Shown piece after piece: positions 1 through 36,210 of a stretch of DNA of 36,210 bases (position 1 is the first letter of the stretch; each line of letters opens with the position of its first letter). The notes beneath the pieces are model-generated. The model saw only the letters and a list, made by a program, of their open reading frames with translations, had not been told where the DNA came from and ran no database searches. The stretch is from Maribacter sp. GTDB lineage: Bacteria > Bacteroidota > Bacteroidia > Flavobacteriales > Flavobacteriaceae. The stretch spans positions 1-36,210 of the forward strand of contig JAAETN010000470.1 in NCBI GenBank assembly GCA_024228355.1. The letters run 5' to 3'. Both the position numbers and the translations under genes were made by a program.

Positions 1-1
1 A

Positions 2-922
2 AATTCCACTAAGGAAAATGTAAATGAGATCTATACCGAGACCATACCTGTTGCCAATTTATCTTTTGATATGGTATTGGTACCTGAAGGGGAATTTCTT
101 ATGGGTAGTCCGGCTAACGAAGCAAATAGAAAAGAAGATGAAGGACCACAAAAAAAGGTTGCCGTAGATGCATTCTGGATGGGAAAATATGAGGTTAAAT
201 GGCGAGAGTTTGAGCTTTTCTTCAAGCAAAACCAGCCCCTTTTTGAAAGTTTGGAAGCAGATAAATTAAATGCTATTGATGCCGTCACTAGGCCGAGTCC
301 GCCTTATGAAGATCCTTCCTATGGTATGGGCAAGGATGATTTTCCAGCGGTAAGCATGTCAACCTATTCCGCACTGGTATTCTGTAAGTGGTTAAGTAAA
401 ATTACTGGACGTTTTTATAGATTACCAACTGAAGCCGAATGGGAATATGCTGCCAGAGCAGGTTCTCAGACCATGTATGAGTTTGGAAATTCGGAAGAAG
501 AATTGGCAAAATATGCCGTTTACTATAAAAATTCAAACAGTAAATACGCCATGGTCGGAACCAAACTTCCCAATAAATGGGGATTGTATGATATGCATGG
601 CAATGTTGCTGAATGGACAATGGACCAATACAAGGAAGATGCATATGCCAGTACAGAAGCTAAAAACCCATGGGTTATACCAAGGGTATTTCACCCCAGG
701 GTAATTCGTGGTGGTTCCTGGGATGATGATGCCGAAGGTTTACGTTCAGCTGCCAGAAGGGCTTCAAGCGTTAAATTACAGAAGCGTGATCCACAGATTC
801 CTAAGAGTTTTTGGTGGTTCACGGATTCCAACTTTGTTGGTATGCGATTGGTGAGTCCTAAAAATCAACCAAGCCAAGAAGAACAGGATAAATTTTGGCA
901 AATGGTTTTGGATGAAGGATAG
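2..922 (+). CDS. SUMF1/FGE-fold protein, 5' end outside the window
   Basis: The reading frame is open to the left edge, so the N-terminus is missing; the internal ATG at 71 is not a convincing start because the coding frame continues upstream of it. The fold is clear from VPEGEFLMGS near the start, FYRLPTEAEWEYAARAG, MHGNVAEW and RVIRGGSW, all hallmarks of the formylglycine-generating-enzyme/sulfatase-modifying-factor superfamily. After RGGSW, where true aerobic FGE carries the copper-binding cysteine pair, this protein reads DDDAEGLRSAARR and has no cysteine. Sulfatase activation is therefore unlikely; a structural or binding role is an inference. YceI follows 52 bp downstream on the same strand, and the redox operon begins further on, so a role with those proteins is possible. 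Family is certain, function is not. Confidence 0.9.
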   Translation, partial: NSTKENVNEIYTETIPVANLSFDMVLVPEGEFLMGSPANEANRKEDEGPQKKVAVDAFWMGKYEVKWREFELFFKQNQPLFESLEADKLNAIDAVTRPSPPYEDPSYGMGKDDFPAVSMSTYSALVFCKWLSKITGRFYRLPTEAEWEYAARAGSQTMYEFGNSEEELAKYAVYYKNSNSKYAMVGTKLPNKWGLYDMHGNVAEWTMDQYKEDAYASTEAKNPWVIPRVFHPRVIRGGSWDDDAEGLRSAARRASSVKLQKRDPQIPKSFWWFTDSNFVGMRLVSPKNQPSQEEQDKFWQMVLDEG

Positions 923-974
923 ATTTTTGGTCCGTTTTTTGTGAATAGAACAATATAAACTTTATAAAAATAAA

Positions 975-1520
975 ATGAGGAATCTAATAGTTGCCATATT
1001 GGTAGTATTTTGTTTTTCTTTTGGTTGGACCCAAGAGAATTATTCATTATCCGATGAAAGTTCGTTGACGGTTGATGGAACTTCAACACTTCATGATTGG
1101 ACAGTCACGGCGAACACATGCAGTGGATCGTTAGTTGTGGAGGCAAATGTGTTTAAAGAAATATCTTTTGATGTTGAAGTGGCCAGTGTTATTAGTACAC
1201 GTGGTGCAACAATGGACAAGAAGACGCATAATGCCCTTAAAAAGGAAGAACATCCTAAGGTTATGTTTTCTGCTACTGATATTACTTTTTCTGAAGGTGA
1301 TAATCAAAGCATTTCCGGCAAAATGAATGTTGCTGGTGTTGAAAAAGACGTTAGTATTTCAGCAAGTGTAAATAATTCTGAGAGCAGTGTTCAGATAACA
1401 GGTAATTATAAAATAACGCTACAGGATTACAATATGGATCCACCAACGGCAATGTTTGGTACTATTGTGGTCGGTGATGATGTTACTGTTAACTTCGATT
1501 TGGTTTTTGCAAAGAACTAA
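975..1520 (+). CDS. YceI-family periplasmic lipid-binding-like protein
   Basis: A 181-residue protein with a signal peptide (about residues 1-20, cleaved near WTQ/EN) followed by a YceI beta-barrel domain. Typical YceI landmarks are visible: LTVDGTSTLHDWT, the KTHNALKKEEHPKVMF block, SGKMNVAGVEKDV, and the end segment that includes PPTAMFGTIVVGDDV. Family members bind polyisoprenoid or similar lipids in an eight-stranded barrel and often sit near respiratory or cytochrome genes. Here it lies between a SUMF1-fold gene and ApbE, upstream of c-type cytochrome-domain genes, which suggests a quinone or isoprenoid role in extracytoplasmic redox chemistry (inference). The ATG at 975 directly precedes the signal peptide and is a clear start. 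Confidence 0.9.
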   Translation: MRNLIVAILVVFCFSFGWTQENYSLSDESSLTVDGTSTLHDWTVTANTCSGSLVVEANVFKEISFDVEVASVISTRGATMDKKTHNALKKEEHPKVMFSATDITFSEGDNQSISGKMNVAGVEKDVSISASVNNSESSVQITGNYKITLQDYNMDPPTAMFGTIVVGDDVTVNFDLVFAKN

Positions 1521-1560
1521 TACGCTAAATAGCCCTTGTAGAGATATCCAAAGTGGTTTT

Positions 1561-2550
1561 TTGGTTAAAGGTTTTTATGCAGTCTTTTTACTTTTAACCT
1601 GCATTGGGCTTCATGCCCAAGAGCGATATGAATACACCCATCAACAAATGGGTACCCAGATTCGGTTAGTCTTCTATACATCAAATCAAGGAAAGGCAGA
1701 TACGATTGCATTTAGGGCATTTGATCGTATCGATGAACTGAATAAAAAATTAAGCGATTACCTAGTTACTAGTGAACTTAATTCGCTAACAAAACAACAC
1801 GAAAAAGAAGTTGTTGTTAGTAGTGATTTATTTAGAATTCTTAAAAAATCAGTTGAAATTTCAGAGATTACCAAAGGTGCTTTCGATATAAGTGTTGGCC
1901 CATTAATTGAGCTTTGGAGAAAGACTAGGAAAACACGAATACTTCCTTCAGAGGCTAAGTTGATTGAGGCGAAACAACGCGTTGGATATAGTAATATTGC
2001 ATTTCACAATAAAAATGTGATTCAATTAAATGCAAAGGAAATGAAGTTGGATTTAGGCGGTATAGGGAAGGGTTTTACAGCGGATGAAGTTATAAAAGTA
2101 CTTGAATCAAATGGTGTCCGTTCAGCCTTGGTTGATATGGGAGGTGACATTCGGGTCAGTAATCCACCCCCGAACAGGGAGTACTGGATATTGGCATTTT
2201 CGTATTATAATGAAGAAGATGTTGAGGTGGTCAAAAAAATCAGATTGAAGAATGCAGCCGTGGCAACTTCTGGTGATTTATATCAATTTGTTGAAATAGA
2301 TGGAATGCGATATTCTCACATCATTAATCCATTGTCCGGTTTGGCTTTAAACAATAGTATTCAAGTAACCACAATTGCAGGAAATGCCACGGAGGCCGAT
2401 GCTTTTGCTTCGGCTTTTAGTGTTATGGGTATTGCAAAAACAACTGAATTCATTAAAGCTAAGTCCAATATTGAGGTATTTATAGTACAAAAGTCAAAGA
2501 ATACCTTCAAACAGTGGAATAACAGTACATTTCCTGGACAAAATAACTGA
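1561..2550 (+). CDS. apbE: FAD:protein FMN transferase, ApbE family
   Basis: ApbE moves FMN from FAD onto a Thr or Ser of extracytoplasmic redox proteins. The protein shows DLGGIGKGFTAD (residues 164-175), the SGDLYQF block, the YSHIINPLSG block, and TEAD (277-280), whose acidic residue belongs to the Mg site. I chose the TTG at 1561: from there the product is 330 residues and starts with a canonical signal peptide (basic residue at 3, hydrophobic core, cleavage near HAQ/ER). In-frame ATGs at 1477 and 1480 would add a tail overlapping the end of the YceI gene and bury the signal sequence. No obvious FMN_bind partner protein is present in the window, so its substrate is unknown. It probably serves the adjacent redox operon or a distant Nqr/Rnf complex. 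Confidence 0.88.
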   Translation: MVKGFYAVFLLLTCIGLHAQERYEYTHQQMGTQIRLVFYTSNQGKADTIAFRAFDRIDELNKKLSDYLVTSELNSLTKQHEKEVVVSSDLFRILKKSVEISEITKGAFDISVGPLIELWRKTRKTRILPSEAKLIEAKQRVGYSNIAFHNKNVIQLNAKEMKLDLGGIGKGFTADEVIKVLESNGVRSALVDMGGDIRVSNPPPNREYWILAFSYYNEEDVEVVKKIRLKNAAVATSGDLYQFVEIDGMRYSHIINPLSGLALNNSIQVTTIAGNATEADAFASAFSVMGIAKTTEFIKAKSNIEVFIVQKSKNTFKQWNNSTFPGQNN

Positions 2551-2584
2551 AAATAGTCAAGTTCAGATTTTAGGTACAAAACTG

Positions 2585-2619
2585 ATTTGTTCTTTATTTT
2601 CTAGAATTGGTTAACTTTA
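2585..2619 (+). promoter_or_regulatory. Possible Bacteroidota promoter for the redox operon
   Basis: TTTG at 2586-2589 is followed after 22 bases by TAACTTTA (2612-2619), one base off the TAnnTTTG -7 consensus, with the ATG of the operon at 2646. The spacing is slightly longer than the usual 19-21, so this is tentative. Confidence 0.35.
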
Positions 2620-2645
2620 GCTGATTAGCTCGGTTTTTTACTTAA

Positions 2646-4991
2646 ATGCCCATGAGACAAAAATTATTGGTCTTATTTATTCTTGTGTTTTTGGCAGGGT
2701 TCCTTTTAGCGTTAAAGAAAGGTGTGTTCAGCGTGTCTAACGATGAAAGTATTGGTTTAATTATTCCAGATATTGTGGACTATAATTTTCATATTAAACC
2801 TATTCTTTCAGACAATTGCTATACCTGTCACGGTCCGGATGCAAATAAGCGAAAAGCTGGCCTTAGACTGGATCTTGAGGGGACCGCTTTTCTTGAGTTA
2901 AAGGAAAGTCCGGGAAAATTCGCTTTAGTCCCAGGAGAGCCTAAGAATAGTAAGGCCTATTTGCATATCATTACCGATGACCCTGAGGTAATTATGCCAC
3001 CATCGGATTCTAAATTAAGTTTGAATTCTTACGAAAAGAAATTGATCAAGAAGTGGATTGAACAGGGTGCCAAATTTGAAAAACACTGGGCTTTTATACC
3101 TCCAGCTAAAAAAGAGGTGCCAAAATCTGAAGAATCACAATGGGGAAATAATGAAATTGATGCTTTCATCCTTGAAGAATTGGAATTGAACAATTTGAAT
3201 CCTTCTGTAAAAGCATCTACAGAGACATTGATTCGCAGAATAAGTCTAGATCTAACGGGGCTCCCACCTGATGCAGATCAAGTTAAAGGATTATTGGATA
3301 ATCATACTGATGACTTTTCATTTACAATCGATAAGTTTTTAGCATCCTCAGGTTATGGAGAGTATATGACACAATCATGGCTAGACTTGGCACGTTATGC
3401 GGATTCACATGGTTATCAAGATGATAGCTATCGTACTATGTGGCCATGGCGAGATTGGGTTATTCATGCATTCAATAAAAACCTGCCCTACGACGAATTT
3501 TTAACGTGGCAATTGGCAGGTGATCTTCTTCCCAATGCAACAAAAGAACAGGTTTTGGCCACAGGATTCAATAGAAACCATCCGATTACACAAGAAGGTG
3601 GTGTTATACAAGAGGAGTATCGTGTAAATTACGTGCTGGACAGAACAAACACTTTGGGTAAAGGAATTCTAGGCCTTACTTTGGAATGTGCCCGTTGTCA
3701 TGAGCATAAATATGATGCCATCTCGCAAAAAAATTATTATGAATTGTTTTCATTTTTTAATCAGGTAGACGAAAAGGGTTTACAAATGGATGCCGTGCAG
3801 GCAAAAAACCAAAAATATTACGCCGACCCACCATATATTGAGATTTCAGCGGATGAAACCGAAGATTTACTTTCTTTCATTAATATGGAAAAAAATACGC
3901 AGATCAAGGTGATGGTCATGAACGATTCCGCACCGAAGACCTCCTTTATCTTAAACCGGGGCGAATACGACCAACCCACTGATTCGGTTGAGCCAAGTAC
4001 ACCTCAGACCATTTATCCTTTTCCAAAGGGATTGCCACAAAATAGATTGGGCCTTGCAAAATGGATTACGGACAAGAACAATCCACTAACCGCCAGAGTC
4101 TTTGTGAATCGAATCTGGACTATGTTATTTGGACGTGGATTGGTAGAAACTACCGAGGATTTTGGAGTACAAGGAAGCCTCCCAACGCATCCTGAATTAC
4201 TTGATTGGTTGGCAGTGGATTTTATGGAGCACAATTGGGATATTAAATACCTTCTCAAAAAAATTATGTTATCGTCAACCTATCAACAGGAGTCTAAATT
4301 TCGTCCAGACTTAAGACAAGTGGATCCTGAAAATAAATTATTGGGAAGGATGCCACGTTTTCGCATGAGTGGCGAAATGATTCGTGATTATATTTTAACC
4401 ACAAGCGGACTTTTGAATGCAAAAATTGGAGGTTCTAGTGTAAAGCCTTACCAGCCAGCAGGACTCTGGGAGGAAACGAATGCAGGAAATAACAGAGGTA
4501 TTTTAACGACCTATGTGCCTGATGATGGAGATGACCTCTACCGTCGTTCCCTATATACCTTTTGGAAACGAACTTTACCACCTCCGAACATGACTATTTT
4601 TGATGCACCCACACGAGATTTTTGTGAGGTCCGCCGTCAAAAAACCAACACTCCGTTACAGGCCTTGGCCCTTCAGAATGATGTTCAGGTACTGGAAGCT
4701 GCGAGGGTCCTGGCAGAGCGAACGGTCGTTGAAAGAGTAGAGAATCAAGATATGATAACAGACGTTTTTCGACGTATTTTGGTTCGTTCACCAGCAGATG
4801 AGGAGCTATTGACTTTGAAGAAGTACTATGGTGATGCAGTCAACACTTATCTAAAAGATATTGAAGGGGCCAAAAAGCTCATTGCAGTAGGTGAGTACGA
4901 ACATTTGAATACTGATCCGGTAAAAACCGCGGCCCTGATGTTGACCGCACAGGTAATCTACAATCTAGACGAAACTATAACCAAAGAATGA
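2646..4991 (+). CDS. PSCyt1-DUF1549-DUF1553 cytochrome-type protein
   Basis: A 781-residue exported protein with an N-terminal hydrophobic segment (residues 5-22). A planctomycete cytochrome C (PSCyt1) domain follows, with CYTCH at 58-62 and the downstream MPP heme-ligand region. Then come DUF1549 (PSCyt2), with a second heme-type motif CARCH at 348-352, and DUF1553 (PSD1) to the C-terminus, including FVNRIWTMLFGRGLVET, the LLDWLAVDF block and LQALALQND. This family was first named in Planctomycetes and is frequent in marine Bacteroidota near sugar-catabolism and sulfatase genes. Its biochemical activity is not established; two CxxCH motifs argue for a haem-dependent extracytoplasmic oxidoreductase. 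Three bases separate its stop from the start of the DUF1501 gene, so the two are surely co-transcribed. The second ATG at 2652 is an equally good start. Confidence 0.93.
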   Translation: MPMRQKLLVLFILVFLAGFLLALKKGVFSVSNDESIGLIIPDIVDYNFHIKPILSDNCYTCHGPDANKRKAGLRLDLEGTAFLELKESPGKFALVPGEPKNSKAYLHIITDDPEVIMPPSDSKLSLNSYEKKLIKKWIEQGAKFEKHWAFIPPAKKEVPKSEESQWGNNEIDAFILEELELNNLNPSVKASTETLIRRISLDLTGLPPDADQVKGLLDNHTDDFSFTIDKFLASSGYGEYMTQSWLDLARYADSHGYQDDSYRTMWPWRDWVIHAFNKNLPYDEFLTWQLAGDLLPNATKEQVLATGFNRNHPITQEGGVIQEEYRVNYVLDRTNTLGKGILGLTLECARCHEHKYDAISQKNYYELFSFFNQVDEKGLQMDAVQAKNQKYYADPPYIEISADETEDLLSFINMEKNTQIKVMVMNDSAPKTSFILNRGEYDQPTDSVEPSTPQTIYPFPKGLPQNRLGLAKWITDKNNPLTARVFVNRIWTMLFGRGLVETTEDFGVQGSLPTHPELLDWLAVDFMEHNWDIKYLLKKIMLSSTYQQESKFRPDLRQVDPENKLLGRMPRFRMSGEMIRDYILTTSGLLNAKIGGSSVKPYQPAGLWEETNAGNNRGILTTYVPDDGDDLYRRSLYTFWKRTLPPPNMTIFDAPTRDFCEVRRQKTNTPLQALALQNDVQVLEAARVLAERTVVERVENQDMITDVFRRILVRSPADEELLTLKKYYGDAVNTYLKDIEGAKKLIAVGEYEHLNTDPVKTAALMLTAQVIYNLDETITKE

Positions 4992-4994
4992 GCT

Positions 4995-6455
4995 ATGGAA
5001 AAGGATAAAAAGAAGTCAGAGAATCCATTGAAAGTAAACCGACGTCATTTCTTTTCGCAACTGAGTGTGGGTATTGGATCTTTGGCCTTGGGATCCTTGT
5101 TGATTCCTGATCTGTTCAAAGGAGTTACATCAGAGCGTTTGACCCATCCTTTGGGTGTTGCCCATTTTGCTCCCAAAGCAAAGCGCGTTATTTATTTGTT
5201 CCAGGCTGGGGCACCCTCACAATTAGAAACATTTGACTACAAACCTACCTTACGAAAACGAATGGGGGAGGATTTGCCAGAGTCTATTCGAAATGGGCAG
5301 CGCCTAACTGGCATGACTGCCAATCAAGACAAATTTCCCTTAATGCCACCAGCTGTTGATTTTAAACAACATGGTGAGAGTGGTACTTGGGTTAGTGATT
5401 TTTTCCCACATACGGCAAAGATAGCAGATGAAATTACCGTGGTACGAAGCATGCATACCGAAGCTATCAATCATGATCCAGCGATTACTTTTTTTCAGAC
5501 AGGTAGCCAAATATCAGGAAGGCCTAGCATGGGTTCATGGTTGAGTTATGGGCTGGGTAGTGAAAACAAGAATCTTCCGTCTTTTGTGGTGTTGACTTCA
5601 AGAGGAAAAGGTAACAGCCAAGGGCTCTATTCAAAACTATGGTCGAGTGGATTTTTGGATTCAAAACATCAAGGTGTGCTTTTGCGTTCGGGTAAAGATC
5701 CTGTATTATATCTTAACGATCCCGAAGGTATCTCACGTTCTGATAAACGACATTTGTTAGATCAAGTATCTTCTTTGAATAAATTGCATCATGCCGAAAC
5801 TGGTGATGATGAAATAGAATCACGAATTGCACAGTACGAAATGGCATATCGTATGCAGATGTCAGTCCCTGATGTGATGGATATTTCCAAAGAACCGGAG
5901 TCTATTATCAAACTTTACGGTGAGGATTGTCAAGTACCCGGCACCTATGCGGCAAATGCGCTACAAGCAAGAAGGTTAGCTGAAAATGGTGTCCGATTTA
6001 TACAGCTTTACCATCAAGGTTGGGACCAACACGGTAATTTACCTAATGAAATGGCTGGTCAGGCCAAGGATGTAGATCAAGCTTCTGCTGCCCTAGTTCT
6101 AGATTTGAAGCAGCGTGGTATGCTAGAAGATACATTGGTCATTTGGGGAGGTGAGTTTGGTAGGGGGAATTATTGTCAGGGAAAATTTGACCCAACCAAT
6201 TACGGTAGAGATCATCATCCAAGGGCATTTAGTATTTGGATGGCCGGAGGGGGCATAAAACCTGGACTTAATTACGGTAAAACCGATGAATTTGGGTATA
6301 ATGTAGTTGAGAATCCGGTTCATATCAACGATTTTCATGCTACTTTAATGCACACTTTGGGGTTAGATCATGAACAATTAACCTATAAATATCAAGGCCG
6401 TCGGTTTCGATTGACTGATGTTGCCGGTAATGTGATAAAAGATCTTTTAACGTAG
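4995..6455 (+). CDS. DUF1501 protein with Tat signal (alkaline-phosphatase-like fold)
   Basis: A 486-residue protein beginning with a basic stretch and a twin-arginine motif NRRHFF (residues 15-20) plus a hydrophobic segment, so it is exported folded. DUF1501 belongs to the sulfatase/alkaline-phosphatase superfamily. Candidate metal ligands appear in YHQGWDQHG, GGEFGR, GRDHHPRAF and VHINDFHAT. There is no CxPSR formylglycine motif, so it is not a sulfatase of the classical kind. It lies 3 bp after the DUF1549/DUF1553 gene and 3 bp before the DUF2231 gene. DUF1501 and DUF1553 genes are a standing pair across Planctomycetes, Verrucomicrobia and Bacteroidota. The reaction is unknown; Tat export suggests a bound cofactor or metal. 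Confidence 0.93.
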   Translation: MEKDKKKSENPLKVNRRHFFSQLSVGIGSLALGSLLIPDLFKGVTSERLTHPLGVAHFAPKAKRVIYLFQAGAPSQLETFDYKPTLRKRMGEDLPESIRNGQRLTGMTANQDKFPLMPPAVDFKQHGESGTWVSDFFPHTAKIADEITVVRSMHTEAINHDPAITFFQTGSQISGRPSMGSWLSYGLGSENKNLPSFVVLTSRGKGNSQGLYSKLWSSGFLDSKHQGVLLRSGKDPVLYLNDPEGISRSDKRHLLDQVSSLNKLHHAETGDDEIESRIAQYEMAYRMQMSVPDVMDISKEPESIIKLYGEDCQVPGTYAANALQARRLAENGVRFIQLYHQGWDQHGNLPNEMAGQAKDVDQASAALVLDLKQRGMLEDTLVIWGGEFGRGNYCQGKFDPTNYGRDHHPRAFSIWMAGGGIKPGLNYGKTDEFGYNVVENPVHINDFHATLMHTLGLDHEQLTYKYQGRRFRLTDVAGNVIKDLLT

Positions 6456-6458
6456 CCT

Positions 6459-7889
6459 ATGGCAGTTGAGAATAAAAGAATATGGGTAGATTATACCGTT
6501 TTTGGCCTTTCTATCTTCCTTGTATTTTGCTTATTGTTTGAATCATATATTGAGCTTCCAAATCTAGTTGCTTGGATAGGACGATGGCATCCATTGGTAT
6601 TGCACTTTCCAATCGTACTTTTATTGGTTGCCATTTATTTAGGATTCCGTGGTAAGGATATTCCCTATAATCTACGCGTGGTGGCCACAATAGCTACCTT
6701 GGTCACTGCCATTTCCGGGTTTTTCCTGGGTACCGAAAATACCCCCAAAGGTGACCTCCTTTTTTGGCATGAATGGTTGGGTAGCACTTTAGCACTTGCA
6801 GTTGTTCTTTGGTATTGGTTAGACGGGTTGCAGCTTCGAAAGAATATTTATTCCAAGGCATTGCAAATACTGATAATTGTATTGATAGGTTTTACGGGGC
6901 ACTATGGAGGTTTAATCACCCATGGGGAAGAATTTTTGGCCCTACCCAAAGAAAAAAGACAAAAGAAAATCCCTCAAAACCCATTAATATACCAAGATGT
7001 TGTGGGAAGAATTTTAGAAGAAAACTGTGTTTCTTGTCACAATCCGAACAAAAAAAAGGGAGAATTGTTGATGACAAATTTAGAAGGTCTATTAAAAGGA
7101 GGTGAAGTTGGGAATACAGTAGTTCCAGGAGATTCTGAGAAAAGTGAAATTATCAGAAGATTGCACTTGTCCCATGAGAATGAAGAGCACATGCCGCCAG
7201 ATGATAAAAAACCTCTCAATGACAATGAAATTAAAATTTTAGAACGTTGGATTGCCCTTGGCGCATCAGATACTATACGATTGAACCATTTGCCAAAGAC
7301 AGAAACTTTGGGTGTTTTGGTTAAGGTAATGATGGAGCCTGATCCAATGAAAAAATGGGCACTACTTCCCAAAGTGGCGGATAGTACAATCTTGAATCTG
7401 TCTTCAGACTATATTAATATTACGAGGGTTGCAAGTAATTCTGATGCAATTAAGGTCAATGTTTTTCTTTCTCCCAACCATAGCCAGCGGTCGATAACTA
7501 ATTTGGCACGAATTTCCAGCAATATTGTGGAATTGGATTTAAGTGGCATCCCGGTCGGTTTGCCTGAAATGGATATGATATCATCATGTGCCAATTTGGA
7601 ATGGTTAGAGTTGGATCGTACTTCAATTACTGATGAAGAATTGGATAAATTAAAAGGTTTGGAGAAACTTCGATTATTGAAAATATATGAGACCAATGTT
7701 ACCGCTAAAAGTATTTTGGTTTTCAAAAGCCTTTCCAATCTTAAAAGCCTTTATCTTTGGAGAACGGGTATTGAATCTAAGGCTTTAGATGAATTTATTA
7801 AAGAAAGGCCTGACCTTGATGTTGATGTGGGAATTGAAAAGAAAGTGGAATCATTCGTTGTGGTTTTAGATTCTATTCCTAAAACATGA
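6459..7889 (+). CDS. DUF2231 membrane protein with cytochrome c and LRR domains
   Basis: A 476-residue three-part protein. Residues about 12-150 form four to five membrane segments of the DUF2231 type with conserved histidines (WHPLVLHFP with H44 and H49, WHEW with H104, GHYGG with H148, H155), which could bind haem b in the membrane. A PSCyt1-like cytochrome domain follows with CVSCH at 190-194 and MPPDD downstream. The last about 150 residues are irregular leucine-rich repeats (NIVELDLSGIPVGLP, LEWLELDRTSITDEEL, LRLLKIYETNV, LKSLYLWRTGI). The layout suggests an electron route between the membrane and its exported operon partners, with the LRR part as docking surface (inference). Gene spacing of 3 bp ties it to the two genes before it. 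Confidence 0.9.
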   Translation: MAVENKRIWVDYTVFGLSIFLVFCLLFESYIELPNLVAWIGRWHPLVLHFPIVLLLVAIYLGFRGKDIPYNLRVVATIATLVTAISGFFLGTENTPKGDLLFWHEWLGSTLALAVVLWYWLDGLQLRKNIYSKALQILIIVLIGFTGHYGGLITHGEEFLALPKEKRQKKIPQNPLIYQDVVGRILEENCVSCHNPNKKKGELLMTNLEGLLKGGEVGNTVVPGDSEKSEIIRRLHLSHENEEHMPPDDKKPLNDNEIKILERWIALGASDTIRLNHLPKTETLGVLVKVMMEPDPMKKWALLPKVADSTILNLSSDYINITRVASNSDAIKVNVFLSPNHSQRSITNLARISSNIVELDLSGIPVGLPEMDMISSCANLEWLELDRTSITDEELDKLKGLEKLRLLKIYETNVTAKSILVFKSLSNLKSLYLWRTGIESKALDEFIKERPDLDVDVGIEKKVESFVVVLDSIPKT

Positions 7890-7937
7890 TAGGTGAAAGT
7901 TTATAGTAATAAATAGAAAGCAAAATAGTTAGGAAAA

Positions 7938-8714
7938 ATGAAATTTAATCTTCAGGGGAAAACAGCAATTGTTACCGGTGGCGGGAGTGGAATTGGAAAG
8001 GCAATTTCCAAAACCCTTGCAGAACAAGGTGCTAGCGTACATATTTTGGAACTCAATGTTGATACGGCCCAAAAAAGTGCAAACGAGATTGTTGCTCAAG
8101 GCGATAGCGCTTTTGCCCATAAGTGTAATGTTGCGAAACATTCAGAGGTTAAGCATGTGATCAATGCTATTGCCAAGAATACCCAATTAGACATTCTCAT
8201 TAATAATGCGGGTATCGCACATATTGGCAACGTCGAGAATACCTCTGAAGAGGATATGGACAAAATCTATGCTGTGAATGTAAAAGGTGTTTATAATTGC
8301 ATATTTGCTACAATTCCCTTTTTGAAGAAGAAAGGGGGGGTAATTCTCAATATGACTTCAATTACCTCATCCATTGGCATTAAAGATCGGTTCGCTTACT
8401 CAATGTCAAAAGGAGCAGCCTTGACCATGATGTATTCTGTTGCTAAGGATTACTTAGAATTTGGCATTCGTTGTAATAGTATTTCCCCTGCCCGAATACA
8501 TACCCCTTTTGTAGATGGATATCTTAAGAATAACTATCCTGACAATGTAGAGGAAATGTTTGAAAAGCTATCGGCGACCCAACCTATTGGTAGAATGGGA
8601 AAGCCTGAGGAAGTGGCTAATTTAGCACTTTATTTGTGTTCGGATGAAGCATCGTTCATTACAGGAACGGATTTTCCCATTGACGGAGGATTCATTAAAC
8701 TAAGTGGAAATTAA
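7938..8714 (+). CDS. SDR dehydrogenase, likely acting on a 2-keto-3-deoxy sugar acid
   Basis: A classical 258-residue short-chain dehydrogenase: TGGGSGIG (13-20), NNAG (89-92), N114, S141 and the catalytic Y154-x3-K158. E38 at the end of the second beta strand points to NAD rather than NADP. It is followed 11 bp later by an FAH-family hydrolase. That pairing is typical of the non-phosphorylative L-fucose/L-rhamnose route, in which an SDR oxidises 2-keto-3-deoxy-L-fuconate to the 2,4-diketo acid, which the hydrolase splits to pyruvate and lactate. Sequence alone cannot separate fuconate from rhamnonate or related substrates. SDR family is certain; substrate is inferred from context. Confidence 0.9.
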   Translation: MKFNLQGKTAIVTGGGSGIGKAISKTLAEQGASVHILELNVDTAQKSANEIVAQGDSAFAHKCNVAKHSEVKHVINAIAKNTQLDILINNAGIAHIGNVENTSEEDMDKIYAVNVKGVYNCIFATIPFLKKKGGVILNMTSITSSIGIKDRFAYSMSKGAALTMMYSVAKDYLEFGIRCNSISPARIHTPFVDGYLKNNYPDNVEEMFEKLSATQPIGRMGKPEEVANLALYLCSDEASFITGTDFPIDGGFIKLSGN

Positions 8715-8725
8715 GCATAAATAAT

Positions 8726-9577
8726 ATGAAGTTAATACGATTCGGGGAAGAAGGAAAGGAAAAGCCCGGTGTACAATTAGAGAATGGAAAAAGGCTGGAT
8801 ATTTCGGATTTTGGACAGGACTATGACGAAACCTTCTTTGGAGGTAAAGGTTTAGAAGAGTTAAAAATTTGGTTAGACACTAAGTTGGATTCCTGCCCAG
8901 AAGTTTCAGATACTACCCGTTTAGCCGCACCTTTCTGTAGACCTTCCAAGATAATCTGCATTGGATTGAATTATGCCAAACATGCTGCTGAAAGCGGAAT
9001 GCAAATACCAAAAGAACCTGTTTTGTTCTTCAAGGCGACTTCAGCAATTGTTGGACCAAACGATGCTGTAATAATTCCCAAAGGCAGTACAAAAACCGAC
9101 TGGGAAGTTGAACTGGCTGTGGTCATTGGTAAAAAGGCCTCTTATGTATCAGAAAAAGAAGCAATGGATCATGTCGCTGGTTATGTCTTACATAACGATT
9201 ATAGTGAAAGGGAATTCCAGATAGAGCGTTCTGGACAGTGGGTTAAGGGCAAGAGCTGCGACACCTTTGCTCCATTAGGTCCGTTTATTGCAACAAAAGA
9301 TGAAATAAAAGACCCTCATAACTTGAATCTCTGGTTAAAAGTGAATGGGGAGATGTTACAAAATAGCAATACTTCAGATTTTGTATTCAATATTCCTGAA
9401 TCTGTAAGTTACATAAGTCAGTTTATGACTTTATTACCTGGTGATATTATATCAACCGGTACCCCATCTGGAGTTGGGCTTGGGTTTGATCCACCTAGAT
9501 ATTTAAAACCTGGGGATACTGTTGAATTGGGGATTGATGGTTTGGGCACATCCAGGCAAGTAGCAAAGGCATATTGA
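8726..9577 (+). CDS. FAH-family hydrolase, likely 2,4-diketo-3-deoxy-L-fuconate hydrolase
   Basis: A 283-residue fumarylacetoacetate-hydrolase-family enzyme. The ICIGLNYAKHAAE block opens the catalytic domain; metal ligands are E127 and E129 (DWEVEL) and D158 (LHNDYSERE). The GKSCDTFAPLGP loop and the STGTPSGVGLG turn near the C-terminus are both present. Such enzymes cleave a C-C bond in diketo acids with a divalent metal. With the SDR directly upstream it would form the last two steps to pyruvate plus lactate in L-fucose-type sugar breakdown. No dehydratase, lactonase or sugar transporter gene is seen in the window, so the rest of the pathway must lie elsewhere or be lost. Family is sure; substrate is inferred. 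Confidence 0.9.
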   Translation: MKLIRFGEEGKEKPGVQLENGKRLDISDFGQDYDETFFGGKGLEELKIWLDTKLDSCPEVSDTTRLAAPFCRPSKIICIGLNYAKHAAESGMQIPKEPVLFFKATSAIVGPNDAVIIPKGSTKTDWEVELAVVIGKKASYVSEKEAMDHVAGYVLHNDYSEREFQIERSGQWVKGKSCDTFAPLGPFIATKDEIKDPHNLNLWLKVNGEMLQNSNTSDFVFNIPESVSYISQFMTLLPGDIISTGTPSGVGLGFDPPRYLKPGDTVELGIDGLGTSRQVAKAY

Positions 9578-9930
9578 ATGAGGGCCAATTATAGCCAAGG
9601 AACTTACGTCCCAATACAGAAAAAAAGCATTTGGATTATATTGGTTCAAACAATTTTCGGTTCATTATTCAAAACTGACCTGTACTGTGTACTTACGGTA
9701 TTGTATTTGAAAAATAGAATTTTGATAATCCCACTCTTTTAGGATAGTTTAAATAAATAGAAAAGCGCAAGCTTTGAAGACTTGCGCTGAATTAGTTGTT
9801 TTATAAATCTGTTGTTACCCCTTGGCCTTATTCCTTTCTGTTGCTTTGGGGCATTGGAAAAGATATTCGCAATTATTCCCTAATTATTGGAATTGGCATA
9901 GCAATGACTGCAGTTTTTGGTCATTTTTGA
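9578..9930. other. Intergenic stretch with a 54-codon ORF and a membrane-protein-like 3' relic
   Basis: On the plus strand an ATG directly abuts the stop of the FAH gene and opens a 54-codon frame (9578-9742, starting MRANYSQGTYVP), followed by the terminator hairpin at 9764-9788. From about 9800 to 9930 another plus frame without a start encodes a hydrophobic tail (LLLWGIGKDIRN, then GIGIAMTAVFGHF) and stops at 9930, directly against the arsM stop. It resembles the C-terminal end of a transporter, suggesting a deleted gene, but it is too short to assign. Neither frame can be called a gene with confidence. Confidence 0.35.
9764..9788. terminator. Stem-loop terminator between convergent units
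   Basis: Perfect 8-bp stem AGCGCAAG (9764-9771) / CTTGCGCT (9781-9788) with a 9-base loop. On the minus strand it is followed by a T-rich tract (TTTTCTATTTATTT), which suits the end of the arsR-arsM transcript. On the plus strand the tail is weaker, so it may serve both directions. Confidence 0.7.
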
Positions 9931-10818
9931 TTAACAGCATCCACTATTTGGTTTGCAAGTGGATTCAGATTGAAATTCTGAAAGATTTACTTTTGGTTTT
10001 TCGTGCTCTGTTCCCGGCTTTTCCGCGTAAACCGTGATGCTGAATATTCCTATTTCTCTTTTGTTGAAAGTTTTCACCTCTTCTTGAGAAAGATATTTCC
10101 CAAGTATATCAACAGGAATAATAATAGGCTTTTCTTTTTGGACTTTTATATTTTGAAATCCTTTGTCTTTTATTAATTGCAAGTACTCTGATTTCTGAAT
10201 GGCTCCTGCAACACATCCTGCGTACATTTCCGCATCTTCTCTCAAAGCATCCGGAAGGTTTCCAACCAAAACAATATCCGAAATACTGAAGTGCCCTCCT
10301 GGTTTTAATACCCTGTATATTTCTCCGATAACTTTTTGCTTGTTGGGAACAAGGTTCAATACACAATTACTTACGATTACATCCGCAATATTATTACTCA
10401 CTGGCATAGCATCAATATCTCCCTCCCTAAACTCGACATTGTTATATCCCAACTTTTCTGCATTAATCCGAGCTTTCTCAATCATTATTGGTGTGAAATC
10501 TATACCAATTACTTTTCCTTCAACGCCCGTTTCGTGTCGAGCTACAAAGCAATCATTTCCTGCACCAGAACCTAAATCAATTACAGTTTCCCCCTTTTTG
10601 ATTTTGGCGAATTGTGTTGGAAGTCCACAGCCTAAGCCTAAATCAGCATCCTCAACATAGCCATCGGTTTCAGAATAATCATCCATCATAATATTGTAGA
10701 CTTTGTTGGAAGGTGTGGTCGCACCACAGCAAGAGGAAGCATTTTCAGCTTTGCCCTGTTCGGCAATTCGGGCATAACGATTTTTTACTATATTCTTTAA
10801 TTCCTTTTCTTTTTTCAT
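9931..10818 (-). CDS. arsM: Arsenite S-adenosylmethionine methyltransferase
   Basis: A 295-residue class I SAM methyltransferase with DLGSGAGNDC at 81-90 and the ArsM-type cysteines C64 (GLGCG), C152 (SNCVLNL) and C202 (AGCVAGA) that bind As(III); an extra pair C30-C31 lies near the N-terminus and the C-terminus ends in a cysteine cluster (CKPNSGCC). ArsM methylates arsenite to volatile or exportable methylarsenicals in the cytoplasm. It follows the ArsR regulator on the same strand, with about 42 bp between them, and ends at a hairpin terminator. No arsenite efflux pump (Acr3/ArsB), ArsC or ArsP gene is seen nearby, so methylation seems to be the local detoxification output. Family assignment is strong. 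Confidence 0.93.
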   Translation of the reverse strand: MKKEKELKNIVKNRYARIAEQGKAENASSCCGATTPSNKVYNIMMDDYSETDGYVEDADLGLGCGLPTQFAKIKKGETVIDLGSGAGNDCFVARHETGVEGKVIGIDFTPIMIEKARINAEKLGYNNVEFREGDIDAMPVSNNIADVIVSNCVLNLVPNKQKVIGEIYRVLKPGGHFSISDIVLVGNLPDALREDAEMYAGCVAGAIQKSEYLQLIKDKGFQNIKVQKEKPIIIPVDILGKYLSQEEVKTFNKREIGIFSITVYAEKPGTEHEKPKVNLSEFQSESTCKPNSGCC

Positions 10819-10860
10819 TTTAATATATTTATTTCGATTATGCGATCAATGTTTCTAATT

Positions 10861-11193
10861 TTAACAACAATCTTCTTTTTTTAAAATATCTAGATTTAGA
10901 AATTGCGACATTATTTCCTTCATTTTAGTCCAATTTTCGGTGTTTATACAGTAACAAACACTTGTTCCCTCAATATTACCCTTAATTAGACCCAATTGTT
11001 TTAATTCCTTTAGGTGTTGGGAAATAGTTGGTTGGGCAAGTCCTATTTCGTTTACGAGATCTCCACAAACACAAGTATCAATTTTGAATAAATGTTGCAA
11101 AATTGCTACCCTTGCTGGATGACCTAATACTTTGGCGAATAAGGAGATCTCATTTTGCAGGTCGGTAAACATTTCCGTTTTGGTTAGTCCCAT
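10861..11193 (-). CDS. arsR: ArsR-family arsenic-responsive repressor
   Basis: Starting at the ATG at 11193 gives 110 residues. The winged-helix domain contains DTCVCGDLVNEIG (C41 and C43, the classical As(III)-binding pair in the DNA-recognition region), the helix AQPTISQHLKELKQLGLIKG, and further cysteines C80, C82, C109 and C110. A TTG at 11217 could start 8 codons earlier, but it lies inside the palindromic operator candidate, so the ATG is preferred. ArsR represses its own operon and leaves DNA upon binding arsenite. It heads a two-gene unit with arsM. The cysteine-rich C-terminus may add to metal binding. Confidence 0.92.
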   Translation of the reverse strand: MGLTKTEMFTDLQNEISLFAKVLGHPARVAILQHLFKIDTCVCGDLVNEIGLAQPTISQHLKELKQLGLIKGNIEGTSVCYCINTENWTKMKEIMSQFLNLDILKKEDCC

Positions 11194-11208
11194 TTTAGAT
11201 TTATTAAT

Positions 11209-11220
11209 ATATTGCAATAT
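11209..11220. promoter_or_regulatory. Candidate ArsR operator
   Basis: Perfect 12-bp palindrome ATATTGCAATAT, 15 bp upstream of the arsR ATG. On the minus strand TAATATTG overlaps it and is one base from the TAnnTTTG -7 element, so a bound repressor would cover the promoter. Operator identity is inferred from position and symmetry. Confidence 0.5.
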
Positions 11221-11374
11221 TACGATAAATATTTCAATTGGTTAAATAATTTTCGTGATTTGGCTGTAGTAATAGGAAAAAAAGGAACTGTTTACCGATT
11301 GGTTCTCCAGCTTGTGGCTAACGTTTATACAAAGAGTTATCATATTGCTTTTTATGCTTTGTTGTATGCCGTTC

Positions 11375-11556
11375 ATCTGTCCATTCCATATCATGAAAAG
11401 TATTTATCCCAAAATGAATAAACATACCATACTTAAGTTCAATCTGTGTTAATTGTGCTTTGGTAGGTTTTCTGGATGGTACTGAAAGTATTTTTTCTGT
11501 ATTTGTTTACGAGAAGAATATATGCGCAATGATTACCAATAAAATAAATTTTTCAT
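11375..11556 (-). pseudogene. Relic of a GH29 alpha-L-fucosidase (5' fragment)
   Basis: Starting 20 bp after the sulfatase stop, a minus-strand ATG at 11554-11556 opens a signal-peptide-like start (MKNLFYW) that is at once interrupted by a stop. After a frame change the sequence reads IIAHIFFS, a second stop (11507-11509), then SVPSRKPTKAQL, IELKYGMFIHFGINTFHD and MEWTD. The block KYGMFIHFGINTFHDMEW is characteristic of the N-terminal catalytic region of GH29 fucosidases. Homology ends abruptly at 11375, where repeat-like DNA begins. So the gene lost its 3' part and also carries a frameshift and a stop. The remaining 11218-11374 holds only cassette-like repeat DNA and the ars promoter. An intact sulfatase-fucosidase operon once existed here (inference). 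Confidence 0.7.
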
Positions 11557-11575
11557 AGTTTTCGTCATCAACACT

Positions 11576-12979
11576 TCACTTACTATATTCAGGGTTTATT
11601 TTTTTTGGAATTGGTGCATTTGTTTCATTCCACCAGCTCTTAAGCTGATCAAGCATTTCTTTTGTTTTGACAGGCATGCTTTGTGCTAAATTATTTCTCT
11701 CCCCGATATCTTCTGATAAATCATACAGTTCAACTTCATTATTTTCAAAATAGTAATGCAGCTTCCAATTCCCATATCTTACAACAGAACCAGGTCGTGT
11801 TCTGAATAGTGAATCACGATTTTCATTGTCATGAACATTATAGGCTTGTAAATAAATAGGGAAATGCCAATATAAAGGGCGGTCTAATTTGTTTACTTTT
11901 TCTTCTAATATTGGAGTAAGATTTATTCCGTCTAATTCTAACTGATCTTTATTGATTTCAGCATAATCCAAAATTGTGGGAAATAGATCTATATTGGATA
12001 TTGGAATATCGCTTTTAGAATCTGCTCTTATCCGATCTTTCAAAACAAAGAAAAATGGTTCTCGAATGCCACCCTCATAATAACTTCCCTTACCCGCTCT
12101 TAATGGATGTTGCTTAGTAATTCCATATAATCCACCATTATCGGATGTAAAAATTATAAGTGTATTATCGAAGATCTTTCTTTCCTTTAATTTTGAAATC
12201 AATAAACCAATATTTCTATCCAGATTTTCTATCATAGTGGCATATTCAAAATTATTCTGACCATTCCAAGCAGGTTTATTCTTGTATTTGTCGAGTAGAT
12301 TTTTTACTGGATTTATCGGTGTGTGAACTGCATAAGGTGCATAATTAATGAAGAATGAATTGCTAACCGTGTCAACAAATTTTAAGGTTTTCTCCATAAT
12401 CATATCTGTTAGATACTGGTCTTTGGCACCTTCAAGATTAACATTCTTATATGGTGGGTAATAACTTTTTGGATGACCATTATGTCCACCACCAATATTC
12501 AGATCAAAACCATATTCTAAAGGGTTTTCGCTTAAATGCCACTTTCCAGCATGACAGGTTCTATAACCATTTTGATTTAATATTTCAGGAATGGTCTTAT
12601 GCTTTTCAGATAAAGTCGTTGTGTTTTTAGTAGGTATAAGTTTTCGGTCTTTCGAAGCTCCTCTTTTAGATGAACCCACAGTGAATATGCCGTGACGAGG
12701 TGTCCACTTACCTGTTATTAAACTAGCTCTACTTGGTGCGCAATTGGCAGAAGCTGCATAACCATTGGTAAACACCATGCCTAAACTTGCCAGGTTATCA
12801 ATATTGGGAGTCTCATAATATTCGCTACCCATATATCCCAAATCTCTCCAGCCCAAATCATCAATGTTTATAAGCACTATATTAGGTTTGGCCTTTTGAG
12901 ATGAATCAGCACAGGAAGAGCAGGCTAGTAGTGTAAACAGGAGAAAACATCTCAATATGTCTTCTTTATAATGATGCAT
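11576..12979 (-). CDS. Type I (formylglycine-dependent) sulfatase, lipoprotein
   Basis: A 467-residue S1-family sulfatase. It has a lipoprotein signal (lipobox LLAC, C20), metal-binding NIDDLGW (D40, D41), the sulfatase signature C80-A-P-S-R84 whose cysteine is converted to formylglycine, GKWHLSENP, FTSDNGG for the second metal site and a C-terminal ELYDLSED subdomain. Its likely place is the cell surface or periplasm, removing sulfate from algal glycans; position of the sulfate cannot be told. The fucosidase relic downstream on the same strand suggests a fucose-containing sulfated substrate. Activation needs an FGE or anSME encoded elsewhere, because the SUMF1-fold gene at the left edge lacks the catalytic cysteines. 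Confidence 0.93.
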   Translation of the reverse strand: MHHYKEDILRCFLLFTLLACSSCADSSQKAKPNIVLINIDDLGWRDLGYMGSEYYETPNIDNLASLGMVFTNGYAASANCAPSRASLITGKWTPRHGIFTVGSSKRGASKDRKLIPTKNTTTLSEKHKTIPEILNQNGYRTCHAGKWHLSENPLEYGFDLNIGGGHNGHPKSYYPPYKNVNLEGAKDQYLTDMIMEKTLKFVDTVSNSFFINYAPYAVHTPINPVKNLLDKYKNKPAWNGQNNFEYATMIENLDRNIGLLISKLKERKIFDNTLIIFTSDNGGLYGITKQHPLRAGKGSYYEGGIREPFFFVLKDRIRADSKSDIPISNIDLFPTILDYAEINKDQLELDGINLTPILEEKVNKLDRPLYWHFPIYLQAYNVHDNENRDSLFRTRPGSVVRYGNWKLHYYFENNEVELYDLSEDIGERNNLAQSMPVKTKEMLDQLKSWWNETNAPIPKKINPEYSK

Positions 12980-13131
12980 AACGGTCTTGTATATGAAACG
13001 TAGCGCCTTTAAAAAGCAATATTACTTCTTATCAGCACAAGTCGAATTTTTGAAAATGCACTAACCCTTGGTCAATGCAATGTCTCGAACTATATTTTAT
13101 ATGCGTAGTTAGAAACTGTCTATTTGCCTTA

Positions 13132-13731
13132 TTAGTAGACTCGAATAATCTCACCATTGCCTTTGCCTTCAACACTTCTTACATAGGCATTAACAGATTT
13201 TTCCATTGAAACCGGATTGTGTCCTGGGAAGTAATCCTTATACTTTTCGTAGGCATTTTCAACCATTCCTAATGAGACTACATTTATTCTTATATTATGT
13301 TCTAATTCTAAAGCAACAGCCTGAACAAAGCTATGGATTCCACCATTTACCATTGCTGCGCTTGCCGTTTTTACAACAGGGTCATCAGCCAATATTCCTG
13401 CAGATAGAGTGATTGAGCCATTAGGATTCAAATATTTCAGTCCCATTCGAACAAGGTTTACTTGCCCCATAAGTTTGCTTTTTATACCTATATAGTAATC
13501 TTCTTCTGTAAGTTCATTGAAATTAGCCCATTTTGCTTCACCTGCTATACAAAGAATGGCGTCTAATTGCCCAGCTTGTTCCAAGCCTTTTTTAATAGAG
13601 GCAATATCGGCAATGTCAATTTTTATATCACCACTATTTCTACCTGCAATTATTACTTCATTATTTTTTGAGAAGTGTTCGGTTACGGGCTGTCCAATCG
13701 TTCCGTTTCCGCCAATTATCAATATTCTCAT
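13132..13731 (-). CDS. Atypical short-chain dehydrogenase without the Tyr-Lys pair
   Basis: A 199-residue protein with the Rossmann glycine motif GGNGTIG near the N-terminus and AGRN at the end of the second strand, where arginine suggests NADP. The usual catalytic YxxxK is absent: the equivalent segment reads SAAMVNGGIHSF. A short SDR group of about 200 residues with this layout is common in bacteria, usually annotated only as short-chain dehydrogenase. The motif INVVSLGMVENA at the C-terminal side matches that group. Dinucleotide binding is likely, chemistry is unclear. It is separated by about 150 bp from the sulfatase and 110 bp from the next gene, so it is probably its own unit. Confidence 0.8.
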   Translation of the reverse strand: MRILIIGGNGTIGQPVTEHFSKNNEVIIAGRNSGDIKIDIADIASIKKGLEQAGQLDAILCIAGEAKWANFNELTEEDYYIGIKSKLMGQVNLVRMGLKYLNPNGSITLSAGILADDPVVKTASAAMVNGGIHSFVQAVALELEHNIRINVVSLGMVENAYEKYKDYFPGHNPVSMEKSVNAYVRSVEGKGNGEIIRVY

Positions 13732-13843
13732 TGCAGTTCTTTTTTAATGGTGTTGGCAATAGTTTTAGTTCTAAATTAGTTGAACAATCACCATGATTTT
13801 AAATAAACATTTAATCCTGGACTAAAAAAATCAAAAGGTATTT

Positions 13844-14689
13844 CTAATTGGCATAATCATTAAAAAACTGATTTATATCCTTAATATCTTCCACTCCCAA
13901 AATCCAACAAACTTCAGCAAGGTCAGAGAAGTCAAGACCTCCCGCAAAAATCGCTTCATTTTTGTATCGATCTTCTTTCCCGTTATATTTATTGGATAAA
14001 TTTATTGCAAGCTGCCATATTTCGATCAACTGTGGGTTTGTAAGCCTATTTTCCCAGTCAATTAGTTCAGCGGAACGAAACCCAGGGGTTCCGTTTCCAA
14101 CTTCATTTCCATCCGGGATTTTTAGATAGTCAGAATTTTTCTTCACAAATAGTAGTTTATCCTGTGAGGTGACTTTTTCATTCCAGTCACTGTGCTGCAC
14201 CACATGAAAACGCTGTGAAATATTTATTTCAGGTAAATCTGATTGAATAGATCTTATAACTTCTGCCGTAAAATCTGATTGTCCTGCATCTGCAATCCAA
14301 ATATCACCCTGATTGGATAGAGTTGCTTTGATAATAGCCTTAACTTGTTCAATGGCTTCTTCTAAATTTGCATTTGCGTCTGTCCAGTTGGTTCCAAATG
14401 CGAGCTTAAATAAATCATTCGGTGGAACATACAGCCCTTCTTGAATACCATACGTTCCAGCAACTGCATGATAATGTATTTTTGAGAATTTAGGTTCAGA
14501 CATGAGAGTCATGAAGGCTGCTACAGATTGAAGATCATCTACGTCTGTTTTACAGTCATATTGTACAAGCAATAAATCTTTTTTAATATTAAAATTCCTT
14601 GCTGTTGACAAGTCTTTATTTATAGCAAAGCATTTAAAGCTTATTAAAAGGGTTACTATCATGTTGAATGTTAATATCTTATATTTCAT
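13844..14689 (-). CDS. Exported nucleoside-hydrolase-like protein
   Basis: A 281-residue protein with a signal peptide (about residues 1-22, MKYKILTFNMIVTLLISF). The segment LLLVQYDCKTDVDDLQSVAAF (D45, D51, D52) resembles the Ca-binding DxDxxxDD loop at the N-terminus of inosine-uridine nucleoside hydrolases, with Lys replacing one aspartate. A second strand-loop DIWIADAGQSDFTAEVI is consistent with that Rossmann-like fold. No full set of nucleoside hydrolase active-site residues is recognised, so substrate and even activity are uncertain. It could belong to the nucleoside-hydrolase-like families attached to glycan-degradation loci. It lies alone on the minus strand between an SDR and an XRE regulator. 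Confidence 0.6.
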   Translation of the reverse strand: MKYKILTFNMIVTLLISFKCFAINKDLSTARNFNIKKDLLLVQYDCKTDVDDLQSVAAFMTLMSEPKFSKIHYHAVAGTYGIQEGLYVPPNDLFKLAFGTNWTDANANLEEAIEQVKAIIKATLSNQGDIWIADAGQSDFTAEVIRSIQSDLPEINISQRFHVVQHSDWNEKVTSQDKLLFVKKNSDYLKIPDGNEVGNGTPGFRSAELIDWENRLTNPQLIEIWQLAINLSNKYNGKEDRYKNEAIFAGGLDFSDLAEVCWILGVEDIKDINQFFNDYAN

Positions 14690-14867
14690 ATTATTTCATT
14701 CATTTTGAAAAATGCGCCTTTTTTTTGAGTTTCGATCTGAAACCAATTGCCTATGTAGCTGTTTGGCATAGCAGGACTTTTCCACTATAGCACAAAGTTA
14801 GTGATTAAGAGCGGATTTCCGTTTAGTCCCGATTTCTATCAGGACGCCGCGATAAATTAACAATTTG

Positions 14868-15077
14868 TTATGTGCTGTCTTCTTTATTTTCAAATATAAA
14901 AACTTCTTCAATCTGCAGTTTAAATTGACGTGATATGTCATATGCTAGTTTTAATGAAGGATTGTATTTTCCCTTTTCAAGAAATACAATGGTTTCTCTT
15001 CTTACATTAACTATTTTTGCCAAGTCAAGTTGTGTAAGATTCTCACGAGCTCTCAACTCTTTTATTCTATTTCTCAT
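14868..15077 (-). CDS. XRE-family helix-turn-helix regulator, YozG type
   Basis: A 69-residue Cro/CI-type regulator: [20 protein letters not shown], then [20 protein letters not shown] and LAYDISRQF, the compact helix-turn-helix fold that makes up almost the whole protein. It overlaps the end of the upstream membrane-protein gene by 11 bp, so both are read from one transcript and probably translationally coupled. Small XRE regulators paired with a membrane protein are common in Bacteroidota and Firmicutes; the membrane partner is thought to hold or sense for the regulator (inference). Target genes are not visible, beyond possible autoregulation. Confidence 0.88.
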
Positions 15078-15465
15078 TGAGTTGTTGCTTTACAAAAAAC
15101 TTGCAAACAAAACCTATAACACCAGATAATAGAATCCCGCCACCTAGAAGAGTTTCAACATCAGAAGATATGTCTCTAAACAGGAAAATAAAGAGCCACA
15201 TATACATAGATGCTAGGTATGCATAAAATCCTGACTTATATTTAACCAGTGTCGTAAATTCATCTTCTATTGGTTGACCTTCCTTTTCCTCTTTCATTTT
15301 CTTGATTGCAACAAAAATGCTGATTAATGCGACTATTCCAATAAGCGCATAAATAATTAACATTTTAGGTTGAATTTCAGCCATTTGCGAGTATACAATT
15401 ATACCTAGTACAAAGGTTAGTGTTAACCCTACAAGAAGTAATAAGATGTATAGTGATTTTTTCAT
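15067..15465 (-). CDS. Four-helix membrane protein, partner of the XRE regulator
   Basis: A 132-residue integral membrane protein with four hydrophobic segments (about residues 5-25, 34-54, 79-97, 105-123). A charged cytoplasmic loop [16 protein letters not shown] sits between helices 2 and 3. This matches the small DUF2178-like proteins encoded next to YozG-type regulators, though I cannot confirm the family. It is the first gene of a two-gene unit and overlaps the regulator start by 11 bp. A perfect Bacteroidota promoter lies just upstream at 15498-15529. Function unknown; sensing or anchoring of the regulator is the simplest guess. Confidence 0.8.
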
Positions 15466-15497
15466 AATTGATTAATATTAGTTAATTAATTCTAACA

Positions 15498-15529
15498 CAA
15501 AGTTAGATATATATAACATTATATCCAAA
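15498..15529 (-). promoter_or_regulatory. Bacteroidota promoter of the membrane protein/XRE pair
   Basis: On the minus strand TTTG (15526-15529) is followed after exactly 20 bases by TAACTTTG (15498-15505), a full match to the TTTG-N19-21-TAnnTTTG consensus. The gene start is 33 bp downstream at 15465. Confidence 0.7.
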
Positions 15530-15599
15530 TAATTCAATGATTATTTAATACTATTCAATTAAGCTAGAGTAATTCAAATATTTGAAGGTTGCACAACAA

Positions 15600-15834
15600 T
15601 TAAATATTATCCCACTTATAAAAACCAAATATCAAACCCTTAATATCCATAAACCATCCGTTCACAACTTTGGTGTATAATTCGCTTGTTTTAGTTGTAC
15701 TATGTCCTAAGAGAAGTTGAATATGCTTTATGATGCTACTATTTTCTAAAAAAATAGGTCGAAAAACCATGCCTCAGTATATGCGGGTGTTTTTTTGGCA
15801 GTATTTGTTTTAATGATTGCGATAGGCTGGCAGG
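15600..15834 (-). pseudogene. Frameshifted C-terminal relic of a tyrosine recombinase
   Basis: In the minus strand one frame reads KQILPKKHPHILRHGFSTYF and, after a run of seven A (plus strand 15748-15754), a second frame reads LENSSIIKHIQLLLGHS, TTKTSELYTKV and on to a stop at 15600. Removing one base of the run joins them into the typical XerC/D-like catalytic end: Arg in HILRH, His in LLGHS and the nucleophile Tyr in ELYTKV. The N-terminal two thirds of the enzyme are missing; homology stops at the repeat unit that begins at 15835. So this is a dead integrase. The remainder of 15466-16110 contains the upstream promoter and a repeat unit, with nothing recognisable from 15983 to 16110. Confidence 0.75.
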
Positions 15835-15982
15835 CAGGATTACCTACGGTTTTCCTTTACGTTCGCCTTAGCAAATAGAAAACCACGGGCTAACGCCCCG
15901 GTCCCTTGCTTTTCTCCAAAGCTTCAAACTTCGTTTGGCTTTTCAGAAAAACAAAAAACCACGCTTCAAAGAGCATGGTTTT
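15835..15982. repeat. Structured repeat unit R1, beside the integrase relic
   Basis: Begins with the 24-base core CAGGATTACCTACGGTTTTC (continuing CTTT) shared with units R2 and R3, which can fold as AGGA/TCCT around ACC/GGT. Then come a short hairpin GGGC/GCCC (15887-15898), a hairpin CAAAC-TTC-GTTTG (15925-15937), and a terminator-like hairpin AAAACCACGC/GCATGGTTTT (15955-15982). GAAAACCA at 15878-15885 can also pair with TGGTTTTC at 15976-15983, enclosing the inner hairpins. GATTGCGA at 15815-15822, one base off the tRNA-Arg 3' end, precedes the core, separated by a GC-rich insertion. Confidence 0.6.
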
Positions 15983-16110
15983 CAAATGCATTATGGTGGT
16001 GTCAGTGCAATCGTATTGAGGCCATTCGGATACGTTAAATGAACTCGAGTAGAACATCCTTTATGTGAAGATATCATGAATTCGATTACTGACATAATCC
16101 AGAAAAGGAT

Positions 16111-17088
16111 TTAAATCATTCCGCTGAGATTTTTGAATGAGTTATTAAGGGTGGCCATAGGGTCAGGCGCCATATCCCTCTCCAAATAATAGTGATCTAC
16201 GCCGATTTTCGATGCCTTTTCAATAATCTTCGAAATTTCAAAAACACCATCCCCTGGATCGGTCATATAGCCAAAAAGCTCCCTCCATTCTTGGGGGTTA
16301 CTTCCAGTCCCTGAAAATTGTATTTTCTCTTTACTGTCCTTCAAGTGTAGTAATTTGTACCTATTGGGGTATTTGTCAAGATATTCCAAAGGATTTGCGC
16401 CGGCCGCCGACATCCAAAACACATCAAGTTCAAATTGCACATAATCAGGATTCGTATTTTGGATAAGATAATCCATAGGTACTTGGCCATCCATCACAAC
16501 ATGCTCATAACCGTGATTGTGGTAGGCGAACTTCATTCCATATTTGGAGAGACCTTCACCAAAACCATTAAATTCCTCAGCAAGTCTCTTATAGCCGTCA
16601 AGTGTGTCCCTACCTTGCATAATCGCGGCAATTATAAGATACTTGGTCCCTAATTTGTTTCCCATTTCGGCTATTTGACCCAAGTTATTCCTTAACGTGC
16701 TAATGTCAACATGTAAAGAAGGAGCACTTAAATTATATTCTTTGAGCATTCCAACAGTTTCATCAGGGGAAAAACCAAAAAACGCATGGTCCTTAGCACC
16801 GAACATGGGTCCAAACATTTCCCTGTATTGTTTTTTGGCAGCCTCTGAACTAGCGGGGAAAGGGCCAAAAAATTCAACTTCCTTATATCCTATTTCGCTG
16901 ACGGTCTGTAATGTTCCTCTTAAATCTTTAACGGTCATTTGAGGAACCGTGAACAACTGAACTCCTAAATTGATATCATTCTTGTCCACGTTCGACATCA
17001 GTAATTGTTCTATATTTTTGAATCCAGTTGACAACACTGCGGCGCTAGTTCCCAAAATGGTGCTTTTTAATGCTTCTCTTCGTTTCAT
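16111..17088 (-). CDS. Exported xylose-isomerase-like TIM-barrel protein
   Basis: A 325-residue protein of the sugar phosphate isomerase/epimerase superfamily. The N-terminus MKRREALKSTILGTSAAVLS carries a twin-arginine-type motif and hydrophobic stretch, so it is exported, which rules out a phosphorylated cytoplasmic substrate. Metal-site and barrel-strand motifs are visible: EVEFFGPF, SLHVDISTL, FAYHNHGYEH, VQFELDVFW, KLLHLKDS and YYLERD. It is the last gene of a four-gene minus-strand operon with a GMC oxidoreductase and its small subunit. Related periplasmic barrels act on 3-keto-glycosides (elimination, epimerisation or hydrolysis), which suits the neighbours. Exact reaction is inference. 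Confidence 0.88.
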   Translation of the reverse strand: MKRREALKSTILGTSAAVLSTGFKNIEQLLMSNVDKNDINLGVQLFTVPQMTVKDLRGTLQTVSEIGYKEVEFFGPFPASSEAAKKQYREMFGPMFGAKDHAFFGFSPDETVGMLKEYNLSAPSLHVDISTLRNNLGQIAEMGNKLGTKYLIIAAIMQGRDTLDGYKRLAEEFNGFGEGLSKYGMKFAYHNHGYEHVVMDGQVPMDYLIQNTNPDYVQFELDVFWMSAAGANPLEYLDKYPNRYKLLHLKDSKEKIQFSGTGSNPQEWRELFGYMTDPGDGVFEISKIIEKASKIGVDHYYLERDMAPDPMATLNNSFKNLSGMI

Positions 17089-17111
17089 ATTAGATTTTTA
17101 AGAAATTTAAG

Positions 17112-17690
17112 TTAAAGACTGAAATTGAAACCACTATAAATTATGCCATTAACCTCGGATAGAGGTACACAACCATGGTATTTTCCAGGTAAGGGATTGA
17201 ATATTAAGTATTGCGTTACTCCGACTTCTGTTTTGAAAAAAACTTCGTAGACCAGTTGCTTGACCGTGCCAAAATATGTGGGTTGCCCATTTTCTAAAAA
17301 ACGTTTTTCCTCGTTTTTGAGAAAGGAAAGTTTTTCTTCCACACTACTTTTCAGAAAACCTTTGCCCGTAGTACTGGCAGATAAAGAATTGAATTCTTCA
17401 AAAGCCGTTTCAAAGGCAGTTTGTTGTTCTTTAGGTGTATACTCTGCCAGAATGGTATCAATGTACTTTGGAATCAGTTTCTTTGTCGCTTCCGGCACTT
17501 CCTCATCCGGTATTAGAATATGGGCAATTTGATCTACTGTACTTACACCCTCCGATGTTAGATATTGGGGTTGCCAATCATATTTATCAGCTTTGTCCGC
17601 GCAACTCTGTAGAATACTACTGCTAATCGTTACGGTAATACCCGCCCCTATCAATAAGCTTGTTTTTTTCAAAGCTGTTCTCCTATCCAT
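17112..17690 (-). CDS. Gluconate 2-dehydrogenase subunit 3-like protein, Tat-exported
   Basis: A 192-residue protein with MDRRTALKKTSLLIGAGITV, a twin-arginine motif plus hydrophobic segment, possibly also a lipobox-like SILQSC. The body has the small-subunit layout of the gluconate_2-dh3 family (STVDQIAHILIPDEEVPEATK, AFEEFNSLSASTTGKGF, YTPKEQQTAFETAFEEF) and ends in the LPGKYHGCVPLSE motif common in this family. In FAD-dependent sugar dehydrogenases this subunit is needed for folding and carries the leaderless catalytic subunit through the Tat system. It lies 15 bp after the GMC gene and 23 bp before the TIM-barrel gene. Confidence 0.9.
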   Translation of the reverse strand: MDRRTALKKTSLLIGAGITVTISSSILQSCADKADKYDWQPQYLTSEGVSTVDQIAHILIPDEEVPEATKKLIPKYIDTILAEYTPKEQQTAFETAFEEFNSLSASTTGKGFLKSSVEEKLSFLKNEEKRFLENGQPTYFGTVKQLVYEVFFKTEVGVTQYLIFNPLPGKYHGCVPLSEVNGIIYSGFNFSL

Positions 17691-17705
17691 TACAATACAT
17701 TAAAA

Positions 17706-19439
17706 TTAAAGGTTTCCTTTTTTTAATTCGCTTACGGCGTAATCAGCTGCCCTAGCAGTAAGGGCCATATAGGTCAAAGATGGGTTCTGGCAGGCCGAGG
17801 ACGTCATGGCAGCGCCATCAGTCACAAATACATTTTGTGCGTCCCAGACCTGGTTCCATTTGTTGAGCACTGATGTCTTTGGGTCTTTTCCCATTCTTGC
17901 GGTACCCATTTCATGTATTCCGAAACCAGGGTGGCTACCTTGGCTTATAGGCATAACCTGTGCAAAATCGGAAGCCTCTAAAATCTCAACGGCCGAACTG
18001 GTCATATCCTTTTGCATCTCCAACTCATTCTCCTTCCATTCGACATCAAAGGTTACCGTAGGCATGCCATTGATGTCGGTAACTTCATTGTTCAGTGTTA
18101 CCTTATTATCGTGATAAGGTAAACATTCACCCATGCCTAAAATACCCATGGTCCAGGGTCCGGGCTTTTGAACCAATTCTTTGATAGGTTTACCAACAGT
18201 CAATTCCTTTATCGATTTTGTCCAATCGACCCTACTTGCCATCCCTTGATAACCGTAACCCCGCACGTAATTTCTCTTGGTCCCTGGCTTGCCGGGTAAG
18301 TTTCTAAATCGTGGAATATATATCCCATTCGGACGTTCATGTCTGTAATATTTATCCTGAAAATCCATGTGGATGCCCATGGCCCCGGCCCACATGTGAT
18401 GATCCATGAGGTTATGACCCAGTTCATTTGAAGAGCTTCCAAGCCCTTCGGGCCAAATATCTGTTGCGGATTGCATTAATATTTGGGCACTGCCCACTGT
18501 TGACGCATTTAAAAAGACTATTTTGGAGAAGAAGTCGATAGTTTCTTTGGTCTCGGTATCCAAAATCCGTACCCCGATAGCTTTTTTGGTTTCTTTGTCA
18601 TACAATATTTCCCTTACAGCGGAAAAAGGCCTAAGCGTAAAATTACCCGTAGACTGTGCCGCAGGCAAAGTGGACGAATTACTACTAAAGTAACCCCCTA
18701 ATGGGCATCCTCGCATACATAGGTTCCGGTTTTGACAAGTACCCCTTTGACCGCGCGTAGCATTACCGGTAAGGTGTGCTGTTCGTCCTATGGTCAATAT
18801 TCTATCATTGAATTTTTCCTTGACCCTATCTCGTACATGCTGTTCTATACAATTAAGTTCCATGGCAGGTAAAAACTTTCCATCGGGCAATTGCGGAAGG
18901 TTTTCATTTTGACCGCTTACGCCGATAAAATCCTCAACATGATCATACCAGGAGGACAGGTCATTATAGCGAATTGGCCAATCCACACCATGACCATCAA
19001 TTGCATTGGCTTCGAAATCCATCTCGCTCCATCGATAACTTTGCCTCCCCCACATGATGGACCTACCACCGACATGATAGCCTCTAATCCAATCGAAAGG
19101 CTTGGTCTCGCTGTACGGATGTTCAGTATCTTTTACCCACCAGTGTTTTGTAGATTGGGTAACGCCAAACATTGAGCGCATTTGTTTTTGATAATCCTTA
19201 GCTTCGGCCACCTTTATTTTATCCCCATAAGGAAAATCCCACGGCATCTTACTAGTGGTAGGATAATCAGAAATATGTTTTACATCACGACCCTTTTCAA
19301 GAACCAAAGTCTTCAAACCTTTTTCGCACAATTCCTTAGCAGCCCATCCGCCACTTATTCCCGAACCTATCACTATGGCATCATAGGTGTTTTCTTCGGT
19401 GGCATTATTATTTATGTACATCACTTTATTTTTTAACAT
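17706..19439 (-). CDS. GMC-family FAD-dependent sugar oxidoreductase
   Basis: A 577-residue flavoprotein with the FAD motif IVIGSGISGG (about 22-31), the GGRSIMWG second FAD motif, and the C-terminal catalytic region HEMGTARMG, VTDGA, and CQNPSLTYMAL. A cysteine-rich stretch TCQNRNLCMRGCPLGG matches the position of the 3Fe-4S cluster in FAD-dependent glucose/gluconate-type dehydrogenases. There is no signal peptide; it most likely travels with the Tat-exported small subunit next door. Members oxidise sugar hydroxyls and some the C3 hydroxyl of glycosides, giving 3-keto sugars. ATG at 19439 overlaps the TetR gene by 14 bp; a second ATG at 19421 would avoid the overlap. Confidence 0.92.
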   Translation of the reverse strand: MLKNKVMYINNNATEENTYDAIVIGSGISGGWAAKELCEKGLKTLVLEKGRDVKHISDYPTTSKMPWDFPYGDKIKVAEAKDYQKQMRSMFGVTQSTKHWWVKDTEHPYSETKPFDWIRGYHVGGRSIMWGRQSYRWSEMDFEANAIDGHGVDWPIRYNDLSSWYDHVEDFIGVSGQNENLPQLPDGKFLPAMELNCIEQHVRDRVKEKFNDRILTIGRTAHLTGNATRGQRGTCQNRNLCMRGCPLGGYFSSNSSTLPAAQSTGNFTLRPFSAVREILYDKETKKAIGVRILDTETKETIDFFSKIVFLNASTVGSAQILMQSATDIWPEGLGSSSNELGHNLMDHHMWAGAMGIHMDFQDKYYRHERPNGIYIPRFRNLPGKPGTKRNYVRGYGYQGMASRVDWTKSIKELTVGKPIKELVQKPGPWTMGILGMGECLPYHDNKVTLNNEVTDINGMPTVTFDVEWKENELEMQKDMTSSAVEILEASDFAQVMPISQGSHPGFGIHEMGTARMGKDPKTSVLNKWNQVWDAQNVFVTDGAAMTSSACQNPSLTYMALTARAADYAVSELKKGNL

Positions 19440-20028
19440 AGAGGTAATCGATAATCATTTCGGGTATCATTTTTTTTCGGGTTTCCAATAAATCTTTATA
19501 GTCCCCATCCGACAATCCATTTATCTCGTGTAACATATGTTTATTCAGAAAAGGGAAGAGGGTAAGTGAAACCAGATTGAGCATGAAATTGACATAGGAA
19601 ATAGGTCTTATTATTTTTTTTGAAATTAACTCTTCGAGTTCTTTTTCCATAATGTTATCTACCGCCTTAAAATTGATTCCACCATACACTTTGTCAGGAT
19701 GGCGTTCTGATTCAAATATTATGAATGCCGGAACATGGGGGTTTTCTTTGCAAAAATCCGTCCAGCGCGAAACGAACTGTTCAATTTTCTCCTTAAAGGA
19801 CAAATTGCTGTCAAAAGCAAGTTCTGACAAGATATTGAATTGTTTGAACATGTCATCCGTAACCGTTTTAAACAGTTTATCCTTAGAGCCATAGTAATAA
19901 TGAAGTGCGGAAATATTTGCGTTTGCTTTTGAGGCAATGTCTCTCGTTTTAGTGTCGGCATAGCCTTTTTTTGAAAATACTTCAATAGCGGCTTGTTTGA
20001 TTTTTTCCTCTGTATTTGATGTTGACAT
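19426..20028 (-). CDS. TetR-family regulator heading the GMC operon
   Basis: A 200-residue TetR-type regulator: the N-terminal helix-turn-helix reads IKQAAIEVFSKKGYADTKTR, DIASKANANISALHYYYGSK and DKLFKTV, followed by a helical ligand domain. It is the first gene of the operon and overlaps the GMC oxidoreductase start, so regulator and enzymes are made from one mRNA. A perfect 31-bp palindrome lies 38 bp upstream, across the promoter, which makes negative autoregulation the likely mode. Ligand unknown; a sugar-derived keto compound would fit the operon, though TetR control is unusual for a carbohydrate locus. Confidence 0.92.
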   Translation of the reverse strand: MSTSNTEEKIKQAAIEVFSKKGYADTKTRDIASKANANISALHYYYGSKDKLFKTVTDDMFKQFNILSELAFDSNLSFKEKIEQFVSRWTDFCKENPHVPAFIIFESERHPDKVYGGINFKAVDNIMEKELEELISKKIIRPISYVNFMLNLVSLTLFPFLNKHMLHEINGLSDGDYKDLLETRKKMIPEMIIDYLYVKK

Positions 20029-20056
20029 TTATTTCAATAGTTGATTGAAAAGATTA

Positions 20057-20088
20057 CAAATTTAGTTAAATCATTTGATTCAATCAAA
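20057..20088 (-). promoter_or_regulatory. Promoter of the TetR-GMC operon
   Basis: Minus-strand TTTG (20085-20088), 20-base spacer, then TAAATTTG (20057-20064): a perfect match to the Bacteroidota consensus. The TetR start is 29 bp downstream of the -7 element. Confidence 0.75.
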
Positions 20089-20096
20089 TGATTTAA
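20066..20096. promoter_or_regulatory. 31-bp perfect palindrome, candidate TetR operator
   Basis: TTAAATCATTTGATT (20066-20080), central C, AATCAAATGATTTAA (20082-20096). The two 15-base arms match without error. It covers the -33 element and nearly all of the spacer of the operon promoter, so binding would block RNA polymerase. A further half-like TTGATTGAA lies at 20041-20049. Confidence 0.65.
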
Positions 20097-20708
20097 TAAA
20101 AATTTCTCTTATTAAAATATTTAGTCTCGGAAAACGAACCATTTTTGAGACGTTTGAAATCGTAGATTATCAATCTTGATTGTCCCAATTCCTTACCAAA
20201 ACTTTGCGCATGGATCCTGTTTCGATTTTATAGTGTTCGGGCAGATAAGCGTTAAGTAAAATCGAAATAGGGGGCATTCTACTTTACATTTTTTATTTCC
20301 AGATTTTTCTTTTGTAACCATTGAGAGCAAGATGTCATGACAAGGGCACATCCTGAAATTACCGCCCGAAAGTTCATTCATGGCGACTAGGATAGTAGAC
20401 TCCCCTGTTTATAGGGCTTTCCAAGGTCGACTATCCTAGTGGTTTAAGATTTTTCAGGTTAGTATTCTTCACTTAATTTTCGGAAATCCTTTATTTATAA
20501 GGGTTTGCAAGTCTTTGAAACGTAATAACATCGCTTTAGCGTGTTATCCTCTTGCTATCCCTTTCTTCGCATAAATACATTGAAAGGAATACCCAGAGCT
20601 TTTAAGCTCTTAACAATTATCGGCCTTTGAATTCAATAAAAAAGATGCCTATTTAGGCTAAAAATTGTTAAAATTTGAGAAATTTTGGGGCGTTTGCAAA
20701 TTGTTTGC
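20097..20708. other. Gene-free stretch with two long inverted repeats
   Basis: No convincing gene on either strand. It holds an inverted repeat TTTCGATTTTA (20220-20230) / TAAAATCGAAA (20257-20267), a longer one at 20386-20400 / 20426-20440 (ACTAGGATAGT arms plus GAC, one mismatch, 25-base loop), and small palindromes such as AGAGCTTTTAAGCTCT near 20598. The rest is AT-rich and unremarkable. Confidence 0.5.
20386..20440. repeat. Long imperfect hairpin
   Basis: Arms ACTAGGATAGTAGAC (20386-20400) and GTCGACTATCCTAGT (20426-20440) pair over 15 positions with one mismatch. A short T tract follows on the plus side (ATTTTTC at 20449-20455). It may be a terminator or a recombination-site relic. Confidence 0.5.
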
Positions 20709-20745
20709 AAAAAAAAAGTCCCAGAAGTATTGAAACCTCTGAGAC
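20709..20745 (-). terminator. Rho-independent terminator at the end of the tRNA/repeat array
   Basis: In minus-strand RNA the stem GTCTCAGA (20745-20738) pairs with TCTGGGAC (20725-20718) with one U-G pair, followed directly by nine T (20717-20709). It closes the minus-strand unit formed by tRNA-Arg and repeat units R3 and R2. Confidence 0.75.
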
Positions 20746-20758
20746 CCTATAGATACTG

Positions 20759-20922
20759 GTGATCGCGACAGGATTACCTGCGGTTTTCCTTTGTGCTCAA
20801 TGTTGCAATTAAAAAACCACACAAGGCGCTGCCTTGTTACTTTGTATTTCCCTTCATTTATGAAAGCCTGAGCTTTCAACACTTTAGAAAATACAAAACC
20901 ACGCTTCAAGGAGCATGGTTTT
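20759..20922. repeat. Structured repeat unit R2
   Basis: Opens with GTGATCGCGACAGGATT (20759-20775), identical to the 17 bases at the 3' boundary of tRNA-Arg. The shared core with one change (ACCTGCGG) follows, then hairpins ACAAGGC/GCCTTGT (20821-20837) and GAAAGC-CTGA-GCTTTC (20862-20877) and a terminator-like hairpin AAAACCACGC/GCATGGTTTT (20895-20922). AAAACCA at 20813-20819 can compete for the same TGGTTTT arm. Confidence 0.65.
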
Positions 20923-20931
20923 CTGAGTGTA

Positions 20932-21093
20932 GTGATCGCGACAGGATTACCTACGGTTTTCCTTTGCTGTCCCATGTGAAAATAGCAAGTCCGACTGTCA
21001 ACCAGTCAGTTTTGGTTTCGTTTCAAGATCCCAAAACTTCGTTTTGATCTTTCCACAAAACAAAAATCCATTCCTTTCGGGAATGGACTTGCT
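20932..21093. repeat. Structured repeat unit R3
   Basis: Opens with the same 17-base tRNA-Arg 3' end (20932-20948) and core to 20965. Hairpins GACTG/CAGTC (20993-21007) and CAAAAC-TTC-GTTTTG (21032-21046) are enclosed by a 9-bp stem AGCAAGTCC (20984-20992) / GGACTTGCT (21085-21093). The last part overlaps the terminator hairpin of the tRNA. The stems differ in sequence from R1 and R2 yet keep order and pairing. Confidence 0.65.
21057..21087 (-). terminator. Terminator of tRNA-Arg
   Basis: Minus-strand stem TCCATTCC/GGAATGGA (arms at 21080-21087 and 21067-21074, loop CGAAA) followed by TTTTTGTTTT. It begins 14 bases after the tRNA 3' end. Confidence 0.7.
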
Positions 21094-21101
21094 GCTTTAA
21101 G

Positions 21102-21175
21102 TGATCGCGACAGGATTCGAACCTGTGACCGTCTGCTTAGAAGGCAGATGCTCTATCCAGCTGAGCTACGCGACC
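21102..21175 (-). tRNA. tRNA-Arg(TCT)
   Basis: Full cloverleaf on the minus strand: acceptor GGTCGCG/CGCGATC, D-arm GCTC/GAGC, anticodon stem TCTGC/GCAGA with loop CTTCTAA giving anticodon TCT, T-arm ACAGG-TTCGAAT-CCTGT, discriminator A. CCA is not encoded. The 3' 17 bases are repeated twice downstream (R3, R2), and the 5' 12 bases are repeated upstream at 21232-21251. Confidence 0.95.
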
Positions 21176-21251
21176 TTGTTGCGGAGCGAAGCTGCCTGTC
21201 CGCCGTATACGTCTTAGACGGAGGAGGAGGAAGCTACGCGACCTTGTTGCG
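21164..21251. repeat. 20-bp direct repeat duplicating the tRNA-Arg 5' end
   Basis: AGCTACGCGACCTTGTTGCG occurs at 21164-21183 (start of the tRNA plus 8 bases upstream) and again at 21232-21251. The 48 bases between hold a GC-rich, partly palindromic insert (CCTGTCCGCCG near 21195, GACGGAGGAGG near 21217). Confidence 0.7.
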
Positions 21252-21322
21252 ACCATTTCTAAAAAAGGGTTAATTACCCTTAAACAAAAAAGCTCCAAGT
21301 TTCCTTGAGGCTTCTTATGTAG

Positions 21323-21378
<56 letters not shown>

Positions 21379-21395
<17 letters not shown>

Positions 21396-21522
21396 ATGTA
21401 TTGTATAAGTGCCATTATAATGCACTGTTTATTAATTTTTTCTCTCAGGTTAAGTAGGTGTCCCCTGTCCTGAGCCTTGTCGAAGGGTACTGCTCTACCC
21501 TTATCCCGATAGCTATCGGGAT
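21379..21522. repeat. tRNA-fMet 5' duplication with REP-like palindromes
   Basis: TACTGCTCTACCC from the 5' part of tRNA-fMet (21379-21391) recurs at 21488-21500. Just before the second copy lies CCTGAGCCTTGTCGAAGGG (21469-21487), of the REP-like type also seen inside the GSCFA gene. Just after it lies the perfect 20-bp palindrome ATCCCGATAGCTATCGGGAT (21503-21522). The rest of 21396-21637 shows one more hairpin, CAGATAA/TTATCTG at 21571-21587. Confidence 0.65.
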
Positions 21523-21637
21523 TGGACGGCAAATATACAACGGTTTTTTTAACCTATCAAAACTTGGCCCCAGATAATTTTTATCTGTATTCCCCATAAA
21601 ATGGTTAAAATCCATAACTTCGAGCTTTTACATTACT

Positions 21638-22996
21638 ATGGATGCAATCAATGATTTTCTTGTTAGTGCGAATAATATAGTCAATTGGCCAATGTTCTTC
21701 ATGCTTATCGGTGGCGGGCTTTTTCTTGTTTTTTACTCCAAATTTTTGCCCTACCGCTATTTTGGTCATGCGATAGCGATTACCGCTGGAAAATATGATG
21801 ATAAGAACGCGAAGGGAGATGTTAGTTCGTTTCAGGCCTTATCAGCTGCGGTAGCTGCTACTGTTGGCCTTGGGAATATTTCAGGGGTGGCTATTGCCAT
21901 TCATTACGGTGGGCCTGGTGTTGTTTTCTGGATATGGATGACTGCTTTAATTGGGATGGGGATAAAGTTTTATTCCTGTAGTCTATCCGTTATGTTTCGA
22001 GGTACCGATTCTGAAGGCCATCTACAAGGTGGCCCCATGTACTATATAACCAAAGGTCTCGGTGAAAGGGCAAGACCACTTGCGGTTTTCTTTGCTATTT
22101 GTGGGTTGTTCGGATTTTTAGGAGTATTCACAGCCAATCAATTTACCGAGACATTCATGAGTGTCATAGAACCATCAAGTACCATTTATGAAATGAGTGA
22201 ATTGAACTGGAAATGGACCATAGGTATTGCACTGGCGATAATAACTTCGCTTGTGATTTTTGGCGGGTTGTCTAAAATTGCCAAGGTAGCATCGGCCATT
22301 GTTCCTTTTATGGTAGCCGTATATTTAATCGCCGTTGTTGTGGTAATGACACTTAATGCATCGCAAATAATACCTTCTTTAAAAATGATAATTACCGAAG
22401 CATGGAATTTTAAGACCATGGTAGCAGGGGGGTTTTGGGGATTGGTGATGATTGGTATTAAAAGAGCCATGTTTTCCAATGAGGCAGGTCTGGGAAGTGC
22501 GCCTATGTATCATGGGCAGTCTAAAACAGATAATCCCATAAAAGAAGGATTGGTTGCTATGCTGGGCCCTTTTATCGATACCATTCTGGTATGTACTTTT
22601 ACTGCTGTGGTGATTATTTTAAGCGGTGCTTATTTGGAAGATGCAAATGGAATCGTTATGACCCTATCTGCTTTTGAAAAAACCCTTTTTGGTTATGGGG
22701 ATGATCTTTTAATGATAATAGTTACCGCATTTGCGCTTTCAACCTTATTTACCTACTCCTACTATGGAGTGAAGAGTTTATCCTTTTTAACGAATGCCAA
22801 AATCGGGAAGCTTTATAATGTATATTTTGTAATTACAATAGTTTTTGCAGCGGTCGCTTCCGTGGAACTTGTAACTCATTTAATAGACTTATCATATGCC
22901 TTAATGGTAATACCGAATATGATCGCCGTACTTTTGTTGGCGCCAAAAGTCAATCAGGCCGCAAAAGAGTACTTTAAAAACTTAAAGAATGGCTGA
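21638..22996 (+). CDS. Alanine/glycine:cation symporter (AGCS family)
   Basis: A 452-residue integral membrane protein with about ten to eleven hydrophobic helices. AGCS landmarks include AAVAATVGLGNISGVA, HYGGPGVVFWIWM, HLQGGPMYYITKG, and IKRAMFSNEAGLGSAPMYHG, which form the substrate and sodium site in this family. It imports small neutral amino acids such as alanine or glycine with Na+ in the inner membrane. Its stop overlaps the era start by 8 bases, so both are on one transcript, although their functions are unrelated. The ATG at 21638 directly precedes the conserved N-terminal part. Confidence 0.93.
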   Translation: MDAINDFLVSANNIVNWPMFFMLIGGGLFLVFYSKFLPYRYFGHAIAITAGKYDDKNAKGDVSSFQALSAAVAATVGLGNISGVAIAIHYGGPGVVFWIWMTALIGMGIKFYSCSLSVMFRGTDSEGHLQGGPMYYITKGLGERARPLAVFFAICGLFGFLGVFTANQFTETFMSVIEPSSTIYEMSELNWKWTIGIALAIITSLVIFGGLSKIAKVASAIVPFMVAVYLIAVVVVMTLNASQIIPSLKMIITEAWNFKTMVAGGFWGLVMIGIKRAMFSNEAGLGSAPMYHGQSKTDNPIKEGLVAMLGPFIDTILVCTFTAVVIILSGAYLEDANGIVMTLSAFEKTLFGYGDDLLMIIVTAFALSTLFTYSYYGVKSLSFLTNAKIGKLYNVYFVITIVFAAVASVELVTHLIDLSYALMVIPNMIAVLLLAPKVNQAAKEYFKNLKNG

Positions 22997-23879
22997 GCAT
23001 AAAGCAGGATTTGTAAATATTATAGGGAACCCCAATGTAGGGAAATCTACTTTGATGAATGCTTTTATTGGTGAAAAGCTCTCTATAATAACATCAAAGG
23101 CACAGACTACCAGACACCGGATTTTAGGTATCGTAAATGGTGATGATTTTCAGGTTATCCTATCGGATACACCGGGAATTATCAAACCGGCCTATGAGCT
23201 ACAATCTTCTATGATGGATTTTGTGAAATCTGCCTTCGAAGATGCCGATGTGCTTTTGTATATGGTAGAAATAGGGGAGAAGGTGCTAAAAGATGAAAAG
23301 TTCTTTGAAAAAATCAAGAATAGTAAGATTCCAGTATTGTTATTATTGAATAAGATCGATGCTTCCACACAGGAGGAATTGGAAGATCAAATACAATATT
23401 GGCAAGAGCAATTACCAACAGTTGAGATTCATCCCATATCAGCCTTGAACAATTTTAATGTTAAAGGGGTGTTTGAACGAATATTGGAACTGCTTCCCGA
23501 ATCACCGCCTTATTACCCCAAAGACCAATTAACAGATAAACCCGAACGTTTTTTCGTTAATGAAACCATTAGGGAAAAAATATTGTTGTTTTATAAGAAA
23601 GAGATTCCTTATTCGGTTGAAATAGAAACCGAGGAGTTTTTTGAAGACCCGGAAATTATTAGAATGCGGGCTGTTATAATGGTAGAACGCGATTCCCAAA
23701 AAGGGATTATCATTGGTCACAAAGGCAGTGCCTTAAAACGGGTTGGCGTTGAGGCCCGTAAGGATCTTGAGAAATTCTTTGGCAAACAGGTTCATCTAGA
23801 ATTGTATGTAAAGGTGAACAAGAATTGGAGAAGCAATGAACGACAATTGAAAAGATTTGGCTATAATCAAAAGAAATAG
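22989..23879 (+). CDS. era: GTPase Era, 16S rRNA maturation factor
   Basis: A 296-residue Era: G1 GNPNVGKST (13-21), switch region TRHRILGI, G3 DTPG, G4 NKID and a C-terminal KH domain with the RNA-binding loop GIIIGHKGSALKRVG. Era binds the 3' end of 16S rRNA and assists 30S assembly. Length and domain order are normal for the family. It overlaps the symporter gene by 8 bases and meets a minus-strand gene one base after its stop. The other ribosome-assembly GTPase gene, der, lies about 570 bp further along on the same strand. Confidence 0.96.
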   Translation: MAEHKAGFVNIIGNPNVGKSTLMNAFIGEKLSIITSKAQTTRHRILGIVNGDDFQVILSDTPGIIKPAYELQSSMMDFVKSAFEDADVLLYMVEIGEKVLKDEKFFEKIKNSKIPVLLLLNKIDASTQEELEDQIQYWQEQLPTVEIHPISALNNFNVKGVFERILELLPESPPYYPKDQLTDKPERFFVNETIREKILLFYKKEIPYSVEIETEEFFEDPEIIRMRAVIMVERDSQKGIIIGHKGSALKRVGVEARKDLEKFFGKQVHLELYVKVNKNWRSNERQLKRFGYNQKK

Positions 23880-23880
23880 G

Positions 23881-24372
23881 TTACAGCTCCAATTTTTGAT
23901 TCATGAAATCATGTAATTCGTGCATTTGTGGTTTTCCTTTACGTCTTCCAGCTCTACCAAATGCATAGAGAACAAACCAAAGTAGAACCATGAAAACCAT
24001 AAGACCTAATTGTAAACCATAACCACGACCCAAAGAAGCACTTGAATAGGCCCATACTCCAAGTCCAATAAAAATGGTAGCTACCCCAAAATGTAGAAAC
24101 ATGAAAAAGGTCCATAAAGTAGGATTGGGACCAAATAATCCGTAAAGTTTGCTTCCCCCTTCTTCTTGGTCATTTATTTCCAGATGTAATTGTGGTGACC
24201 AGAAGTGAATTTGTTTACTATTGAATTTAATAAATACATGATCATCCATTCGTTTGACCAAAAAAGGGGGTTGGTCAATATTTTCAAAAGTTTGTAGTGC
24301 TTTTTCTTTAGGCTGCTCAAGTTCTATTTGAAACCTAGGCCTTAGAACAATTTCATTAGGGAGTACTTGCAC
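23881..24372 (-). CDS. Small membrane protein of unknown function
   Basis: No ATG start exists in the frame before the middle of the protein. A GTG at 24372 gives about 163 residues (start reading [12 protein letters not shown]) and a TTG at 24396 would add 8. The first 90 residues look soluble (beta-rich, with [14 protein letters not shown] and [13 protein letters not shown]). They are followed by two hydrophobic helices (around [19 protein letters not shown] and [17 protein letters not shown]) and a basic tail [11 protein letters not shown] do not recognise the family. It is wedged between era and der on the opposite strand and shares its upstream region with der. Confidence 0.65.
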
Positions 24373-24427
24373 GGTATGAGATAAAATTAGAATCAAAAGA
24401 TACTATTTTTTCTTCAAATTTAAATGG

Positions 24428-24435
24428 TACTTTTG
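24428..24435 (+). promoter_or_regulatory. Possible -7 element of der
   Basis: TACTTTTG fits TAnnTTTG, 18 bases before the der ATG; no TTTG is found at the usual upstream distance, so support is partial. Confidence 0.35.
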
Positions 24436-24452
24436 CAGCAAATTATGCGAGT

Positions 24453-25757
24453 ATGAGTGCTATTGTGGCCATTGTTGGAAGACCTAATGTCGGTAAATCC
24501 ACCTTTTTTAATCGATTGATCCAAAGAAGGGAAGCTATTGTTGATGCCGTAAGTGGAGTTACTCGGGATCGCCATTATGGTAAAAGTGATTGGAACGGGA
24601 AAGAATTCTCTTTGATTGATACTGGTGGATATGTAGTGGGCAGTGATGATATCTTTGAACAGGAAATAGATAAGCAGGTAGAATTGGCCATTGAGGAAGC
24701 TGATGCCCTGATTTTCATGGTGGATGTTGAATCCGGGGTAACAGGTATGGATGAGGACGTTGCCAAGATATTGCATCGTGTAAATAAACCGGTTTTCTTG
24801 GCCGTGAATAAGGTCGACAATGCCAAACGAGCTGAAGATGCTGTTGAATTCTATTCTTTGGGGTTGGGTGATTATTTTACCCTTTCAAGCATAAATGGAA
24901 GTGGAACGGGGGAGTTGTTGGATGCCCTAGTAGAGGTGTTGCCCGAAAATGAGGAAGAAGAAAGCGACCTTCCGAGGTTTGCCGTGGTCGGTAGGCCTAA
25001 TGCTGGTAAATCATCATTCATTAATGCACTGATCGGTGAAGAAAGATATATAGTTACAGATATTGCAGGGACTACCAGAGACAGTATTGATACCAAATAC
25101 AACCGTTTTGGCTTTGAGTTTAACCTTGTTGATACTGCTGGAATTCGTCGAAAATCCAAAGTAAAGGAAGATTTGGAATTTTATTCGGTAATGCGTTCTG
25201 TACGGGCCATTGAACATAGCGATGTTTGCCTACTGCTATTGGACGCTACCAGAGGTTTTGATGGTCAGGTGGCTAACATTTTCTGGCTGGCTCATAGGAA
25301 CAATAAGGGTATCGTCATTTTGGTCAATAAATGGGACTTGGTCGAGGATAAGGAAACTAATACCATGAAACAATATACCGAAAAGATAAAAAAGGCTATT
25401 GAGCCATTTATCGATGTTCCAATCTTATTTATTTCAGTATTGACCAAGCAACGTATTTATAAGGCCATTGAAACGGCTGTTGAGGTGTATAAAAACCGAA
25501 GCAAAAAAATAACTACAGGAAAATTCAATGATATTATGCTACCTATCATTGAAAACTATCCACCCCCGGCGTATAAGGGCAAATTTGTAAAGATCAAGTT
25601 CTGTACGCAATTGCCAACGCCTTATCCCCAATTTGCATTTTTCTGCAATCTGCCACAATATATTCGTGAACCCTATAAACGATATCTCGAAAACAAACTA
25701 AGGGAGAATTTTGATTTTACTGGCGTACCGATTACTGTCTTTATGCGGAAGAAGTAA
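24453..25757 (+). CDS. der: GTPase Der (EngA), 50S ribosome assembly
   Basis: A 434-residue protein with two tandem G domains. The first has [12 protein letters not shown] (8-19), DTGG and NKVD; the second has [23 protein letters not shown] and NKWD. A KH-like C-terminal domain ends in the family's usual ITVFMRKK. Der binds the 50S precursor and is essential in most bacteria. Layout and length match the family fully. It converges with the TPM operon 42 bp downstream without a clear terminator between. Confidence 0.97.
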
Positions 25758-25799
25758 TTTAGTAGTTGTACGTTTTATCCGAGGACTATTTACCAAAAC

Positions 25800-26606
25800 C
25801 TACCAACCCCCAGAGGCGCCACCGCCACCGAAACCACCGCCGCCGAAGCCACCACTGAAGCCTCCGCCTCCGCCAAAACCACCACCACTGCCAAAGCCGC
25901 CCTTTGAACTTCCGCTGCCGAATCCACCTCGACCCATATTACTGAGTATGATAATGTCCCAGAGATCAAGACCTTTTTTCTTGCCCCCACCTCTTCCGCC
26001 TTTATTTCTTCTGTTTCGACTGGATAGAATAATTAAAATCACAATGAAAATTATAATGGGCAAAAATGCTTCAAACGGAAAACCTTGATTATCATCAAAT
26101 GATCTTTCTTCTTTAAATTCACCGTTCAAGACTTGAAAAATGGCATCTGCACCATAATTCAACCCTCCATAGTAATCATCCTGTTTAAATTGAGGTATAA
26201 TTACATTTTCAATGATTCTACGGGACATGGCATCGGTAAGTGAGCCTTCAACGCCATAGCCGGTATTAATCGCAATTTTTCGGTCATCTTTGGCTAATAG
26301 TACAAGAATGCCATTATCTTTCCCTTCTTGCCCTATACCCCATTTTTGGCCCCACTGTGCACCTAAGTAGGTGATATTCTCGCCCTCGGTAGAACTTATG
26401 ATGGCCATTACGATTTGGGTAGAGGTGCTGTCAGAATACCTTATGAGTTTTTGTTCAAGATTCTTTTTCTGACTCTCTGGGAGTAGGTTTATATAATCAT
26501 AAACACTGGTTTCTAACAGCGGTTTTTCGGGAATTTGAAACTGGGCGAACGTGACTGAACACCAACAAAGAACCAATAAGAGTACACTAGTTTTTAGATA
26601 TCTCAT
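25800..26606 (-). CDS. TPM-domain membrane protein with glycine-rich tail
   Basis: A 268-residue protein: signal peptide (1-21, ending VTFA/Q), a TPM_phosphatase domain (VYDYINLLPESQKKNLEQKL, QIVMAIISSTEG, GIGQEGKDNGILVLLAKDDRK, NTGYGVEGSLTD), one membrane helix (FLPIIIFIVILIILSS), a basic stretch, and about 45 residues made almost entirely of Gly, Phe and Ser, as in YgcG-like proteins. The DNA encoding the tail is a run of GGT/GGC-type codons and may vary in length. It overlaps the preceding TPM gene by 20 bp and ends the five-gene minus-strand operon. Members are linked to membrane maintenance; the reaction is uncertain. Confidence 0.9.
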   Translation of the reverse strand: MRYLKTSVLLLVLCWCSVTFAQFQIPEKPLLETSVYDYINLLPESQKKNLEQKLIRYSDSTSTQIVMAIISSTEGENITYLGAQWGQKWGIGQEGKDNGILVLLAKDDRKIAINTGYGVEGSLTDAMSRRIIENVIIPQFKQDDYYGGLNYGADAIFQVLNGEFKEERSFDDNQGFPFEAFLPIIIFIVILIILSSRNRRNKGGRGGGKKKGLDLWDIIILSNMGRGGFGSGSSKGGFGSGGGFGGGGGFSGGFGGGGFGGGGASGGW

Positions 26607-27024
26607 TGCTCAATTCGTTAGCATTACCATGGTTCCATGGAAAATGTGTTTCCAGCTCTTTGCCAGCTTTTAATATGCCATCAATGAGGCCTTGTTTGAA
26701 CTTGCCGTTTTTGAAATGAGATTCAATGGCGTCCCGCGTTGAGTCCCAGAAATTTTCAGGGACTACCTTATTAATTCCACCGTCGCCATAAATGCAAAAC
26801 TTTTTATCATTCACAGCAACATAAATGAGTACTCCATTTTCTTCTTTGGTATTATCCATTTTCAATAAATGGAAAACCTCTTTGGCCCGGTTAAGATGGT
26901 CATTTCGTGTATGTGCTTCAATATGCACGCGAATTTCTCCTGAAGTATTTTTTTCGGCTTCAAGTATGGCCTGAACAATTTCCTGCTCTTCCTTTGCCGT
27001 TAAAAAATCTTCAACCCTGGACAT
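26587..27024 (-). CDS. Soluble TPM-domain protein
   Basis: A 145-residue TPM-domain protein without signal peptide or membrane helix (VEDFLTAKEEQEIVQAILEA, GEIRVHIEAHTRND, KEENGVLIYVAVNDKKFCIYGD, VVPENFWDSTRDAIESHF). It is shorter than its neighbour and seems cytoplasmic. It lies 6 bp after lemA and overlaps the next TPM gene. This lemA-TPM-TPM order is widely conserved in Bacteroidota, which suggests that the products act together at the membrane. Confidence 0.9.
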   Translation of the reverse strand: MSRVEDFLTAKEEQEIVQAILEAEKNTSGEIRVHIEAHTRNDHLNRAKEVFHLLKMDNTKEENGVLIYVAVNDKKFCIYGDGGINKVVPENFWDSTRDAIESHFKNGKFKQGLIDGILKAGKELETHFPWNHGNANELSNEISKN

Positions 27025-27030
27025 TTTTAT

Positions 27031-27630
27031 CTATTTAAAATCAAATTCAACCTCGGGGGCATCTTCGGCACCGGCCTCAGATTTGAAATAAGCGAGTTCG
27101 TCGAAATTCAAGAACCCTGCCAGTACGGAATTCGGGAAGGTTTTAACATGGTTGTTATATGGTTCAATGGTGGCGTTAAAACGATCACGAGCTACATTGA
27201 TCCTGTTTTCAGTTCCTTCCAATTGCGATTGTAATTCCAAGAAATTTTGATTGGCTTTAAGGTCGGGATAACGCTCTACAGTGACCAAAAGACTTTTAAG
27301 GGCACCACTCAATCCACCTTGAACCTCATTGAACTGGGCCAATTGTTCAGGTGTAATATTCGTTGGATCAATAGAAACCGAAGTTGCTTTGGCCCTGGCT
27401 TCTATAACATCTGTTAAAGTACCTCTTTCAAAATCGGCTGCACCTTGAACGGTTTTAACCAAATTGTCGATAAGGTCATTTCTGCGCTGATAGGCACTTT
27501 CTACATTAGCCCAGGTTTTGGTCGATGTTTCTTTTAATTTAATAGCGGTATTGTTGAAGCCTACGCCCCATTGGTAAAGTCCGAATGCAATTACCCCAAG
27601 AATGATCAAGGGTATTAACCATTTTTTCAT
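27031..27630 (-). CDS. lemA: LemA-family membrane protein
   Basis: A 199-residue protein with an N-terminal membrane helix (residues 4-22, WLIPLIILGVIAFGLYQWG) followed by a long helical domain. LemA motifs include YQRRNDLIDNLVKTVQG, VTVERYPDLKANQNF, LQSQLEGTENRINVARDRFN and YNNHVKTFPNSVLAGFLNF. The family has an N-in membrane anchor and a coiled-coil-like exterior part; its role is not well defined. Position directly before two TPM-domain genes is the standard arrangement. The C-terminus is acidic (AGAEDAPEVEFDFK). Confidence 0.94.
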   Translation of the reverse strand: MKKWLIPLIILGVIAFGLYQWGVGFNNTAIKLKETSTKTWANVESAYQRRNDLIDNLVKTVQGAADFERGTLTDVIEARAKATSVSIDPTNITPEQLAQFNEVQGGLSGALKSLLVTVERYPDLKANQNFLELQSQLEGTENRINVARDRFNATIEPYNNHVKTFPNSVLAGFLNFDELAYFKSEAGAEDAPEVEFDFK

Positions 27631-27652
27631 GATAGTGTGTGTTAGAAGTTAT

Positions 27653-27982
27653 TTATAGTTGATTTTTAATCTTAACAAGCTCACTTTTGACCCGCTCCAA
27701 CTTTTGGATGATATCAAAATTCGATAAGGTCTTTTGCTTTTCTTCCTTTAAGTGAGTTTTGGCACCTTCGAGTGTAAATCCACGTTCTTTTACCAAATGG
27801 TAAATCAACTGAAGGTTTTTAATATCCTGTGGGGTGAATTTGCGATTGCCCTTCGCATTTTTCTTGGGTTTCAACGCATCGAATTCTTTTTCCCAAAAGC
27901 GAATCAAAGAGGTGTTCACCCCAAATGCCTTGGCTACTTCGCCAATGCCATAATATCGCTTTTCAGGTAATTCTACGTGCAT
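27653..27982 (-). CDS. MerR-type winged-helix regulator
   Basis: A 109-residue regulator with the MerR DNA-binding domain (YYGIGEVAKAFGVNTSLIRF, WEKEFDALKPKKNAKGNRKF, DIKNLQLIYHLVKERGFTLE) and a short coiled-coil (about 85-107) in place of a ligand domain. No cysteines for metal binding are present. Its start overlaps the stop of the M23 peptidase gene by one base (TAATG), so the two are translationally coupled. This M23-MerR-LemA pairing recurs in flavobacteria. A role in controlling envelope genes is plausible but not shown by the sequence. Confidence 0.92.
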   Translation of the reverse strand: MHVELPEKRYYGIGEVAKAFGVNTSLIRFWEKEFDALKPKKNAKGNRKFTPQDIKNLQLIYHLVKERGFTLEGAKTHLKEEKQKTLSNFDIIQKLERVKSELVKIKNQL

Positions 27983-28959
27983 TAATCCAGAGATTGGTTT
28001 TCTTGATTTGCAAATTTGAGCATATTCTCAAATTCCTCGGGAGTTAAACTTCCATAATAGAAGTTAATTGGGTTGATCCTGTCTTTATCTTTCCAGACTT
28101 CATAATGTAGATGAGGTGCTTCTGAACGACCCGTATTGCCTACAAATCCTATTAAATCACCTCGTTTTACTTTCTGGCCTCTTTTAACATTATAGCTGCT
28201 CAAATGGGCATAAAGACTCAAATAACCATAACCATGGTCAATACGAATATGCTTGCCGTAACCAGATGCGTTATTGTCCGATCTTGTTACCTTACCATCC
28301 CCTGAAGCGTAGATAGGTGTGCCTTTAGGTGCGGTGAAGTCCATACCCCAATGCTTTTTTCTAGCTTTGGTAAAAGGATCGGAACGCCAACCATAACCTG
28401 ACGCCATTCTTGTTAAATCTTCATTGTTTAAGGGTTGAATTGCAGGTATCGCGGCAAGGAGTTTTTCTTTCTCTTCTGCCAATTTGGTAATCTCATCCAA
28501 GGATTTGGACTGTATTGTGATTTGTTTTTTAATAATGTCAAGGCGCTTGGTGGTTGCTACAACCATTTCAGAATTATTGAATCCCTCTAGTGCCCTATAT
28601 CGGTTTATACCTCCAAAGCCTGCTCTGCGCTGCTCTTCAGGAATAGGATTGGCCTCAAAATACAACCGATAGATATTGTTGTCCCTATCTGCCACATTGG
28701 CTAAGACATCTTCAATCTGTTCCATTTTCTTATTTAGAAGCTCAAACTGTAATTCATAATTTTTTACTTCGCGATTAAGCGATAATTCCCGAGGTGTATT
28801 GATTAAATTGGTGTTTAACAAAAGGATCAAAGAAAGTAATCCAAAAAGAAAAGAACCCAAAAAGAAAAAAGCAATGTTGCGGTATCGCTTGGATTTTTTT
28901 GGCTCTATTTTCCGGTACGAAAGTGTGTCCGGATCGTAATAATATTTTACTTTAGACAT
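27982..28959 (-). CDS. M23 family metallopeptidase (LytM-type), membrane anchored
   Basis: A 325-residue peptidoglycan hydrolase-type protein. One transmembrane helix (about 29-49) is followed by a coiled coil (60-90 and 135-170) and a C-terminal LytM domain with an intact zinc site: H203 and D207 (HWGMD), H252 (YAHLS) and H283-x-H285 (HLHYE). It should be active in the periplasm on peptide cross-links, or work as a stalked regulator of such enzymes. It is the first gene of the M23-MerR-LemA-TPM-TPM operon and is divergent from alaS across 104 bp. TATATTTG on the minus strand in that gap fits the -7 consensus. Confidence 0.94.
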   Translation of the reverse strand: MSKVKYYYDPDTLSYRKIEPKKSKRYRNIAFFFLGSFLFGLLSLILLLNTNLINTPRELSLNREVKNYELQFELLNKKMEQIEDVLANVADRDNNIYRLYFEANPIPEEQRRAGFGGINRYRALEGFNNSEMVVATTKRLDIIKKQITIQSKSLDEITKLAEEKEKLLAAIPAIQPLNNEDLTRMASGYGWRSDPFTKARKKHWGMDFTAPKGTPIYASGDGKVTRSDNNASGYGKHIRIDHGYGYLSLYAHLSSYNVKRGQKVKRGDLIGFVGNTGRSEAPHLHYEVWKDKDRINPINFYYGSLTPEEFENMLKFANQENQSLD

Positions 28960-29063
28960 GAATGGATTTTATCCTATTTTTGTGCTTTCGTTTTAACATA
29001 ACAAACAAATATAAAAATTGTTTTGCACAATTTGTTAAAATTAATAAAACCTTACCATTTTAG

Positions 29064-31679
29064 ATGACTTCCAAAGAAATTAGGACCCAATTTTTAAACT
29101 TTTTTGAGGAAAAGAATCACAAGATTGTATCCTCAGCGCCCATGGTCATAAAAGATGACCCCACGCTGATGTTTACCAATGCGGGTATGAACCAGTTCAA
29201 GGAGTTCTTTTTAGGTAATAGTATTGCTAAAAGCCCTAGGGTTGCCGACACCCAAAAATGTTTGCGGGTAAGTGGTAAACATAATGACCTGGAAGAAGTG
29301 GGTAAGGATACATACCACCATACCATGTTCGAAATGCTGGGCAACTGGAGTTTTGGTGATTATTTTAAAAAAGAGGCTATTGAGTGGGCATGGGAATTAT
29401 TGACCAATAGATTGAATATAGATAAGGACAGTCTTTATGTCTCTGTTTTTAAGGGAAGCGATGATGCCGATAAGCTTGAAATGGACAATGAAGCCTATAA
29501 TTTATGGAGTTCCATTGTACCCAAGGACCGAATTATCCTGGGCAATAAGAAAGATAATTTCTGGGAAATGGGCGATCAAGGGCCTTGTGGACCTTGTTCC
29601 GAAATTCATGTAGATATCCGTTCGGCCGAAGAAAAGGCCAAAATTCCTGGTGCTTCTTTGGTAAACCAAGACCATCCTCTTGTTGTTGAGATATGGAACC
29701 TGGTTTTCATGCAATACAACCGTAAGGCCGATGGCACCCTAGAGTCGCTACCAGAGAAACATGTGGATACAGGAATGGGTTTCGAGCGTTTATGTATGGT
29801 TTTGCAAGGCGTTCAATCTAATTATGATACTGATGTGTTTACACCTGTTATTAAGGAAATAGAGATAATCACAAATTCAAAGTATGGCAATAGCGAAGAA
29901 ACCAATATTGCTATTCGGGTAATTGCGGATCATATACGTGCAGTTGCTTTTTCAATTGCAGATGGGCAATTACCAAGTAATACGGGTGCCGGTTATGTTA
30001 TTCGTAGAATTCTAAGAAGAGCTATACGCTATGGATTCACGTTCCTAAATACCAAAAAACCTTTCATGTACCGATTGATAAAGGTATTGGCAGAAACTAT
30101 GGGCGATGCTTTTCCAGAATTACGGGATCAACACCAGTTGATTGAGAACGTGGTCAAAGAAGAGGAAAATTCCTTTCTAAATACGTTGGAGCAAGGATTG
30201 GGATTATTGGACAATGTTGTCAGTAAAACCAAAGGTAAGGAAGTGGCAGGTCGCAAGGCCTTCGAGCTTTATGATACTTATGGCTTCCCTATTGATCTAA
30301 CAGCATTGATATTGGAGGAAAAAGGGTATACCCTTGATGAAAATGGCTTTAATGAAGCCATGCAGGAACAGAAAAATCGTTCTAGGTCCGCTTCTGAAGT
30401 AGCCAAAGAGGATTGGAAAGTTTTATCTACTGATAGTGAACAGGAATTTGTGGGTTATGATGTTTTGGAGGCCAATGTAAAAGTTGTCAAGTACAGAAAA
30501 GTAACATCAAAGAAGGAAGGGGAACATTATCAGATGGTATTCAATCTAACTCCATTTTATCCGGAAGGTGGCGGACAGGTTGGCGACAAGGGTTATTTAG
30601 AGGCGGCAAACGGGGACGTTATTTATATCTTGGATACCAAGAACGAAAATAATGAAATTGTTCATTTTGCCAAGAACTTGCCAAAAAACAGCTCTGAAAC
30701 CTTGAAGGCAGTAGTTGATAAGAAACAGCGTCAAAGAACAGAGGCAAACCATACAGCAACACATTTATTACACCAGGCGTTGCGGGAGGTTTTGGGCTCC
30801 CATGTTGAACAGAAAGGTTCAGCGGTACATTCCAAATACTTACGATTCGATTTTTCACACTTCACCAAATTGACGGTTGAAGAACTCCGTGCAGTTGAAA
30901 ATTTTGTGAACGCGAGGATAGATGGGCAATTGCCATTACAGGAGAATAGAACTGTACCTATGGAGGACGCTTTGAAAGAGGGCGCAATGGCCTTATTCGG
31001 TGAAAAATATGGCGATGCCGTCCGTACCATTCGTTTTGGACAATCCATAGAATTATGTGGAGGCACCCATGTTAAAAATACAGGGGATATCTGGCATTTC
31101 AAGATTAAGTCTGAAGGGGCAGTCGCGGCGGGAATCCGTAGGATTGAGGCAATCACTTCAGATGCAGTAAAGGAGTTCTATTTTCAGAACAATCGAAGCT
31201 TATTCGAAATCAAGGATTTGTTGAATAGCGCACAAGACCCTGTAAAAGCAGTGGAAGCCTTACAAGTTGAAAACGCAAAACTAAAAAAAGAGGTTGAAAA
31301 CCTCTTGAAGGAAAAGGCCAAAAGTTTAAAAGGGGAACTTTTAGGTGAGTTGGAAGAAATCAATGGAATTCAATTTCTGGCCAAAAAGGTGGATTTGGAT
31401 GCTGCTGGCATCAAAGACCTATCCTTTGAAATGGGAAATAATAGGGACAATCTCTTCTTATTGTTCGGTACAGAACAAAACGGCAAGGCATTGCTCTCCT
31501 GTTATATATCCAAGGAATTAGTAGCACAAAAGGATCTGAATGCGGGAACTATCATCCGTGAATTGGGCAAATTCATCCAAGGTGGGGGTGGCGGACAGCC
31601 TTTTTACGCTACTGCCGGGGGCAAGAATCCAAGTGGTATAGCGGAAGCTTTGGAACACGTCAAGGAATACCTTAACTAA
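29064..31679 (+). CDS. alaS: Alanyl-tRNA synthetase
   Basis: An 871-residue AlaRS, full length. The class II catalytic domain starts with [16 protein letters not shown] and includes [16 protein letters not shown] and [19 protein letters not shown]. The editing domain holds the zinc-binding H563-x3-H567 (HTATHLLH) and C665-x3-H669 (CGGTH). A C-terminal coiled coil (about 735-765) and the DHHA1 domain with [14 protein letters not shown] follow. It attaches alanine to tRNA-Ala and clears mischarged Ser/Gly. The next gene begins 3 bp after its stop, so the two are co-transcribed. Confidence 0.98.
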
Positions 31680-31682
31680 ACG

Positions 31683-32663
31683 ATGAAACTGCAGACCAAA
31701 GTCCCATTACAACAAGCGGAGCATCAAATTGATTATCAGAGTCAACTTTTGCTACTGGGATCCTGTTTTGTCGAAAATATTGGAAAAAAGCTCGATTACT
31801 TTAAGTTTGGATCACTGCAGAATCCGTTTGGGATTTTGTTTAATCCTAAGGCCATTGAAAATCTCGTTTCAAAATCTATCAAAGAAGCTCAATATGGCGA
31901 GGAGGACATTTTTTTTCGCGATGAACGTTGGCATTGTTTTGATGCCCATTCAGAAGTAAGCGATGTTTCTAAAGAGGATTTACTTCGAAAATTGAATGTC
32001 GAGCTAAAGAATACACGTCTACAAATCTCTAAATCAACCCACATAGTAATTACTTTAGGCACGGCCTGGGTGTATCGTAACATTGCTTCAAATTCCATTG
32101 TTGCTAATTGCCATAAAGTCCCTCAAAAAGAGTTTACCAAGGAATTACTTTCTATGGAAGTGATTGTTAAGAACCTTGAGCATGTAATAGACTTGATTAG
32201 ATCAACGAATTCAAACACTCAAATCATATTTACTGTTTCCCCGGTTCGGCATCTCAAGGATGGTTTTGTGCAAAACCAACAAAGTAAGGCTCATTTGATT
32301 GCTGCTATCAGTCACTTATTAGAGAATAATGACACCCTGAGCGCACCTAGCCTACCGGTAGGCAGGGTCGAAGGGTATTTTCCTTCCTATGAAATCATGA
32401 TGGATGAACTCAGGGATTATCGTTTTTACAAGTCGGATATGATCCATCCAAACGAATTGGCAGTGGACTATATCTGGGAGAAATTCAAGAGTGTCTGGAT
32501 ATCCAGTGATGCGTTTTCAACGATGGAAAAAGTTGGGGAAATTCAGCGAGGTATAGAGCACAGGCCTTTCAATCCCGACTCTGAAGAACATAAAAAGTTC
32601 TTGAATGCCCAGAACACTAAAATTCAAGCCCTACAAAATGAATTTCCGTTTATGAAGTTCTGA
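31683..32663 (+). CDS. GSCFA-domain protein
   Basis: A 326-residue protein with the name-giving motif LLGSCFVENIG near residue 26, then NPFGILFNPKAIENLV, VITLGTAWVYR, FTVSPVRHLKDG, YFPSYEIMMDELRDYRFYKS and DMIHPNELAVDYIWEKF. The Gly-Ser-Cys start, the conserved His and the GDSL-like layout suggest an SGNH-hydrolase-type esterase; no substrate is known. It follows alaS by 3 bp, a synteny often seen in flavobacteria. Anomaly: between HLLENND and YFPSYEI the residues SAPSLPVGRVEG are encoded by a REP-like palindrome (32335-32375), which looks like an in-frame insertion. Confidence 0.9.
   Translation: MKLQTKVPLQQAEHQIDYQSQLLLLGSCFVENIGKKLDYFKFGSLQNPFGILFNPKAIENLVSKSIKEAQYGEEDIFFRDERWHCFDAHSEVSDVSKEDLLRKLNVELKNTRLQISKSTHIVITLGTAWVYRNIASNSIVANCHKVPQKEFTKELLSMEVIVKNLEHVIDLIRSTNSNTQIIFTVSPVRHLKDGFVQNQQSKAHLIAAISHLLENNDTLSAPSLPVGRVEGYFPSYEIMMDELRDYRFYKSDMIHPNELAVDYIWEKFKSVWISSDAFSTMEKVGEIQRGIEHRPFNPDSEEHKKFLNAQNTKIQALQNEFPFMKF
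32335..32375. repeat. REP-like palindromic element inside the GSCFA gene
   Basis: Begins CCCTGAGCGCACC, has the perfect 14-bp palindrome GCCTACCGGTAGGC at 32350-32363, and ends GTCGAAGGG; the outer ACCCT/AGGGT also pair. The CCTGAGC...GTCGAAGGG ends match the intergenic element at 21469-21487. It keeps the reading frame. Confidence 0.65.
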
Positions 32664-32717
32664 AGAAGTTGTTCGAATTCGTTAAACAATTCAAAACATA
32701 GGTACTAAAACGATTAA

Positions 32718-32749
32718 ATGTTCTTACTTTAAAACAAAACTAAGAACAT
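32718..32749. promoter_or_regulatory. 9-bp inverted repeat over the DinB-like gene start
   Basis: ATGTTCTTA (32718-32726) and TAAGAACAT (32741-32749) pair perfectly around a 14-base AT-rich loop. The right arm covers the first two bases of the ATG at 32748, so an mRNA hairpin could hide the start, or a dimeric protein could bind the DNA. Confidence 0.4.
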
Positions 32750-33389
32750 GGCAGCACAACAAAACGTACAAAGAAGACATTTTTTAAAGGCATCGGGAAT
32801 TTTAGGTGCAGGATTGCTATTGCCCAATTTAAGTATGGCAAATGGCACTTTCCCATTAGCTGATGGCAACATCCATCAATTTGGAAAACGGGAAGGTTTT
32901 ACGGAGCAGATCAGTATTCTTGTTTCGATGATGGATTGGATGCGAATGATTATTATGCGTGATGCCAATGGCCTATCACAGAAAGAAGTTGATTTTTTAT
33001 TGGATGATAATTCAAATACTATAGGGGCAATGTTAATGCATCTTGCTGCGACCGAACGTTTTTATCAATTAGATACGTTTTCGGGTATTTCCAAAAGCAA
33101 ACTCAATTTTGGTGTAGAAGAGTCCATTTGGAACGCTGCCAGTAATCTTGGGGATGCCGGTCGCAAAACTTTTGTCGACAAGCCGCTATCTTTTTATTTG
33201 GATAAGCTAGGCGAAGTGCGCGAATTCTCAAAAAAAGAACTAAAAAACCGCGATGACAATTGGTTGATGGAATCCACAAAATTCTTTGGCAACCAACCTA
33301 CCAATAACTATTGTAAATGGTTTCATGTTGTAGAGCATGAATCAAACCATAACGGGCAGATACGATACGTTAAAAGTAGAGTAGCCTAA
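32748..33389 (+). CDS. Tat-exported DinB-like protein
   Basis: A 213-residue protein with a twin-arginine signal (QRRHFLKASG, residues 8-17, hydrophobic core GILGAGLLLP). The rest is a DinB/YfiT-type four-helix bundle: MLMHLAATERFYQL with H98 and HVVEHESNHNGQIRYVK with H197 and H201 form the expected three-histidine metal site. DinB-superfamily enzymes are usually cytoplasmic thiol-dependent transferases, so an exported member is unusual; Tat export agrees with metal loading before transport. It ends 2 bp before the convergent CE15-like gene. Substrate unknown. Confidence 0.88.
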   Translation: MAAQQNVQRRHFLKASGILGAGLLLPNLSMANGTFPLADGNIHQFGKREGFTEQISILVSMMDWMRMIIMRDANGLSQKEVDFLLDDNSNTIGAMLMHLAATERFYQLDTFSGISKSKLNFGVEESIWNAASNLGDAGRKTFVDKPLSFYLDKLGEVREFSKKELKNRDDNWLMESTKFFGNQPTNNYCKWFHVVEHESNHNGQIRYVKSRVA

Positions 33390-33391
33390 CA

Positions 33392-34657
33392 TTATTTCAC
33401 AAACTTAGAGGCCCATTTAATATACTGTTCCCAATCGTAGTCGGTTACATCATGCTTTCCGGTACGGATGTGATAGGCAACCGTATTTTGAATAGGACGG
33501 TTGACCTCGAGAATTTCTTTAGAAGTGATTCCTTCTTTTCCAAACAAGGCATAAACGGGAGTGGCATAATAGGCCGAAAGAAACTCTCCCTTGGGGTCTG
33601 CCCACTGGTCTTTTTTGGCACTAGCTACGTATAATGGTCTAGGGGCAATTAATGCCAATAATTGGTGCTGATCCACTAATAGGGCTTCTTCATTTTCATT
33701 GTATTGTTCAAAATTATCGCAAAACCAATGAGGAAAACTTTGGTTGATTCGACCGACGGTTTCACCGAATTTTCGCTTTGAAAGTGCTGCTCCCCCGCAT
33801 CCTGAGTTGTTTGAAATGACCCCAGCAAACCGTTCATCGGTGGCCCCGGTCCATAAGGCTGCCTTACCCAATCGGGAATGTCCGAATACCACTACTTTAG
33901 AGGCATCCACATGGATATCGGTTTCCAAATAATCCATGGCTCGGCTCAAGCCGAACGCCCATGCTGCAATGCTACCCCACTCATCGGTTTTAGGTTTATG
34001 TTGATCATCTGAATAGAATAACGCATGAAGTCCATCCGAAAAATCATTTTTATCGGGATCTATCTCACCGTAATAAATGGTAGCCAACCCATAACCTGCA
34101 TTGAGTATTTTTTCAATGGCCCAACGTTGAGCAAGTACATTTCTTGATTTTTCCGTAGGTGTATGATCGGTTATTCCAAAATCATCATTGTTCCTACTCC
34201 AAGCCTCGGTAACAATAACTTCAGGATCGTTGGTAATTGTATGGTTTCCATAAAAGTTGTACCCTAGGAATAAGGACGTATTTAATTTGTCTTTGGGTAG
34301 ATAGATTAAAATGGTAAAGCGAAGCGAATGCTCGTTTTTTGTCAAAACAACCTCCACCTGTTTACGTTTAGCTTGGCCATTCAACGCATTGTTGGCTTGT
34401 TCGACGACTTTGAATGAAACCTCGTCTAATTTACCAGGAACGCTACCATATACCTCATTTTGAAAAAAATCCAATAGTTCAGGCCTGCGTTTTTTGACCC
34501 ATTTCCTAGCGTTGCTCAACTTTTTACCATTAAAGCGGATTAGAGGATCAGGAACCTGAAATTTCGGCACCTTGGTATCGTCATAATTAGGTGTAAATTG
34601 TGCAGATGAGCTATATGTCATGAAAAGAAATGCGATAAAACAGTTTATTAATTTCAT
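33392..34657 (-). CDS. CE15-like glucuronoyl esterase/alpha-beta hydrolase
   Basis: A 421-residue exported alpha/beta hydrolase with a signal peptide (1-19, cleaved near SSA/Q). The nucleophile elbow GHSRLGK (259-265, Ser261), NNSGCGGAALSKRKFGETVG with E299 as the likely acid, and H402 in KHDVTDYDWEQY form the CE15-type triad. CE15 enzymes cut esters between glucuronic acid and lignin alcohols, and marine members act on other uronate esters. Its ATG overlaps the stop of the upstream hydroxylase gene by four bases (ATGA), so the two are coupled, though functionally unlike. Some homologues are annotated acetylxylan esterase. Confidence 0.88.
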   Translation of the reverse strand: MKLINCFIAFLFMTYSSSAQFTPNYDDTKVPKFQVPDPLIRFNGKKLSNARKWVKKRRPELLDFFQNEVYGSVPGKLDEVSFKVVEQANNALNGQAKRKQVEVVLTKNEHSLRFTILIYLPKDKLNTSLFLGYNFYGNHTITNDPEVIVTEAWSRNNDDFGITDHTPTEKSRNVLAQRWAIEKILNAGYGLATIYYGEIDPDKNDFSDGLHALFYSDDQHKPKTDEWGSIAAWAFGLSRAMDYLETDIHVDASKVVVFGHSRLGKAALWTGATDERFAGVISNNSGCGGAALSKRKFGETVGRINQSFPHWFCDNFEQYNENEEALLVDQHQLLALIAPRPLYVASAKKDQWADPKGEFLSAYYATPVYALFGKEGITSKEILEVNRPIQNTVAYHIRTGKHDVTDYDWEQYIKWASKFVK

Positions 34658-36210
34658 TGTTTGGCTACTAAACTTTTATCCACCAGCTCAATACCATCGT
34701 CGATCAAGCGTCCGACTTTTGGATTTTTCTGTTTTACCGTTTCCAAGTACGCTTTTATCTCCGAGGCGAATTCTTGCTCCTTTTGTATCTCAGGATTCAT
34801 TTTGGCCAATTCATACAATTCAACACATAACAGCCAATCCTCCGTGAATTTGTTGGAGATTTCCTTAAATACCTTATTTCGCGAAATAATGGTGTTTTGA
34901 CCTTTCCTAAAATCCCTTATTTGTTGATATAATTGTTCAAGCTGCACTGTTCTATCATCCTTTGTCTGCTTAATAGTAGTTTCGGATATCTCATGGGTAA
35001 CCAAATCAAAACTATTCAGATCGGCAGGACCATTAAATGCCGATACAATATGTTCCCCAATGGCCATGCTATAAAGTTCATCTTGAGATTTAAAAAGGAT
35101 AGTATCTTTATGTTTCACATTACAATTCTTAAATGTAACAAGTATTATTTTTCCCCTTAGATTTCGTGTGCCAGTAATGATTTCTCCTTGTATGGTGATA
35201 TTGCCTTCAAATTCCAAGGAAATGTTTTCCCCTTCATAAATATTATATGCTTTTAAGTCCCTTGGACTCATATCCTCAATGGCAAGATTTATTCCCATGA
35301 GCTTGCCCATAGGTGAACCAAACCCATTTGCATGTTTTTCAATGCCGTGACCAACTAATTCTTTCTCACGGTATGCAAGGGCAGTTGGGCCAATGGTTTG
35401 GAAAAAAACGGGCTTGTTTTCATGTTCAATGACCATTTCAAAATTCCCAGAAATCTGAAGTCCTGTACTCAATTCTATAGTACCTAATTCCCTTGAGTTG
35501 ATTAATTTTTTGATAGCACTGATACCTCCTTTACGCAAGGCCATGGTATTTGCAAATTCCTCCAAAACCTGACTCAAAAAGGCAAAATCGGGCGTTACGA
35601 ACAATTGGGGTTGAGGTTTGGTAATATCAAACGCAGTATGTGCAGCTTTAATGGAATATGGGATTTTATCTACTTTGTTGGTCATGCACCAAGCACTCTC
35701 TCCGATTGAGGACAATAAGCCTGCGCCATAGATTTTCGGATTTTCAACTGTACCGATAAGTCCGTATTCCACGGTCCACCAATGCAAGTTTCTTATAAGG
35801 GAAATTTCACTTGGCTCACCCATATTTTGCTGCAGCTCTTCAATGTGCTTTTCTGCTGCCAAAATATCATTTTCTGGAGTTCCTGATGCCTCTTTGATTA
35901 TAGACAGATGCCTTACAGCTTCATATAATTCAAAATCCTTGGCATTTGAAATAGCCTTACTACCTATTTCCCCAAAACGCCTTAGATATTCGGCATACTC
36001 CGGATTGGCGATAATAGGGGCATGGCCAGCTCCTTCATGAATAATATCTGGGGCCGGGGTGTACTCAATATGTTCCAATTGACGAATATCAGAAGCTATA
36101 ACCAACACATTATAAGCTTGAAACTCCATAAATGCCGATGGTGGAATAAATCCATCCACGGCAACAGCTGCCCATCCAATATCCTTTAAAATACGGTTCA
36201 TACCATACAT
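34654..36210 (-). CDS. Aromatic amino acid (phenylalanine) hydroxylase, 5' end cut by window
   Basis: The visible 518 residues start within the catalytic domain of the biopterin-dependent hydroxylases; the ATG at the window edge is internal, as conserved sequence is already under way (GWAAVAVDGFIPPSAFMEF). Iron ligands are H58 and H63 in HEGAGHAP and E148 in WWTVEYGLIG (numbering from the edge). About 250 residues after the catalytic core form an extra C-terminal domain, typical for the long Bacteroidota form. It should turn phenylalanine into tyrosine with a pterin cofactor; tryptophan is less likely. It is the upstream partner of the CE15-like gene, with a four-base overlap. Confidence 0.9.
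   Translation of the reverse strand: MYGMNRILKDIGWAAVAVDGFIPPSAFMEFQAYNVLVIASDIRQLEHIEYTPAPDIIHEGAGHAPIIANPEYAEYLRRFGEIGSKAISNAKDFELYEAVRHLSIIKEASGTPENDILAAEKHIEELQQNMGEPSEISLIRNLHWWTVEYGLIGTVENPKIYGAGLLSSIGESAWCMTNKVDKIPYSIKAAHTAFDITKPQPQLFVTPDFAFLSQVLEEFANTMALRKGGISAIKKLINSRELGTIELSTGLQISGNFEMVIEHENKPVFFQTIGPTALAYREKELVGHGIEKHANGFGSPMGKLMGINLAIEDMSPRDLKAYNIYEGENISLEFEGNITIQGEIITGTRNLRGKIILVTFKNCNVKHKDTILFKSQDELYSMAIGEHIVSAFNGPADLNSFDLVTHEISETTIKQTKDDRTVQLEQLYQQIRDFRKGQNTIISRNKVFKEISNKFTEDWLLCVELYELAKMNPEIQKEQEFASEIKAYLETVKQKNPKVGRLIDDGIELVDKSLVAKQ

Follow-up and report, generated by a model that had tools for sequence, protein, structure and literature searches.

Short structured units at the ends of tRNA and tmRNA genes in Bacteroidia as candidate gene-less integrative cassettes

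Short structured units located at the ends of tRNA and tmRNA genes form a family that is present in more than a third of the genomes sampled from one bacterial family. We lean towards the view that these units, about 115-200 bp long and with a conserved fold, are non-coding, non-autonomous integrative cassettes that carry no genes, and that they are probably moved in trans by the tyrosine recombinases of islands using the same attachment core. If mobile, they would to our knowledge rank among the smallest integrative elements known, and would illustrate how tRNA ends turn into docking sites for cassettes beside islands; if they are a functional RNA instead, they would constitute a widespread tRNA-trailer RNA.

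The array behind tRNA-Arg(tct)

The window, by which we mean the whole stretch of 36,210 nt analysed here (Maribacter sp., contig JAAETN010000470.1), contains two adjoining units. In the sense of the tRNA-Arg(tct) gene, the order is gene, R3, R2 and then a hairpin with a T-run (Table 1). The original prediction had both units starting with the 17 bases of the tRNA-Arg 3' end, at spacings of 173 and 169 bp. The spacings are exact, and the 17-base end does head a 35-nt block common to R2 and R3, which is 97% identical; the orientation has to be reversed, however, because the tRNA gene is on the minus strand, so that R3 and R2 lie downstream of it and each unit ends, rather than starts, with the tRNA-end copy. 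The 14-nt core that is repeated consists of the T-stem 3' strand, the acceptor strand, the discriminator and the next base.

Table 1. Positions of the tRNA-Arg(tct) gene, the units and associated features in the window
Feature	Position	Strand	Basis or remark
tRNA-Arg(tct) gene	21101..21175	(-)	ARAGORN; Rfam tRNA 72.2 bits
14-nt core, GTGATCGCGACAGG on +	21101-21114		inside tRNA-Arg(tct)
Unit R3, class B, tRNA-proximal, 169 bp	20933..21101	(-)	covariance model built without R3
R3 hairpin H1, terminator-like, directly behind tRNA	21062..21088	(-)	sequence; model match
R3 tail, 14-nt core copy 2	20932..20945	(-)	13/13 versus tRNA end
Unit R2, class A, 173 bp	20760..20932	(-)	covariance model, E 2.4e-39
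R2 hairpin H1, terminator-like, exclusive with closing helix P1	20896..20923	(-)	covariation analysis
R2 tail, 14-nt core copy 3	20759..20772	(-)	sequence repeat
Hairpin and T-run past last core	20709..20749	(-)	sequence
Unit R1, class A-like, 5' truncated	15828..15991	(-)	covariance model, E 8.6e-17
Partial duplication of tRNA-Arg 5' end, 68-bp, upstream side	21164..21251	(-)	sequence

R2 (fold z of -4.5) is one of the five sequences on which the covariance model described below was trained. R3 is not, and was nevertheless matched at 70.8 bits with an E value of 1.1e-14 in a search of the whole genome, from which it follows that classes A and B have a common architecture. The third copy proposed originally, R1, is genuine; it lies 5 kb beyond the R3/R2 array, has no start motif, and its tail copy can be read as interrupted by 12 bp. 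Another contig of the same genome carries one further partial unit with a core copy in front of it. The hairpin past the last core is probably the original terminator of the tRNA, pushed away by the units, since in a relative that lacks units a simple terminator immediately follows the tRNA.

Neither R2 nor R3 has an integrase gene inside, and both are too short for one. The single ORF of at least 100 aa across them (105 aa) extends from R3 across R2 and on into the far flank; we rejected it as a gene because it spans both units and flank and because the fold accounts for the conservation. Just upstream of tRNA-Arg(tct), the two copies of the 68-bp duplication (21164-21183 and 21232-21251) may represent an analogous unit on the 5' side. 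Similar 5'-side tRNA duplications are visible at two other loci (L032, L042).

Extent, position and fold of the family

With the two window units as queries, blastn gave matches in 52 of 397 genomes of the same family, the window's own genome included. Sixteen class-A units were aligned without structure (alignment A1), and five of these, with a hand-derived structure, were used to build a covariance model. This matched in 148 of the 397 genomes (E <= 0.001) and in 35 of 395 genomes drawn across the Bacteroidia class (E <= 1e-5), five of the 35 belonging to the window's family; both tallies are lower bounds because stricter search filters were applied. Shorter classes (C and E, assigned by eye and named by us) gave weak matches to the model or none, and tandem arrays, again as judged by eye, mix unit classes. 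A separate pattern scan of named genomes yielded 15 stretches, with carriers including Zobellia uliginosa, Croceitalea dokdonensis, Aquimarina brevivitae and Ulvibacterium marinum as well as Maribacter, Robiginitalea and Allomuricauda MAGs; a same-strand tRNA lay upstream in 8 of the 11 stretches viewed. The family is therefore not an artefact of one MAG. No match to the window's units was present in the phage or plasmid collections; the only pattern match in a viral contig (L294) was judged to be due to chance, as it lies inside ORFs with no tRNA just upstream.

The original prediction had envisaged a covariance-model search of flavobacterial genomes and of Rfam, with Flavo-1 as a possible relative. 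Further copies were indeed found in flavobacterial genomes, and their helices are not broken; neither in the window nor at the 20 loci scanned did any Rfam family reach threshold on a unit, and permissive filters over 20700-21110 gave only five sub-threshold matches (E 0.06-0.69). Flavo-1 (RF01705), an RNA, is like the units flavobacterial and structured; it matched none of the units in the window or at these 20 loci, and its one sub-threshold match fell elsewhere in L089. No description of the family was present in the accessible portions of the literature surveyed, which included the structured-RNA surveys PMC8040213 and PMC11109978, subscription papers being mostly out of reach.

The covariance model covers nothing upstream of the unit, and position was assessed at 80 family loci chosen down the E-value list of the same-family search, loci already sampled being skipped. 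The top unit was directly behind a same-strand tRNA or tmRNA called by ARAGORN at 55 of these; 9 others were 5-700 nt behind such a gene, in arrays, 7 were behind a T-arm box, and the last 9 were, by eye, behind a bare core copy. At 25 loci outside the window's family the corresponding figures were 20 direct, 3 near and 1 behind a T-arm box, with 1 placed by none of the rules. The targets were tRNA-Arg (acg, tct, tcg), Phe, Val, Ser, Ala, Pro, Met, Leu and Lys and tmRNA, with the unit on the gene's strand.

Copying of the tRNA end was assessed in non-redundant model matches of at least 130 nt, 84 of 162 of which abut an ARAGORN gene. The last 13 nt of the adjacent gene were copied with at most three mismatches at 53 of the 84 abutting units, exactly so at 37, and the copy lay at the model-defined end of the unit in 52 of the 53; the other 31 had no matching tail. 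Shuffled tails explained none of the 53 matches (none at p > 0.05); this control was run with one of the three end points that the tRNA may have, and multiplying the p values by three changes nothing. Among the 48 units with at most two mismatches, identity was 44-48/48 at positions -13 to -1, by choice, 36-44/48 at -16 to -14, 41/48 at +1 and 3/48 at -17; as these units were picked for matching, the information lies solely in the fall just beyond the core. Behind tRNA-Arg, tRNA-Ser and tmRNA, bodies that resemble one another end in different tails. The suggestion that these are tiny non-autonomous elements at the tRNA end is thus well supported, as the tails follow the local tRNA.

In a column scan of the alignment with no structure given, P1 and H1 emerged as the two strongest covarying helices. 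They have one 5' strand in common and are therefore mutually exclusive, in agreement with the two alternative folds proposed originally. The compensatory change also proposed there was borne out, with 7 of 10 pairs in P1 and 4 of 8 in H1 changed on both sides among the 16 class-A units. The covariation score of each helix was reached in 0/500 shuffles, while a weaker measure, the number of further pair types, was reached in 136/500 (P1) and 25/500 (H1). In a model-fitted alignment of 74 distinct rows (E <= 0.001, with the five training sequences and some weak reverse-strand matches among them), changes on both sides were found for 44 of 45 pairs, pairing holds in 93.2% of cells and the covariation score was reached by no shuffle; the unfitted pair counts are the safer ones because this alignment is fitted to the structure and includes training sequences.

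Over the 84 units abutting a tRNA or tmRNA, the mean folding z was -6.0 in the sense and -5.5 in the antisense direction, so the fold is not due to chance; the sense value was the lower in 56 units (p 4e-4). Structure is present on both strands, and is slightly stronger in the sense of the tRNA. The strand signal from G-T versus A-C pairs is weak: over all pairs the counts were 173 versus 70 (A5) and 210 versus 57 (A4) in two model-fitted alignments, P1 in the same alignments showed no G-T bias (18 versus 24 and 30 versus 21), and the unfitted A1 gave 4 versus 7 for P1 and 6 versus 0 for H1. In the model-fitted alignment, the arm of the terminal hairpin that pairs with the T-stem strand (helix 9) changes together with the tail, as in AAGA/TCTT in L031 and GGAGG/CCTCC behind tmRNA in L089.

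Turnover and islands at the same core

We compared 13 loci containing the symporter that adjoins tRNA-Met and tRNA-Arg(tct) in the window; at 4 of them a tRNA-Arg lay within the flank examined. At this locus the window has two units of different classes. Within the same genus, G032 is unit-free, with a simple terminator; in G404 there is a single unit of a third class, accompanied by a near-copy of that genome's own, differing tRNA end; and in G258 part of a third-class unit is visible, cut by the contig end. The tRNA-Arg(tct) end reads CCTAGTGCCATCA in two same-genus genomes (L221, L222) as against CCTGTCGCGATCA in the window; within the genus, an apparently single tRNA thus varies widely in its T-stem and acceptor 3' strand. 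Because the tRNA-Arg end of two of the compared genomes differs from that of the window, identity of the locus rests on the tRNA-Met/symporter neighbourhood. Most near-identical copies sit next to each other at a single type of tRNA. Of the nearest-neighbour pairs, the most similar one from one genome that spans two different tRNA genes reaches 79% identity, so jumps between targets look old or rare.

These comparisons bear on the main rival to the cassette reading, namely that the units are a resident structured RNA which serves the host as a tRNA trailer, either as a terminator or as a read-through RNA affecting tRNA processing; it would pass down together with the tRNA, tandem duplication would raise its copy number, and its tail would be a functional mimic of T-arm and acceptor. 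We consider this rather unlikely. A resident RNA would fit the dense compensatory change, the mild sense-strand bias of fold stability, the terminator-like H1 at a fixed place and the prevalence of tandem neighbours among near-identical units, and many tRNA-Arg(acg) loci do share one neighbour, a putative apt (30 loci, several being one place twice). Set against it are the occurrence of a unit-free allele and of other classes at one locus within a genus, the mixing of classes in one array and the presence of one fold behind many different tRNAs and tmRNA; moreover, tandem duplication alone puts no tRNA-end copy behind the first unit. For a non-coding RNA produced by read-through, which the original prediction had entertained, the mild sense-strand preference speaks in favour and the terminator-like hairpin right behind the tRNA against.

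Some units are displaced, lying behind a bare copy of the core instead of a tRNA gene. Five of at least 13 such units seen, those fitting two degenerate patterns, were followed up; with the pattern reversed as a control, a single match turned up across the five genomes, in G096. All five had an intact tRNA or tmRNA with an identical 14-nt core upstream on the same strand, at distances of 4.9 kb (G198), 15.4 kb (G032), 18.1 kb (G069), 27.2 kb (G042) and 43.4 kb (G096), which implies an island between gene and displaced unit. Each island has a tyrosine recombinase near one end, confirmed by Pfam (Phage_integrase and Phage_int_SAM_5), beside the distal core in G198, G032, G042 and G069 and beside the tRNA in G096. 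The boundaries of the island repeats are those of the unit tails; a recombination system for exactly this core therefore exists beside the units. The island of G032 lies between the tmRNA and the structured unit. Taken with the differing unit content at one locus in the genus, the use of the same core by these islands strengthens the attachment-site reading of the original prediction.

The G032 tmRNA island (L302) carries type I restriction-modification genes in addition to its recombinase. At six other loci (L017, L018, L021, L035, L129, L215) only the 3' half of tRNA-Arg precedes the units, the arrangement that an island integrating at the anticodon loop would leave at its end. An all-against-all comparison of 1079 flanking ORFs (179 loci, some being one place twice), aimed at a shared mobility gene, returned mainly neighbours of particular tRNAs; the clusters included tyrosine recombinases in 21 loci and GIY-YIG proteins in 9.

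Cassettes, relics or transposons

On the cassette reading, each unit would be bounded on both sides by the core from the 3' part of the tRNA or tmRNA gene. Insertion directly behind the gene would keep the tRNA intact; the inserted unit would supply its own terminator-like hairpin, H1, and push the old tRNA end and terminator to the far side, and repeated insertion would give rise to mixed tandem arrays. A passenger of a recombinase needs no conserved fold of its own, so this model leaves the fold unexplained. We infer that the unit depends on its fold, in RNA form or as single-stranded DNA, in order to move or to be maintained.

Integron cassette arrays are likewise mixed tandem units, each with a foldable recombination-site hairpin, at a fixed site. 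The units share with integron cassettes the mixed tandem arrangement, an end in a recombination-site-like hairpin and a fixed anchor; they differ in having no genes and in being anchored at a tRNA gene, and inspection of alignment A1 showed the attC box GTTRRRY to be absent at the conserved unit end, GGTAATCC. A tentative proposal, which we regard as doubtful, is that the units form an integron-like cassette system without genes, Bacteroidia-wide, in which folded single strands are the substrate of tyrosine recombinases at tRNA and tmRNA ends. The two exclusive folds, together with the terminal hairpin pairing with the T-stem strand of the tRNA, would form the docking substrate; recombinases would dock, excise and shuffle the units, and the newest cassette would repeatedly supply the tRNA 3' end.

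MITEs and REP-type repeats are also short, structured, non-coding and present in many copies. Unlike these, the units are tied to tRNA ends and their repeat copies the tRNA end. The closing helix P1 is an inverted repeat, and no cognate transposase was noticed on incidental inspection.

In the way they work, the units are like integrative elements at tRNA sites and like CIMEs. Islander islands have tRNA or tmRNA targets, a regenerated tRNA with a displaced 3' fragment at the far end, and tandem arrays, and the Islander filters include an integrase-gene test (PMC4383910). The units resemble such islands in target genes, regenerated tRNA with displaced 3' fragment, and tandem arrays, but at about 115-200 bp they have no integrase; this means that they are not islands, and we infer that the integrase filter as described there would drop them. 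CIMEs have no integrase of their own, have attachment sites on both sides, accrete beside active elements and are presented as elements whose integration and transfer genes have been lost (PMC5704250). The units share with them the attachment sites on both sides, the lack of integrase and transfer genes and, for five units, a place beside islands of like specificity. Unlike CIMEs as presented there, they are one homologous family with a conserved fold across many genera and tRNAs, and they could be filed as CIMEs only together with a parent element.

That the units are relics, the attachment regions of decayed islands whose hairpins were kept only as terminators of tRNA transcripts, would suit the 31 tails that do not match and the hairpin with a T-run seen by eye right behind the tRNA at several of the five island left ends, yet is improbable because unrelated islands would not leave one multi-helix fold with nearly every pair changed on both sides, and because H1 alone would be enough as a terminator.

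We attach an equally small probability to transposition with a 13-14-bp target-site duplication, in which a nuclease would read the T-loop box and cut at a fixed offset and the unit would be copied in. This would explain why the tail is the local tRNA end even where related bodies meet different T-stems, and candidate drivers exist in units with a GIY-YIG ORF, which are also found in tandem at tRNA genes. However, the tyrosine-recombinase islands have the same core boundaries, so that recombination already accounts for the repeat. GIY-YIG as driver of the structured units was rejected: the GIY-YIG units duplicate other, larger parts of the tRNA, and the domain occurs in 59 of 60 genomes, so that its presence does not discriminate.

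The GIY-YIG units themselves, of about 334-406 bp, lie behind tRNA-Leu, Phe, Val, Met and Arg (L079, L080, L081, L082, L084, L085, L069), several of them in tandem, and end in a copy of the 3' part of the tRNA or in a complete pseudo-tRNA. At L083 and L088 (10360-10744) they are instead upstream of tRNA-Arg(tcg) and tRNA-Arg(acg), respectively; these upstream units begin with a copy of the tRNA 5' half in which the D-loop carries an insert. L088 has structured units as well, downstream of the same tRNA.
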